Below are positions 1 through 64,000 of a stretch of 64,000 bases of DNA, in pieces (the first letter of the stretch is position 1; every line of letters begins with the position of its first letter). Under the pieces are notes generated by a model. The model saw nothing but the letters and a program-made list of their open reading frames with translations, was not told the origin of the DNA and ran no database searches. The position numbers and the translations under genes were made by a program. Where the stretch lies: positions 1 through 64,000 of the forward strand of contig JALEHL010000057.1 in assembly GCA_022770665.1 (NCBI GenBank). The letters run 5' to 3'. Source of the stretch: Bacillota bacterium. Lineage in GTDB: Bacteria > Bacillota > Clostridia > Peptostreptococcales > Anaerovoracaceae.

Positions 1-751
1 TGCCAACAACGTGGAGTGCGAGAACTGCACGGTTCACACCCGGGACGGAAGGAAATACAGCGGCACCATTCAGCTGATTGACGCTTCCATTCATGTCAAC
101 GGCAAGTACAGCGAGACCTTGCGGACCTTCGACACGGTGGAACTGGTGCTGGACGAACTGGTAAAGACGGCGGAAGACGTGGAAAAGCTGGGCATCATGA
201 ACGGCGATTTCGTGACCTGCGACCCGCGGACCGTGCTGACCGAAAGCGGATTTCTCAAGAGCCGGTTCCTGGACGACAAGCTTTGCAGCGGAATCCTGCT
301 GGGGTTGGCCCGTTACTTCTATGAAACCGGCACGAAGCCGAAACGCAGGGTATATCTGGATTTCACCTCCTATGAAGAGGTGGGACACGGCGGCGCGGCA
401 GACATTCCGGAGGACGTGGGTGAGATGATCTCCGTGGATATGGGCTGCGTCGGGAAAGGCCTGAAATGCGATGAGACCATGGTTTCCATCTGCGCCAAGG
501 ACTCGGTGGGACCATATGATTATGACCTCACCACCCGCCTGATCCAGCTGGCCCAGGCCCACGGGCTGCAGTTTGCGGTGGACGTATACCCGCATTATGC
601 TTCCGACGTGGACGTGACCCTGAAAGCAGGCCATAACCTGCGCCACAGCGTCATCGGACCGGGAGTCTACGCATCCCACGGCTATGAGCGGACCCATGTG
701 CAGGGCATCGAAAACACGTACGAACTGCTGAAGGCGTACCTGACGGAATAA
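1..751 (+). CDS. M42-family metallopeptidase (glutamyl aminopeptidase/endoglucanase-like), C-terminal part; start lies upstream of window
   Basis: Frame open to the left edge; motifs FLDDKLCSG, SYEEVGHGGA, SVDMGC and C-terminal SHGYERTH typical of M42 peptidases. Confidence 0.85.
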   Translation, partial: ANNVECENCTVHTRDGRKYSGTIQLIDASIHVNGKYSETLRTFDTVELVLDELVKTAEDVEKLGIMNGDFVTCDPRTVLTESGFLKSRFLDDKLCSGILLGLARYFYETGTKPKRRVYLDFTSYEEVGHGGAADIPEDVGEMISVDMGCVGKGLKCDETMVSICAKDSVGPYDYDLTTRLIQLAQAHGLQFAVDVYPHYASDVDVTLKAGHNLRHSVIGPGVYASHGYERTHVQGIENTYELLKAYLTE

Positions 752-777
752 GGCAGAACCGAACAGGAGGAACGGAA

Positions 778-2121
778 ATGGAGGAATATCGGCGCAATGC
801 GGAGAAGCTGCTCGATTTTATTGAAAAGAGTCCCTGCAGCTATCAGGCTGTGGAGAATATGAAAAATGATCTGGAGGTGGCAGGTTTCTGCCGTCTGCAG
901 GAACAGAATCCATGGAAACTGCAGGCGGGCGGCGCCTATTATGTGACGCGGAATGATTCTTCTCTGATCGCGTTTCGCATGCCGGAGAACCGGGAATTCC
1001 GGGGATTTCAGATTATCGCCAGTCATAGCGATTCTCCGGCGCTGCGTGTGAAAGAAAATCCGGCGCTGGGGGCAGAAGGCTGCTATATCCGGCTCAATAC
1101 AGAAAAATACGGAGGCATGATCCACTCCACCTGGCTGGACCGGCCGCTGTCGGTGGCGGGCCGTCTGACTGTGCGGGAAATGAAAGACGGACAGACCGTG
1201 CTGCGGACAGTTCCTGTCAATGTGAACCGGGATCTGGTACTGATCCCCAGTCTTGCGATCCATATGAACCGGGAGGCCAACCAGGGGTTTGTCTTCAATT
1301 CGCAGACGGATCTGCTGCCGCTTTTCGGTGATGACGGCGCAAAATCTGCGCTTCCGGAAATTCTGGCAGAGGCTGCGGGGGCGTCTGCTGCAGACATCAT
1401 TTCCTCCGATTTATATGTATATAACCGGCAGAAGGGCAGCATCTGGGGTGCTGACAGTCAGTACGTCTCCAGCCCGCGCCTGGATGATCTGGAGTGTGTC
1501 TTTGCATCTCTGCAGGGAATTCTGGCTGCGGGAAACAGTGAGAATGTCTGTGTGCACTGTGTGCTGGACAATGAGGAAGTGGGGAGCGGAACACGGCAGG
1601 GCGCTGCCTCCACGTTCCTGAAGGATACACTGCGCAGGATCAGCCAGAATATGGAATCAGCAGGAGGATGGAAGGAAGAGGATTATCTGCGGCAGATCGC
1701 CGGAAGCTTTCTGCTGTCTGCAGACAATGCCCATGCAGTCCATCCCAACCGGGGAGAAAAGGCGGATCCGGTCAACCGGCCGCGTATGAACGAAGGTGTT
1801 GTGCTGAAATTCAGCGGAAACCAGAACTACACATCAGATGGTCTTTCCTCTGCAGTGGTGCGCCTCCTGTGTGACAAGGCGGACGTGCCGCAGCAGGTCT
1901 TTACCAACCGGTCGGATTCGCCCGGCGGATCTACCCTCGGAAATATTTCCACGGCGCAGGTGCCGGTCACTTCTGCCGACATCGGACTGCCGCAGCTGGC
2001 CATGCACTCGGCATACGAAACAGCCGGCGTGAAGGATCTTACCTGGCTGATCCGGCTGATGGAAGGCTTCTTCGCATCTACGGTGGAAATGGCGGCTGAC
2101 GGTGGGATTTATATCCGGTGA
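778..2121 (+). CDS. M18-family aminopeptidase
   Basis: SHSDSPALRVKENP, DNEEVGSGTRQGA, FLLSADNAHAVHPN, AMHSAYET: M18 metal-binding and active-site motifs. Confidence 0.9.
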   Translation: MEEYRRNAEKLLDFIEKSPCSYQAVENMKNDLEVAGFCRLQEQNPWKLQAGGAYYVTRNDSSLIAFRMPENREFRGFQIIASHSDSPALRVKENPALGAEGCYIRLNTEKYGGMIHSTWLDRPLSVAGRLTVREMKDGQTVLRTVPVNVNRDLVLIPSLAIHMNREANQGFVFNSQTDLLPLFGDDGAKSALPEILAEAAGASAADIISSDLYVYNRQKGSIWGADSQYVSSPRLDDLECVFASLQGILAAGNSENVCVHCVLDNEEVGSGTRQGAASTFLKDTLRRISQNMESAGGWKEEDYLRQIAGSFLLSADNAHAVHPNRGEKADPVNRPRMNEGVVLKFSGNQNYTSDGLSSAVVRLLCDKADVPQQVFTNRSDSPGGSTLGNISTAQVPVTSADIGLPQLAMHSAYETAGVKDLTWLIRLMEGFFASTVEMAADGGIYIR

Positions 2122-2581
2122 CAGAAAAAAGGCTGAAAGAAGATTATGCAATTGGAATATGTACGCTGGATTTCTGCAGGACACCCGGCGGTGCCGAAAA
2201 AATCCCCATATCAGAAGGAAATATGAAGAAGAAAATTGCCGAAACATTTGTCCTTATATGTAATATGATCACATTGAACATTTAGATTCTGTTTGGTGTG
2301 ATGATGCATAAAAATGGAAAGGTGCACAGTGTAGCAGGAATGTCACACCGTATCACTTTTCCTGCCGATATCTTTTTCATCCGCTTATTAATTATGGCAT
2401 TCAACTTTTCGTGAAATCCATCTGCAGCAGTATGTGCCGCTGCTCGATCAGCTGTTACATTGTTGAATATCACTTGGGCAAGACCGATACGATGGCACTT
2501 AAATTGACTACAGAAGGCTTGCGGAAGTTGTATTGTGACAATGAATACAATCTTTCAATCATTAGATGGATTTTGATAAGG

Positions 2582-2613
2582 AAACAGGGCTCCACATTTT
2601 CTGGAACCCTGTT
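2582..2613. terminator. Probable bidirectional intrinsic terminator
   Basis: AACAGGGCTCCA-cattttc-TGGAACCCTGTT near-perfect stem followed by pyrimidine-rich tract. Confidence 0.5.
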
Positions 2614-2661
2614 CTCTTCTATACTATTCTTAAAAGCAATCCGTTTATCCAGGCAATGAGG

Positions 2662-4085
2662 CTATGCCAGTCCTAGTGCAACATGTCCGGCAACCAGCAG
2701 CATTTGAACTGCCAGCAGTATGAAAAACAAAGGCATAAACCACTTAAGCCATTTCTGATAAGGAATATCGGCCAGGCCACAGACAACAACGATGTTTGAA
2801 GTAGGCCATAACAGATTAGAAAGACCATCGCCAAACTGGAAAATCAAACAAGCCGCATCGCGTGATAAACCAAGAGCATCTGCTAAAGGTGCCATAATAG
2901 GCATAGTAACAGCAGCTTGCCCTGTAGCAGATGAAATCGGTAAGTTGATCAGCGTCTGCACAATTAACATTAGCTGCGCCGAAATTGCGGAAGGTGCATT
3001 TTTCAACAGATTTGCTAAAAAATTAATAATTGTGTCTGTGATGACGGCATCGTTCATTACAACCAAAATTGCGGCTGATAATCCTGCAATGAGGGCACCC
3101 CATGCCATGCCTTTGACGCCATTTACAAATTCATCTACATATTTCTGTCCGCTCAGCCACAGATCACAGCTGCAACAACTGACATCAGAATAAATAAGCC
3201 GCACAACTGGCTGTTGCCCCATCCATATTTCAGCAGACCAATTGCTAGAACAACCAATACAATACCGAGGTCAATGAGAACTAGCACCGATTTCTTATCC
3301 ATCTTGTATTCGTTTATTCCATTTTCGCTAAGAGCGTGCATATTTGGAATGCCACGCATGATGGATTTTGATGGATCTTTTTTTATTCTTGCACCATACC
3401 ACAGAACATAAGCAATAACAACAGTCATCAATACAGCGAAAGAAAACCAGCGGTAAGATAGATTGGAATACATGGCAACCTGAGAAATACCTTGAGAAAT
3501 GGCAACATTATAAGGATTTAGCGTACCGGCGGTGAAACCGATGTATTCACCTAGTGCGAGAACTGCAAAGCCGAGCATTGCATCATATCCCAGCGCAATC
3601 CCAAGTCCGACGATCAGCGGGTAGAAGCCGAACAATTCTGATAACATGCCGAAAACAGATCCGCAAAGACCGAAAATTATCATCATAATTACGATTAGCG
3701 CAATTCCCTTTTTTCCGAGCTTTTTCATCACGGTACCAATTCCAGCATGGAATGCCCCGGTTTGCACCATAATGCGAAAAGTGGAGCAGCAGGTCAGCAC
3801 CATGAAAATGGTGCTAGCGGCATTGACACATCCTCTGTATAAAGCTGAGAACACACCCAGCACTCCGGTAGGAGTAGTTTCTGCTTTATCAATCTGGTGG
3901 TAAGAGGCTTCGATAGCAAGATTCCGCATGGTACCATTTACTTCTACCTGCTCATATTCAAAACTACCTGCCGGAATGATCCAGCTTAAAATTGCGACGA
4001 TAACGACCATGATAAATACAACAATCCACGTATCAGGAAGTTTAAATTTACCTTTAGAATTAAGTGTTTCTTGTCCTTTTTACAT
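2662..4085 (-). pseudogene. YfcC-family (C4-dicarboxylate/basic amino acid-type anaerobic carrier) transporter, disrupted
   Basis: Two adjacent ORFs (3153-4010 and 2662-3222, minus) read as one YfcC-family protein if one base is restored near 3160 (AVICG|LSGQKYVDEF). The RBS-preceded in-frame ATG at 4085 is followed directly by TAA. Confidence 0.75.
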
Positions 4086-4148
4086 TTTTTTCTCCTTTCT
4101 TTTACAATGTTATATACTCTATCCTTTCAGGACGGAAACCGAGTGCGG

Positions 4149-5291
4149 TTAGTGCAGGTTTTCGAAATACGGTTTCACCTGCATCTTGCCTTCGCGAAGC
4201 ATACAGCGGCCATTGGCAAAGACTGTGTGAATTTTCAGATTGGAGTCCAGAAGTATCAAATCGGCATCTGCACCTTCACGGATGCACCCTTTACGAGGAT
4301 AGAGATGGAGAGCTTTTGCGACATTTTCTGTCACTGGACGAATTGCTTCCTCAAGTGGCAGGCCTTGAAGAGTAACCATCGCACAGATAGTATCATGGAG
4401 GGCCCGTATGTTACCTGCCCCCATACCGATGACTTCCTTTTTTTCATTCCAGATTGGCAAACTGCCATTGCTGTCGGTGCTGATCGTTACAGTACCGTCT
4501 GGTGCTTCCCGTAAGGCACGAACAAGCAGTGCACTGCGGTTGGCCATATCAGACGGATCGCAGGTGAAATCTATATATCCTCCCAATTTTGCAAACCGGA
4601 TGGCAGCATCATATTTTCCTGCCAGATGTGTCGGGCGGAATGTGCTGATTGGAATATCTGTTTCCTGGATTATTTCAAACAGCATATCAAGTTGTGCTTC
4701 GCCGCTTCCGGTGTGAATATGTACAATGCCGGGTTTGCCAGAAATCATGCCTGCCACTCTGGCATCAGAAGCAAGTTTTATCAGTGCTTCTTTTGGCATA
4801 TTGCTGGAACGGTGATCTGAAATGGCAATTTTGACACCAATGATAGGATCAACGAAGACAATATCTCTTTTTACGTCTCCAGTCAGTGTTGGAGATGGAA
4901 AGCTATAATTTCCGGTCAGACAATATGCGGTTAAACCATATTCACGAAAGGCCATGGTTCTTGCAACCAAATTTTCTATGCTTCGGGTCGTACCGTCCGT
5001 TCCCAGAAGCCCGACCAGGGTGGTGACGCCTGCCATAACAGGTTCACTATACTGAAGTGGAGGAACTTGAGAAAGAAAACCATCTTCGCCGCCGCCTCCG
5101 GTAATGTGGACATGTTGATCGATATAGCCGGGAATCGCTGTCATGCCTTCACCATCAATGATAATCAGTTTTTCATAGCGACAGTCGATCTGATCTGCAA
5201 CCTGCTCTATTTGGCTTCCGGAAATCAAAATATCACTCGGCTTCCATTGCCCATCACGGAAAACCTTGACATTTTTTATGCATTGAATCAT
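4149..5291 (-). CDS. iadA: Beta-aspartyl-peptidase (isoaspartyl dipeptidase)
   Basis: Amidohydrolase: GYIDQHVHITGGGGEDGF, VHIHTGSG, FRPTHL, STDSNGSLP. True start MIQCIKN at 5291 with upstream RBS. Confidence 0.88.
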   Translation of the reverse strand: MIQCIKNVKVFRDGQWKPSDILISGSQIEQVADQIDCRYEKLIIIDGEGMTAIPGYIDQHVHITGGGGEDGFLSQVPPLQYSEPVMAGVTTLVGLLGTDGTTRSIENLVARTMAFREYGLTAYCLTGNYSFPSPTLTGDVKRDIVFVDPIIGVKIAISDHRSSNMPKEALIKLASDARVAGMISGKPGIVHIHTGSGEAQLDMLFEIIQETDIPISTFRPTHLAGKYDAAIRFAKLGGYIDFTCDPSDMANRSALLVRALREAPDGTVTISTDSNGSLPIWNEKKEVIGMGAGNIRALHDTICAMVTLQGLPLEEAIRPVTENVAKALHLYPRKGCIREGADADLILLDSNLKIHTVFANGRCMLREGKMQVKPYFENLH

Positions 5292-5330
5292 AAACAAAAC
5301 TTCTCCTCTCTTTGTTTTCTGAATAAGTGA

Positions 5331-5345
5331 GCAAAAAATATGCCA
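5331..5345 (-). promoter_or_regulatory. Sigma-54 (-24/-12) promoter for iadA/YfcC operon
   Basis: Minus strand TGGCATATTTTTTGC, exact match to TGGCAYRNNNNTTGC, about 40 nt upstream of the iadA start and divergent from a sigma-54 activator gene. Confidence 0.85.
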
Positions 5346-5523
5346 ATGGAAAAAGATAAAATTCTTCTTTATTTTGGAATTAAACTGGAAAATATGGACG
5401 ATTATTGGTAGAATATATGAAGTAAAAATACTATTGGTCGAGGAAAGCCAAAAACAAACCAAAATATATATTAAAAAATCGTTACTGAAAAAAACAAAGC
5501 GCAAAGACCTGGAGAAGAAAATT

Positions 5524-7680
5524 ATGAATAATCCACAACTGATTCTGATAACAGGAAGCATGGCAACACGGATTTGTCTGGAAAAACAGCTTCAGAACTA
5601 CTTACCTGATGAAGTAACCATGGAGACCTATTCGTATGAGGAAGGAATTCCTGACTTTATAGAGGCAGACGTGTTGCTTCTGTCCGGAGAATCTTTTGAG
5701 CAGCGGCTAAAAAGCGAAGGAAGAATTCATTCAGAACAGAAAATAATAATTGGAGAAAAGCGGATTATAAATATTGACAGAATCGAATCAATTGTCCATA
5801 TTCCTCCACAAACAGAAGTTCTGCTTGTAAATGATACCGAAGCGTCAGCTATGGATGCGATTGTTTCCCTACAAGAAATAGGATTTGACTCGTTTCATTA
5901 TGTTCCTTTCTGGAACGGAAAGGAGTTAAACGAAGAGATTTCTGTTGCAATCACAATGGGAGAAGGTCATTTAATCCCTGAGACGGTTAAAGAAGCTTAC
6001 GATATCGGAACACGTTTGCTTTCCTTTGCGACGTTGGCCGAACTGTGGAAAATGTTAAACTTGCCACTGCATCTTCTGGATACTTATATCGATACTTACG
6101 TAAACAAATTAATAAGTATATCTCGTCGTATTGGAGATGCTAACCGGCGTGCAGACAGCTTAAGTCAAAAGCTGCTTGCTTTAATCAATTCTATTGACGA
6201 CGGACTTTTAGTCTTTAATAGGAGAACAACCGTTGTATCTGTATGTAATGAAAAACTTCGCAAATTATTTCATATCCCTCATATTTCAGTATCCGGATGG
6301 AAAATAGCGGAGATCATTCAGGATGAAAAAATACTGCCTCTTCTAAGGTGTGAGACAGAAAAAGAGGAGTGGATGGTTAATGTCGGTGGAGAAGATATGC
6401 TGCTAAGCGTATTTTTGGTTGAAAACGACAACATCGTATGCATTTTTAAAGCTACCGAAAAGATTCAGAAAGAGAGTCGCAAGATTAGTCGTGATCTGGT
6501 GCAAAAGGGATTTTACGCAAAATACACACTGGATGATATTTTGGGGATTTCTCCCGAAATTTGTGAAGCGAAACGGAAGGCAAACAGACTGGCACAGACA
6601 GAACTTACGATTCTGATTGAAGGGGAAAGCGGAACAGGAAAGGAGCTGTTTGCCAGTGCAATACACCGTGCATCCCGGCGCAGAGATTATCCGTACATCG
6701 CAGTTAATTTTAGTGCTTTGCAGGAATCACTTATGGAAAGTGAACTGTTTGGTTACGAAGACGGTGCATTTACCGGAGCAAAAAAAGGAGGACGAATTGG
6801 TCTTTTTGAGATGGCAGATGGAGGTACGATCTTCCTCGACGAGATTGGTGATATTCCTTTGAAAATGCAGACTAGCTTGCTTCGCGTACTGCAGGAAAAG
6901 GAAGTATTACGTATAGGAGGTAAAGAAATAAAACGAGTGGATGTTCGGGTAGTTGCAGCAACCAATCAGAATCTGGAGGAGAAAGTGCGAAATGGGTCCT
7001 TTCGAAAAGATCTGTATTACCGTCTGAAAATTGGATATCTTCATCTACCCCCTCTGCGTAGTCGACGCCAGGATATCCCGCAGCTGGTAAACTATTTTCT
7101 TCAGAGAGAAGGGGGAAAAGAAAACATGCTGACTGCCGAAATTTTGAAGAAGATGCAGGAGTACAGCTGGCCGGGAAATGTGCGTGAACTAAAAAATACA
7201 GTGGCCTATATGTTTGCTTTGCGAGATGAAAACGGGCTGCGCATAGAAGATTTGCCAGAAGAAGAGATTTCTTTCTGCATAGATAGAACAGATCATTTAG
7301 ATCGTTTAGAAAATACAGAAATAGGAAATAGTGATTTGAAGCCGTTGCCTGAACAAGAAGAAGCGACTCGATGGAAATCACCTGCAGAAACAGAAGAAAA
7401 AATTTGGTATTGTATCGTCTGTATAATCAGAGATTATAATGACACCGGGCAAATTCTCAGCAGAGAGACATTGCTGAAATCGTTGTATACGAGCTTAGAT
7501 GGACAGATGTCTATGTATACACTCCGACAGAAATTGTCCCGCATGAAAGACGAGGGATTACTTCAGAAAGGCAGAGGGAAAGGAGGTATTCGCTTAACAG
7601 ATCAGGGACGGCAATGGATTATACAGAGAAATAATAAACAGGCAGAGACTTCGGTTCAAAGTAGTAATTCCTTCTTTTGA
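5524..7680 (+). CDS. Sigma-54-dependent transcriptional activator (bEBP)
   Basis: AAA+ core: GESGTGKE Walker [16 protein letters not shown] (GAFTGA loop), [11 protein letters not shown] Walker [24 protein letters not shown] start at 5524 preferred over the 5374 ORF start. Confidence 0.92.
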
Positions 7681-8002
7681 TACCATATTGAATTCATTTT
7701 CAATAACCATGGGGACGTTTTAAAATAGAAGCAATTTATGGATTTTATGCGTATCTTTTTTGCGCCACCCGCTTTCGAACTTTTATGTGTTCGATGAATA
7801 TATAAAATTCCTTGCGCGTCATCGCTATTTTGACTTAATAGCATTGGAAGAAAGTCTGCCGTCAGGCAACAATCAGGTAAACAGGTTTTTTGTATGAAAA
7901 GCGATTCGTAAGATACTGGATATTCCCCACTCTGCGTGATATAATGGCAGGGAAAGGAAAAACAACTGGCAAACATATTTTGCAAAGAAAAAGGAGAACG
8001 AT

Positions 8003-9424
8003 ATGGGAGGCTTTTTTGGCGTCGCTTCACAGGGCGACTGCGTATTTGATTTATATTTCGGAACAGATTATCAGACCCATCTGGGACCGCGCCGGGGCGG
8101 CATGGCCGTTTACGACAGAACACGGGGATTTGACCGGGCGATCCATAATATAGAAAACGACTCCTTCCGAAGCAAATTCGGAAAAGAGATGGAAAAGATG
8201 CGCGGACAGTATGGTATCGGCTGCATTTCCGATTACGAGCCGCAGCCGCTGATCATCCGGTCTCATCACGGGACCTATGCCCTGGCGACAGTTGGAAAAA
8301 TCAATAATACAGAACAGCTGATGCAGGGTCTGTTTGATAACGGTCATGGCCATTTTCAGGAAATGTCCGGCGGAGAGATCAACACAACGGAGCTGGTCGC
8401 TGCGCTGATCAACCAGAAAGGAAATCTTATCGAAGGAATTCATTATGCACAGGAGATGATCGATGGATCCATGTCCATACTGCTGATGAATCAGGCGGGC
8501 ATCTACGCAGCGCGGGATATCGCAGGAAGAACGCCGGTCATGATCGGAAAAAAGAAGGATGGATTCTGTGCGAGCTTTGAAAGTTTTGCCTACCGGAATC
8601 TTCAGTATGAGGACTATAAGGAGCTGGGGCCGGGAGAGATCGCGGTTGTGACAGAGCGCAACTGCGTGACCTTGCTGGAACCGGGCGATAATATGAAAAT
8701 CTGTGCTTTTCTATGGGTATATTACGGATTCCCGGCGACGTCCTATGAAGGAATCAGCGTAGAGCGGATGCGTAACCGCACTGGAGAACGTATGGCGAAA
8801 CGGGACCAGGAGGCAGGAGACGTGCAGGCGGATCTCGTAGCCGGCGTGCCGGAGTCCGGCATCGGTGCTGCGGTGGGTTATTCCAATGCGTCACAGATAC
8901 CGTACGCTCGCCCGTTCATTAAATACACACCAACCTGGATGCGCTCTTTCACGCCGGCAGTCCAGTCCAGACGGGACATGGTTGCAAGAATGAAGCTGCT
9001 TACAGTGGATGAACTGATCCGGGGAAAGCGTATTGTCCTCGTGGATGATTCTATCGTGCGGGGAACACAGCTGCGGGAGACCGCGGAGCATCTGTTTGAG
9101 ATCGGTGCGCGAGAGCTGCATATCCGTCCGGCCTGCCCGCCGATCATGTTCGGCTGCCGGTATATCAATTTCTCTCGTTCGAAATCGGAGATGGACCTGA
9201 TCAGCCGTCGTGTGATCCACCGCCTGGAAAACGGGAGGGAAACGCCGGAACTGCTCAGCGAATATGCGGATCCGGACAGTGAAAAATATGATCGCATGGT
9301 GGAGGAGATCCGCAAGGAGATGGGATTCACCACACTGCGCTTCTGCCGGCTGGATGACCTGATCGATGCAACCGGACTGCCGAAGGATAAACTCTGTACC
9401 TACTGCTGGGACGGCAGAGAGTAA
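8003..9424 (+). CDS. Amidophosphoribosyltransferase-like protein (PurF homologue) lacking N-terminal Cys
   Basis: Class II glutamine amidotransferase-like N-domain beginning MGGFFGVAS; PRPP motif RIVLVDDSIVRGTQLRE; ACPPIMFGC. Confidence 0.85.
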   Translation: MGGFFGVASQGDCVFDLYFGTDYQTHLGPRRGGMAVYDRTRGFDRAIHNIENDSFRSKFGKEMEKMRGQYGIGCISDYEPQPLIIRSHHGTYALATVGKINNTEQLMQGLFDNGHGHFQEMSGGEINTTELVAALINQKGNLIEGIHYAQEMIDGSMSILLMNQAGIYAARDIAGRTPVMIGKKKDGFCASFESFAYRNLQYEDYKELGPGEIAVVTERNCVTLLEPGDNMKICAFLWVYYGFPATSYEGISVERMRNRTGERMAKRDQEAGDVQADLVAGVPESGIGAAVGYSNASQIPYARPFIKYTPTWMRSFTPAVQSRRDMVARMKLLTVDELIRGKRIVLVDDSIVRGTQLRETAEHLFEIGARELHIRPACPPIMFGCRYINFSRSKSEMDLISRRVIHRLENGRETPELLSEYADPDSEKYDRMVEEIRKEMGFTTLRFCRLDDLIDATGLPKDKLCTYCWDGRE

Positions 9425-9458
9425 AGTAATCGCAGATGAAACACAAAGAAGGGATATC

Positions 9459-10304
9459 ATGATACAGGATATTTATCCGCACCGTTATCACAATGAATAC
9501 CGGCCGTGCGCACCGCGGCCGGACAGCATACTGCTGTTTTATGACGAAGAGTGCGTCCTTGCTGCAATGCCGGATGAAAAACTGCAGTTCCCGCAGTTCC
9601 GCCATTTGGGTGCCAATGCAGCGGCTGTTGCGGAAAATGCAGTTTATCTGTTTTCGATCGATGATCTGGCATACTTTCTGACGCTGGACAGACCGAAGCT
9701 GAATCCGCAGGCTGCAGAGCACTTTTCCATGCATCCTGTCAGCATCTTCCGGACAGCGAAGCCGCTGGCCCAGGCATTTGCAGGCATTACAGGCAGTCAG
9801 CTGAAAAACTGGTATGACACCAGCAGGTACTGCGGCCGATGCGGAAGTGAACTGAAACAGGACAAGAAGGAAAGAATGCTGCGCTGCCCGGTCTGCGGTC
9901 ATACCGTGTATCCGAAAATATCGCCGGCGGTCATTGTCGGAGTGAAGGATGGTGACAGACTTCTTCTGACAAAATACAGCGGCAGAGCCTATAAGCGATA
10001 CGCGCTGATTGCGGGTTTCAATGAAATCGGCGAATCGATCGAAGATACAGTCCGCAGAGAGGTCATGGAGGAGGTCGGCCTGAAGGTCAAAAATATCCGA
10101 TATTATAAGAGTCAGCCCTGGTCATTCAGTGAAACGCTGCTGATGGGGTTTTACTGTGATCTGGACGGTTCTGCGGAGATTCAGCTGGATACAGAAGAGC
10201 TTTCTGAGGGCGTCTGGATGAAGCGGGAGGAAATTCCGAAGCCGGTTTCAGATATCAGCCTGACATCCGAAATGATCGAGCGGTTCCGAAGGGGCCTGGA
10301 ATAA
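9459..10304 (+). CDS. nudC: NAD(+) diphosphatase (NudC-like Nudix hydrolase)
   Basis: Zinc ribbon CGRCGSEL..CPVCGHTVYPKISPAVIV; Nudix box GFNEIGESIEDTVRREVMEEVGL; SQPWSFSETLLMGFY. Confidence 0.92.
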   Translation: MIQDIYPHRYHNEYRPCAPRPDSILLFYDEECVLAAMPDEKLQFPQFRHLGANAAAVAENAVYLFSIDDLAYFLTLDRPKLNPQAAEHFSMHPVSIFRTAKPLAQAFAGITGSQLKNWYDTSRYCGRCGSELKQDKKERMLRCPVCGHTVYPKISPAVIVGVKDGDRLLLTKYSGRAYKRYALIAGFNEIGESIEDTVRREVMEEVGLKVKNIRYYKSQPWSFSETLLMGFYCDLDGSAEIQLDTEELSEGVWMKREEIPKPVSDISLTSEMIERFRRGLE

Positions 10305-10334
10305 TGAAGCTCTGCAGAGAGCAGGAGGTATGGA

Positions 10335-11348
10335 ATGCCATTTCAGATCGTACATAATGATATCACGAAAATGAATACGGATGCCATCGTTAATGCCGCC
10401 AATTCCCGGCTTCAGCAGGGCGGCGGCGTATGCGGCGCCATTTTTGCAGCGGCAGGAGCAGAAGCATTGCAGGAGGAATGCAGACGGAAAGCACCTTGTC
10501 CGACAGGAAGCGCGGTACTTACCGGAGCTTACGGTCTTCCCGCAAAATATATTATTCATGCAGTGGGGCCCGTCTGGCATGGCGGCGGATGCGGGGAGGA
10601 AACGCTGCTGCGCAGTGCCTACCGGTCAGCACTGGAGCTGGCGGCAGCCCATGGCTGCCGGTCCATTTCTTTTCCGCTGATTTCAGCGGGGATCTACGGT
10701 TATCCGAAGGAGCAGGCGCTGGAGGCGGCAGTCAGCACCTGTAGCCAGTTCCTTCTGCAGCTGGATGAAATACAGGAAATGGACATCTATCTGACCGTAT
10801 TCGACCGCGGTGCAGTGGCATTGAGTGAAAAACTGTTCCAGAATATCCGCCATTATATCGATACCTGTCTGGATGCGGACAGCGAAATGCGTAAGAGACG
10901 TATGGAGCAGGAGTGTCTGACATGCTATGATCTGGCGCCGAAGTGTGCCGCATCAGCAGTACAGGAACGCAGTCTGGAAGATCTGGTCAGCAATCTGGGA
11001 GAGACTTTCTCGGAAATGGTGCTTCGGCTGGCATCGGAAAAAGGTTTTACCGATGCGGAAGTTTATAAAAAAGCCAATCTGGACAGAAAACTGTTTTCCA
11101 AGATCCGAAGCAATGCGGGATACCATCCGAAAAAAGATACGGCCCTTGCCTTGGCCATCGGACTGCAGCTTTCCCTGGACGAGACGCTGGATCTGCTGGC
11201 GCGGGCCGGATACACGCTTTCCTCCAGCAGCCGGAGTGATGTGATCGTTCGCTATTTTCTGGAACAGGATCAGCATGATATTTTCGTAATTAATGAAGCA
11301 CTGTTCTGTTTCGGCGAATCTGTCCTGGGGAGCACCGCCTGCATCTGA
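10335..11348 (+). CDS. Macro-domain (ADP-ribose/O-acetyl-ADP-ribose binding) protein with C-terminal HTH-like domain
   Basis: Macro motifs DAIVNAAN, GGGVCGAIFAAAG, IIHAVGPVWHGG, FPLISAGIYGYP; C-terminal VYKKANLDRKLFSKIRSNAGYHPKKDTALALAIGLQLSLDETLDLLARAGYTLS. Confidence 0.85.
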   Translation: MPFQIVHNDITKMNTDAIVNAANSRLQQGGGVCGAIFAAAGAEALQEECRRKAPCPTGSAVLTGAYGLPAKYIIHAVGPVWHGGGCGEETLLRSAYRSALELAAAHGCRSISFPLISAGIYGYPKEQALEAAVSTCSQFLLQLDEIQEMDIYLTVFDRGAVALSEKLFQNIRHYIDTCLDADSEMRKRRMEQECLTCYDLAPKCAASAVQERSLEDLVSNLGETFSEMVLRLASEKGFTDAEVYKKANLDRKLFSKIRSNAGYHPKKDTALALAIGLQLSLDETLDLLARAGYTLSSSSRSDVIVRYFLEQDQHDIFVINEALFCFGESVLGSTACI

Positions 11349-11371
11349 TAGTGAAAAACCGGTTCTTTCAA

Positions 11372-11400
11372 AAAGGTCGCCTTCCGGGCGACCTTTTTGT
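11372..11400 (+). terminator. Intrinsic terminator after macro-domain gene
   Basis: AGGTCGCC-ttccg-GGCGACCT followed by TTTTTG. Confidence 0.85.
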
Positions 11401-11472
11401 TTCCTGCGTATGATATCATGCGCATATACAGGAAAGGCCTTCTGCAGGAGGGTATGAAAGGAGAACGGAGAA

Positions 11473-12132
11473 ATGAAAAAAGGATTGACAGAACTGGTTT
11501 TTATACTGGACAGAAGCGGCTCCATGGCCGGGCTGGAGAAAGATACCATCGGCGGTTTCAATGCGATGATAAAGAAGCAGCAGGAAACGGAGGGAGAAGC
11601 GGTAGCTACCACGGTGCTTTTCGATGATAAGTACGAGATCCTTCACGACAGAATCAATGTGCAGGGAATTCAGCCTATGACAGAGGAGCAGTACTATGTG
11701 CGCGGATGTACGGCACTGCTGGATGCGGCGGGCAGGACTATAGAAAAGATCCGCCATGCCCAGGAGATGACGGCAGAAGCGCTGCGGGCAGAAAAGGTGA
11801 TTGTGGTCATTACCACCGACGGAATGGAAAATGCAAGCCGCTTCTACAGCAGGAAGAAGATCCGGCAACTGATTGAAACCCAGAAGGAACAGGGGTGGGA
11901 ATTCCTTTTTCTGGGCGCCAATATGGATGCAGAGGCAGAAGCGGAAACCCTTGGTATTGGGAAAGACCGGGCAGCAACCTATGAGAATGATCATGATGGC
12001 GTGGCACTGAATTATGAGGTCCTGAGCGCAGCTGTGACCTGTATGCGCCATAGCGAGGCACCGGTGGATGGAAGCTGGAAAAAACCGATTGAGCATGATA
12101 TACGGTGCAGAAGAGAAAGAAACGGGAATTAA
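11473..12132 (+). CDS. VWA-domain protein (TerY-like)
   Basis: MIDAS FILDRSGSMAG, VVITTDGMENAS. Confidence 0.8.
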   Translation: MKKGLTELVFILDRSGSMAGLEKDTIGGFNAMIKKQQETEGEAVATTVLFDDKYEILHDRINVQGIQPMTEEQYYVRGCTALLDAAGRTIEKIRHAQEMTAEALRAEKVIVVITTDGMENASRFYSRKKIRQLIETQKEQGWEFLFLGANMDAEAEAETLGIGKDRAATYENDHDGVALNYEVLSAAVTCMRHSEAPVDGSWKKPIEHDIRCRRERNGN

Positions 12133-12287
12133 AGAGATTCGTCCCGGCCGGACGAAAAACTGCTTGTTTTTCGTCCGGGAAACGATTACACTATTAACAG
12201 GCGGCAGAAAATGCCGCCGGTTTCGCAGAAATTGCTTCGCGGAACGCGCTGCCGACGCTTGTACGGCGGCAGGCGAGGGAGGAAGAG

Positions 12288-12797
12288 ATGGACCAGATGC
12301 ATCAGACGCACCAGTTCGAACCGGTTTATGATGAAAACAGCCTTGTTCTGATCCTCGGCACTTTTCCGTCCGTAAAATCCAGAGAAAACCGATTCTTTTA
12401 CGGACATCCCCAGAATCGATTCTGGAAGGTTCTGGCCGAATTGACCGGAGAAGAAGTGCCGCTGACCATTCCGGACAAAAAGCAGCTGCTGCTTTCCCAT
12501 CACATTGCAGTCTGGGATGTGGTTTACAGTTGCGATATCACAGGCTCCAGCGACAGTTCCATCCGGAATGTGGTATCCTGTGATCTGACTCCCGTTCTTC
12601 AGGAAAGCCGCATCCGCGCTATTTTTGCCAACGGATCTACGGCAGCGAAACTATATGAAAAATACCAGAGGAAACAGACGGGTATGGAGATTATTCCGCT
12701 GCCATCCACCAGTCCGGCCAACGCATCCTGCAGTCTGGATAAACTGAAAAAGGCCTGGTCTGTGATAGCGGATTATCTGCAGCAGGATGAGGAATAA
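12288..12797 (+). CDS. DNA-deoxyinosine (hypoxanthine) glycosylase, UDG superfamily
   Basis: LVLILGTFPSVKSRE, YGHPQNRFWKVL, PLPSTSPANAS. Confidence 0.82.
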   Translation: MDQMHQTHQFEPVYDENSLVLILGTFPSVKSRENRFFYGHPQNRFWKVLAELTGEEVPLTIPDKKQLLLSHHIAVWDVVYSCDITGSSDSSIRNVVSCDLTPVLQESRIRAIFANGSTAAKLYEKYQRKQTGMEIIPLPSTSPANASCSLDKLKKAWSVIADYLQQDEE

Positions 12798-12810
12798 CAG
12801 GAGTAAAGGA

Positions 12811-13839
12811 ATGTCAGGAAAAGTAAGACTGGGAAAAACAGAAATGATGGCAGACAGAAACGGCTTCGGAGCACTGCCGATTCAGCGGATCAGTGAAGAA
12901 GAAGCCTGCAGACTGCTTCGAAAAGCCTTTGAGGGCGGGGTGAACTTCTTCGATACGGCAAGGTATTATACCGACAGTGAACGGAAAATCGGCATGGCGC
13001 TGGGAAACGTGCGGGATCAGATCTACATCGCCTCGAAGACCATGGCTCTCACGGGGGAAATTCTGGAAAGGGATCTGGAAATGTCCCTCACAGAACTGGG
13101 GACAGATTATATTGATCTCTACCAGCTGCATAATACACCGTTCTGCCCGAAGCCGGGAGGCGAAGATGGACTGTACGACGCGTTGCTCCGTGCGAAAGAG
13201 AACGGAAAGATCCGGCATATCGGCATCACCAATCATCGGTTGGCGGTGGCGGAGGAAGCCATTGAAAGCGGCCTGTATGAAACGCTGCAGTTCCCGTTCT
13301 CTTATCTGTGCGGTGATCAGGAGCTTCGGCTGATCCGTCAGTGTGAAAAGGCGGATATGGGATTTATCGCCATGAAGGGAATGGCTGGAGGCCTTCTGCA
13401 GAATGGACGCGCAGCATACGCTTATCTGGCGCAATTCCCTTCCGTCCTGCCGATCTGGGGTGTGCAGCGGGAGGAAGAACTGGATCAGTTTCTCTGCTGC
13501 AGTAAGAATCCCCCTTCGCTGGAAGAGAAAGAAATTCAGGCGGTGATTGCGAAGGACCGGAAAGAGCTTCTGGGGGACTTCTGCCGGGGATGCGGTTACT
13601 GTATGCCATGTCCTGCAGGCATTCGGATCAATGACTGTGCACGGCTTTCTCTGATGATCCGCCGGGCCCCTTCTGCTCCGTGGCTGAGTGAGGAGATGCA
13701 GGTGGAAATGGCGAAAATTGATGACTGTCTGGAATGTGGGCAATGCCGAAGCCGTTGTCCGTACGGGCTGGACACACCGACGCTTTTAAAGAAAAATCTG
13801 CAGGACTATCGCGAGATCCTGGCAGGAAAACCGCTGTGA
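12811..13839 (+). CDS. Aldo/keto reductase with C-terminal 4Fe-4S ferredoxin-type cysteines
   Basis: FFDTARYYTDSE, DYIDLYQLH, IRHIGITNH; CRGCGYCMPCPAGI, CLECGQCRSRCPYG. Confidence 0.88.
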   Translation: MSGKVRLGKTEMMADRNGFGALPIQRISEEEACRLLRKAFEGGVNFFDTARYYTDSERKIGMALGNVRDQIYIASKTMALTGEILERDLEMSLTELGTDYIDLYQLHNTPFCPKPGGEDGLYDALLRAKENGKIRHIGITNHRLAVAEEAIESGLYETLQFPFSYLCGDQELRLIRQCEKADMGFIAMKGMAGGLLQNGRAAYAYLAQFPSVLPIWGVQREEELDQFLCCSKNPPSLEEKEIQAVIAKDRKELLGDFCRGCGYCMPCPAGIRINDCARLSLMIRRAPSAPWLSEEMQVEMAKIDDCLECGQCRSRCPYGLDTPTLLKKNLQDYREILAGKPL

Positions 13840-14310
13840 CCGGCTAGACCGGCGAAATGGCTGCCTGCCAAGCACCAGCGCCCAGGCATTCATATGGCGG
13901 AAAACAGCATAAAAAACACACAGCAGTTTGGGTGTTCTGCTGTGTGCGGCATTGCTCCCGTACGGATTTGCACGTCAGAATGCTGTAATAGCCTTAGGCA
14001 ATGAAAGATGGTGTGAGAACGGCAATCCCGGGAAAGCATATTATTGGGACAGTCTTTGTATGGGTGATGGAAAGCTGCCCCGGAGAATAACGGCATTATG
14101 GGTAATTGTAATTGGGTAATGGGTATGAAAATTCGGGTTGGGAACTCTCGTTTGTATTATGTATGGAGTACTTGACTTTTTCAAGTCATCATAAGCTTGT
14201 TTGCTTTGCGTTATTCTCTTTTTAATTCATTCTAATTATATTGCAGGTACGCAAAAAATGATAGGAGAAAATGGCCGCGTAATTGAAAAATATGGCCAAC
14301 TTGTAAATCA

Positions 14311-15216
14311 ATGAGAACAGTAGAAAGCATCCATGTGGACAACCAGCTTCTGGAAGACATCCACTATATCAATCCGGAAAAGCCAGTCGCATTTTATCAT
14401 TCTCTCCTGAATCCGGATGAGGTAAACAAGATACCATGGCACTGGCATCCTGCACTGCAGCTGGGACGTCTGAAAGAAGGGGAAGGACGTTTTTTCGTCG
14501 GCGATATGCAGTTTAAACTAAAGGAAGGAGACGGCATTCTCATAAATATCAATCAGCTGCACCGCTACAGTCCGGAAGCAAATCAGCCGCTGCATCTGAT
14601 CAATGTTCTTTTTTTGCTCGAGTTCGTTGCACCTCCGGCATCTCTGGCATATAAAAAATATGTAGAACCGATGCTGAGGGAGGAGAGTCGGCCCTGTTTC
14701 GTTCTTCGTCAGGAGATAGACTGGCAGAAAGAACTTCTGGACCTGTACGAAAGGGCGTTTCAGCTGGAGGAATCCGAACCGCATGCGACAGGCTATGAAC
14801 TGGAAGTTCACGAAATGTGCAGCCGGTTCTGGCGTGGAATTCTCACACATCTGGAGCAGTTTCCGAGGTGGGAGGCAAACAGTCATAAGATCACGTCACA
14901 GGTACGCATGAAGCAGATGCTTACTTTTATTGCTGAAAATTACAGTGAAAAGATCGCCCTGGATGATATCGCAGCTTCCGCCTGTATCAGCAAACGGGAG
15001 GCCCTGCGCTGTTTCCGTGAGAACATGTGGAAAACACCGATCCTGTATCTCACCGAGTATCGGATTGAGAAAGCCAAACAGGAACTGCTGGCAGGAGACA
15101 AGACGATTGTTGACATTGCATTTTCCTGTGGATTCGACAGCGCCAGCTATTTTAACCGCGTATTCCGAAAGCATGCCGGAATGACGCCGATGGAATACCG
15201 AAAGCGGATGGAATAG
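14311..15216 (+). CDS. AraC-family transcriptional regulator
   Basis: Cupin-like N-term (WHWHPALQL); two C-terminal HTHs ending DIAFSCGFDSASYFNRVFRKHAGMTPMEYRK. Confidence 0.92.
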   Translation: MRTVESIHVDNQLLEDIHYINPEKPVAFYHSLLNPDEVNKIPWHWHPALQLGRLKEGEGRFFVGDMQFKLKEGDGILININQLHRYSPEANQPLHLINVLFLLEFVAPPASLAYKKYVEPMLREESRPCFVLRQEIDWQKELLDLYERAFQLEESEPHATGYELEVHEMCSRFWRGILTHLEQFPRWEANSHKITSQVRMKQMLTFIAENYSEKIALDDIAASACISKREALRCFRENMWKTPILYLTEYRIEKAKQELLAGDKTIVDIAFSCGFDSASYFNRVFRKHAGMTPMEYRKRME

Positions 15217-15257
15217 GAAGACGCCTCGCGGCATAGACTGCCATGAGGTGATTGAAT

Positions 15258-16091
15258 ATGAAAAAGAAAATAATCCTTTCAGCAGCATTGGCAACGGTGA
15301 TTCTTATGGGAAGCCTTTTTGCACGGGGACATTTCGGCGGAAGCGGAAGGCCGGTTACGATACCGGAAAAGAATTCGGCAAAGACAATGACAGAAGCAGT
15401 CACAGCAGCTGCCGGCGGAAACTGGGGCCTCTGCTTTCAGAAAGACGGGCAGGTGCCGGTAGGAAACGCAACGGCAGAGTATCTGAAGCAGTTCCATGCC
15501 TGGTATGTAGGCCCGGAGGAAAAATCCATCTGGCTGACTTTTGATGCTGGCTATGAAAACGGATACACAGAAGAAATACTGAATGTGCTAAAGGAAGAAA
15601 AAGTTCCGGCAGCCTTTTTTCTAGTAGGAAACTATATTACAGAAAATCCGGATCTGGTGAACCGGATGGTCAAAGAAGGACATATCGTAGGCAACCATAC
15701 GATGCATCATCCGGATATGTCGGAAATTTCCGAAAAGGAAGCATTTCAGAAAGAACTTGCCGATCTTGAGACAGCATTTCAGCAGGTGACAGGCGCTAAA
15801 ATGAAGAAATATTACAGGCCGCCTCAGGGCAAATACAGTGAAGCAAACCTGAAAATGGCAGATGAACTGGGATATACTACAATTTTCTGGAGTCTTGCCT
15901 ACGTGGACTGGCTGCAGGACAGTCAGCCGACCCGGGAAGAAGCCCTGAACGTCCTTAACAGGCGGATCCATCCGGGTGCCATCGTGCTGCTGCACTCCAC
16001 ATCGAAAACCAACAGCCAGATCCTGCAGGAACTGATCCAGGGGTGGAAAAAGGAAGGATATGTATTCCGCAGCCTGGAGGAGCTGAAATAG
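15258..16091 (+). CDS. Polysaccharide deacetylase, PdaA-like
   Basis: Signal peptide; IWLTFDAGYENGYTEEILNVLKEEKVPAAFFLVG, GNHTMHHPDMSEI, YRPPQGKYSE, AIVLLHSTSKTN. Confidence 0.88.
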   Translation: MKKKIILSAALATVILMGSLFARGHFGGSGRPVTIPEKNSAKTMTEAVTAAAGGNWGLCFQKDGQVPVGNATAEYLKQFHAWYVGPEEKSIWLTFDAGYENGYTEEILNVLKEEKVPAAFFLVGNYITENPDLVNRMVKEGHIVGNHTMHHPDMSEISEKEAFQKELADLETAFQQVTGAKMKKYYRPPQGKYSEANLKMADELGYTTIFWSLAYVDWLQDSQPTREEALNVLNRRIHPGAIVLLHSTSKTNSQILQELIQGWKKEGYVFRSLEELK

Positions 16092-16271
16092 TTCGCGGTG
16101 AAAAAGAGTTGCGAGGATGCGTTTTGTTAGATAAAACAAAAAAATAGTAAAAATATGTTGATAACACACAAGATCATGCTATAATAGGAGAATATTTAAA
16201 AATACCAGTAATTAAATATTCAATCAGCGTTTCGAAACCAAAGACACATCATTATCAAGGAGGGCATTCTC

Positions 16272-17700
16272 ATGTATTTATCAGCAAGCACGATGTGGGT
16301 GTTAATTGGTGCGGTTCTGGTCTTTTTCATGCAGGCCGGCTTCGCCATGGTGGAAACCGGATTCACGCGGGCAAAAAATGCCGGAAACATTATTATGAAA
16401 AATCTGATGGACTTCTGTATCGGGACCATCGTCTTCTGGCTTCTGGGATTTGGCATCATGTTCGGCAGTGCCGGCAGCATCTTTGGAGGCATCGACTTTT
16501 TTATCAGCAATTCTGACAGCTATTCTGCGCCGGACGGCGTTCCACTTGAAGCTTTCATCATATTTCAGACTGTCTTCTGTGCCACAGCGGCTACCATCGT
16601 TTCGGGAGCCATGGCAGAGCGGACTAAATTCATATCCTATTGTATCTACAGCGCAGTGATCAGCCTTCTGATCTATCCGATCTCCGGCCACTGGATCTGG
16701 GGCGGCGGCCTGTGCAACTTTTGCGACCATGGTTGTCACCTGGGTCCGCTACAAGAAGCCGGATGTTTCCATGACTCTGAACGGCACCCTGGCAGGTCTG
16801 GTCGCCATTACAGCAGGCTGTGACGTGGTATCCACGGCAGGTTCTGCCATCATCGGCCTGATTGCCGGCGTTGTGGTAGTTTTCGCAGTGGAATTGATCG
16901 ACAAAATCTGCAAGGTCGACGATCCGGTCGGTGCGGTTTCTGTTCACGGGGGCTGCGGCGCGTTGGGCACGATTCTTACAGGATTCTTTGCAGCAGACGG
17001 CGGTGTCTTTTATGGCGGAGGATTCTCCCTGCTGGGGGTTCAGCTTCTGGGGGTTGCCAGTGTGATCGTTTACGTGGCAGTATCAATGTTTATTGTGTTT
17101 AAGATTATCGATGCGACCGTAGGACTGCGTGTATCTGCGGATGAGGAACTGACCGGTCTGGATCTGACGGAGCACGGTCTGGTCAGTGCCTATGCAGACT
17201 TCTCACCGGTCATGATGACGGGTGCGGATTCCATGAGCGGCGGCCTGAGCGGATTCGGTGCAGCAGATGGACAGGCAGCACCGGAAGCTGCAGCCATCCC
17301 GGTGGAAGTGCTGAAGAAGAATACGCCGTCTGTGGATGCGCCGATCAAGCAGGTGACCATCATTACCAGCAGAAACCGCTTCGACGCGCTCAAGGGGGCG
17401 CTTGCCCGGATCGGCGTCACCGGAATGACCGTGACGGAAGTCATGGGCTGCGGTGTGCAGAAAGGTGTCACCGAGCTGTACAGAGGTGTTCCTGTGGATA
17501 TCACCGTGCATCCGAAGGTACAGGTGGACGTGGTGGTCTCCAAGGTTCCGGTGGATACTGTGGTGGAAACCGCCAAGAAAGCACTCTATACCGGCCAGAT
17601 CGGCGACGGCAAGATCTTTATCTATGACGTGGAAGATGCGGTGAAGGTAAGAACCGGCGAGCACGGCTACGATGCATTGCAGGATGAGGACGTAAAGTAA
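16272..17700 (+). pseudogene. Ammonium transporter (Amt) fused to C-terminal PII domain, with internal out-of-frame deletion
   Basis: ORF 16272-16823 carries the Amt N-terminus up to ISGHWIWGGG; ORF 16729-17700 (another frame) resumes at ATFATMVVTWVRYKKPDVSMTLNG and ends in a PII domain (VTELYRG, GQIGDGKIFIYDVEDAVKVRTGE). Confidence 0.8.
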
Positions 17701-17705
17701 CAGAA

Positions 17706-17732
17706 AAAGGCAGCTTGCGGGCTGCCTTTTTT
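17706..17732 (+). terminator. Intrinsic terminator after Amt-PII
   Basis: AAGGCAGC-ttgcg-GGCTGCCTTTTTT. Confidence 0.85.
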
Positions 17733-17740
17733 GTGTGCTG

Positions 17741-17806
17741 CTGCTGTCTGCTGCTGTCTACTGCTGTCTACAGCTGTCTACTGCTGTCTGCAGCTGTCTA
17801 CTGCTG
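17741..17806. repeat. 10-bp imperfect tandem repeat (C[TA]GCTGTCT[AG]), about 6.5 copies
   Basis: ctgctgtctg ctgctgtcta ctgctgtcta cagctgtcta ctgctgtctg cagctgtcta ctgctg. Confidence 0.9.
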
Positions 17807-18403
17807 GCGCAGGTCGAATTCCGGGTTAATGGCATAGAAATTTTTACTGTTCAGATTATCCTGTACGATGCGCAGCCCTTCCCCGAAACGCTGGAAGTGC
17901 ACGATCTCCCGCTCACGCAGGAAACGGATCGGATCGATGACATCCGGATCATCTGCCAGACGGAGAATATTGTCGTAAGTGGTCCGAGCCTTCTGCTCTG
18001 CTGCCATATCTTCCGTAAGATCCGTGATGGCATCGCCCTTGGAAGCGAAACACAGCGCGTCGAACGGAAAGCCTGCCGCGGCCTGAGCATAGATTCCGGC
18101 GGTATGGTCCACGAAATAGGTCTCCATGCCGGCGGCTTTGATTTCCTCAATCGTCATGTTCCGTGTCAGCTGGCGGACGATGGTCGCCACCATTTCCAGG
18201 TGACCCAGCTCTTCCGTTGCGATGTCAGTCAGCACACCGGCAACTTCCCGGAACGGCATGGTATAACGCTGCGAAAGATAACGGAGGGAGGCTCCCATTT
18301 CGCCGTCCGGACCTCCATACTGGCTGATGATGAATTTTGCCAATGCGGGGTTCGGATTTTTGATATTTACGGGATATTGTAATTTTTTCTCATATTGCCA
18401 CAT
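17798..18403 (-). CDS. cotJC: Spore coat protein CotJC (manganese catalase family)
   Basis: MWQYEKKLQYPVNIKNPNPALAKFIISQYGGPDGEMGASLRYLSQRYTM; operonic with CotJB and CotJA. Confidence 0.92.
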   Translation of the reverse strand: MWQYEKKLQYPVNIKNPNPALAKFIISQYGGPDGEMGASLRYLSQRYTMPFREVAGVLTDIATEELGHLEMVATIVRQLTRNMTIEEIKAAGMETYFVDHTAGIYAQAAAGFPFDALCFASKGDAITDLTEDMAAEQKARTTYDNILRLADDPDVIDPIRFLREREIVHFQRFGEGLRIVQDNLNSKNFYAINPEFDLRQQ

Positions 18404-18406
18404 AGA

Positions 18407-18655
18407 CTACTCCTCCATTTCCCAGGGCCACGGTCCCTGAACCCAGGTCCAGCCCTGTGTGGTATCCACATCTTCTGCGGTCAGCGGACCAAACTGGCTT
18501 TCAAAGGCGGCCATCGCCTCTGTGTATTCCTTCTGATACTCCATGAAAAAACGCAGCGCAGCCTGGCAGGAAGGATGGGTATCCAGAAAGAGTGCGACAT
18601 CATCCAGAACGAAATCGGCCTCCTGAACCCGGCGCAGTGCTTCTTCTCTGGTCAT
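18407..18655 (-). CDS. cotJB: Spore coat protein CotJB
   Basis: Small protein FVLDDVALFLDTHPSCQAALRFF...GWTWVQGPWPWE; position between CotJA and CotJC. Confidence 0.88.
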   Translation of the reverse strand: MTREEALRRVQEADFVLDDVALFLDTHPSCQAALRFFMEYQKEYTEAMAAFESQFGPLTAEDVDTTQGWTWVQGPWPWEMEE

Positions 18656-19041
18656 GGCTGCATTCCTCCTTTCCGAACGCTCTGTTTCCGTCCTGTCATT
18701 GCTGTGATTCCTTCAAATGGGAGATCCAGCACCGGAAAAACGGTTCCGCGCTTCAGCGCGGTGGCAGCAGGATAGGTTTCCGTCCACTGCTGCATCGGTG
18801 TATACGTCATGGCCACTGGCAGATTCCCCAGAAGCTGCCGGTCAAATCCGCTGCCGGAGAGCATGCAGGAAGGTGCAGATACAGATGGCGCAGAAGAATC
18901 CGGCGCCTGTGGAGGCCGGGCAGATGGATTTTGCGAAGAAGAAGGACCGCCGGACGGGCCGGAAGGACCTGGACGGCCGGGTATGCACCCCGGCATTGTG
19001 CCGATGGTAATCGGCATGCCGATATATGGTTCTCGAATCAA
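18652..19041 (-). CDS. cotJA: Spore coat-associated protein CotJA with Pro/Ser/Gly-rich N-terminal extension; TTG start
   Basis: LPVAMTYTPMQQWTETYPAATALKRGTVFPVLDLPF. Confidence 0.8.
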   Translation of the reverse strand: MIREPYIGMPITIGTMPGCIPGRPGPSGPSGGPSSSQNPSARPPQAPDSSAPSVSAPSCMLSGSGFDRQLLGNLPVAMTYTPMQQWTETYPAATALKRGTVFPVLDLPFEGITAMTGRKQSVRKGGMQP

Positions 19042-19255
19042 GATAGTACTCCTTTCTTAATAGAATTCGTTATATAATATGAAGAGGTGGGGAAGGAGGT
19101 TCTTCCCGCGATCCGGAAACAGAAAAGAGCTTGCAATCTGCAGGAAAGTTTACTATGATATAGGAAAACCAGATGTAAATATCAGGCGGATTTTCCGCAT
19201 TTTAGCACCATTTTAACCGGATTCTGTTATATCATATAGCTGAGAGGGGAAAACG

Positions 19256-20422
19256 ATGAAAATACTGAAAGAGATGAAGATGAGCCAGATACCGGGAGAA
19301 AAAAAAGAGATATATAAAAAATATCTGTCGGAGTCTGCAACCAGAGAATCCATGCAGAAAGATCATCAGAGAAACTGCATTATTTTCCTTGGAATTTTCC
19401 TTCTGGCCACCGGAAGCTCTTTCGTGTTTAACCAGATTGCTTCCGATCCGTCGCTGAATATCGCCATGATTTATGTGATGGGGCTGTTTATGGTAGCCAG
19501 ATACACCGACGGGTATGTGTTCGGCCTGCTTTTTGCGGTGTGCAGCGTCATCAGTGTGAATTACTTTTTCACCGTTCCGTACCGGAATCTGAATTTTACA
19601 ATGGAAGGATATCAGGTGACTTTCGCCGGTATGCTGATTATTGCCATGATCACTTCTGCGATGACCACCCATATGAAGGAGCAGGCTGCAGCACTGGCGG
19701 AGCAGGAAAAGCAGCTGATGGAAGCCCAGAAGGAGAAGATGCGTGCCAATCTTCTGCGGGCAGTATCTCATGATCTGCGGACGCCGCTGACCGGGATCAT
19801 CGGAAACAGTTCTTCCTACCTTGAAATGGAGGACGAGCTGTCTGCGGAAGAGAAACGGGCGCTGGTGTCGCATATTCAGGAGGATGCCAACTGGCTGCTG
19901 AATATGGTCGAAAACCTCCTGTCTGTTACCCGAATTGATAATGAGACAGCGCAGGTCAACAAGTCCTATGAGGCGGTGGACGAAGTGGTGGCATCTTCTG
20001 TCGTCCGCTTTCGCAAACGGTTTCCGGACGCACAAGTGGAGGTACGCGTCCCGGATGATGTGGTCATGGTGATGATGGACGTCATGCTGATTGAGCAGGT
20101 TCTGATTAATATCCTGCAGAATGCACAGCTGCATGCCCATACCCAAAAACCGATCCGGCTGTATGTAGAGGAAGATGAGAACGATGTGTGGTTTCATGTC
20201 CGGGATTTCGGAGATGGAATCGATGAAAGCCGTCTCAGCACGATTTTTGACGGGGAAGGATACCGGGATACCGTCAAAGAATCTGACTCCTATAAGGGGA
20301 TGGGAATCGGACTTTCCATCTGCAAAACCATTGTGACTGCGCATGGAGGCACGATCGGAGCGATCAATCATGAGGAGGGAGCGGAATTTTATTTTTCTCT
20401 TCCGAAGGAAATGGAGGAATAG
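19256..20422 (+). CDS. Sensor histidine kinase, short KdpD-like (DUF4118 membrane domain, no N-terminal KdpD/Usp domain)
   Basis: VSVNYFFTVPYRNLNF, RAVSHDLRTPLTGIIGNSSSYLE, GMGIGLSICKTIVTAHGG. Confidence 0.88.
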   Translation: MKILKEMKMSQIPGEKKEIYKKYLSESATRESMQKDHQRNCIIFLGIFLLATGSSFVFNQIASDPSLNIAMIYVMGLFMVARYTDGYVFGLLFAVCSVISVNYFFTVPYRNLNFTMEGYQVTFAGMLIIAMITSAMTTHMKEQAAALAEQEKQLMEAQKEKMRANLLRAVSHDLRTPLTGIIGNSSSYLEMEDELSAEEKRALVSHIQEDANWLLNMVENLLSVTRIDNETAQVNKSYEAVDEVVASSVVRFRKRFPDAQVEVRVPDDVVMVMMDVMLIEQVLINILQNAQLHAHTQKPIRLYVEEDENDVWFHVRDFGDGIDESRLSTIFDGEGYRDTVKESDSYKGMGIGLSICKTIVTAHGGTIGAINHEEGAEFYFSLPKEMEE

Positions 20423-20425
20423 AGG

Positions 20426-21139
20426 ATGACACAGAAAATATCAGTACTGATCATTGAAGATGAAAAAAGCATTTGCGATTTTGTTGCGAAAACGCTTCAG
20501 TCCCATGACTATAAAACAATGGCGGTCCAGAACGGAAAAGACGGCCTAGCGCAGCTGACTTCCGCACTGCCGGATATTGTTCTGCTCGATCTGGGACTTC
20601 CGGATATGGACGGAATGGATATCATAAAACAGACCAGGCAGTGGTCCAGTGTTCCGATCATTGTGATTTCTGCCAGAGCACAGGAAAAGGAAAAAGTGGC
20701 GGCACTGGACAGCGGTGCTGACGATTATATCACGAAACCCTTCGGGACCAATGAGCTCCTTGCCCGGATCCGGACGGCGATCCGGCATAACAATAAGATT
20801 GTGGACGATCCGGTCAATGCAAACCGGCCGTACAGTGCAGGCGGCCTGAAGATTGATTTCGAGAAACGGCTTGTGACGGTAGATGGAAAGGAAGTCCATC
20901 TGACCCGGGTGGAGTACAAGATTGTTTCTCTTCTGGCGAAAAATTCCGGCAAGGTGATGACGTATGATTCGCTGATCAATCAGGTCTGGGGTCCTTATGC
21001 CGATGGCAACAACCGGATCCTGCGGGTAAATATGGCCAATATCCGACGCAAGCTGGAAGCCAATCCCGGTGAGCCAAAATATATCTTTACAGAACTGGGA
21101 ATTGGATATAGAATGTTAGAGGACGAATCGTTAGCATAA
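20426..21139 (+). CDS. OmpR-family response regulator, KdpE-like
   Basis: IIEDEKSICDFVAKTL, DIVLLDLGLPDMDG, DDYITKPFGTNELLARIR, wHTH HLTRVEYKIVSLLAKNSGKVMTYDSLINQVWG. Confidence 0.9.
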   Translation: MTQKISVLIIEDEKSICDFVAKTLQSHDYKTMAVQNGKDGLAQLTSALPDIVLLDLGLPDMDGMDIIKQTRQWSSVPIIVISARAQEKEKVAALDSGADDYITKPFGTNELLARIRTAIRHNNKIVDDPVNANRPYSAGGLKIDFEKRLVTVDGKEVHLTRVEYKIVSLLAKNSGKVMTYDSLINQVWGPYADGNNRILRVNMANIRRKLEANPGEPKYIFTELGIGYRMLEDESLA

Positions 21140-21168
21140 AGAAACACACGATGAAAATGTGACAGAGG

Positions 21169-21201
21169 AGTCAGTTCCGGAAAGGGGCTGGCTTTTTCTT
21201 T
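21169..21201 (+). terminator. Probable intrinsic terminator after KdpE-like gene
   Basis: GTCAGTTCC-ggaaag-GGGCTGGC (G-U pairs) then TTTTTCTTTT. Confidence 0.55.
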
Positions 21202-21241
21202 TCAGAAAGATATAGGAAAACAGATTAGGAGAGCGACAGAA

Positions 21242-22807
21242 ATGAATGAGAAACGAAGGAATATGACACTGGAAGAAGCCCGTGAGATTATCGACCGGCA
21301 GGACCAGATCATTCTGAAGGCATTCGGAACCCGTATGGAGGCGGCAGGACAGATCGCACGCGTGAAATCACAGAAGGGAACGCCGGTTTATGTGCCCGCA
21401 AGAGAACAGGAGATCCTCAGCCGCATTGCTGAAAAAGCAGCAGAACTTCAGCCGGAGGGATTACCGGAATATGCAGTGGAACTTTACCGGAAGATCATGG
21501 AACTGAGCAGGCAGTATCAGAATACGATCCGCCGGTTCGGTCTGCTGGGAAGGAAACTTTCCCACAGCTTTTCGCCGGAGATTCACCGGATGCTGGGGGA
21601 ATACTGCGAGCCATACCGCTATGAGATCTTTGAAAAAGAACCGGAAGAACTGGAATCTTTCCTGCTGCACGGGGAATGGACCGGACTGAATGTCACCATT
21701 CCCTATAAGCAGGCCGTGATGGCATACTGCGATGAAATTTCGCCGCAGGCGCAGCGGATCGGCGCGGTCAATACATTGGTTCGGCGGGAAGGAAAGATTT
21801 TCGGATATAATACAGATTATACCGGGTTCCGGCAGACCGTGGAGGAGTCCGGTGTACAGGTTCAGGGCGCAAAATGTATCGTGCTGGGGTCCGGCGGTGC
21901 GTCGAAGGCGGTGGTGTGTGTGCTGGAGGATCTCGGCGCATCGGAAGTGATCGTGGTCAGCCGGGACGGAAAGACAGGCTGTGACTACAGTCAGCTGAAG
22001 GAGAAGCATCTGGATGCAAAAATTCTGGTGAATGCCACACCGGTGGGCATGTATCCGGATAACGGCCGCTCTGCGGTATATCCGGGCACCTTTCCGCAGC
22101 TGGAATGGGTATTTGACCTGATCTACAACCCGCTGCGGACGAATCTTCTGTGCCAGGCCCGCAAGTCGGATATTGAAGGCGTGAATGGACTGAAGATGCT
22201 GGTAGCACAGGCCAAGGCCAGTGCGGAGCTGTTCCTTTCGTGTAAAATCGAGGATCGTGCCGTGGCGCAGATCGAAGGAAAGCTTGCGATGGAAAAGGAA
22301 AACATCGTGCTGATCGGGATGCCGGGCTGCGGCAAGAGCACGATCGGACAGGAGCTGGCAGACCGCACCGGACGGGAATTTATCGATATCGATCAGAAAA
22401 TCGTGGAACGGGCAGGAATGGCAATTACCTCTATCTTCGTGGAAGGCGGAGAAAATGCATTTCGAAAGCTGGAAATGGAAGCATGCGCGGAACTGCAGCA
22501 GAAGACAGGCGCGGTGATCGCCTGCGGCGGCGGGGTCATCACCAGAGAGGAGAACTATTATTCTCTCGCAGAAAACGGGCGGTTTGTTTTTCTGAATCGG
22601 GATATTGATGTGCTGCCTACAGACGGCCGGCCGGTGAGTCAGAGCACGCCGCTGGCACATCTTTACGCGCAGCGTCTCCCTCTTTATAGAAACTGGTGCG
22701 ATATGGAAGTACAAAATAACGGGAAGACAATCGGGGAAGTGACTGAAGAGATCCTTCGCCGGTGTGAGACGGGAACCGCAGGCGAACAGCAGGAGGGCAG
22801 CTGCTGA
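21242..22807 (+). CDS. Trifunctional chorismate mutase - shikimate dehydrogenase - shikimate kinase fusion
   Basis: CM_2 N-term (IDRQDQIILKAFGTRMEAAGQIARVKSQ); AroE (GLLGRKLSHSFSPEIH, NVTIPYK, GAVNTLV, GSGGASKAV); AroK (IVLIGMPGCGKSTIGQELADRTGREFIDID, ACGGGVI). Confidence 0.93.
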   Translation: MNEKRRNMTLEEAREIIDRQDQIILKAFGTRMEAAGQIARVKSQKGTPVYVPAREQEILSRIAEKAAELQPEGLPEYAVELYRKIMELSRQYQNTIRRFGLLGRKLSHSFSPEIHRMLGEYCEPYRYEIFEKEPEELESFLLHGEWTGLNVTIPYKQAVMAYCDEISPQAQRIGAVNTLVRREGKIFGYNTDYTGFRQTVEESGVQVQGAKCIVLGSGGASKAVVCVLEDLGASEVIVVSRDGKTGCDYSQLKEKHLDAKILVNATPVGMYPDNGRSAVYPGTFPQLEWVFDLIYNPLRTNLLCQARKSDIEGVNGLKMLVAQAKASAELFLSCKIEDRAVAQIEGKLAMEKENIVLIGMPGCGKSTIGQELADRTGREFIDIDQKIVERAGMAITSIFVEGGENAFRKLEMEACAELQQKTGAVIACGGGVITREENYYSLAENGRFVFLNRDIDVLPTDGRPVSQSTPLAHLYAQRLPLYRNWCDMEVQNNGKTIGEVTEEILRRCETGTAGEQQEGSC

Positions 22808-23724
22808 TGTATGGAGATCTGTTCAATCTGATGGCTGTGATGCTTCTGATGATGGCGGCCGGTCTGCTTCTGATGAAGGCTGGCCTGATCAGCCGGGAAG
22901 GGAAGCAGTCCCTGGTCAATATAATCCTGTATCTGATACTTCCATGCAATATCATCAAAGCATTCTGCATCGAAATCTCCCTGCGTGAGATCCAGGCGAT
23001 GGGCGCAGCTTTGATCGGATCCCTGGGAATCCAGATGTTTTATGTGCTGCTGAACCGTTTCCTTTACAACCGGTTTCCTGATTCGGAAAAACCGGTGTAC
23101 CAGTATGCAACGCTCTGCTCCAACGCCGGGTTCCTGGGAAATCCCATCGCACAAGGGGTATTCGGAGATCTGGGGCTGCTGTATGCCTCTGTCTTTCTGA
23201 TCCCGCAGCGGGTGGTCATGTGGACTGCAGGAATCTCCTGCTTTGCACAGGCGGCCAGCAGAAAGGAAGCGGTGCGGAAGGTGCTGCTGCATCCCTGTAT
23301 CATTGCGGTTGAGATCGGTCTGGTTCTTCTTCTGTTTCAGGTACAGCTCCCGGCACCGCTGGATCAGACGCTGACTGGGTTCAGCCGGTGCTGCAGCGGG
23401 ATGACAATGCTGTATATCGGTACAGTGCTGGGGGACGTGGACTTCCGGACGCTTGCCAGTGTGCGGCAGGTTTACTTCGGGATGCTACGGCTGGTCGTCA
23501 TCCCTGCTGCAGTGTGGGGGGTATTTCTGCTACTGCGTGTGGACCCGCTGGTGACAGGGGTGTGCGTGCTGATGACGGCGATGCCTGCAGGAAACACGAC
23601 AGCGATTCTTGCAGCAAAATATCATAAGAATGAAGAGGCGGCAGTGCGCTGTGTCGTATTTACCACAGCGCTGTCGCTGATTACGACGCCGGTCTGGAGC
23701 TTTCTCCTGACGGCTGCACTGTAA
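22807..23724 (+). CDS. AEC-family (auxin efflux carrier-like) transporter
   Basis: Hydrophobic; GLISREGKQSLVNIILYLILPCNIIKAF, SNAGFLGNPIAQGVFG. Confidence 0.85.
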   Translation: MYGDLFNLMAVMLLMMAAGLLLMKAGLISREGKQSLVNIILYLILPCNIIKAFCIEISLREIQAMGAALIGSLGIQMFYVLLNRFLYNRFPDSEKPVYQYATLCSNAGFLGNPIAQGVFGDLGLLYASVFLIPQRVVMWTAGISCFAQAASRKEAVRKVLLHPCIIAVEIGLVLLLFQVQLPAPLDQTLTGFSRCCSGMTMLYIGTVLGDVDFRTLASVRQVYFGMLRLVVIPAAVWGVFLLLRVDPLVTGVCVLMTAMPAGNTTAILAAKYHKNEEAAVRCVVFTTALSLITTPVWSFLLTAAL

Positions 23725-23729
23725 AACAG

Positions 23730-23772
23730 AAAGGCTGCCCGTTCTGAAAATGACAGAACGGGCAGCCTTTCT
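23730..23772. terminator. Strong bidirectional intrinsic terminator
   Basis: AAAGGCTGCCCGTTCTG-aaaatga-CAGAACGGGCAGCCTTT, 17-bp perfect stem between convergent genes. Confidence 0.9.
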
Positions 23773-23794
23773 TCCATCGTGCCGGTATGGCACA

Positions 23795-23959
23795 TCATTT
23801 TTTACCCCGCCTTTTTACAGCTTCTGTGAGAAGATATTCGATCTGGCCGTTCACGGAACGAAACTCATCTTCTGCCCATGCGCAGAGCTCGGCGTACAGG
23901 GCAGTATTCAGCCGGAGCGGGACCTGCTTCTTCGGTTTTCCTTTCTTTTCTTCTGCCAA
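23795..23959 (-). CDS. Small (54 aa) ribbon-helix-helix/Arc-like protein; TTG start; below the ORF-track length cutoff
   Basis: Manual translation: (M)AEEKKGKPKKQVPLRLNTALYAELCAWAEDEFRSVNGQIEYLLTEAVKRRGKK*; RBS-like AAAGGGG just upstream. Confidence 0.65.
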   Translation of the reverse strand: MAEEKKGKPKKQVPLRLNTALYAELCAWAEDEFRSVNGQIEYLLTEAVKRRGKK

Positions 23960-23974
23960 AAGGGCATCCCCTTT

Positions 23975-25012
23975 CTAGTACAGACTTCCGCTGTTTACGA
24001 TAGGCTGAGCATCTTTATTTCCGCAGAGCACGACCAGAAGATTGCTGACCATTGCAGCTTTCCGCTCTTCATCCAGCTCCACGATCTGATTTTCACTGAG
24101 TTTTTCCAGTGCCATTTCGACCATGCCGACGGCTCCGTCTACGATCATTTTCCGTGCATCAATGATGGCAGAAGCCTGCTGGCGCTGCAGCATGGCGGCT
24201 GCGATTTCCGGCGCATAGGCCAGATGCGTGATGCGGGCTTCCAGAATCTCGATACCGGCGACATCCACTTTTTCCTGAATCGCCTCCTTCAGCTTGTCAG
24301 AAATTTCCTGGCTGGAACCGCGCAGAGAACGCTCACCGCTGTCTTCCGGCGCATCATAAGGGTACAGGCGGACGATATTCCGCAGTGCGGAGTCGCACTG
24401 GATGGAAAGGTATTCACAGTAATTGTCTACATTGAATACCGCTTTGGTCGTGTCGATAATCTTCCAGATGACGATGATGCCGATTTCAATCGGATTCCCC
24501 AGTTCGTCATTGATTTTCTGGCGGGAGTTGCTCAGGGTCATGGCTTTCAGAGATATTTTTTTCGTGGCTTTCGGTGCAGCCTGCGGGGAAGAGCCCTCTG
24601 TACCGGAGGATGGAGCATTGAGCGCAGTAAGTGCCTCGGCACCGGGATTTACAGCCGTCACGAAGGGATTGGTAAAATAGAATCCTGGACCTTTCAGCGT
24701 GCCGTAGTATTTTCCGAACAGTGTGAGAACATAAGCTTCATTGGGTTTCAGAACCTTCAGTCCGGCAAGAAGGATCGGCATGCCGATAGAAAGATACAGG
24801 ATAAAGAGAATCAGCAGGCTGATCCACGCCAGAGCACCCTGCTCTATCCGGATTGCGCTTCCGATAATGCCGATAACAGATAGAATCGACAGCGCGATAT
24901 TCAGAAGCAGCATCAGCATGCCGCTTACTGCTGCGGCAGGACGCTCGCCGTTCACCCCGGGTGCGGATTCTGCGGCCGCAGATTTTTTTTCTTCTTTTAT
25001 GGAATCTGTCAT
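23975..25012 (-). CDS. SPFH/Band 7 domain protein
   Basis: [83 protein letters not shown]. Confidence 0.88.
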
Positions 25013-25096
25013 TGTAGGAACCTCCTGTAGATTACTTTTTGATATTATTTTGATATCATAATATTATCACTGTATGCGAAAGAAGACAATGTTTTT

Positions 25097-25125
25097 TTGC
25101 ACATCCGGGAAAGATGTGGTAAAAT
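25097..25125 (+). promoter_or_regulatory. Sigma-A-type promoter of the 25184 gene
   Basis: TTGCAC-N17-TAAAAT. Confidence 0.6.
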
Positions 25126-25183
25126 TAATCTTACATTGCGGGCTTCCGCGCGGAAGCTCTGAAGGAGGCGGAACTGCGGAGAG

Positions 25184-28100
25184 ATGATCAGAAAACAAAG
25201 CGTAAAATTGTATCAGGAAATATCGACTGCCATGATGGAACGGCCTTTCCTGCGGGAAATTGGAATGAACCGGGAGGAGATGGAGCGGCTTCTGGAGGAA
25301 AACAGCTGGAAGACCCTTGCAGAAACGCTGCTGGAGGAGACCGATGAAAACGGAAGATTCCATGCAGTCCGAGTGGCGGAAACAGCGGGAAAGACGCTGG
25401 AGTGTCTCAGCAGCCGGCCGGAAGAAGGCTGGCCGACGTATACCTACGGCTATGTACTGGGACAGCTGTTTCCGGAGAAACGGACCGGCATACCGGATGG
25501 CCCTTATGCGAAAGGAAGACTGTTTTATCTGCATCTGCTGAAAACACTGTTCCGGTTTGAGCGGATGAATCTGCCTTTTGATCCCACGCTTGATATCCGC
25601 TTTCTGCGTCCGTCTGAAGTGGAAGAAGGCGGATATCACAGAGAGTATCTGCGATTTGACCGTATGGCGCGAAACCAGTGCATTTATGAGTTTATGCGGA
25701 TCGGGATCGTAATTACACCATGGAATACCCTGGGGCATATCGCCGGTGTGCATTATGTGGCAATGCATGTAGCCAGACAGCTCGCTGCACTGAAGGTTCC
25801 TGTGGATCTGGGACTGGTTTCCGGTGCAGCGGCAGGACACGATATCGGAAAATACGGCTGCAGGAAAAGTGAAGAGCGCAGGATTCCGTATCTGCATTAC
25901 TATTATACAGATATCTGCTTCAACCGGTTCCAGATGCCTATGATAGGGCATATTGCGGCCAATCATTCTACATGGGATCTGGAACTTGAGAATCTGTCCG
26001 TTGAATCGCTGATCCTGATTTATGCAGATTTCCGTGTCAAGAGCAGCCGCAGCCCGCGCGGCGGCGAGATTGTGCATTTTTATTCTCTGGAAGAATCCTT
26101 CCAGGTGATCCTGGACAAGCTGGATAACGTAGACGCAGCCAAGGAGCATCGCTACCGGAAAGTCTACAATAAGCTGGTAAATTTCGAAAACTATATGAAA
26201 GACCTGGGCGTGGAAGTGACTCTTCCGGAGGTGCCGAGAGCCGTGCCACCCCTTCCGGAGGCGAGAAAGCACCGGGATGTGGCGCTGCTGCGGAATAACG
26301 AGGCAGTGGAGGCACTGAAAAACGCTGCGGTGGATCATAATATCCGGCTGATGAACCGGTTCTACCACGAAGAAGATTTTGCGAATCTGCTGGAGACAGC
26401 CAGAAGTGAAAAACAGTGGAAAAATCTTCGGACGTATGTATCGATTCTGGGAGAGTATTCCACCTATATGACAGAAAGTCAGAAGCTGTTGACGCTGAAA
26501 TTTCTCTATGAGCTGCTGGCCCACAGAGAAAGTGATATCAGAAACCAGGCGGGAGAAATCATGGGACAGATCATCGCCCGCTTTAATGAAGAGTATAAAA
26601 AAGAGCTGCCTGCCGGCGTGTGTCTGCCGAAAAAAAAGATCAACAACCTTTCACTCTGGGAAAAATATCTGCGGGATGTGCTGCAGCCGGATTACAAGCT
26701 GACGCAGCAGCATAAAAAATGGATTGGAAACAGTCTGAAAAATATGGCGGCAGGACTTCTCACCCAGTGCCATGCATCCATGCGTGAAGAATATATCGAC
26801 AGCCTGCAGATCTGGCTGCGGAGCCGGAGCCTGACCCATCAGAACAAGGAATCCCTTCTGCGGGTCACGGAAGCCATTGAGCCTGCCTGGTGCACGGAGA
26901 AACAGAACGCGGAATTCCTCCGGTTTGCGGAAAAGATCATAAAAGAAGAAAGCATCGATCTCCAGATTGCAGCGGTCCGGGTGAAGTCACGGTTCGGCGG
27001 ATATGAAGGCAGTGACGGATATCAGAAAGGACTGAAGCAGATCCTGGGTCTGGATTCAGGGAAAGAGCTTACAGAAGAGGCGCTTTCGGAAATGTTTCTG
27101 GATAATCTGAAAGCCCGGACACCATGGACGATCAAGGTGGCGAACATCCGGCTGATGCTGGAGTATCTGGCTGATAATCCCGGTGAGGGACAGGAACTTC
27201 ACGTTGCGACGCATCTGGGCAATCTGGTCAAAGTCAGTGAAACAGTAACGGTACGGCAGGCTGCCGGCGAGGGACTGGTTTCTATCATCGGGAAAATGCC
27301 GCTGGAGCAGAGAAATGAAATCGCGGTGGAGCTGGGGAAGGGACTGGAGATCGGGGATTACCAGTTTTCCAAATATATTCCGGAATATCTGGGAGTTATC
27401 ATGCTGCACCTTCCGCCCCAGGAGCTGGATGAGCTGATTGCGGATCTGGAAAAGCTGCTGGACAGCGGGAACGGCCAGGTCGCGGCGGCTGTACTTCACA
27501 CATTCGGCGTCATGCTGGAGCACTATCGGATTTACCGTGACAATTTCGGGGATGTGGAGGAAGAAACGGTGACGGATGCCAGGAAATTCAAGCTGGTCAA
27601 TCTGATTCTCCGGGGGTTTGCCAACTATAACAATGTGATCAGCTCTGAGGCCCTCTGGACGCTGGGCACCCATATTTTCGGATCGCAGGCATTGTCGCTG
27701 GAAGAAAAGTATCAGATTTTCAGCCATTGCGGGAAGAAGTTTCTGACGTTATATGACAGCATGAAAGAAGAAGGACTGGACTTCTTTAATAATGCGGCAG
27801 TGCTGAATCACATCTACCGGTTCATCTGCCAGTATGAAGTCGAGGTGGGGCAGTTCGCCATACCGGAACGCCAGAAGGTGGCCTTTTTCCCGGGGACCTT
27901 TGATCCCTTCAGCCTGAGTCACAAAAAAATCGCGGCGGAGATCCGGAACATGGGCTATGAAGTGTATCTCGCGCTGGACGAATTCAGCTGGTCGAAAAAA
28001 ACGCAGCCGAGACTGCAGCGGAGAAAACTGATGTGCATGTCTGTGGCAGATGAAGAGGAAATCTATATCTTTCCGGACGATATCCCGGTAAACATTGCCA

Positions 28101-30007
28101 ACCCGAAGGATCTGAAGCGGCTGAAGGAGATCTTTGCCGGCAGACAGCTCTATTTTGTTGCCGGAAGCGATGTGATCGAGAATGCCTCCTGCTACCGGGC
28201 CGCGCCGCAGCCGGATTCCATTCATACCATAAATCATATTATTTTCCGCCGGACGACAAGTGATACGAGTCATGGTGCAGCAGCACCGTCGGAAGCGTAT
28301 CCGATCAGCGGGGAGATCATCAATCTGCATCTGGAGGAATACTACGAAGATATCAGTTCTACAAGGATCCGTGAAAACATCGATCTCAACCGGGATATCT
28401 CCAACCTCATTGATCCGGTGGCGCAGAATTATATTTTTGAGAACGGACTTTATCTGCGGGAGCCGGCCTACAAGCATGTGATCCAGGCCAGGGATATCCG
28501 CCTGGAAGCCTATATGGACCGGGATGGTGAGACTATCGAAGACATGAAAGAAGAGCTGGTGGACTGGGGATTTGACTACCCGAAAGTAAAGGCGTATCTC
28601 AGCCGGAAGGATGTGCGGACAGTCCGAATCCGGGACGGCATGCGGGATGATAAGGTGGTGGCGCTTGCGGCAGTCAGCCGACTGGACAGCATTGATCTGC
28701 TGCCGGAATTCGGGGATCAGGAAATCGCCGCATATATCCGGAGCCAGGCTGCTGGCGCCATTGCCGTCATCGGCGGGCTTTTTTTCAGCAGGAAGAGCTC
28801 GATTGCGAACCTGGGGCAGACCATACTGACAGAGGTGCTCAGCGAGCTGCTTTCCCGGGACTACACGTATGTTGTCTACCATCCGTGTGATCCTGCGGGA
28901 ATGGGAGGACGTATCATTGAAACACTGGAGAAGCAGGGATTCACAAACATTGCACCGGGCAGCAGCCGGGGCAGCGGCCGTGCCATCTATGCGGTGAATA
29001 TGAAGTCGCCGGTTATCATATTCAAGAACGTGGAAACCATCATCAAGAATCCGCTGAATAAGAATCCGCGGGTGCTGAAAGCTGTGGAGGATGCGCACAA
29101 CAGGCTTCTGAAAGTGCTGACAGGGATTTATCCGGGCGAGCTGATTCTTTCCTTTAATGCAGGGATCATGCATCATAAGATGATCAGCCTGATCACGCGG
29201 CTGAACGGCGTGTCTGCGATACCGGGAAAGAAGAAAGCCTATGGCCCGTATATGGCGGTGCCGTTTGGAAAGGTGCTGGAGGGAGAAGCGGTTCCCAATA
29301 CGGTAACGAAGGCACTTCATACGGAGAAATACTTCTCGCGGGATATTTCTCGGTTCACAGTAGAAGAATCCGGATACTATTCGTCTCTGGACAATCAGAT
29401 AAAAACAATCAAATCCTTTAACCGGCCGGTCATTCTGGTGGATGATCTGCTCCATAAGGGATACCGGATGAAAGAGCTGGACCCGATCCTGAAGGCCAAC
29501 GATGTGGAAGTGGTGCAGACGGTTGTCGGCGTGCAGACGGGACGCGGACGCGATCTGATGACGGTGAAGGAGCGGACCGTCGACAGCGCATACTTCCTGC
29601 CGAATCTGCGGTGCTGGATTGATGAAACTGCGGTATACCCGTATCTGGGCGGAGACAGCATCAAGGATCCGGAACTGCCGGTGGCAAGCCAGGGCCAGAT
29701 TCCATCTCTGAACCTGATCCTTCCATTTGCAGTGCCGACATTTTTCGGTAATGTCTCGCAGAGCAGTCTGTATGATTACTCTATGACCTGCCTGGAAAAC
29801 GCACGGGATATTCTCCGGACGCTGGAGGAAGAATACCAGAAAGAGTTCGAACGGAAACTGACTCTTCGCCGCCTGGGCGAGGTGGTAAAAGCACCGAAGC
29901 GGCCGGATCTGGGAAGGAATGTCTATTACGATGAAAACGCGGCACCGTCTGCCTACGTGGAAAAAGATATGGAAAAACTGATCAGAATGAGGAAAATGTT
30001 CAAATGA
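25184..30007 (+). CDS. 1607-aa multidomain protein: HD domain + helical repeats + NMNAT/cytidylyltransferase-like + acetyltransferase-like + phosphoribosyltransferase-like
   Basis: HD set HYVAMHV/AGHDIGKYG/IAANHS/YADFRVK; FFPGTFDPFSLSHKKIA...EDISSTRIRENI; VVYHPCDPAGMGGRIIETLEKQGF; RPVILVDDLLHKGYRMKELDPIL. Confidence 0.8.
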   Translation: MIRKQSVKLYQEISTAMMERPFLREIGMNREEMERLLEENSWKTLAETLLEETDENGRFHAVRVAETAGKTLECLSSRPEEGWPTYTYGYVLGQLFPEKRTGIPDGPYAKGRLFYLHLLKTLFRFERMNLPFDPTLDIRFLRPSEVEEGGYHREYLRFDRMARNQCIYEFMRIGIVITPWNTLGHIAGVHYVAMHVARQLAALKVPVDLGLVSGAAAGHDIGKYGCRKSEERRIPYLHYYYTDICFNRFQMPMIGHIAANHSTWDLELENLSVESLILIYADFRVKSSRSPRGGEIVHFYSLEESFQVILDKLDNVDAAKEHRYRKVYNKLVNFENYMKDLGVEVTLPEVPRAVPPLPEARKHRDVALLRNNEAVEALKNAAVDHNIRLMNRFYHEEDFANLLETARSEKQWKNLRTYVSILGEYSTYMTESQKLLTLKFLYELLAHRESDIRNQAGEIMGQIIARFNEEYKKELPAGVCLPKKKINNLSLWEKYLRDVLQPDYKLTQQHKKWIGNSLKNMAAGLLTQCHASMREEYIDSLQIWLRSRSLTHQNKESLLRVTEAIEPAWCTEKQNAEFLRFAEKIIKEESIDLQIAAVRVKSRFGGYEGSDGYQKGLKQILGLDSGKELTEEALSEMFLDNLKARTPWTIKVANIRLMLEYLADNPGEGQELHVATHLGNLVKVSETVTVRQAAGEGLVSIIGKMPLEQRNEIAVELGKGLEIGDYQFSKYIPEYLGVIMLHLPPQELDELIADLEKLLDSGNGQVAAAVLHTFGVMLEHYRIYRDNFGDVEEETVTDARKFKLVNLILRGFANYNNVISSEALWTLGTHIFGSQALSLEEKYQIFSHCGKKFLTLYDSMKEEGLDFFNNAAVLNHIYRFICQYEVEVGQFAIPERQKVAFFPGTFDPFSLSHKKIAAEIRNMGYEVYLALDEFSWSKKTQPRLQRRKLMCMSVADEEEIYIFPDDIPVNIANPKDLKRLKEIFAGRQLYFVAGSDVIENASCYRAAPQPDSIHTINHIIFRRTTSDTSHGAAAPSEAYPISGEIINLHLEEYYEDISSTRIRENIDLNRDISNLIDPVAQNYIFENGLYLREPAYKHVIQARDIRLEAYMDRDGETIEDMKEELVDWGFDYPKVKAYLSRKDVRTVRIRDGMRDDKVVALAAVSRLDSIDLLPEFGDQEIAAYIRSQAAGAIAVIGGLFFSRKSSIANLGQTILTEVLSELLSRDYTYVVYHPCDPAGMGGRIIETLEKQGFTNIAPGSSRGSGRAIYAVNMKSPVIIFKNVETIIKNPLNKNPRVLKAVEDAHNRLLKVLTGIYPGELILSFNAGIMHHKMISLITRLNGVSAIPGKKKAYGPYMAVPFGKVLEGEAVPNTVTKALHTEKYFSRDISRFTVEESGYYSSLDNQIKTIKSFNRPVILVDDLLHKGYRMKELDPILKANDVEVVQTVVGVQTGRGRDLMTVKERTVDSAYFLPNLRCWIDETAVYPYLGGDSIKDPELPVASQGQIPSLNLILPFAVPTFFGNVSQSSLYDYSMTCLENARDILRTLEEEYQKEFERKLTLRRLGEVVKAPKRPDLGRNVYYDENAAPSAYVEKDMEKLIRMRKMFK

Positions 30008-31008
30008 GAGATAATTCGCAAAATCTATCGTCCCGATGCAGCGGCCGGCGCCTCGGGGAACTGGCGCCGGGAGGAGAAAGACTTTCTCTGGCGGCACCGC
30101 TTCCGGCCGGTGGCGTGAGGGTGCATATTCTTGCTCTGGGTGATGTCGGAGCATCGCTGCTTCTTGGTCTCAAAGTGCTGGGAGCCGGCACCATCGGCAC
30201 CATCGGGATCTTTGATGTCAGAGAACCGGTCTGCCGGCGGTATGAGATGGAAATGAACCAGATCGGCTGGGCGTTTGAAGAACAGGAGAAAAATGTTCTG
30301 CCGGATGTGGAGATCGTGGCGGAAGACAGACTGTTCGACTGCGATCTTTTCCTGTTCTGCGCCAGCAAGGCGGTTCCTGCACTTGGCACGGCGGGCGATG
30401 TCCGCATGATGCAGTTTGATGCAAACCGCACACTCGTGGAACACTATGCGCGGATGGCGGCGGACAGAAGATTCCGCGGCATATTCGGGGTCGTGTCGGA
30501 TCCGGTCGATCCTCTCTGCAAAGCTGCGCTGCTGGCGTCCGGTCTGCAGCCCGGCCAGATCCGGGGATTCGGTCTGGGGGTGATGAACCGGCGTGCAGTT
30601 TATTATGCCCGACAGGATGCGCGATTCGCATCCTACCCGGCAGAGGGACGGGCCTTCGGACCGCACGGGCAGGATCTGGTTATTGCAGATAGTATTGTGC
30701 ATTATAACGATGCACGGTCCCGTCAGCTGACGGAGCTGACCGTTTCGGCCAATCTGGAGGTGAGGAAGCTGGGATTCAAACCGTATCTGGCACCGGCCCT
30801 TTCCTCCGGAGCCATGTCGGTGATCCGCATGCTTCAGGGAAAATGGCATTACAGTTCGATCTATTTCGGAAAGAAGGAAAAAGGCGCATTTCTGGGCACA
30901 GCGAACCGGGTCCGCGGAGAAAGACTGGAATATGAAGACCTGCTTCTGCCGGAGGAACTTTACGTGCGGATTGAAACCGCGTATCAGAATCTGTGCCGGA
31001 TTCTGTAG
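30004..31008 (+). CDS. Rossmann-fold dehydrogenase-like protein (lactate/malate dehydrogenase-related)
   Basis: VHILALGDVGASLLLGLKVLGAGTIGTIGIFDVRE, FGVVSDPVDPLCKAAL; start overlaps preceding stop (ATGA). Confidence 0.6.
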   Translation: MRDNSQNLSSRCSGRRLGELAPGGERLSLAAPLPAGGVRVHILALGDVGASLLLGLKVLGAGTIGTIGIFDVREPVCRRYEMEMNQIGWAFEEQEKNVLPDVEIVAEDRLFDCDLFLFCASKAVPALGTAGDVRMMQFDANRTLVEHYARMAADRRFRGIFGVVSDPVDPLCKAALLASGLQPGQIRGFGLGVMNRRAVYYARQDARFASYPAEGRAFGPHGQDLVIADSIVHYNDARSRQLTELTVSANLEVRKLGFKPYLAPALSSGAMSVIRMLQGKWHYSSIYFGKKEKGAFLGTANRVRGERLEYEDLLLPEELYVRIETAYQNLCRIL

Positions 31009-31015
31009 TGAGGAG

Positions 31016-32113
31016 ATGAAACTTGTGAATTTCTATGTGATCTGCCTGAAAGATCCCCATGGGAGCGGCCGGATCGGGAAGATACTGAAGGAGGCGCTGG
31101 ATTCTGCCGGAAAACAGACAGAAGTTTGCTGGCTGAACAGCGCTGACGCATTCTGTGCGGCGGCGGAGATGGAAAAACTGAAGCAGAGCCGGATCCTTTT
31201 CGCTGCGGAACTGCCGGAAAGCGGTATTAATCTGGAATTGATGGCGCTGCTGCAGTATCTTCATACTCATCGGAACGCGCTGGAGGGAAGTGTCGGCGGG
31301 ATTCTGATCGACGGAGAAAATGATCTTTACACGAAGGATGCCGGGCGGCGTGTTGCGTTTGCAGCAAACCGCTCCGGGTGCACGTTCCCGGGGAAGTCAC
31401 TGGTGGAGGGAACCGGAAGTCTGAAAAATTTTGATGTGCAGGCACGAACGATGCATCTGACAAACCGTGCGGCTTATAGGAAAAGCGCCGGGAACCTGGT
31501 GAAAAAAGTGCTTTCTTTCGAGACGAAGATGCCTCAGCGGCCGGCTGTGCTGGCAGTGCATGCCAGCAGCCGGAAAACATCCAACAGCCTTCTTTTATGG
31601 TCCAGGGTGGCCGGATATCTGGAAGGTCTGGCGGATATCGAGGAAATCTCCATCCGGAACGGGCAGGTCTGGGACTGCCGCGGCTGCAGATATGAGACAT
31701 GCCTTCATTTCGGAGAAAATTCGAGTTGCTTTTATGGCGGAGTTATGGTAGAAAAGGTATATCCGGCGATTATCCGGAGTGATGTTCTGGTACTGATTTG
31801 CCCGAACTATAACGATGCGGTCAGCGCAAATATCATGGCATTCATCAATCGGCTGACAGCGGTGTTCCGCACCAATGATTTCAGCCGGAAAAGGGTCTAT
31901 GCGCTGGTGGTGTCCGGATACAGCGGCGGAGATATCGTCGCGCAGCAGATTATCGGTGCGATCAATATGAATAAAAATTTCATACTGCCTGCAGGATTCG
32001 CACTGATGGCTACAGCCAATGATCCAGGCAGCATCCTGGAGATAGAAGAGATTGACGAACAGGCAGAAGCCTTCGCCGAAAATATTTTGGGAAGAAATGG
32101 AAGAGGAAGATAA
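31016..32113 (+). CDS. NAD(P)H-dependent FMN reductase/flavodoxin-like protein
   Basis: AVLAVHASSRKTSNSLLLWSRV, CRGCRYETCLHFGENSSCFYGG, IRSDVLVLICPNYNDAVSANIMAFINRLTAVF; ATG 31016 after RBS. Confidence 0.65.
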   Translation: MKLVNFYVICLKDPHGSGRIGKILKEALDSAGKQTEVCWLNSADAFCAAAEMEKLKQSRILFAAELPESGINLELMALLQYLHTHRNALEGSVGGILIDGENDLYTKDAGRRVAFAANRSGCTFPGKSLVEGTGSLKNFDVQARTMHLTNRAAYRKSAGNLVKKVLSFETKMPQRPAVLAVHASSRKTSNSLLLWSRVAGYLEGLADIEEISIRNGQVWDCRGCRYETCLHFGENSSCFYGGVMVEKVYPAIIRSDVLVLICPNYNDAVSANIMAFINRLTAVFRTNDFSRKRVYALVVSGYSGGDIVAQQIIGAINMNKNFILPAGFALMATANDPGSILEIEEIDEQAEAFAENILGRNGRGR

Positions 32114-32114
32114 A

Positions 32115-32651
32115 ATGAAAAAATTGCTTATTGTAGTGGATTATCAGAACGATTTTGTAAACGGCTCTCTGGGATTTCCGCGGGCTGCGGAGCTGGAGAA
32201 GGGAATTGCGGAGAAGATCCGAGAATATCATGCATTGGGTCCGGACGGCCAGGTGATTTTTACGATGGACACCCATGACCGCCATTACATGGACAGCCAG
32301 GAGGGAAAGAATCTGCCGGTGCTTCACTGCCTGGAGGGTGAAGATGGATGGCAGCTGTATGGTGCTGTGGCAGATGCAAAAGCAGAGGAGGATCTTGTTT
32401 TCAGCAAACCGACGTTCGGCTCTCTGGAACTGGCAGACTATCTCCGGAATCATGCGGATGCATATGAGAGCGTGGAATTTGCAGGCGTCGTTACGAATAT
32501 CTGCGTCATTTCCAATGTGATCCTGGCCAAGGCGGCGATGCCGGAAGTTCCGCAGATCGTGGATGCGTCTCTGGTGGCAGGTAACGATGAGAAGCTGCAT
32601 GAAGATGCGCTGCGTGTGATGGAAGGCATCCATGTGCGCGTAAAGCGGTAG
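32115..32651 (+). CDS. Isochorismatase/nicotinamidase-family cysteine hydrolase
   Basis: LLIVVDYQNDFVNGSLGFPRA, FTMDTHD, FSKPTFGS, EFAGVVTNICVISN. Confidence 0.87.
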   Translation: MKKLLIVVDYQNDFVNGSLGFPRAAELEKGIAEKIREYHALGPDGQVIFTMDTHDRHYMDSQEGKNLPVLHCLEGEDGWQLYGAVADAKAEEDLVFSKPTFGSLELADYLRNHADAYESVEFAGVVTNICVISNVILAKAAMPEVPQIVDASLVAGNDEKLHEDALRVMEGIHVRVKR

Positions 32652-32694
32652 AAGAAAAAACAGATGATACAATACAGACCAAGGAGTTGACAGA

Positions 32695-33546
32695 ATGGAT
32701 AAAATGGCGGTGCTGGGGCCGACGGGCACTTTCAGTGACTGTGCAGCAAAAAAATATGTAGATGCTTATCAGATGGATATGGAACTGGAGTATTTTAATT
32801 CCATCGACGAGACGTTTCATGCGGTGGGGGAGAACTGCAGATTCGGACTGATTCCGATCGAGAACACGCTGGACGGCTATGTGCAGCGGACGCTGGATCT
32901 CATGCTTGAAATGGATGTGACCGTTGTAGATGAGATCATTATTCCGGTGCAGTTCTCTCTGGTTGCCAATACCGAGAATCTGTCCGATATGAAGATACTG
33001 TATGTACAGTTCAAGGCAGCGGGACAGTGCAGGGAATTCATTGACCGCCTGCGTGAGATGAATCCGGAGATAAAGATCATTACCACTGAGAGCAACATGG
33101 AATCTTATCATATGGCGCAGGCGGGCAGGCCCGGTGAGGGTGCGATCGTACCGGCATATGTCGATGCGGAAGGATTTTCCTGGTTCGAGAGAAATGTGAC
33201 AGATTCCAGCGATAACTACACCCGGTTCATTCTGGTGCGCGACAGCAGTCATGACGCAGGCAGTCGGCTGAAAAAACCTCGGCGGGAGGGGAATATGAAG
33301 ATTCCAGTCTTTGTTTCTCCGCTGGTGGACCGGCCGGGAATGCTTTTTGATATTCTGCGGACCTTTAATGAGCGGCGCATCAATCTGGTGGCGATCATGT
33401 CCCGTCCGACGAAGAAGATTATGGGCACCTATCATTTTTATATGGAGATTGACGCCTATACGGAGGATTTCGATACTATTATGGAGGCAGCCAGGCTCAT
33501 CGATGTGAAATACAATCTGAAGATCATGGGCGCATATCTGGTATAA
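32695..33546 (+). CDS. pheA: Prephenate dehydratase with C-terminal ACT domain
   Basis: VLGPTGTFSDCAAKKY, FGLIPIENTLDGYV, DNYTRFILV; ACT: LVDRPGMLFDILRTFNERRINLVAIMSRP. Confidence 0.88.
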   Translation: MDKMAVLGPTGTFSDCAAKKYVDAYQMDMELEYFNSIDETFHAVGENCRFGLIPIENTLDGYVQRTLDLMLEMDVTVVDEIIIPVQFSLVANTENLSDMKILYVQFKAAGQCREFIDRLREMNPEIKIITTESNMESYHMAQAGRPGEGAIVPAYVDAEGFSWFERNVTDSSDNYTRFILVRDSSHDAGSRLKKPRREGNMKIPVFVSPLVDRPGMLFDILRTFNERRINLVAIMSRPTKKIMGTYHFYMEIDAYTEDFDTIMEAARLIDVKYNLKIMGAYLV

Positions 33547-33662
33547 CAGAAAACAATCACAAAAAACAATCACATAGGATTACTGATGCGGAGAAAACCA
33601 TTCTGCAGTTTATAGATATGGGACGTTCTTTTGCGTAAACTAATCGCAGAGGAGCGGATACC

Positions 33663-34025
33663 ATGAATCAGAAGAAGAAAGAACTGAACAGCAAGATGGT
33701 GCGCAGCAGTCTGGGTAGCTATATCAGTGCAGCCAGAAAACAGAAAAATCTGTCTCAGGAAGAACTGGCAGAACTGGCGGAGCTGTCCACGAACCATATC
33801 TCCAAGCTGGAGCGGGGCTGCAATAATGCCAGGTTCGAGACCGTGATGCGGATTTTTCGTGTGCTGGATCTTTCTATGGATGCGTTTATATATTCTGATG
33901 CGTTTGGAGAAACGGAAGCCGAGGGTTACCGGCAGAGAATGGAGAGAGAAAAGGCGCAGGATGAGAAACTGCGCCTGAAAGAAGCGATCAGTCAGGCGAT
34001 TGACCATGTCTATGAAGAATCATGA
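33663..34025 (+). CDS. XRE-family HTH transcriptional regulator
   Basis: LGSYISAARKQKNLSQEELAELAELSTNHISKLERGCNNARFETVMRIFRVLDLS. Confidence 0.88.
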   Translation: MNQKKKELNSKMVRSSLGSYISAARKQKNLSQEELAELAELSTNHISKLERGCNNARFETVMRIFRVLDLSMDAFIYSDAFGETEAEGYRQRMEREKAQDEKLRLKEAISQAIDHVYEES

Positions 34026-34053
34026 AGTTTCTGTGAACAGTTGCGGAGACTTC

Positions 34054-34082
34054 TTGACATTCAAAACAGAAACCCGTAAAAT
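34054..34082 (+). promoter_or_regulatory. Sigma-A promoter of the marR-ABC-ABC operon
   Basis: TTGACA (34054-34059) - N17 - TAAAAT (34077-34082). Confidence 0.8.
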
Positions 34083-34083
34083 T

Positions 34084-34112
34084 GTTGCATGTCAAACAGT
34101 TTGATATGCAAC
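34084..34112. promoter_or_regulatory. 29-bp dyad, probable MarR operator (or attenuator)
   Basis: GTTGCATgTCAAA-CAG-TTTGAtATGCAAC followed by TTTTTT. Confidence 0.7.
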
Positions 34113-34159
34113 TTTTTTATTGCAGATCGGGAGGCGAAAGAAGGAAGGGGGTGCCCGCA

Positions 34160-34651
34160 ATGAAAGAAAGCAGTACCAAATGCTGCATCTGCGATCCGGG
34201 TCAGATGGAGCTGGGACGGCTGATCGGACTGATTCATAACAGTATGCACCGGAGAATGATGCAGTCTTCTGTTCACAGCGAGGCGGAAGGTGCCACAGGA
34301 AAAAACGGATGGATTATCGGATTTCTGGCAGGCAGCAGAGGAAAGCCGGTTTACCAGAAAGACATCGAAAAAGAATTCAATGTGACCCGTTCAACCGCAT
34401 CCAAAGTGCTGAGCCTTATGGAGAGGAAGGGAATCATCGAGCGCAAAGCGGTAGAAGGGGACGGCAGGCTGAAAGAAATTCTGCTTACAGAGAAAGGAAA
34501 CGCTCTGGTACAGCGAATGGAGGAAGACATCCGTGAAACGGAAGAAGTTCTCTGTAAGGGATTTACAGAGGAAGAGCGGGTACAGCTTCTCAGCTACCTG
34601 TTCAGAGTGTTTGAAAATGTGAACAGTGAAAAAGGGGGTAAGAACACGTGA
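34160..34651 (+). CDS. MarR-family transcriptional regulator
   Basis: QKDIEKEFNVTRSTASKVLSLMERKGIIERKAVEGDGRLKEILLTEKG. Confidence 0.9.
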   Translation: MKESSTKCCICDPGQMELGRLIGLIHNSMHRRMMQSSVHSEAEGATGKNGWIIGFLAGSRGKPVYQKDIEKEFNVTRSTASKVLSLMERKGIIERKAVEGDGRLKEILLTEKGNALVQRMEEDIRETEEVLCKGFTEEERVQLLSYLFRVFENVNSEKGGKNT

Positions 34652-36417
34652 TTAAGAGACTTTCTCAGTATATTGGAGAGTACAAGAAGGAAACGATTCT
34701 GACGCCGGTCATGGTGACGCTGGAAGCGGTCATGGAAATACTGATCCCGCTGCTGATGGCGAATCTGATCGACCAGGGAATTGATCCGGGGAATATGTCC
34801 ATGATTCTGAAATATGGTGTGATCCTTCTGTGCGTGGCGTTTCTCGGACTGGGATTCGGTGCTGCGGCAGGACGCTTTGCAGCAGTGTCATCTTCCGGGT
34901 TTGCGCGTAACGTGCGGCAGGCCATGTATTACAAGGTGCAGGAGTATTCGTTTTCGAATATTGACCATTTTTCCACGGCAAGTATCGTGACACGGCTGAC
35001 TACCGATGTCAGCAATGTGCAGAATGCGTTTCACATGCTGACCCGGATCGCTTTTCGTGCACCGGCGCTGCTGATTTTCGCACTGGTGGCATCGTTCCGC
35101 ATTGATGCACAGCTGTCCATGATTTTTGTGGCGGTTCTTCCAGTGCTTGGAATGGGGATGTTCCTGATTATCCGAAAGGTTTATCCGATTTTCAATCAGG
35201 TTTTCCGCAACTATGATAAACTGAACAATGTGGTACAGGAAAATCTGTATGCGATCCGTGTGGTGAAATCCTATAACCGGCAGGATCATGAAACGGAGAA
35301 ATTCCGGAATATGTCTGGAAATATTTACAATGACTTCGTACATGCGGAAAAACTGATGAGTTTCGCTATGCCGCTGATGCAGGTCTGCATGTATACTTGC
35401 ATCCTGCTGCTTTCCTGGCTGGGTGCCCGTGCGGTTGTGGCCTCTGGAAACAACGCGGCACTGGGACTTTCCACGGGAGAACTGCTCAGCCTGATCACTT
35501 ACGTAATGCAGATCCTCATGAGCCTGATGATGGTTTCCATGATCATCGTGCAGCTGACGATGGCAAAGGCGGCAGGGGACCGTATCGTGGAGATCCTGGA
35601 TGAGGAATGTGATCTGCAGAATCCGCCGCAGCCCGTATTTGAAGTTGCAGACGGATCCGTTACCTTTGACCACGTCAGTTTTGCCTATGGACGGGGAGAA
35701 GGTCGAAAAGGGCGAAACGCACTGGAAGATATCTGCCTGGAAATCCGGTCCGGCGAAACCGTCGGCATTCTAGGAGGCACAGGATCTTCCAAATCCACGC
35801 TGGTGCAGATGATTCCGCGGCTTTACGATGTGACCGGCGGCAGTGTCCGGGTTGGCGGCGTGGATGTGCGGGAGTATGATATTGAGACACTCCGGAAGCA
35901 GGTGGCCATGGTGCTGCAGAAAAATGTTCTGTTCTCGGGAACCATTAAAGAAAACCTTCGCTGGGGAAGGGAAGATGCATCGGAGGAAGAAATTGAACGG
36001 GTCTGCCGCCTGGCATGTGCGGATGAGTTTATCCGGCAGATGGAAGACGGTTACGATACCTATATCGAACAGGGCGGAACGAATGTGTCCGGCGGGCAGA
36101 GACAGCGTCTCTGCATTGCAAGAGCCCTTCTGGCGCATCCGAAGATTCTGATCCTGGATGATTCGACCAGCGCGGTGGATATGAAGACCGATGCGATGAT
36201 CCGAAGAGCATTTGCGGAAGAAATTCCGGATACGACCAAAATCATCATTGCACAGCGCGTGGCATCGGTACAGCATGCTGACAAGATCGTCATCATGGAT
36301 GACGGACACATTGCAGCAGTCGGAACACATGAAGAACTGCTTGCGAACAATAATATTTATCAGGAAGTTTATTATTCACAGAACAAAACGGGATTTGGAG
36401 AAGGGGGTGCAGAATAA
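34648..36417 (+). CDS. ABC transporter permease/ATP-binding protein, half 1 of heterodimeric exporter
   Basis: Six-TM ABC exporter; GILGGTGSSKSTLV, VSGGQRQRLCIARALLAHPKILILDDSTSAVD. Confidence 0.93.
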   Translation: MIKRLSQYIGEYKKETILTPVMVTLEAVMEILIPLLMANLIDQGIDPGNMSMILKYGVILLCVAFLGLGFGAAAGRFAAVSSSGFARNVRQAMYYKVQEYSFSNIDHFSTASIVTRLTTDVSNVQNAFHMLTRIAFRAPALLIFALVASFRIDAQLSMIFVAVLPVLGMGMFLIIRKVYPIFNQVFRNYDKLNNVVQENLYAIRVVKSYNRQDHETEKFRNMSGNIYNDFVHAEKLMSFAMPLMQVCMYTCILLLSWLGARAVVASGNNAALGLSTGELLSLITYVMQILMSLMMVSMIIVQLTMAKAAGDRIVEILDEECDLQNPPQPVFEVADGSVTFDHVSFAYGRGEGRKGRNALEDICLEIRSGETVGILGGTGSSKSTLVQMIPRLYDVTGGSVRVGGVDVREYDIETLRKQVAMVLQKNVLFSGTIKENLRWGREDASEEEIERVCRLACADEFIRQMEDGYDTYIEQGGTNVSGGQRQRLCIARALLAHPKILILDDSTSAVDMKTDAMIRRAFAEEIPDTTKIIIAQRVASVQHADKIVIMDDGHIAAVGTHEELLANNNIYQEVYYSQNKTGFGEGGAE

Positions 36418-38456
36418 TGGAAGGATCTGGAGAAAGACGAGAAAAAATGTCCGGTCCGGGACGGCCGATGCGTGGTCCGATGCGTGGTCCGGGACATGGC
36501 CCGGGCAGAATGATGGCACCGCCGGGTATGAAAATCGAAAAGGGGACGGTCAGACGGCTTCTGTCCTATATGGCAGGCTATAAATTCAGGCTGATTTTTG
36601 TTGTAATCTGTATTCTGATCAGCGCGGCCGCCAGCGTGGCATCGTCCCTTTTCCTGCAGAGCCTGATCGACGACTATATTATGCCCCTTCTGCTGACATC
36701 TGCACCGGTCTTTACTCCGCTGCTTCATGCCATTGGAAAGATCGTATGTATTTTTGCGGCAGGTGCGCTGTCCAGTTTTCTGTACACGAGGACAATGGCT
36801 GTCGTTTCTCAGGGAACACTGAAAGTCATTCGCGACGAAATGTTTTCACATATGCAGACTCTGCCTGTCCGGTATTTTGACAGCAGGACCCATGGCGACG
36901 TGATGAGCTACTATACCAATGATGCGGATACTCTCCGGCAGATGCTTTCCCAGAGCCTGCCGCAGCTGTTTTCATCCATTGTCTCGATGATTGCAGTGCT
37001 GTTTTCCATGATCCATCTGAGCATCTGGCTTACACTGGTAGTCCTTGCTTTTGCAGCCCTTATGCTGGTTGTGATCAAAAACGTGGCAGGCCGCAGCGGA
37101 AGCTATTTCGTGAAGCAGCAGAGAAGTATCGGTGATGTGAACGGATACATTGAGGAAATGATCAATGGGCAGAAAGTTGTCAAAGTGTTCTGCCATGAAG
37201 AGAAAGCCAAAGAGGTTTTTGACAGGAAAAACGAGGAGCTGTTTCAGGCCGCGGCCAGCGCAAATACTTACGCCAATGTGCTGATGCCGATCATGGGGAA
37301 TATGGGATATATTCTGTACGTCGCGGTAGCCATTATCGGCGGTGCACTGGGAATTATGGGTGTCACGAATCTGTCCCTGGGCGGGGAACCGGTTCTGACG
37401 CTGGGAACCATTGCATCGTTTCTGACACTTTCGAGAAACTTCGTGAATCCAATTGCCCAGATATCGCAGCAGCTGAATGCGGTTGTTATGGCTATGGCAG
37501 GAGCGACCCGGATTTTCGACCTGCTGGATGAATCCCCGGAAGAAGATCATGGAACGGTGACACTGGTTAATGTGCAGCAGGGAGAGGACGGAACGCTTTC
37601 TAGCTGCAGGGAACATACAGGCAAGTGGGCCTGGAAGGTTCCGGATGGCGTGAAGCGGATGAATGACGACGGGGAGATCGTGATCGCGGAGAACTCCCCG
37701 GAAGGATTCACTCTGGTGCCGATGCGTGGAAAGATTAATTTAAATCATGTGGATTTCGGATATGAAGAAGAGCATCCGGTTCTCCATGATATTACGATCT
37801 ACGCCGAGCCAGGTCAGAAAATTGCACTGGTCGGGGCGACTGGCGCAGGAAAGACGACCATTACCAATCTGATCAACCGGTTTTACGATATTGATGACGG
37901 CAAGATCCGCTATGACGGGATCCATATCAATAAAATCCGAAAGGAGGATCTCAGACGTTCCCTTGGCGTGGTGCTGCAGGATGTAAACTTGTTTACCGGG
38001 TCTGTTATGGATAATATCCGTTATGGCAGACTGGATGCCTCGGATGAAGAATGCATTGCTGCGGCCAGACTTGCCAATGCGGACGGGTTTATCCGCATGC
38101 TGCCAGACGGATATGATACCATTCTGGAAGGCGACGGATCCGGCCTTTCCCAGGGACAGCGTCAGCTGATCTCGATTGCCAGAGCTGCAGTTGCGGATCC
38201 GCCGGTCATGATCCTGGATGAAGCGACGTCATCCATCGATACCCGGACAGAAGCCATTGTACAGCGTGGAATGGATAATCTGATGAAAGGCCGCACCGTA
38301 TTCGTTATCGCTCATCGGCTCTCTACGATTCAGAATGCAGATGTGATCATGGTCATGGATCAGGGTCGCATCATCGAGCGGGGAAATCACGAGCATCTGA
38401 TGGAGGAAAAAGGCCGGTACTACCAGCTCTACACCGGCGCATTCGAACTGGAGTAG
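36417..38456 (+). CDS. ABC transporter permease/ATP-binding protein, half 2 of heterodimeric exporter
   Basis: GATGAGKTT, LSQGQRQLISIARA, VMILDEATSSIDTRTE; Gly/Pro/Met-rich N-terminus. Confidence 0.93.
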   Translation: MEGSGERREKMSGPGRPMRGPMRGPGHGPGRMMAPPGMKIEKGTVRRLLSYMAGYKFRLIFVVICILISAAASVASSLFLQSLIDDYIMPLLLTSAPVFTPLLHAIGKIVCIFAAGALSSFLYTRTMAVVSQGTLKVIRDEMFSHMQTLPVRYFDSRTHGDVMSYYTNDADTLRQMLSQSLPQLFSSIVSMIAVLFSMIHLSIWLTLVVLAFAALMLVVIKNVAGRSGSYFVKQQRSIGDVNGYIEEMINGQKVVKVFCHEEKAKEVFDRKNEELFQAAASANTYANVLMPIMGNMGYILYVAVAIIGGALGIMGVTNLSLGGEPVLTLGTIASFLTLSRNFVNPIAQISQQLNAVVMAMAGATRIFDLLDESPEEDHGTVTLVNVQQGEDGTLSSCREHTGKWAWKVPDGVKRMNDDGEIVIAENSPEGFTLVPMRGKINLNHVDFGYEEEHPVLHDITIYAEPGQKIALVGATGAGKTTITNLINRFYDIDDGKIRYDGIHINKIRKEDLRRSLGVVLQDVNLFTGSVMDNIRYGRLDASDEECIAAARLANADGFIRMLPDGYDTILEGDGSGLSQGQRQLISIARAAVADPPVMILDEATSSIDTRTEAIVQRGMDNLMKGRTVFVIAHRLSTIQNADVIMVMDQGRIIERGNHEHLMEEKGRYYQLYTGAFELE

Positions 38457-38465
38457 ACCTGCGAA

Positions 38466-38527
38466 AAAGAAGTCGCCGATCCCGATATGTTACATGGATA
38501 TGCCCTTTGGAGCGGCGACTTCTTTTC
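38466..38527 (+). terminator. Probable long-loop intrinsic terminator after ABC operon
   Basis: AAGAAGTCGCCG ... CGGCGACTTCTTTT. Confidence 0.55.
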
Positions 38528-38566
38528 GTGCGATCTAGTGGTCACTTTCTGCTTCTGCAAACCATG

Positions 38567-38635
38567 TCAGCGAAAAAGGAAGCCAAATGACATTTTTGAA
38601 GTCATTTGGCGTCCCGGCAGGCAGTTTTTCGCTGA
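38567..38635. repeat. Nested inverted-repeat element
   Basis: Outer TCAGCGAAAAA/TTTTTCGCTGA (38567-38577, 38625-38635); inner GCCAAATGAC/GTCATTTGGC (38582-38591, 38601-38610). Confidence 0.85.
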
Positions 38636-38892
38636 TTCTTCTTTAATTTCTCTTTGATTTCTTCATTTCTGCTGCCGCTTCAGCAGAAAAATCCCCATAA
38701 TAAATGTATGACACACCCAAGTAATACATATAATTGCAGTAAAAACTAGAATTAATAGATATTTCCAGGCATTTTACGCATATACCTAGATGATCTATAC
38801 ACGACAGAAGCTTTGAAAATCAGCGTTTGGCGTCCCTTTGGCGCTGCAGAGACAGGAACTCCCATAACTCCCTTTGCAGCTGGAAATTTTTA

Positions 38893-38921
38893 TTGACATA
38901 CATAGATCATCAAGGTATAAT
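38893..38921 (+). promoter_or_regulatory. Perfect consensus sigma-A promoter upstream of padR
   Basis: TTGACA-N17-TATAAT. Confidence 0.9.
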
Positions 38922-38933
38922 GTAACGTAAGAA

Positions 38934-38958
38934 AGATACATAGAGTATCTATGTATCT
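38934..38958. promoter_or_regulatory. Probable PadR operator
   Basis: Perfect dyad AGATACATAGA-gta-TCTATGTATCT. Confidence 0.7.
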
Positions 38959-38986
38959 GCAGAACTGCAGAACTGCAGAACTGCAG
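38957..38986. repeat. 8-bp tandem repeat CTGCAGAA, 3.75 copies
   Basis: ctgcagaa ctgcagaa ctgcagaa ctgcag. Confidence 0.9.
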
Positions 38987-39046
38987 TGCTGAAGCCGCGT
39001 TTCAGCGGTCAAGCGGTGAAAACCATATGAATCAAGGAGGGGAAAA

Positions 39047-39391
39047 ATGAAAATGGATAAAGGACTGGTGGGCGGTAGCACCGTGCTTCTGGTGCTGACC
39101 CTGCTGGCGGAAAAGGACTGCTACGGTTACGAAATCATCAAGACGCTGGAGGAACGGTCCGACGCCACCTTCCAGTTCAAGGAAGGCTCTCTGTATCCGG
39201 TGCTCCATAAGCTGGAAAATGACGGACTGGTCACAGCTTACCGGCAGAAGGCGGAATCCGGCAGGGAACGGAAATATTATCATATCACGCCGGCAGGGCT
39301 GGAAGCGCTGGCCGAAGAAACCGAGCAGTGGAATGCCTTCAGCGGCGCAGTGAACAAGGTGATTCTGGGCAGTAAGCTGTCTGCGGTGTAG
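39047..39391 (+). CDS. PadR-family transcriptional regulator
   Basis: CYGYEIIKTLEERSDATFQFKEGSLYPVLHKLENDGLVTAY. Confidence 0.93.
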   Translation: MKMDKGLVGGSTVLLVLTLLAEKDCYGYEIIKTLEERSDATFQFKEGSLYPVLHKLENDGLVTAYRQKAESGRERKYYHITPAGLEALAEETEQWNAFSGAVNKVILGSKLSAV

Positions 39392-39394
39392 AGG

Positions 39395-40132
39395 ATGGAC
39401 AGAGAAACGTGGATGGAAGAAGTCCTTCATCAGATCCGGTTTGCGCCGGACCGGAAAAAGATCCGACAGGAGCTTAGCGAACATATGGAGGACCGCATGG
39501 AAGAAGACGGCATGTCGGAAGCTCGCCTGCTGGAAGCCATGGGCGACCCAACAGAACTGGGTATTCAGCTGAACCGGCAGCATAAACCATGGCTTGGATG
39601 GCTCTGGATGGGCAGCTGGACAATCCTGCTCATAACGGTCATTCTGACCGCAGGAATCCTGATTTTCGGATGGATGGATCAGCAGGTAGAAAAGAATCTG
39701 ACCGGCAATATAGATCTGGACCTGGAAAGAACCTATGCAAGTATGTCTAAGTACTATGATTCGAAGTACAATCAGTCCGGCGACATTCTGTATCACTGGG
39801 AGCCGGATTGGACTGTGACGGTGGCGGATACGGACATCACCTTCCGGAAGATAGCATACGACAGGTATGACGGCCGGCTGGTGGTGATTCTCACCAGCCG
39901 GGGCGTATGCTCCCTGACAAGCAATATTCTGGAAATTCACTGCAGCGGGGAAGGCGCATCCATGGCAGAGCACCATACCGGCGTGGACGAAGAGGGAAAC
40001 CGTGTCGGGGTGCATCTGCTCACCTACGAGCGTTTCCCGCAGGATACCGAAACTGCCGAATTCCGTTATGACAAGTTCGGTGAGGCCTTTGCGTTTACCA
40101 TCGACCTTGCCACCGGGGAGGTGATTTCTTGA
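39395..40132 (+). CDS. Membrane protein with N-terminal HAAS/DUF1700-like domain
   Basis: RKKIRQELSEHMEDRMEEDGMSEARLLEAMGDPTELGIQLNRQHKPWLGWLW followed by one TM helix; position after padR. Confidence 0.6.
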   Translation: MDRETWMEEVLHQIRFAPDRKKIRQELSEHMEDRMEEDGMSEARLLEAMGDPTELGIQLNRQHKPWLGWLWMGSWTILLITVILTAGILIFGWMDQQVEKNLTGNIDLDLERTYASMSKYYDSKYNQSGDILYHWEPDWTVTVADTDITFRKIAYDRYDGRLVVILTSRGVCSLTSNILEIHCSGEGASMAEHHTGVDEEGNRVGVHLLTYERFPQDTETAEFRYDKFGEAFAFTIDLATGEVIS

Positions 40133-40821
40133 AAAAACTGAGACAATTTTTCCGAATGCACAAACGATCCCGCAGACAGGCCGCTGTGCAAAATTTGTTC
40201 GCTGCATGTTTTCTTCTCGTCGTGTGTTTCCTGCTGGCCAGGGGATATGCAGCAGACCATACCCCGGAGAAGGCGGCGGAAGAATGGTGTCGGAATAACA
40301 TGTTCGGAAGCGGTGCAATCTGCGCAGTCAGAACCTATGAAACAGACGGCGTACAGAAAAAAGATGCCATTCTCTGCCGAAATGCGAAGAACGGGTGCCG
40401 CTATGAAGTCACGGTATTTCTGCAGCGGGAAAATCTGTTGAAATGGGAAGCCTGCGGCAGTGCCTGGTCCAGCGAACCGAAGCCGGAGAAACTGCCCGCC
40501 GGCGAAAACGGTATCGTGAAGGGTGCGGATTTCGCGGAGGTTTCGGCCGGTGTGATTTCCAGCATGTTCACTGAATTTGAACCGGCTTGCGGTGCCGAAG
40601 CGCTGAAACGGGATTCGGTGATGAAGGTAAGCGTGTATTTCCATGAAACACCAGTTAGCATGGACGATGCAGAAATATATTTTGAAGTGGATCTGGACAC
40701 CGGGGAAGTGGTGCGGGAAGAACACAAGCCGGTTGTTATAGACGGCGTGACATACGAATATTGGCTCTCGGAGAAGCGGATGATTTTCATTGCAGAAAAA
40801 ATAAATGAAGTCATTTCGTAG
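40129..40821 (+). CDS. Hypothetical single-TM protein, translationally coupled to preceding gene
   Basis: Start overlaps preceding stop; TM AAVQNLFAACFLLVVCFLLARGYA. Confidence 0.6.
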   Translation: MKKLRQFFRMHKRSRRQAAVQNLFAACFLLVVCFLLARGYAADHTPEKAAEEWCRNNMFGSGAICAVRTYETDGVQKKDAILCRNAKNGCRYEVTVFLQRENLLKWEACGSAWSSEPKPEKLPAGENGIVKGADFAEVSAGVISSMFTEFEPACGAEALKRDSVMKVSVYFHETPVSMDDAEIYFEVDLDTGEVVREEHKPVVIDGVTYEYWLSEKRMIFIAEKINEVIS

Positions 40822-40869
40822 ATTCTGTGTTATACTGCTGATATAAAAACGCAACTGTGAGGAAACATC

Positions 40870-41232
40870 ATGAGCGAAAAGACTGATACCAACCTGTTTA
40901 CCAGTGTAAAAAAGGTCCGGCTGCTGCCGGACAGCCCGTTCTACAACAATGTGGATCTGAACATCTGCGACTTTGGCGGCCCGGGCGGCAGCCTGCGTCA
41001 GCGGGGAAAGATTACGGTGGATTACAGCGAGTACGACATTCGCCAGCTGAAGTCCGAAGGCATCCGAACGGTGGAAGAGGCGCTGGACTATTATCGCAGA
41101 AAAATCTATGCTACGGTTCGGCGCTACCTGCTGACCGAGTTCGAACTGGAGCCCGATGAAGAAGGCAGCGGCGGCTGGGAACAGATCAATTCCATCATGG
41201 AAGAACATATCCGGCAGTATTTTCAGGAATAA
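40870..41232 (+). CDS. Conserved-looking hypothetical protein
   Basis: 120-aa ORF in operon-like arrangement; no recognised domain. Confidence 0.55.
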   Translation: MSEKTDTNLFTSVKKVRLLPDSPFYNNVDLNICDFGGPGGSLRQRGKITVDYSEYDIRQLKSEGIRTVEEALDYYRRKIYATVRRYLLTEFELEPDEEGSGGWEQINSIMEEHIRQYFQE

Positions 41233-41251
41233 CAGCAGACAGGAGAGAAAC

Positions 41252-42391
41252 ATGAAAGCAGCAATCAGAAGCATTTGGAGATCTGCAATGGCAGCAATTA
41301 TCCTTGTTTTCGTCGTTTGTGTAATGCATACGGCAAGCGCACAGGCCATGGAAATTCAGTATCAGGGACGGTATGCGGGTGTGACAAACACCATCCCAGG
41401 ATATGATACCATGGAGAAGGGCCGCAGCTATAACATTAGAGACAAGTGGGGGGATGCTCTGACCTTTATGGAAGGGTCTGTGAAAGAAACCTTCAACTAC
41501 TGGGATGACGGATATACGGTAAGCTCTTCCGACCCGGCAGTTCTGGAGGTCAGTGTGACGCAGGCATCTATGGCGGGCAGTCCGTATCAGTCCTATACCC
41601 TTGTACCTGCCGGAGGCGGACAGTGCGAGGTGTACATCGATGTGGTCAAGGGAGCACTGGCAGGAAAGCGGTTTACAATCCAAATGACAGTCACATCGAA
41701 GGAAAGCTGTCCGGGCACTACCCTGCGTTCCCAGGGCAAAGCCAACCATTCCCTTTTCTATTTCCAGAACGAAATCGATTTTAAGATCCTTCGTGAGGCA
41801 AGTGTGGAATATGAACTGTATCGGTCGACGAGCAAAGATTCCGGATACAAGTTGGTGAAGACCTTCACGGGCTCCAATCACTCTGATTTCGGAGAAACAT
41901 ACGGCACCGTGCAGGACGGCGACAATGCGAACAAGCTGAAGGCCAATACCCGCTATTACTATAAGATCAGAGCGCGTTATACCGATCCGAAATATGACAA
42001 CACATGGAGCGAGTTCTCAAGCCCGGTCTCCTATTACACTGCGGCAAAGCCTCTGGCAAAGAGTAAATATTCCTACAGTGAGAGCCCGCACCGGCTGAAA
42101 ATCACCAAGGTAACCGGCGCCAAGGGATACATTTACCGGTTGCGGGCCTGCGATTTCATCGGATATAATGTGTTCGGTCAGTCTGTCATGTTTTCGGAGG
42201 AACAGAACCTGTACACTTCGAAAACAAACTTCATTACGAAAAAGAAAGTGCAGAATCACACGGCGTACACGGTAAACTGGGTCATTCCGGTGACGAAGCA
42301 CGGAGACTATTACTATGCCAACGGATATAAGCCGGTAAAAAAGACCAGTGCATATAAGTCCGAAGTAGAAACAGACAAGCGTGCAATTTAA
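41252..42391 (+). CDS. Secreted protein with fibronectin type III-like region
   Basis: Signal peptide MKAAIRSIWRSAMAAIILVFVVCVMHTASAQA; EYELYRSTSKDSGYKLVKTFTG...LKANTRYYYKIRARY. Confidence 0.65.
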   Translation: MKAAIRSIWRSAMAAIILVFVVCVMHTASAQAMEIQYQGRYAGVTNTIPGYDTMEKGRSYNIRDKWGDALTFMEGSVKETFNYWDDGYTVSSSDPAVLEVSVTQASMAGSPYQSYTLVPAGGGQCEVYIDVVKGALAGKRFTIQMTVTSKESCPGTTLRSQGKANHSLFYFQNEIDFKILREASVEYELYRSTSKDSGYKLVKTFTGSNHSDFGETYGTVQDGDNANKLKANTRYYYKIRARYTDPKYDNTWSEFSSPVSYYTAAKPLAKSKYSYSESPHRLKITKVTGAKGYIYRLRACDFIGYNVFGQSVMFSEEQNLYTSKTNFITKKKVQNHTAYTVNWVIPVTKHGDYYYANGYKPVKKTSAYKSEVETDKRAI

Positions 42392-42527
42392 GCGTGCAAT
42401 TTAAGACTGTAGTGTAAGCAGAAACAAAACCGGAGAAAAGCGGATGGAAAGATTGTCTGTTAAGACATCTGTAAGAACATCGCGATTCTCCGGTTTTCTG
42501 TTTTTTGAATGGCGAATTTTTGATTTG

Positions 42528-43412
42528 CTATTCTTCGGTACCGTCCTGAGAGACCGTGTCATCATACAGAAAGCGGATATATTCGTACATTGTGCTGAAA
42601 TCGATGATGCATTCTCCGTCCAGAACGGAAACAGGTACGGAAGCATTGAAATCGTAAATCTGCGGATAATTCTCGTGCTCGAAGTCGTAAACGAGAACCG
42701 TTTTTTTCATCGGATCGATCATCCAGTATTCCCGCACGTCGGCATTCATATATTTATTCAGCTTGAGAAACATATCCTTCCGCTTCGTAGACGGGGATAA
42801 CACTTCCGCAACGAAATCAGGGGCACCGTAGATACACCGGTTGATGAGCTTCGTCCGGTCACAGACGATGACCACATCCGGCTCCACCATGGTCTTGTCA
42901 TCACAGTCCAGCTGTACGCCGACCGGAGCGAACAGCGGAAGGCAGCTGCCTTTTCTGGAAAGAATGTGATTGTATATGCTGGAATGCAGATGACCGATGA
43001 TCATCTGATGGGTCACTGTGGGCGTCTCCATGTCATAGAGTACTCCGTCAATCAGTTCTGCCCTCTGGTCATCCGGCAGGGCGTAATAGTCCTCCAGCGT
43101 ATATTCTCCCGGCCGCTTTTTCGGAACGGAATGGGCATTACCGGAAGCAGTGTTATCGGAAGCAGTGTAGGAAAACTCTGTTTCACCCAGTCTGCAGCTG
43201 CCGGACGAATCGGTGGATGATACACGGGGCATATCTGCGGATGTGGATTTCAGGATCCGCTCCAGTGCGGAAAGTGTTTCATACCGTGGCGCAGTGGTTG
43301 CACCGCTGAAGATCTTCTGGACTGTACCGAGGGGCACGCCGGAAAGCTGTGCAATCATGGCGTTGGAATAGCCCAGCTCCTTTTTTCTCCGTTTCATCTC
43401 TTCAATGGTCAT
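42528..43412 (-). CDS. Uma2-family (DUF820, PD-(D/E)XK-like) protein with N-terminal XRE-type HTH
   Basis: HTH LGYSNAMIAQLSGVPLGTVQKIFSGATTAPRYETLSALERIL; Uma2 ELIDGVLYDM, VEPDVVIVCD, APDFVAEVLSPSTKRKD, YWMIDP. Confidence 0.85.
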   Translation of the reverse strand: MTIEEMKRRKKELGYSNAMIAQLSGVPLGTVQKIFSGATTAPRYETLSALERILKSTSADMPRVSSTDSSGSCRLGETEFSYTASDNTASGNAHSVPKKRPGEYTLEDYYALPDDQRAELIDGVLYDMETPTVTHQMIIGHLHSSIYNHILSRKGSCLPLFAPVGVQLDCDDKTMVEPDVVIVCDRTKLINRCIYGAPDFVAEVLSPSTKRKDMFLKLNKYMNADVREYWMIDPMKKTVLVYDFEHENYPQIYDFNASVPVSVLDGECIIDFSTMYEYIRFLYDDTVSQDGTEE

Positions 43413-43423
43413 AGAAGAACTCC

Positions 43424-44593
43424 TTATTCTCCTTTGGCTTCCAGCTCTGCGTATTTCGCATCGATCTTCTGCAGTTCTTCCATGATTTTGATCTTCTGCG
43501 GGCAGTGAGACTCGCAGGCACCGCACTGGATGCAGTCTTTGGCGTTCTTTTCCAGGGCATTGTACTGACCGGACAGGGAGTCCCAGATATTGTGGAACCC
43601 GTGGACTGCGGCATTGTTGTACATGCTGAAGATTTTTGAGATTGGAATGCCGGATGGACATTCGTCACAGTAATTGCAGGCGGTACAAGGAACGAGAATA
43701 TCGCTTTGCAGTGCCCGTCCTGCAGCGATGGCAGCATCATGCTCTTCATCAGACATGGCCGGCGCATCAAAGATGCGGATATTGTCTTCCATCTGCTCCG
43801 GTGTGGACATGCCGGACAAAGTGGTCAGAATGCCGGGCAGTCTGTCTACGAATTTCAGCGCATAGGCCGCATAATCAGAGCCTTCGCCGGAAGGAGACTT
43901 GCAGGCAGGGGTAGATGCAGCACCATCCAGAAGACGGCGTGCCTCCTCGCTCATCGGATTGGCCAGCATGCCGCCGCGGACCGGTTCCATGACCACGATC
44001 GGCTTGTCGAATTCCCGGGCAATCTGATAGAACTCTTCCATCTTCTCATATTCCCAGTCGAAGTAGTTCAGCTGCAGCTGGACGAATTCCATCGCATCGC
44101 CGTACTTGGTGAGCACTTCCCGGAACAGCTCCGTACCGCAGTGGAAAGATGCGCCCAGATGAGTGATACGGCCGGCTTCCCGTTCATTGACAAGAAGAGG
44201 AACGATGTCCAGATCTACGATATTCGGCCAGGTTTCTTCATCAATATTATGGACCAGATAAAAATCGAAATAGTTTACGCCGCATTTGGAAAGCTGGTCT
44301 TCGAAGATGGTCTTCACATCTTCGTTTTTTTTGCACAGCCAGGTCGGCATTTTATCCGCCAGATAGAAGCTTTCCCGCGGATGTCTTGCCAGAGCACGGC
44401 CTGTATAGATTTCCGAGTCACCGCCGTGGTATTTATAGGCGGTATCAATGTAATTGACACCGTGGGACAGGGCATAGTCCATCATCTGATTCACGGTTTC
44501 CTGCACGATCTTACCTTCTGCGTCCATCGGCAGCCGCATGGTGCCGAAACCAAGACGGGAGATTTTTTTCCCTTTAAATTCCGTGTATTGCAT
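43424..44593 (-). CDS. Aldo/keto reductase with 4Fe-4S ferredoxin-type cysteines
   Basis: SRLGFGTMRLPMD, NYIDTAYKYHGGDSE, CTACNYCDECPSGI, CIQCGACESHCPQ. Confidence 0.92.
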   Translation of the reverse strand: MQYTEFKGKKISRLGFGTMRLPMDAEGKIVQETVNQMMDYALSHGVNYIDTAYKYHGGDSEIYTGRALARHPRESFYLADKMPTWLCKKNEDVKTIFEDQLSKCGVNYFDFYLVHNIDEETWPNIVDLDIVPLLVNEREAGRITHLGASFHCGTELFREVLTKYGDAMEFVQLQLNYFDWEYEKMEEFYQIAREFDKPIVVMEPVRGGMLANPMSEEARRLLDGAASTPACKSPSGEGSDYAAYALKFVDRLPGILTTLSGMSTPEQMEDNIRIFDAPAMSDEEHDAAIAAGRALQSDILVPCTACNYCDECPSGIPISKIFSMYNNAAVHGFHNIWDSLSGQYNALEKNAKDCIQCGACESHCPQKIKIMEELQKIDAKYAELEAKGE

Positions 44594-44811
44594 AAGTGAT
44601 CCTCCTGATATGATTCCTTCCCTTTCCGTATGGAAGGGAAAAGCTGTACACTTTCTTAATTATACACGATTCTCGCAGCGATTGCAAATTGCAGTTGATT
44701 ATGTTAGAATCACATTGTGTTTTATTTCTGCCGATCCGGGCCCATATGGGTGTGAGAGTGTGTGAAGGACGAAAAGGCAGAAAAGGATAAAAGAAGGAAT
44801 GGGTGAAAAAA

Positions 44812-46275
44812 ATGGATAAACGGTACGGTATCGTGACGGCCACCTGCATGGTGGTAGGAATCGTTATTGGTTCGGGTGTGTTTTTCAAGGCACAGACGGT
44901 TCTGCAGATCACAGGGGGGGACATGCTGACGGGCATTCTGGCCTGGATCATCGGCGGTCTGATCATGTTAAGCTGTATTCTGGCGTTTTCCGTCATGGCC
45001 TCCATGTACGAAAAGGTCAACGGTGTGGTGGACTACGCGGAGGCCACGGTTGGAAAAAGATATGCCTACCTCGTAGGCTGGTTTATGTCGGTGATTTACT
45101 ATCCGTCGCTGGTGGCGGTGCTGGCCTGGCTCAGCGCCAGGTATACGCTGGTTTTCTTCCAGTCTGCGAATCCGGATCTGGCATTCAGTGAAGGCGGCCC
45201 GGCGGCGGGCGCGGAATGTATGGCACTGTCCATGGTATTCCTCTGCGGCAGCTACGGTCTCAATGCCCTGTCCCCGAAGCTGGCCGGGCGTTTTCAGGTT
45301 TCGGCTACATTCATCAAGCTGATTCCCCTGGTACTGATGATGGTCGTCGGTGTGATTTACGGTTTGAAAACGGGGCAGCTGGCGGAGAACTTCAGCGGCG
45401 CAGATCTGGGCGAGGCAGTCCTGGGGCAGGCCGCCGGTACAGGAACAGGCACAGCCGGCGCTGCATCAGATGCGGGCATCCTGCTGGGCGCTGTGGTGGC
45501 CACGGCCTTTGCCTATGAAGGATGGATCGTGGCCACATCCATCAATGCGGAGCTGAAAGACGCCAGAAAGACCCTGCCTGCCGCACTGATTCTGGGTTCG
45601 CTGATCATCATCGCCGTCTATGTGTTTTATTTCATCGGTGTGGCAGGAGGGGCTTCCACCCGGCAGCTGATGGAGGACGGTGCCACCACGGCGTTTCTTC
45701 ATATTTTCGGGAACGTGTTCGGAAACATCCTGAATCTGTTTGTGGCCGTGTCCTGCATGGGAACCCTGAACGGCCTGATGCTTGGCAATACCAGAGGGCT
45801 TTACTCGCTGGCAGTCCGTGGAGAGGGACCGCGACCGGAGGTTTTCAGCCGTGTAGATGAAACTACGAAGATGGCAGGCAATTCCTCTATTTTCGGACTG
45901 CTTCTCGCGGCATTCTGGTTCCTCCATTTTTATGGAAGCAACCTGGCGCCGTTCCCGTGGTTCGGCAAATTCAGCTTCGATTCTTCGGAGCTTCCCATCG
46001 TTACCACTTACCTGCTGTATCTTCCGATTTTCATCCTGTTTATAAAGAAAAATCCGCAGCTGGGTGTGGTGAAGCGTTTCGTTGTGCCGTCACTGGCCAT
46101 ATGCGGAAGCATCTTCATGGTGTGCGCATCGATTTATGCCCATGGCGTGAAGCCGTATCTGGCAGCGAAAGCAGCGGGAGAATTCTCCATGCCGGTGTTG
46201 TTTTATCTGATTCTGTTCCTGATGATAGCGGCGGCCGGCGTCCTGCTGAACGAGGGCAGGCGACAGAAAAAATAA
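44812..46275 (+). CDS. APC-family amino acid permease
   Basis: IVTATCMVVGIVIGSGVFFKAQTVL, 12-TM-like hydropathy, AFAYEGWIVATSINAELKDARKTLP. Confidence 0.9.
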   Translation: MDKRYGIVTATCMVVGIVIGSGVFFKAQTVLQITGGDMLTGILAWIIGGLIMLSCILAFSVMASMYEKVNGVVDYAEATVGKRYAYLVGWFMSVIYYPSLVAVLAWLSARYTLVFFQSANPDLAFSEGGPAAGAECMALSMVFLCGSYGLNALSPKLAGRFQVSATFIKLIPLVLMMVVGVIYGLKTGQLAENFSGADLGEAVLGQAAGTGTGTAGAASDAGILLGAVVATAFAYEGWIVATSINAELKDARKTLPAALILGSLIIIAVYVFYFIGVAGGASTRQLMEDGATTAFLHIFGNVFGNILNLFVAVSCMGTLNGLMLGNTRGLYSLAVRGEGPRPEVFSRVDETTKMAGNSSIFGLLLAAFWFLHFYGSNLAPFPWFGKFSFDSSELPIVTTYLLYLPIFILFIKKNPQLGVVKRFVVPSLAICGSIFMVCASIYAHGVKPYLAAKAAGEFSMPVLFYLILFLMIAAAGVLLNEGRRQKK

Positions 46276-46340
46276 ACCGAAAGAACAGATTTTGCGAAGA
46301 AATACAAAGAAGAACAAAGAATACAAAGGGGGTGTCGGGT

Positions 46341-48059
46341 TTGACCATGATTTTTACACAGATTGTGCGCTGGGTTTTTGTGATTCTTGCGATCTACATA
46401 CTGGCGCGCTCTATCCGCTCACTGCTGCAGACAAAAAATCCGGCAGAAGTCTGGGCTTATCTTCATCTGGAGACGATGGTGCCGCAGGAGAACGGACAGT
46501 TTGAAAAAGAGGAGATCAGTGAGCCGCTGACACATTGGGAAAATGTGATCGGTCGGGCGAAAAGCTGTGATATCACTGTGGGGGACGGTACGATATCGCG
46601 GAATCACGGCATTCTCATGCGGGATACAGCCGGAGACTGGACCTATCGGGATCTGGGATCGAAAAACGGAAGCTTCCTCAATGACAGGAAGATCACGGAG
46701 CCGATGAAACCGGTGCCGGTGGAGTTCGGCGATGAGATCCGCATGGGTCTGACCACCTGCAGCCTGCTGCCCATCAGTCTGGAGGAGAAGAACAATAATA
46801 TTAAAATGCGCCGCTCTGATACCAGGCCGGTTTCATCGGGACCAACACTTGCCGCGCTGACATTGTTTCAGCTTCTGGCAGCGTTTCAGCTTGCGATTGC
46901 ATTGCCCGGGGAAGCGACTGCACAGGTTCTGACGGCCTTTTCCGGCCTGATCCTTCTGATGTGGGTCTATGTGTGCATCCTGCGGTCGATGAAGCAGACT
47001 GCGTTCGAAATGGATACCATTGCTTTTTTCCTGTCTACGCTGAGCCTTTCTGTTGTTGCATCGTCAAACAGCGATGCACTGTTCAAGCAGCTGGCTGCCA
47101 TCGGGCTGGGGGTCTGTGCGATGTTTGTCGTATGTATGATTCTGCGGAATCTCGAACTGACAAAATCCATGCGGCGGGTCATGCTGGCGGGCGCGGTGGT
47201 TCTGCTGCTTGCCAACCTTGTGTTCGGCCAGCTCACTTTCGGTGCCAGAAACTGGATCGAAATCGGCGGCTTCTCTTTTCAGCCGTCAGAACTGGTGAAA
47301 GTCGCATTTATCTGGATCGGTGCGGCCACACTGGACGAACTTTTCCAGAAAAAGAATCTTACAGTGTTCATGATTTTCTCGGCATTCTGTTTCGGATGTC
47401 TGGCGATCATGGGCGATTTCGGGACCGCTATTATTTTCTTCGTCACCTTCGTGGTGATCGCTTTTCTGCGGAGCGGAGATTTTTCCAAGCTGATTCTGCT
47501 GACCGGCGCTGCATTTGCAGGCGGCCTTCTTCTCTTGCGGTTCAAACCGTATATTGCGGAACGTTTTGCTTCCTGGGGGCATGTCTGGGATCCGGATTTT
47601 GTTGACGGAGCCGGTTTCCAGCAGAGCCGCGCGATGTGCGCGGCGGCCAGCGGAGGCCTGATCGGTGTGGGACCGGGAAATGGCTGGCTGGAAGGCGTTG
47701 CGGCTGCGGATACGGATATGGTGTTCTGCATGCTGATCGAAGAATGGGGGCTGATCATCGCGCTTCTTGCGGTGGCCTGCATCGTGACACTTTCGGTCTT
47801 TGCCGTCCGTTCGATCATGGAAGGTCGGTCCACGTTCTATACGATCGGGGCCTGCGGAGCCATGTCCATGTTTGTTTTTCAGACCATGCTGAATGTGTTT
47901 GGCTCGGTGGATCTGTTCCCGTTTACCGGGGTGACCTTTCCTTTTGTCAGTAATGGAGGAACCAGTATGATCGTTTCCTGGACTCTGCTTGCATTTCTGA
48001 AGTCCGCAGATACCAGGGAACGGGCGAGTATTGCAGTAAAGGCAGGTGAGCGATTGTGA
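46341..48059 (+). CDS. FHA domain fused to FtsW/RodA/SpoVE-family SEDS protein
   Basis: FHA NVIGRAKSCDITVGDGTISRNHGILM..DLGSKNGSFLN; SEDS GARNWIEIGGFSFQPSELVKVAFI, MGDFGTAIIF, TGVTFPFVSNGGTSM; TTG 46341 or ATG 46347 start. Confidence 0.88.
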   Translation: MTMIFTQIVRWVFVILAIYILARSIRSLLQTKNPAEVWAYLHLETMVPQENGQFEKEEISEPLTHWENVIGRAKSCDITVGDGTISRNHGILMRDTAGDWTYRDLGSKNGSFLNDRKITEPMKPVPVEFGDEIRMGLTTCSLLPISLEEKNNNIKMRRSDTRPVSSGPTLAALTLFQLLAAFQLAIALPGEATAQVLTAFSGLILLMWVYVCILRSMKQTAFEMDTIAFFLSTLSLSVVASSNSDALFKQLAAIGLGVCAMFVVCMILRNLELTKSMRRVMLAGAVVLLLANLVFGQLTFGARNWIEIGGFSFQPSELVKVAFIWIGAATLDELFQKKNLTVFMIFSAFCFGCLAIMGDFGTAIIFFVTFVVIAFLRSGDFSKLILLTGAAFAGGLLLLRFKPYIAERFASWGHVWDPDFVDGAGFQQSRAMCAAASGGLIGVGPGNGWLEGVAAADTDMVFCMLIEEWGLIIALLAVACIVTLSVFAVRSIMEGRSTFYTIGACGAMSMFVFQTMLNVFGSVDLFPFTGVTFPFVSNGGTSMIVSWTLLAFLKSADTRERASIAVKAGERL

Positions 48060-49405
48060 AAAAACTGGAAAAGAGAGCAATTCTCTGTCTGCTGCTGGCC
48101 GCTTTCCTGGTTCTGGGAGCTGCTGTATTTACAGTACGTCTTGGAATGGAAGGGGGAAACTGGGCATCCTATTATGCAAATCGTCACGTATTCCGGGAAG
48201 GCAGGCTGTCAGTCGGTGCGGTCTATGACAGAAACGGCATTCTTCTGCTGAAAAATGACAAAGACGGGCAGCATTACAATGATGACAGGGAGCTGCGCAT
48301 TGCAAATCTCCATGTGACTGGTGATTTGGATTCCAACATCGTCACCGGTGCCAATGTGGCATTCCGAAGCAGGATGATCGGATATAATTTTATAACAGGA
48401 ACCAGCGGCACTCTGCTGGACCGGCTGGATACAGAAACCGGAATCTCCTGGGTGGACCGGCTGGGATCCGGACGGAAGGCAACATTGACTGTGGATGCAG
48501 AACTGAACCGGACAGCGTACCGGGCACTGGCAGGAAGAAACGGACTGGTGTGTGTCTATAACTGGAAGAACGGAGAAATTCTGTGTCTGGTCAGCAGTCC
48601 GTCGTTCGATCCGGCAGATGAAAATGCCGCGGCAGCTGCAAAGTCCGGGTCTTTCCTGAACAAGGCCATTTCTTCCTGTCTGACGCCGGGCTCGATCTTC
48701 AAGCTGGTCACGATGGCTGCGGCAGTCGAGAACCTTCCGGATCTCGAAAACTGGACATTCACCTGCAGCGGGAAATACGAAGTGGAGGGAGAGTATGTGA
48801 CATGCTCTGCTGCCCACGGGACACAGAATATCTACGACGCACTGGCGAATTCCTGCAACTGTGCGTTTGCATCTCTGACGCTGGAACTGGGGCCGGAAAC
48901 CATGCAGGAGTATGCAGATCAACTGGGGCTTACCAGTTCTTACGACATCAATGGGATTGCAGCGGCAAAGGGACAGTTTCTATTTGACGGTGCAGGGATT
49001 CAGCGCGCCTGGGCCGGCATCGGCCAGTATGAAGATCAGCTGAATCCGCTTTCCATGCTGGTTTATGTCGGCTCGATTGCCGGCGGCGGTACTGCGGCCA
49101 GTCCCGTTCTTCTGAAAGGCAGCCGCACGTCTGATGTGGAGCTGCTGGATGCAGGTACGGCGGCACAGCTGAAAAGCATGATGCGCAATAATGTGAAGAG
49201 CAACTATGGAGACAGTAATTTCCCAGGCCTGGAGCTCCATGCGAAGACCGGAACTGCGGAAGTCGGAACGGGGAGGTCGCCGCACAGCTGGTTTACCGGG
49301 TTCAGCGGGGACTATGCGTTTATCGTCTGCGTAGAAAACGGAGGCAGCGGCATCGGAAGTGCAGCCCCGGTTGCCAATGCTGTGCTGCAGGAACTGAAAC
49401 ACTGA
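48056..49405 (+). CDS. Class B penicillin-binding protein (transpeptidase)
   Basis: SxxK CLTPGSIFKLVT, SxN SCNCAF, KTG LHAKTGTAEVG. Confidence 0.9.
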   Translation: MKKLEKRAILCLLLAAFLVLGAAVFTVRLGMEGGNWASYYANRHVFREGRLSVGAVYDRNGILLLKNDKDGQHYNDDRELRIANLHVTGDLDSNIVTGANVAFRSRMIGYNFITGTSGTLLDRLDTETGISWVDRLGSGRKATLTVDAELNRTAYRALAGRNGLVCVYNWKNGEILCLVSSPSFDPADENAAAAAKSGSFLNKAISSCLTPGSIFKLVTMAAAVENLPDLENWTFTCSGKYEVEGEYVTCSAAHGTQNIYDALANSCNCAFASLTLELGPETMQEYADQLGLTSSYDINGIAAAKGQFLFDGAGIQRAWAGIGQYEDQLNPLSMLVYVGSIAGGGTAASPVLLKGSRTSDVELLDAGTAAQLKSMMRNNVKSNYGDSNFPGLELHAKTGTAEVGTGRSPHSWFTGFSGDYAFIVCVENGGSGIGSAAPVANAVLQELKH

Positions 49406-49456
49406 CAGAACGGACGGAGCAGAAAACAGACGGAGAAGAAAACAGAAAAAAGCAGA

Positions 49457-49497
49457 AAAAAAGGATGGCCTCTGACCTTTCGGACAGACCATCCTTT
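49457..49497. terminator. Bidirectional intrinsic terminator between convergent genes
   Basis: AAAAAGGATGG ... CCATCCTTTT. Confidence 0.75.
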
Positions 49498-49532
49498 TCG
49501 ATTGGCTTGTTTTCACTTACATTCACTTACAT

Positions 49533-50864
49533 TCAGTCAAATGATTCTCCGGTAACAGATTCCAGGAAACCTTTTGCATTGCTGCTTCCGATATGGAATG
49601 TAAATTCCCGGTTCAGCATGGATACCCACAGATATCCGTTGTCACTGACGCCGAATTTCATCTGCGCACCGGTAGGATTGCTGGAAGAAGTAAAGAGCGC
49701 CTTGCTGTTTCCGCTGCTGAAAGAACTCTTGCTGCTCCGCTCCGCATCGCTCTGACACAGAATCCAGTTCCATGCGGCGCTGCCGACATCAGCCTTGCAG
49801 CTCTTATTGGAAGAGTATCCCACGTGGGAGATCTGACAGCGGACGGTACTGGAGAAACTGATGTTTCCGGAAAGTCCCAGATCTGATACGAACGCACCCA
49901 GCGTCGATGGAGAATAATCTGCATTGGCGTACACCAGCGGCTCTGTGAAACCATCTACGTCCAGCGCCACCACGGCGTCGGCGGAGACGTTCTTTACTTT
50001 GCAGACCTTGGCCTTGACCCTGGCTGCGTTTGTAGTAGAAGTCTGCGGCAGATCGATGGTAACGGTATCCAGCGCAGAGCCGACATCGGATTTCGATACG
50101 GTGCTGCTGACCACATAGTTGCTGCCGGATACGGAAATCGAAGCGACCTGACTGCTGTTTACGATCTCGCTGGTCCAGCTGATATCTGCGGTTCCTGATG
50201 CGCCCGGCGTGATTTTCCCGTTATCCGGCTGCGCCGGCTTCGAGGAATTATTTTCGCCGCTGCCGCTGCTGCCCGTGCCATCAGCGGAATCCGGATCATC
50301 ATAGTCCTGTGCGTTTTTGCTTTCGCTGTCCTGGCCATGAGAAGGCTCCGACATACCGGAGCTGCCGCTGGAATGCTTTCCATGCTCCGGGTCTTTGCTG
50401 CTGTCAGCAGGATTCTCCTGACCGGAAGCCTGATTCTCTTCAGAATCGTCAGAAATTTGCTCACCGTCACTGGCGGGATCCGTCATATTTCCGGGATTCT
50501 CCGTTTCATCACCCGGCTGATCCGGATGAACGATGTCAGCACCGCTGCCTATAACACTCTGAAACAGCTCGCCGACATGCCCATCCGCACCGTCATCAGG
50601 ACCGAGGAGCGCAAACGTGGATATCATAACAATCACGCTGGCAGCCACTGCGGTGCCGTAAAACCACATTGATTTTTTTGTTTTCTTCGCAAAATGTTTC
50701 GTCGGGGTGGTCCCCATCACAGCAGGCTGCTGGAAGGGTATCACATTATCGTTATCTGTAACCGGAGAAGGTGCTTCTGCGGCAATTTTCGCAAGCAGAT
50801 CGGCAACCGTCTGATCAGATGGTTCCATCTGAGCCTTCATGCTGCGGAAAATATCGTCAGTCAT
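49533..50864 (-). CDS. Probable anti-sigma factor, single TM with Ser/Gly/Asp-rich linker
   Basis: N-terminal cytosolic segment, TM MWFYGTAVAASVIVMISTFALL, acidic linker; overlaps upstream ECF sigma gene by 8 nt. Confidence 0.65.
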   Translation of the reverse strand: MTDDIFRSMKAQMEPSDQTVADLLAKIAAEAPSPVTDNDNVIPFQQPAVMGTTPTKHFAKKTKKSMWFYGTAVAASVIVMISTFALLGPDDGADGHVGELFQSVIGSGADIVHPDQPGDETENPGNMTDPASDGEQISDDSEENQASGQENPADSSKDPEHGKHSSGSSGMSEPSHGQDSESKNAQDYDDPDSADGTGSSGSGENNSSKPAQPDNGKITPGASGTADISWTSEIVNSSQVASISVSGSNYVVSSTVSKSDVGSALDTVTIDLPQTSTTNAARVKAKVCKVKNVSADAVVALDVDGFTEPLVYANADYSPSTLGAFVSDLGLSGNISFSSTVRCQISHVGYSSNKSCKADVGSAAWNWILCQSDAERSSKSSFSSGNSKALFTSSSNPTGAQMKFGVSDNGYLWVSMLNREFTFHIGSSNAKGFLESVTGESFD

Positions 50865-51354
50865 AGCCTTCCTCCTTCAGTTTTTCTTTCATCATTTCGC
50901 GGCCGCGCATCATCTGCACTTTCACTGTGGACGGTTTCAGATCCAACGCCTTGCTGATCTGGTCCACGGACATGTCCTCGAAATAATGGAGATGGAGAAC
51001 AATCCGATATTTTTCCGGAAGTTCCTGCAGTGCCACATAGACTGCATTTTCTTCCTTTGTTTCAAATTGGAAAGAGCCCTCCTCCATTTCATCAAGCGGT
51101 ACAGTCCGCTTGCGGTAGGTGCTGCCTACCACACGCCTGGAACAGTTCATTGTGGTCCGGATCAGCCATGCCTTCCGATGTTCTTCATCATGAAACGCAG
51201 GATTGGTTCTGAAATAAATCAGGAACACCTCCTGAAAGATATCATCGGCATCGTCACGGTTTTTCACATAAGACAGAGCCACACTGTAAACAGTCCCCTT
51301 ATAGCGCTGGATTACGGTCTCAATACTTTCGTTCGGAACAAAAGTATCAGCCAT
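50857..51354 (-). CDS. ECF-type RNA polymerase sigma factor
   Basis: VALSYVKNRDDADDIFQEVFLIYFR, LPEKYRIVLHLHYFEDMSVDQISKALDLKPSTVKVQMMRGREMMKE. Confidence 0.92.
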   Translation of the reverse strand: MADTFVPNESIETVIQRYKGTVYSVALSYVKNRDDADDIFQEVFLIYFRTNPAFHDEEHRKAWLIRTTMNCSRRVVGSTYRKRTVPLDEMEEGSFQFETKEENAVYVALQELPEKYRIVLHLHYFEDMSVDQISKALDLKPSTVKVQMMRGREMMKEKLKEEGYD

Positions 51355-51648
51355 CGCTGTCCTCCTTACATAATAAACTCAAACTTCCACCCCAAAAGGT
51401 TACAGATACACTGAAAAAAATATAATTCGTGTCAATCCGGCACGAAACGTGGTAAAATATTGCTGTATGTGATACAATACCATCCTATTATAGCAAAATT
51501 CGGGGGATAAAACAACGTGTCTTTTTATGAAAAAATATCGCGCGTAAGAATTTTGTAAGAAAAGGACAATACGTTTTGTAAGATTTGAAAGGTATATTGG
51601 AATTGTACCGGGCGGGGCCATCCGCTGCGGTGCGGACTGGAGGTTACG

Positions 51649-52359
51649 ATGGCAGAGAAGCAGCAGCTGAACATTCTGGTATGTGATGATGACAGGGAAA
51701 TTGCAGGAGCGATTGAAATCTATCTGAGAAATGAGGGGTATCAGGTATTCAAGGCGTTCGACGGATTTCAGGCGCTGGAAACGGTCCGGCGGGAAAATAT
51801 TCATCTCCTCATCATGGATGTGATGATGCCTCGTATGGACGGGGTGCAGGCAACCATGAAGATCCGGGAGGAAAAGAATATTCCGATCATCATGCTGTCT
51901 GCCAAGTCCGAAGATTACGATAAGATTATCGGACTCAATGTGGGCGCGGACGATTATGTGACGAAACCGTTTAATCCGCTGGAACTGATGGCAAGGGTAA
52001 AATCTCAGCTGCGGCGATATACGCGTCTGGGAAGCATGAGTGCGTCGCAGATGGCAGGGGTGTACCAGTCAGGGGGACTGTCCGTAGATGATAATGAAAA
52101 AAGGGTCACTGTGGATGGAGAAGAGGTTGCGGTGACACCCATCGAATTCGGCATTCTGAAACTGCTGACAGAGCATGCGGGCCGGGTGTTTTCCATGGAG
52201 CAGATCTATGAAGCCGTCTGGCAGGAACCTGCTTATAATCCGGAAAATACAGTGGCGGTCCACGTGCGCCGAATTCGAGAAAAGATCGAGATTGACCCGA
52301 AAAATCCTAAATATTTAAAGGTGGTGTGGGGAATTGGCTACAAAATCGAAAAAAAATGA
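51649..52359 (+). CDS. OmpR-family response regulator
   Basis: LVCDDDREIAGAIEIYLRNEGY, LLIMDVMMPRMDG, DDYVTKPFNPLELMARVK, VVWGIGYKIEK. Confidence 0.93.
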   Translation: MAEKQQLNILVCDDDREIAGAIEIYLRNEGYQVFKAFDGFQALETVRRENIHLLIMDVMMPRMDGVQATMKIREEKNIPIIMLSAKSEDYDKIIGLNVGADDYVTKPFNPLELMARVKSQLRRYTRLGSMSASQMAGVYQSGGLSVDDNEKRVTVDGEEVAVTPIEFGILKLLTEHAGRVFSMEQIYEAVWQEPAYNPENTVAVHVRRIREKIEIDPKNPKYLKVVWGIGYKIEKK

Positions 52360-54304
52360 GAGCAATGTGAGCAGCGGACTGGGTCTGCTGGATGGATTCT
52401 GCTGGGTGCTGGCAGTAGTCAGCGGTACGGCATGCGGAATTCTGGCAAGCCTTGCTCTGTGTCTGGGAAACATGGTAGACCTGGAAGCTTATAAAGAATC
52501 CATCGAGGATACGGACTGGATGGAAACGAATCCATGGTTTGTAAATATACCGGATACCAATGCATTCAGTGACATGGTTGCCCGGCTGCTCACATGGGCG
52601 GTCATTGCAGGCGTCATTCTGGTCGTTTCTGTGATTGTGCTCAGCGTACTGACAGGACGGTTTTCGAGAAATGCGGATGGCAGTATTCATCTCAACTGGT
52701 TCGACCGGTTCTGGTCTGAGGTGCAGCTGGCAGGCGTATTTGGATTCGGAACGGCTGCATGCGCATTGTGCATACCGCTGATTGATATCGCCAGAGTGCA
52801 TGCATGGACGGATGTGTTTACTCCGAACATCACGGATGACCACTGGTTTGGTCCGAGCAACTCGTTCATTGTAAAGCTGTGCATCGCGGGGATGGCAGCT
52901 TCCATTCTCCTGACAGTACTCTTCTTCCTGCCTCTGGTAAAGAAACTGAAGGCGCATCAGTTCTGGGAAAAGTCTCTGCTGGGCGGAATCTGGCTCTGGA
53001 TATACCGGGGACTGAAGCATTTCTTCGACGGTCTGATCCGGGCGTTCCGGGAAAACCGCAGCACCATGACGAAGGTGATGGTTGTGCTGATCGGCGGGGC
53101 AGTTCTTTCTGCCACCTGGATCGGGTTTCCGGTGGTGATCGTGCTCATTGTGGTTTTCGCACCACGTCTTGTGAGAAAGTTTACGGCGGTGCAGACCGGT
53201 GCAGCCCAGGTCAGAAACGGAAATCTCAACTGGAAGATTCCTGTGGAGTCGGATTCCCACGGGGTGCGGGGTGAACTGGACAGACTGGCTGCGGATATCA
53301 ATGCCATCTCGGATGCAACGGAAATCGCCGTGAAGAATGAGCTGAAAAACCAGCGGCTGAAGACGGAACTGATCTCCAATGTGTCCCATGATCTTAAAAC
53401 ACCGCTGACTTCCATGACAGCCTATGTCGATCTGCTGAAACAGGAAGGGCTGGACAGCCCAAACGCGCCGGAATATCTGGAGATTCTGGACAGCAAGACG
53501 CAGCGGCTGAAGGTGCTGACAGAGAATCTGTTTGAAGCAGCCAAGGCCTCCAGCGGCGCCATGCCGGTTGTCCTCAGTGAAATTGATTTGCCGGCGCTGG
53601 TGACTCAGAGTCTGGCAGAAATGGAAGAGCGGCTGGCAGTGCGCAGCCTGAAGATTATCGTGCGGAATCAGTGTGAGACCGGGGACTGCAAGGTCATCGC
53701 GGACGGTCAGCTCCTGTGGCGCGTCATAGAAAACCTGCTGGGGAATGTAAGCAAATATGCGCTGCCGTCCAGCCGTGTGTATATCAATATCAGCCGGATC
53801 AATGCGGCAGGCGCCGGGCTTTCCGGCCGGCCGGAAAGAATAATGCTGGAGGTAAAGAACATTTCCGAAGATCCGCTGAACATTTCCGCTGATGAGCTGA
53901 TGGAGCGGTTCAAGAGGGGCGACGAATCACGGAATACCGAAGGAAGCGGTCTGGGTCTGGCCATTGCCAGAGATCTGGTGCATCTGATGAAAGGCACCTT
54001 TGAGATTACCATCGACGGCGACCTGTTCAAGGCCTGCGTGGTACTGGATGAGGCAGGAACTGCCGGTGCTGCCGGATTCCAGGAACAGGAGGAAGACGAG
54101 CCGGACACCCAGGATACCGGCGAGCCGAATCGCGGAACTGCAGGTGATCCGATACCGTCGGAAAACCGGAAACCGTTTTTTCGAAGGATGACAGAACGGT
54201 TCGCAGGTGCGGTCCGCGCTGCCGCTGCAGGCGTCAGCAGAGCGTTTCAAAGTCTGTTCCGAAAGCTGCACAGAGGAAAGAAAGAAGAAACCGTATCCTC
54301 TTGA
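52334..54304 (+). CDS. Sensor histidine kinase (TTG start, overlaps RR gene)
   Basis: Several TM helices; ELISNVSHDLKTPLTSMTAYVDLLK; NTEGSGLGLAIARDLVHLMKG. Confidence 0.92.
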   Translation: MATKSKKNESNVSSGLGLLDGFCWVLAVVSGTACGILASLALCLGNMVDLEAYKESIEDTDWMETNPWFVNIPDTNAFSDMVARLLTWAVIAGVILVVSVIVLSVLTGRFSRNADGSIHLNWFDRFWSEVQLAGVFGFGTAACALCIPLIDIARVHAWTDVFTPNITDDHWFGPSNSFIVKLCIAGMAASILLTVLFFLPLVKKLKAHQFWEKSLLGGIWLWIYRGLKHFFDGLIRAFRENRSTMTKVMVVLIGGAVLSATWIGFPVVIVLIVVFAPRLVRKFTAVQTGAAQVRNGNLNWKIPVESDSHGVRGELDRLAADINAISDATEIAVKNELKNQRLKTELISNVSHDLKTPLTSMTAYVDLLKQEGLDSPNAPEYLEILDSKTQRLKVLTENLFEAAKASSGAMPVVLSEIDLPALVTQSLAEMEERLAVRSLKIIVRNQCETGDCKVIADGQLLWRVIENLLGNVSKYALPSSRVYINISRINAAGAGLSGRPERIMLEVKNISEDPLNISADELMERFKRGDESRNTEGSGLGLAIARDLVHLMKGTFEITIDGDLFKACVVLDEAGTAGAAGFQEQEEDEPDTQDTGEPNRGTAGDPIPSENRKPFFRRMTERFAGAVRAAAAGVSRAFQSLFRKLHRGKKEETVSS

Positions 54305-54357
54305 GGTCCTGGTGTCTGTTTCGGAGAACTGGTGCAAAAAACTATTTTATCAGAAAA

Positions 54358-54416
54358 AAGGCCTTTTCGGAGCAAAGCTGCTGAAATCAGCAGAAGGCTT
54401 TCGAAAAGGCTTTTCT
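54358..54416 (+). terminator. Nested hairpin/terminator after histidine kinase
   Basis: Outer GCCTTTTCG/CGAAAAGGC, inner CTGCTGA-aa-TCAGCAG, followed by TTTTCTGCTTT. Confidence 0.6.
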
Positions 54417-54564
54417 GCTTTCAGAGGAAAACACCGGTGGAGCAGAATGAAGTTGACATCTTAGCGCAGATGGGAATTGAAGCAGGGGGAAATATGGTGT
54501 ATAATAGAAATGCAGGGCGCGGCGCCTGCCGGGAAAGGGCATGGCGTTGCCGGAATAGCAAGGA

Positions 54565-55542
54565 ATGAGGACAGTAAGAATGAAAGAAACATATATCAAG
54601 GATTTGCGGAAAGACCAGGAAGTCGTGGACTTCTTCATGGTAAAAATGGCTGCAGTGAAAACCGGATCCAACGGGAAACAGTATCTGGACATTACGCTGG
54701 GAGACCGGACCGGCGAACTCACCGGGAAGAAATGGGATGTCAGTGACGGAGAATATCCTGCCCTTGCGGGACTGAAGGAAAAAGATCTGGTGAAGATTAA
54801 AGGCGTGATAACAGAGTGGGCCGGCCAGCTGCAGTTCCGCGTGCAGAGAATCCGGAAAGCCAATGAAAACGACGGACTTCAGATCGGAGATTTTGTGAAG
54901 GCTGCGCCGGAAGAACCGCAGGAGATGTACGACTACATTTTCACTGTGGCGCAAAATCTGACCGATGGAGATCTGCGGGAGTTATGCATCCGGCTGCTGA
55001 CGGAGAACAAGGAAAGACTTCTTTACTATCCGGCAGCCTCCAAGAACCATCACGCACAGCTGGGCGGGCTGCTGTATCACACGAAGCGGATGCTTATGAC
55101 AGGAGAACGAGTCTGCGAAGTCTATACCAACCTGAACCGGGATCTGGTGCTGACCGGTGTGATCCTGCATGACATGGAAAAGCTGAATGAAATCGATGCG
55201 GATACGGACGGGATTGCCAGCGGCTACTCGTTCGAAGGGCAGATGCTGGGCCATCTGATTCAGGGCGTCAAGACGGTAGACAGAATTTCTCTGGAGATGG
55301 GGATGGACAGGGAAAAAGCCATCATGCTGGAGCACATGATACTGTCGCATCACTATGAGCCGGAGTACGGAAGCCCGAAACGGCCGCTGTTCCCGGAGGC
55401 GGAAGTGCTTCATTATCTGGATATTCTCGATGCCAGAATGTTTGATATGCAGACTGCACTGGAGGCCACAGAACCGGGAAAATTCAGCGACCGGGTCTGG
55501 ACGCTGGATAATCGCAGACTGTATAAGTCCGTAAACTTGTAA
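54565..55542 (+). CDS. yhaM: YhaM-like 3'-5' exoribonuclease (OB-fold + HD domain)
   Basis: YLDITLGDRTGELTGKKWD; KNHHAQLGGLLYHTKRML, TGVILHDMEKL, MILSHHYEPEYGSPKRPLFPEAEVLHYLDILDARM. Confidence 0.87.
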   Translation: MRTVRMKETYIKDLRKDQEVVDFFMVKMAAVKTGSNGKQYLDITLGDRTGELTGKKWDVSDGEYPALAGLKEKDLVKIKGVITEWAGQLQFRVQRIRKANENDGLQIGDFVKAAPEEPQEMYDYIFTVAQNLTDGDLRELCIRLLTENKERLLYYPAASKNHHAQLGGLLYHTKRMLMTGERVCEVYTNLNRDLVLTGVILHDMEKLNEIDADTDGIASGYSFEGQMLGHLIQGVKTVDRISLEMGMDREKAIMLEHMILSHHYEPEYGSPKRPLFPEAEVLHYLDILDARMFDMQTALEATEPGKFSDRVWTLDNRRLYKSVNL

Positions 55543-55556
55543 AGGAGGAGTGCACT

Positions 55557-56837
55557 ATGATCAAACTGCCGAAAGAAGTCAACAGAATCCTGAAAGCCCT
55601 CGAAGGCGCCGGAGAAGAAGCATTTGCAGCAGGCGAATGCGTAAGGGACAGCCTGGTGGGAGAAAGTCCCTTCGGCTGGGATGTGCTTACATCCGCAGGG
55701 CTGGACAAGCTGAAAGAACTGTTTCCGGACGGGAAGGTCATCAGTGAGAAATACGGGATCCTCCGTATGGAATACATCGAGGAGATTTATGATAAGGATG
55801 GGGAATTTGAAGGAGAAGAAGGGCTGATCATTGATGTGGCGGCCTACCGTAGCGGCACGACCATCGAAAGCCAGCTCGAGCGGAAGGACTTCACCATCGA
55901 TGCGATCGCAGACAGTCTCGGCCGGATCGCAGATCCTTTTGGCGGGCGGGAGGATATCCGGAAAAAACTGGTGCGCACCCTGCGGGATCCGGATCCGCTT
56001 TTCCAGAAGAAACCGGTGAAAATGATGCAGGCCATCCGGTATGCGGCGCAGTTCGGCTTTGATCTGCACAAGTCCGTGTATGACGCCATCTGTGCCAATT
56101 ACAGGAAACTGGAAGAATCGGATGTGAACCAGCTTCGCGAGGAGTTCACTCTGACAATCAGCGCACCGCACGCCGGGAAAGGGCTGAGCATGATTATGGA
56201 CACCGGAATCCTCAATACTATTCTGGGTGACGATGTTGTCAGACGTCTGACCCGGCGGGAAAAAAGCGATCTGACCGTTCTGTGTCAGAATATTGACAAG
56301 ACGCAGCAGGTGGAAGACCGCAGGCTTGGCTTGTTCTACGCCTGCATGGATAAGAAACGGGCGCTTCCTTCCATTGAAAAGCTGGGGTTTGAAGGGGATA
56401 CCTGCCAGCACCTGAAGGATGCTGTGACGGATATGGCCAAGCTTTATTTCACAGCGCAGAAGGCGGAGCTGAAAAAATTTATCTATCAGAGAGGATGGGA
56501 CAGATACAATTACCTGGCCAGCCTGGAAAAAGCGCAGCGCATCGTATTTGATTATTATTCTGATACGAAGATTAAAAGCAGAATGTACCTGCTGGATGAG
56601 ATCCGAACCTATCGGGAACCTATTTTTGAAGAGGAACTTGCAATTGACGGCAATGATCTGATGGAAGCCGGCATCTGCAAAAGTCCGGAAGATGCCGCGA
56701 AAATGCTTTCCATGCTGGTGGAGGAAATGCATGTGCATCCGCGGAAAAACACCAGAAAGGATCTGCTGGAACTGGCAAAGAAATATAAACGGTTCAAGTT
56801 TTTGACATGGACGAGAGGAACACATTGGCTGCATTGA
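55557..56837 (+). CDS. CCA tRNA nucleotidyltransferase/poly(A) polymerase-family protein with degenerate catalytic motif
   Basis: AAGECVRDSLVGESPFGWDVLTSA, LERKDFTIDAIA, IADPFGGREDIRKKLVRTLRDPDPLFQKKPVKMMQAIRYAAQFGF. Confidence 0.8.
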   Translation: MIKLPKEVNRILKALEGAGEEAFAAGECVRDSLVGESPFGWDVLTSAGLDKLKELFPDGKVISEKYGILRMEYIEEIYDKDGEFEGEEGLIIDVAAYRSGTTIESQLERKDFTIDAIADSLGRIADPFGGREDIRKKLVRTLRDPDPLFQKKPVKMMQAIRYAAQFGFDLHKSVYDAICANYRKLEESDVNQLREEFTLTISAPHAGKGLSMIMDTGILNTILGDDVVRRLTRREKSDLTVLCQNIDKTQQVEDRRLGLFYACMDKKRALPSIEKLGFEGDTCQHLKDAVTDMAKLYFTAQKAELKKFIYQRGWDRYNYLASLEKAQRIVFDYYSDTKIKSRMYLLDEIRTYREPIFEEELAIDGNDLMEAGICKSPEDAAKMLSMLVEEMHVHPRKNTRKDLLELAKKYKRFKFLTWTRGTHWLH

Positions 56838-58654
56838 ATCTGGAATTTGGAACTGCACAGAGCACAATTACAAAAATAAGTCAGGTCACCCCGGAGGTGA
56901 CCTTGTTTTTACGCAATTTAGGATTTTCCAATTACTATATCATCAAGATCTTTGATCTGGTCGGGGAAAGCGCCATTGCCCTGACGGAGGATAATCCGTA
57001 CTGGCTTCTGGACGAATTCCCGAGGATGGGCTTTCATAAGGTGGATGAAGCCGCGGAAAAACTGGGTGTCAGCCGGGAAAGCGAGTACCGGATCGAAAGC
57101 GGAATCCGGTTCGGCCTGAAAAGCTATGTGGCAGAGGGCCACAGCTTCGCACCGGTGCAGCAGCTGTGCGAGCAGGCTGCGGAATACCTGGATCTTTCGT
57201 CGTCACAGGTTCGGGACGTGCTGGAGGACATGGCGCTGATGGGACGGCTCCAGCTCACTGTGCTGGACGGGCAGCAGGTCGTCTATTTTTACGGATACTA
57301 CCGGGCGGAATGCGTAATCTGCGGCAAGCTGGCAGATCTGGCGGATCCGGATCTGCAGCAGGACGCCGTACTGACGGAGGAAAATCTGGAATTTCTGCTT
57401 CGAAAAGCAGAAGCCTCCGGCGGGATCCAGCTGTCCGGCGAACAGAAAGAGGCGGCACGACACGTTTTGCAAAGCGGTGTGTCTGTTATCACCGGCGGCC
57501 CCGGCACCGGTAAAACCACCCTGATCCGGACCATCCTGTCCGCCTGGCAGGCGCAGGGGAAAAAAGTCGCAGTGGCCGCTCCGACCGGTAGAGCGGCCAG
57601 ACGCCTCATGGAAACGACAGGTCAGCCTGCTTCCACAGTGCACCGCCTTCTGGAATACTATTTCGATGAGGGAAGCAGAAGTATGGCTTTCGGAAAGAAT
57701 ACGGCGGATCCCCTGGATGTGGACGCGGTGATTGTGGACGAAGCCTCCATGATGGATCTTCTGCTGATGGGGGCCCTCTGTGACGCTCTGAGACCTGGAA
57801 CGAAGCTGCTGCTGGTGGGGGACGCGGATCAGCTGCCGTCGGTAGGCGCCGGGAATGTACTGGAAGATCTGATCTCCAGCGAGTTTTTCTATACGGCGCA
57901 TCTGACGGAAATCTTCCGGCAGGCAAGGGAAAGCAATATCGTGATCAATGCGCACCGGATCAATCAGGGCGAGTATCCGATCTTCGGCGGCGATTTCCTT
58001 CTGGTGGAGGGAGACCGGCAGCAGGAGATCCTGGAAAAGATCACAAAGCTGGCGGCTGGATTTCCGCTGGAGCAGGTGCAGGTGCTGACACCGGTGAAAA
58101 AAGGAATTCTGGGCAGCAGCAATCTGAATCTGCATCTGCAGCAGGTGTTCAATCCTCCGGATGGCAGGAAGGAAGAACTGAAATTCGGACAGAGAACGTA
58201 CCGTGTCGGAGACCGGGTCATGCAGATGAAAAATGACTACCGCCTGGAATACCGGCGGAGCAGCGGAAAGAACGGGAAAGGCATTTTCAACGGGGAGAGC
58301 GGAATCATCGAGGCAATCGACACGGAGCTTGCGCAGATGACAGTTCGCTTTGATGATGAAAAATGGGTGGAATACCCTTATCCGCAGCTGGATGAAATCG
58401 AGCTGGCCTATGCGGTGACGGTGCACAAGAGCCAGGGCAGCGAGTTTCCTGTGGTGATCCTGCCCATGACCTGGTTTCCGCCGGCTCTGGCCACGCGGAA
58501 TCTGCTGTATACGGCAATTACCAGAGGAAAGAAAAAAGTTTACATCGTGGGTCGTCAGGATTATCTCAACGCCATGGTGGATCACAATGAAAACCGCCGG
58601 CGGAATTCCGGGCTTGTGAGCCGGCTGACGGGATTCTATCAGGGGGTGTGCTGA
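56807..58654 (+). CDS. RecD2-like ATP-dependent helicase, N-terminally short
   Basis: VSVITGGPGTGKTTLIRTIL, VAAPTGRAARRL, VIVDEASMMDL, LVGDADQLPSVGAGNVL, YAVTVHKSQGSEFPVV, LLYTAITRGKK. Confidence 0.88.
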   Translation: MDERNTLAALNLEFGTAQSTITKISQVTPEVTLFLRNLGFSNYYIIKIFDLVGESAIALTEDNPYWLLDEFPRMGFHKVDEAAEKLGVSRESEYRIESGIRFGLKSYVAEGHSFAPVQQLCEQAAEYLDLSSSQVRDVLEDMALMGRLQLTVLDGQQVVYFYGYYRAECVICGKLADLADPDLQQDAVLTEENLEFLLRKAEASGGIQLSGEQKEAARHVLQSGVSVITGGPGTGKTTLIRTILSAWQAQGKKVAVAAPTGRAARRLMETTGQPASTVHRLLEYYFDEGSRSMAFGKNTADPLDVDAVIVDEASMMDLLLMGALCDALRPGTKLLLVGDADQLPSVGAGNVLEDLISSEFFYTAHLTEIFRQARESNIVINAHRINQGEYPIFGGDFLLVEGDRQQEILEKITKLAAGFPLEQVQVLTPVKKGILGSSNLNLHLQQVFNPPDGRKEELKFGQRTYRVGDRVMQMKNDYRLEYRRSSGKNGKGIFNGESGIIEAIDTELAQMTVRFDDEKWVEYPYPQLDEIELAYAVTVHKSQGSEFPVVILPMTWFPPALATRNLLYTAITRGKKKVYIVGRQDYLNAMVDHNENRRRNSGLVSRLTGFYQGVC

Positions 58655-58655
58655 A

Positions 58656-59474
58656 ATGGAACAGAGGAGGCCGGTCGCGGCATGGACAAAAACGCTGGCG
58701 CTGGAAGCCGCTGACTTCTTTTTCCCGTGGGGGACGTATTGCGTGATCTGTGGAAATTATATTGACCGGAAACGGAGCTACTGCCTCTGTGATCACTGCA
58801 TTCGCCATATCACATGGGGCAACGTGGAGATTCCGCCGGAGACGCTTCGGAACAATCCGTTTACCGGACCGGAAGCGGAGGAACTGCAGCAGGAGGGCGG
58901 TATTCCGCTGGATTCTGTCCGTGCCTGCATGAAATATGGACTGTATGAACGAAGACTGATTTTTGAACTGAAATATAACGGGCATACGTATATGGCCCGG
59001 ATCCTCGCCCGGATCCTGGCAGACAGAGTTCGCGGGGATGCCGGGGCCGGTGAACTGCTGAAGGCTGATTTTATTGTTCCTGTTCCCATGCACCGGAAAA
59101 AGGAACGGCAGAGAGGTTTTAACCAGGCGGCGATGGTGGCAGGGTATCTGGGCCGGGAGCTGAAGATCCCGGTGCTGAAAGACGGCCTGGAGAGAAGAGA
59201 GTCTACTGCTGCGCAGCGAAGTGTGGCAGGCCGCGACCGGCTTTCAAACCTGAGCAGTGCCTTTCAGGCCGGCTGCTGCGGCGGGCTTTCTGAAAAGATC
59301 GCCGGGAGACGCATCATTCTCCTGGACGATATCTTTACGACGGGTGCTACGGCCATCTGCTGCGGACGGATCCTGAAGGATGCAGGGGCGGACCGTGTGG
59401 ATGTGCTGACCGTGGCATCCGGAAACGACGGCGCAAAAGGATTTTTTCTTGCAAATGACCGGGATTTCAGGTAA
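58656..59474 (+). CDS. comF: ComF-family protein (amidophosphoribosyltransferase-like)
   Basis: CVICGNYIDRKRSYCLCDHC zinc finger; VPVPMHRKKERQRGFNQAAMVA; IILLDDIFTTGATAICCG. Confidence 0.9.
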   Translation: MEQRRPVAAWTKTLALEAADFFFPWGTYCVICGNYIDRKRSYCLCDHCIRHITWGNVEIPPETLRNNPFTGPEAEELQQEGGIPLDSVRACMKYGLYERRLIFELKYNGHTYMARILARILADRVRGDAGAGELLKADFIVPVPMHRKKERQRGFNQAAMVAGYLGRELKIPVLKDGLERRESTAAQRSVAGRDRLSNLSSAFQAGCCGGLSEKIAGRRIILLDDIFTTGATAICCGRILKDAGADRVDVLTVASGNDGAKGFFLANDRDFR

Positions 59475-59477
59475 AAT
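59449..59477 (+). promoter_or_regulatory. Sigma-A-type promoter for the raiA-type RNA, within the 3' end of comF
   Basis: TTGCAA-N17-TAAAAT; predicted start about 59484, at the base of the RNA. Confidence 0.6.
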
Positions 59478-59479
59478 GA

Positions 59480-59656
59480 GTGGTAGCTGCTCAGGTCTGT
59501 GGTTGAAAGTCCAGGCCAGGTACGGGCGAAAGGATCCACGTAAGCCGTAAGCGGGAGTCTTGCGGTGATCATGGCGTACCTTAGAAGTAAGTCCTCCGGA
59601 AATCGGATCAAGGCGGGTGTGGGGTCAAAGACCAGGTCAGCTGAGCAGTCTTTTTT
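59480..59656 (+). ncRNA. raiA-motif-type structured RNA upstream of hpf
   Basis: GC-rich non-coding ~175 nt, closing stem CTGCTCAG (59487-59494)/CTGAGCAG (59641-59648) followed by TCTTTTTT, between comF and hpf/raiA: the genomic position and size expected for raiA-motif RNA. Confidence 0.72.
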
Positions 59657-59865
59657 ATGAAACCGTGCCTGAACATCCTCTGGAATATCCTGTATACTTC
59701 GAAAATTCAGTGGTATTATCCAGGCTGCTGTGATATAATAAACATATAAAGTAAACAGTTTGCACAGACCGACGAGGAATGTACAAATGCTCTGACCCGC
59801 AGGACGGGCCGGATACCGGACCGAACAGGGGCGTCTGTCCGTGCAGGCGAGAGGAGGGTATCAAT

Positions 59866-60393
59866 ATGAAGATTATCGTAACAGGAAAGAACATCACCAT
59901 CAGCGACCGGATTCAGGAAGCGATAGACAAGAGATTTGAGAAACTGGGAAAGTATTTTGCTGACGATATCAAGGCAAACATAGTGATCCATCCGGAGCGG
60001 GATAAGGTGAAGATGGAAGCCACCATCGTAACCAAGGGGACAATATTCCGTGCGGAGGATGTTTCACAGGATATTTTTGACAGTATTGACATTGTGGCGG
60101 ACAAGCTGTCCAGCCAGATGTCCAGATATAAAGGAAAGCTGCAGAAGAGAAATAAATCCAATGAGTCTGTGCGGTTTGAAATGATTCCGGAGATGACGGA
60201 GCCTGCGCAGGAAGGAAAGATCGTCAAGGCGAAGAAGTTTGAACTGGTGCCGATGACGGTGGATGAGGCTGTGATGCAGATGGAGCTGCTGCAGCATAAT
60301 TTCTATGTATTCGTTGATGTGGAAACGGACAGCGTATGTGTCGTTTATAAGAGAAATGACGGCGATTACGGCCTGCTGGAGACTACATACTGA
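59866..60393 (+). CDS. hpf: Ribosome hibernation-promoting factor, long form (HPF/RaiA)
   Basis: MKIIVTGKNITISDRIQEAIDKRFEKLGKYF; C-terminal VKAKKFELVPMTVDEAVMQMELLQHNFYVFVDVETDSVCVVYKRNDGDYGLLE. Confidence 0.95.
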   Translation: MKIIVTGKNITISDRIQEAIDKRFEKLGKYFADDIKANIVIHPERDKVKMEATIVTKGTIFRAEDVSQDIFDSIDIVADKLSSQMSRYKGKLQKRNKSNESVRFEMIPEMTEPAQEGKIVKAKKFELVPMTVDEAVMQMELLQHNFYVFVDVETDSVCVVYKRNDGDYGLLETTY

Positions 60394-60462
60394 TTGTCGG
60401 CGGATCTGAAAAAGCCCTCGGATATTCCGCGAAACCTATTATGTGAAAAACTTGAGATTATG

Positions 60463-60508
60463 ACAGAAGAAGGTGTGCCGTTTATCGGCCGCCTTCTTCT
60501 GTTTTTTC
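60463..60508 (+). terminator. Intrinsic terminator after hpf
   Basis: CAGAAGAAGG...CCTTCTTCTG followed by TTTTTT. Confidence 0.75.
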
Positions 60509-60515
60509 ACTTCTG

Positions 60516-60545
60516 CTACTTGAAAACAACGTAATTTTCAAGTAG
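60516..60545. repeat. Inverted repeat upstream of cdaA
   Basis: CTACTTGAAAA-caacgtaa-TTTTCAAGTAG, perfect 11-bp arms. Confidence 0.85.
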
Positions 60546-60580
60546 AATAGAATAGAATAAGTGTGAGGGGAAATGTGCGC

Positions 60581-61423
60581 ATGGAAACATTTAAAGATAT
60601 CATTTCAAGCATTGGAATTGCCGACATTCTCGACATTCTGATAGTGGCATTCATTGCCTATAAGATCCTGGGATTTATCAAGGAAACCAGAGCAGAGCAG
60701 CTGGCAAAGGGGCTCCTTGTTTTTGTACTGGCCACGATCGGCTCGAAAATCTGCCATTTCTATACGCTTTACTGGATCCTGTCAAATACCATGACGGTCG
60801 GTCTGCTGGCCCTGGTGGTGATTTTTCAGCCGGAGCTGCGCCGTGCACTGGAGTATCTGGGAAGAAGCAAGCTGACCAATGTGTTCAGCCAGATGGATAA
60901 AGAAGAAGCCAAGCGGATCATCGGTGAGTTTGTCCGTGCAATTGATAATATGTCTTCTTCGAGGACCGGCGCGCTGATTGTAATCGAGAGGGAAACGCAG
61001 CTGAATGAAATCATTGAGACCGGTACTGTCATTGATGCGGCGATTTCGGAGCAGCTGATCGGAAATATTTTTTATGAGGGATCTCCGCTTCATGACGGCG
61101 CGCTCATCGTTCGCGGAGAACGCCTGCGGGCGGCCGGATGCGTGCTGCCTCTGACGCAGAATAAAGAGCTGTCCAAGGAACTGGGCACTCGTCACAGAGC
61201 AGGCATCGGCATTACAGAGAACTCCGATGCGCTTGTGCTGATCGTCTCAGAGGAGACCGGCGTGATCTCCATCGCGCAGCATGGAAAGCTGACCCGGTTT
61301 CTTGATATCAAGACCGTGGAGAAAACGCTGCTGAACATCTATTTTGACAAGGAAACGACCGGTACAGTAAAGGAAAAACTGTCGAGGGCTTTGAAGAAAG
61401 GGGTAAAAGATGCTGAAAAATGA
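60581..61423 (+). CDS. cdaA: Diadenylate cyclase CdaA
   Basis: Three TM then DAC domain: SPLHDGALIVRGERL, GTRHRAGIGITENSDALVLIVSEETGVIS; followed by CdaR and GlmM. Confidence 0.95.
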   Translation: METFKDIISSIGIADILDILIVAFIAYKILGFIKETRAEQLAKGLLVFVLATIGSKICHFYTLYWILSNTMTVGLLALVVIFQPELRRALEYLGRSKLTNVFSQMDKEEAKRIIGEFVRAIDNMSSSRTGALIVIERETQLNEIIETGTVIDAAISEQLIGNIFYEGSPLHDGALIVRGERLRAAGCVLPLTQNKELSKELGTRHRAGIGITENSDALVLIVSEETGVISIAQHGKLTRFLDIKTVEKTLLNIYFDKETTGTVKEKLSRALKKGVKDAEK

Positions 61424-62645
61424 TAAAGTGAATTTTGTCATTGCCCTGATTCTAGCGATTGGCCTCTGGGTATATGTTTTTGTAACAGATAACCAGTCTA
61501 TGGATACGACAATCAAGAACGTCCCCATCACCATTGTGAATGAGGACACGCTGACCGATGAAGGTCTTGTGCTTCTTTCTGTCAGCGATGAATCGATCAG
61601 CGTTTCTATTAAGGGAGACCGTGGGGAAACGGGGAAAATCAAGAAGGAAGACATCCGGGTGATTCTGGATCTGCAGGGCATGAAAGCAGGAGAAAATACA
61701 GCGCTCTTACAGATCAGCGTGCCGGATAAAGTGGATTTTAAAGATGCAAGCAGACGGAAGGTGACGGTTCTCATCGATGAACTGGTGACAGAGGAGAAGA
61801 ACATCGTTCCAACCATCGACGGAGAGGTGAGCGTCGAACAGGAGCCTTATATCGTGCAGACGGATAAAGATACTGTCCGTGTGACGGGCGCGAAATCAGT
61901 GGTTGACAGAGTGAAATCTGTCAGTGCGCCTCTGGATGTGAAGCTGGTTGGAGATGAGCTGCGCGCCATCAGCGTGAACCTTGTGCCGGTGGACGAAAAC
62001 GGGGACTCGGTGGAAGACGTCAGAATCAGCGAGAAGAGCGTTTCCGTCACTGCTGTCATGCTGAACAAAAAGACCGTGCCGCTGAAGGTCACCGTGACCG
62101 GAACAGAATCTGATGATGCGGAACGGACCGTTACGGTTCCGAAAACCATTACCGTGAAGGGGTATGCATCCGTGCTGGCAGACATCTCCTATATCACGGC
62201 AGAAACCATCGATGTAAGCGATATTTACGAAGATACTGCCCTGCCGGTGAAGCCTCTGCTTCCGGAAGGCGTGGAAGCTGCTGCGAACTCGCAGAACCTG
62301 AAAGTGAAGGTGGCGGTGAAAGGCATGGAGACAAGAAGGTTCACTTATGGCAAAGAAGCCGTTATTGTGGAAGGCATCACGGAGAACTGCATTGCGACGG
62401 TGGATGATGTGAATATCGTTCTGACCGTAGTGGGAAAAGAGGAAAAGCTGGCAGATCTGTCCGGAGAAGAATTCTATTTTGTTGCAGATGTATCCGGTCT
62501 GAAGCCGGGAGAGCACCGGGTCGAACTGGTCTGCCGCCACAGCGGCACGTTCAGTGATCTGGAGTATGTGCCCCGTGAGATTACAGTGAACATCGAAGAG
62601 ATACAGGATGAAGAGCCGGAGGAAGACAGCAGCGAAGAAGAGTAA
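61410..62645 (+). CDS. cdaR: CdaR, YbbR-domain regulator of CdaA
   Basis: N-terminal TM; repeated YbbR-type domains; between cdaA and glmM. Confidence 0.92.
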   Translation: MLKNDKVNFVIALILAIGLWVYVFVTDNQSMDTTIKNVPITIVNEDTLTDEGLVLLSVSDESISVSIKGDRGETGKIKKEDIRVILDLQGMKAGENTALLQISVPDKVDFKDASRRKVTVLIDELVTEEKNIVPTIDGEVSVEQEPYIVQTDKDTVRVTGAKSVVDRVKSVSAPLDVKLVGDELRAISVNLVPVDENGDSVEDVRISEKSVSVTAVMLNKKTVPLKVTVTGTESDDAERTVTVPKTITVKGYASVLADISYITAETIDVSDIYEDTALPVKPLLPEGVEAAANSQNLKVKVAVKGMETRRFTYGKEAVIVEGITENCIATVDDVNIVLTVVGKEEKLADLSGEEFYFVADVSGLKPGEHRVELVCRHSGTFSDLEYVPREITVNIEEIQDEEPEEDSSEEE

Positions 62646-62676
62646 CAGAGAGAAAACAGAAACAGGAGGATTCAAG

Positions 62677-64000
62677 ATGGGCAGACTGTTTGGCACCGAT
62701 GGTGTCAGAGGCGTAGCTGGCAGGGAGCTGACGCCGGAGCTGGCATTTAAGCTGGGAAAGGCTGGGGCATGTGTCCTGAAGAAAGAAAATAAACGTCCGG
62801 TGGTGATCATCGGAAAGGATACCCGGATTTCCGGAGACATGCTGGAAAGTGCACTGGCAGCCGGCATTCTGGCAATGGGAGGCAACGTGATGCTGGCAGG
62901 TGTCATTCCGACTCCTGCAGTGGCATATCTAGCCCGCCATTATCAGGCCGATGCAGGGGTGGTTATCAGCGCGTCACATAACAGCTTTGAGTATAACGGA
63001 ATCAAATTTTTCAATGGAAAAGGCTATAAGCTGGATGATCTTCTGGAGGAAAAAATTGAGGATATGATCCTCAGCAGTGTCGATGAGGCATCGCACGTGA
63101 CCGGGGAATGGATCGGGCGGCGGCTGGAAGCGGAAGAAAATGCCGCGGATCTGTACATCCGCCATCTGCTGGAGACCATTTCATTCCGTCTGGATGGAAA
63201 AAAGGTCGTACTGGACTGTGCCAATGGAGCTTCGTACAAGATCGCGGAACAGGTTTACCGCAGCCTGGGAGCTGATGTGACTGTCATCGGAAACAAACCT
63301 GACGGGATCAATATTAATGCAGGATACGGCTCAACCCATCCGGAGAACCTTCAGGAAGAGGTTCAGCGCCGGGGAGCAGACATCGGGCTGGCCTTTGACG
63401 GAGATGCGGACCGTCTCATTGCGGTTGATAATCTGGGCAGAGTTGTGGACGGAGACAAGACCATTGCGATCTGCGCCCGGATGCTGAAACAGAAGGGCAG
63501 GCTGAAGGATGACCGCGTGACTGTGACCGTAATGAGCAATATCGGATTTCATAAGGCGATGGAGGCCGACGGGATCTCTGTCGATGTGACCGGGGTCGGA
63601 GACCGGTATGTACTGGAACGAATGCTGGAGACCGGATGTGTGATCGGGGGTGAGCAGTCTGGACATATTATTTTCGCGGAGCACACCACTACCGGAGACG
63701 GAATTCTGTCTTCCCTGCAGCTGATGGAAGCTCTGCTGGCCTCCGGAAAGACCATGGCGCAGCTGAGTGAAGAAGTGAAAATTTATCCGCAGGTTCTGGT
63801 TAATGCGAAAATCTGCAATGATTTTAAGAAAACGTATCAGAAGGACCCGGAAGTGGCAGCGGAGATTGATGCAGTGGAAAAAGCGATGGAAGGAACCGGA
63901 AGACTTCTGATCCGCCCGTCCGGCACAGAACCTCTGGTCAGAGTGATGCTGGAAGGAAACGACACGGAAGAGATCCGGCCTATGGCGGAGCATCTGGCGC
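62677..64000 (+). CDS. glmM: Phosphoglucosamine mutase, C-terminus beyond window
   Basis: Manual translation MGRLFGTDGVRGVAGRELTPELAFKLG; VISASHNSFEYNGIKFF active-site loop; LAFDGDADRL. Confidence 0.95.
   Translation, partial: MGRLFGTDGVRGVAGRELTPELAFKLGKAGACVLKKENKRPVVIIGKDTRISGDMLESALAAGILAMGGNVMLAGVIPTPAVAYLARHYQADAGVVISASHNSFEYNGIKFFNGKGYKLDDLLEEKIEDMILSSVDEASHVTGEWIGRRLEAEENAADLYIRHLLETISFRLDGKKVVLDCANGASYKIAEQVYRSLGADVTVIGNKPDGININAGYGSTHPENLQEEVQRRGADIGLAFDGDADRLIAVDNLGRVVDGDKTIAICARMLKQKGRLKDDRVTVTVMSNIGFHKAMEADGISVDVTGVGDRYVLERMLETGCVIGGEQSGHIIFAEHTTTGDGILSSLQLMEALLASGKTMAQLSEEVKIYPQVLVNAKICNDFKKTYQKDPEVAAEIDAVEKAMEGTGRLLIRPSGTEPLVRVMLEGNDTEEIRPMAEHLA

Follow-up and report, generated by a model that had tools for sequence, protein, structure and literature searches.

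Within the window, which is the whole stretch of 64,000 nucleotides that was analysed, a gene for a large multidomain protein (gene 1) heads a three-gene operon (Table 1). The first-pass annotation had reported gene 1 as a single uninterrupted ORF and had overlooked genes 2 and 3, which lie directly downstream. The ORF is confirmed, with an ATG start and zero internal stops. Profiles and AlphaFold models also recover the five modules that had been read in one chain, namely an HD domain, a HEAT-like solenoid, a NadD-like nucleotidyltransferase (NTase), a GNAT fold and a type I phosphoribosyltransferase (PRTase) fold.

Table 1. Features of the three-gene operon and of the modules of gene 1; positions are those of the window.
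Feature	Position	Strand	Basis
Promoter-like site shortly ahead of gene 1 (TTGCAC/TAAAAT, the second hexamer preceded by TG)	25096..25125	+	consensus scan only
Gene 1, multidomain protein, 1607 aa	25184..30007	+	ORF and 63 non-redundant full-length members
Residues 1-160, variable N-terminal helical region	25184..25663	+	model; lowest conservation
Residues 161-345, HD domain, six invariant ligand candidates	25664..26218	+	profiles, alignment; most conserved module
Residues 346-890, HEAT-like alpha-solenoid	26219..27853	+	model of residues 1-893; Foldseek
Residues 893-1095, NadD-like nucleotidyltransferase (PGTFDPFSLSH, DEFSWSK, GSD...Y1004, SSTxIR)	27860..28468	+	profiles, motifs
Residues 1105-1275, GNAT fold without CoA-binding signature loop	28496..29008	+	model, Foldseek, motif count
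Residues 1276-1500, type I PRTase fold, altered PRPP loop (DDLLHKGYR)	29009..29683	+	model, Foldseek, motif count
Residues 1501-1607, conserved C-terminal helical tail	29684..30004	+	model
Gene 2, lactate/malate-dehydrogenase-like NAD-binding protein	30004..31008	+	start overlaps gene 1 stop by 4 bp; conserved partner
Gene 3, flavodoxin-like FMN_red protein, conserved CX2CX4CX8C	31016..32113	+	conserved partner

Relatives of gene 1 were sampled from 151 genomes of the same family, from phylum genomes (a draw of a few hundred, 348 in the HD and PRTase profile search) and from the GTDB contig collection, with near-duplicates removed. They share about 36% to 88% identity, and the full-length family comprises 63 non-redundant members, the window included, of 1545-1674 aa. 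All 63 align end to end across the whole chain, which marks gene 1 as a real gene, and the modules are always fused. Strong matches were obtained in 64 of the 151 same-family genomes. Outside the family gene 1 is rare: of the 348 phylum genomes only its own and five others give strong matches to the HD and PRTase profiles, every such match sits inside an ORF of 1573-1667 aa, and neither module stands alone above noise. The proposal of a novel fusion would have been undermined by homologues that are routinely separate genes, but all strong matches in these genomes are full-length fusions. A homologue is also present in Acetoanaerobium noterae.

Phage records gave no match to gene 1, and the sole "plasmid" match is a 2.6-Mb Acetoanaerobium record (L114, NZ_CP154629.1) that bears the operon and looks like a chromosome (6S RNA nearby); a mobile or phage origin was therefore rejected. 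An anti-phage defence system was likewise dismissed, since PADLOC models match none of the three operon proteins. A contig labelled Akkermansia (L063) has an 81%-identical piece of the gene 1 protein and is probably misbinned. The apparent natural split of gene 1 in genome G115 is a run of N (L171, 8480-8984), that is, an assembly gap or masking. No description of the gene 1 architecture was found in open-licence papers, and the earlier statement that it has no obvious characterised counterpart holds for the libraries and the open-licence literature searched.

Single-domain E-values are modest in single members of the gene 1 family. The whole-protein scan returned one clear family, CTP_transf_like (residues 901-1065, E 3e-10), with HD and PRTase sub-threshold. 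AlphaFold was given an alignment of 53 members, from which the Acetoanaerobium row was excluded, and yielded confident models of residues 1-893 (pLDDT 89.1, pTM 0.86) and of residues 1095-1607 (model ma99665cec8f5; pLDDT 90.1, pTM 0.89). The former is entirely helical apart from a short hairpin past the HD core, and the helical-repeat-like middle noticed earlier takes shape in it as a HEAT-like solenoid, which Foldseek matches to the HEAT scaffolds CAND1, the PP2A A-subunit and karyopherins. Residues 1-893 also gave weak PDB profile matches, to a glycosidase and a designed repeat protein, which were disregarded. The mean frequency of the top residue is highest in the HD (0.76) and NTase (0.71) modules, followed by PRTase (0.63), tail (0.60), solenoid (0.53), GNAT (0.46) and N-terminus (0.39), which makes GNAT the least conserved of the enzyme-type folds.

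Assignment of the HD domain rests on profiles and on the invariant ligand set; the Foldseek comparison is crowded by solenoid matches. Pfam HD (PF01966) is matched by 36 of 39 members (best 2.7e-7), although the window protein as a whole stays below the cut-off (E 0.067), and six candidate ligands of a di-metal site (H185, H219, D220, H238, H261 and D282) are identical in 63/63, which places the module in the HD superfamily. The HD residue set of the first-pass annotation thus stands as a domain but not in its first residue: the invariant His is H185 (GHIAGVHY), not H190 of HYVAMHV, which is replaced in two members (L100 and L102). The nearest named families are DVU_1551 (39/39 members) and TIGR00295 (32/39). 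With the Ap4A hydrolase YqeK, whose diiron site is bound by the ligand set H...HD...H...H...D (PMC8177086), the module shares this ligand order and carries HDIGK. It nevertheless lacks a significant match to the YqeK profile (TIGR00488; hhalign probability 3.7%), which rises over its cut-off in separate YqeK genes only (19 genomes). A weak match to PmGH (4mcw) recalls the HD-GYP phosphodiesterases, but the HH pair and the GYP triad of that group are absent from gene 1, in which H261 is followed not by a second His but by an invariant S262 and then TWD.

The NMNAT/cytidylyltransferase signature noted earlier is confirmed by Pfam CTP_transf_like (PF01467) at 40.9 bits against a cut-off of 21, which places the domain in the NadD/NMNAT superfamily. 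In the PDB its family profile matches structures of NadD (the best, 7.4e-8), NMNAT and CoaD. The best NCBIfam match of gene 1 is likewise NadD (TIGR00482), yet at 45.5 bits it remains far below the cut-off of 112.45. Likeness to NadD lies in the fold, in FDP...H, in SSTxIR and in an aromatic residue at the base-stacking position, where the invariant Y1004 is aligned to the Trp of NadD. PGxFDPFx[LK]xH is kept in 62/63 members and SSxxIR in 63/63, and the GSD motif is also kept, so that fold and catalysis look intact as judged from the motifs. In contrast to NadD, HxGH appears as (S/T)LxH, which is nearer to the T/HxGH motif of CoaD, and the PPHK substrate loop is swapped for DEFSWSK. Because this loop is unlike that of NadD, the domain may use an acceptor other than a nicotinate nucleotide.

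For the acetyltransferase-like stretch and the type I PRTase-like P-loop of the first-pass annotation, the folds are supported and the signature loops are not. The likeness to GNAT acetyltransferases is one of fold (best Foldseek match human Naa60, 5icv; E 3.7e-6, target TM 0.66), whereas the Q/RxxGxG/A loop for acetyl-CoA is present in one member and absent in 62/63. The PRTase module is closest to the xanthine PRTase of B. subtilis (Xpt, 1y0b/6w1i; E 2.3e-5). The stretch RPVILVDDLLHKGYR occupies its PRPP-loop site, yet differs from the canonical DDxxxTG, which was found in 0/63. Apart from the fold, the likeness to type I phosphoribosyltransferases (Xpt, UPRT) consists of an acidic pair at the PRPP-loop position (D, then D, E or N, in 63/63); HKGYR itself is conserved, but the TG of the motif is missing throughout the family. 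Since the CoA and PRPP loops are absent, the two parts do not appear to be ordinary working enzymes and look like ligand-binding modules instead. Conserved without their defining loops, these folds would be a clear case of enzyme folds put to another use. We infer from the sequence that gene 1 probably combines two working catalytic centres (HD and NTase) with two modules that bind something else.

Both partner proteins have a redox character. Gene 2 is a remote relative of the L-lactate/malate dehydrogenases: it resembles them in the NAD-binding fold and in GPHG (His kept), but has SDPVD for NPVD. It matches Ldh_1_N (E 5.8e-4, below the cut-off) and LDH in the PDB (E 1.9e-4), it scores 23.5 bits against an L-lactate dehydrogenase cut-off of 339, and its family conserves a GDVG nucleotide loop together with SDPVD and GPHG. 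Gene 3 belongs to the FMN_red superfamily (Pfam E 1.1e-16, 61.3 bits vs cut-off 24) and has four conserved Cys in the arrangement CX2CX4CX8C, which resembles the motif of iron-sulphur flavoproteins. It is a flavoprotein, probably Fe-S. It differs from NADPH-dependent FMN reductases and iron-sulphur flavoproteins by about 170 extra N-terminal residues and has no NCBIfam match.

The association of the three genes is conserved. Gene 2 is next on the same strand in 61/63 loci, and gene 3 follows wherever the sequence extends far enough; both exceptions (L107 and L076) belong to one genus (L076/L172 and L107, genomes G046 and G089) that has gene 1 and lacks genes 2 and 3. Among the 151 family genomes, both partners occur in 60 of the 64 gene 1 carriers, while the 87 non-carriers yield two occurrences of gene 2 and a single one of gene 3 (Fisher p ~1e-34, a value overstated because kin genomes are not independent). 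Genome G063, in which genes 1 and 3 are absent, has a 39%-identical gene 2 homologue (L168, 8053-10026, minus strand) in the usual synteny (gdh, mgtE, nnrD-like), a probable relic. The neighbours in a subgroup of loci are a divergent glutamate dehydrogenase-like gene upstream and mgtE- and nnrD-like genes downstream. In the window an isochorismatase-family hydrolase (32052-32651, plus strand) comes right after the operon; it is not a conserved neighbour in other loci.

The promoter-like site of Table 1 comes from a consensus scan that is near chance in this region (9 found vs 6.8 expected); a similar TGTGGTAAAAT lies upstream of L050 and L113. No riboswitch, that for NAD included, was detected upstream of gene 1 in eight loci and the window. 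A Rex-type operator was rejected on similar grounds of chance, with 5 matches vs 3.8 in shuffles.

The role of gene 1 is additional to housekeeping NAD synthesis because ordinary NadD and YqeK coexist with it. NadD is over its cut-off in 24/24 genomes tested, including that of the window as a separate protein, and YqeK is present in 19/19, usually adjoining NadD. Replacement of either enzyme by gene 1 was thus rejected. Of worked precedents, the nearest is a mycoplasma chain in which NadD is fused to YqeK (NCBIfam NF005519); its HD domain removes wrong NaAD analogues by hydrolysis and is able to act on 8-oxo-GTP as well (PMC9426524). Like gene 1, this chain couples a transferase of the NMNAT type to an HD hydrolase, but NF005519, a model of 361 positions against 1607 aa, matches gene 1 on the NadD part only (E 1.7e-9), and the HD domain of gene 1 lies at the opposite end and is not YqeK by profile. 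Compared with this fusion, gene 1 adds the solenoid, the GNAT and PRTase folds and two partner genes, and does so beside ordinary NadD and YqeK.

Taken together, the fused modules and the conserved redox partners suggest that one group of gut and anaerobic bacteria has a nucleotide-handling system not described before. The nucleotide-related chemistry proposed in the first-pass annotation is upheld, and a nucleotide-cofactor or nucleotide-signal processing machine is still the most reasonable class, its substrate being putative. As a tentative reading, for which we would claim somewhat less than an even chance, we posit that the gene 1 product is bifunctional: it would both synthesise an NAD-type dinucleotide and hydrolyse or edit it, governed by C-terminal sensing modules and working with the redox pair. 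An NTP would serve the NadD-like domain as nucleotidyl donor and a small phosphorylated compound as acceptor, the likeliest being a mononucleotide of the nicotinate or nicotinamide type or an analogue of one. The di-metal HD domain would then cleave a phosphate bond of the dinucleotide so formed, or of a faulty version of it. The HEAT solenoid may keep both active sites in one particle and offer a surface for partners, should the three proteins be in contact. A ligand bound by the GNAT-like and PRTase-like modules would most likely decide which of the two activities is on, and the NAD-binding protein and the flavoprotein may use, reduce or repair a redox form of the same nucleotide. This would be the logic of the mycoplasma chain on a larger scale.

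In favour of this bifunctional reading are the HD ligands (63/63), which match the diiron set of YqeK, the NTase motifs (62-63/63) with PDB profile matches to NadD/NMNAT/CoaD and the invariant Y1004, the rank of HD and NTase as the most conserved modules, the mycoplasma precedent of an HD domain editing NadD products, the co-occurrence of the partners, and the presence of ordinary NadD and YqeK beside gene 1. Against it speak an HD domain that is not recognisably YqeK and whose fold comparison is swamped, the DEFSWSK loop that is unlike PPHK, the lack of an NAD riboswitch or Rex-type site upstream, and the genus without genes 2 and 3. A bolder version, which we hold to be possible but doubtful, would have this giant enzyme make and destroy a novel dinucleotide, either a signal or a redox cofactor, with the GNAT and PRTase folds repurposed as sensors and the LDH-like/flavoprotein pair reading or using the dinucleotide.

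Other explanations draw on the same evidence in different ways. The order of an N-terminal hydrolase, a synthetase and C-terminal sensor-like modules is that of RelA/SpoT, and both catalytic modules are intact while both C-terminal modules are without signature loops. This would suit a signal-nucleotide device in which the NTase makes and the HD domain destroys an unusual alarmone-like dinucleotide, the C-terminal sensors pick the direction and genes 2 and 3 are effectors. We regard this as unlikely, as the resemblance is one of layout only, the partners are redox proteins, and no effector domain or regulated operon was found. Less likely still is a production line for a modified redox cofactor, with PRTase, NTase and HD as successive steps and genes 2 and 3 using or finishing the product: the folds suit a path that starts from a base and passes through a nucleotide to a dinucleotide, both partners have a redox character and the PRTase motif retains an acidic pair in 63/63 (D, then D, E or N), but all 63 members lack the canonical PRPP motif and 62 of them the CoA loop.

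Quality control of NAD(P)(H) ranks lower again. Here the complex would clear or repair damaged or misbuilt pyridine dinucleotides, with HD as a diphosphatase and the flavoprotein/LDH-like pair handling abnormal reduced forms, as suggested by NadD-YqeK proofreading (PMC9426524) and by an nnrD-like gene (NAD(P)HX dehydratase, as read from sequence) a few genes away in 11 loci. This adjacency is, however, seen in one subgroup only and may reflect shared synteny, and a repair hydrolase alone would need no intact NTase. The 545-residue solenoid, together with the loss of signature loops in two of the four enzyme folds, could also be taken to mean that gene 1 is mostly a scaffold or regulator, its enzyme folds binding ligands only while it assembles the two redox enzymes; as conservation along the chain is highest at the catalytic residues of HD and NTase, we consider this improbable.

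The operon offers a small, conserved and testable three-protein set through which to approach an unassigned branch of the nucleotide or redox metabolism of anaerobic Bacillota. A dinucleotide other than NAD, should gene 1 make one, would count as a new cofactor or signal; should gene 1 edit NAD-type products, NadD-YqeK proofreading would extend to a far larger, regulated machine.

Two further features of the window lie apart from the operon. A protein of 521 aa (21242-22807, plus strand) has chorismate mutase II, shikimate dehydrogenase and shikimate kinase domains fused, and a raiA structured RNA is located at 59486-59649 (plus strand; 138.8 bits vs gathering score 101.3).
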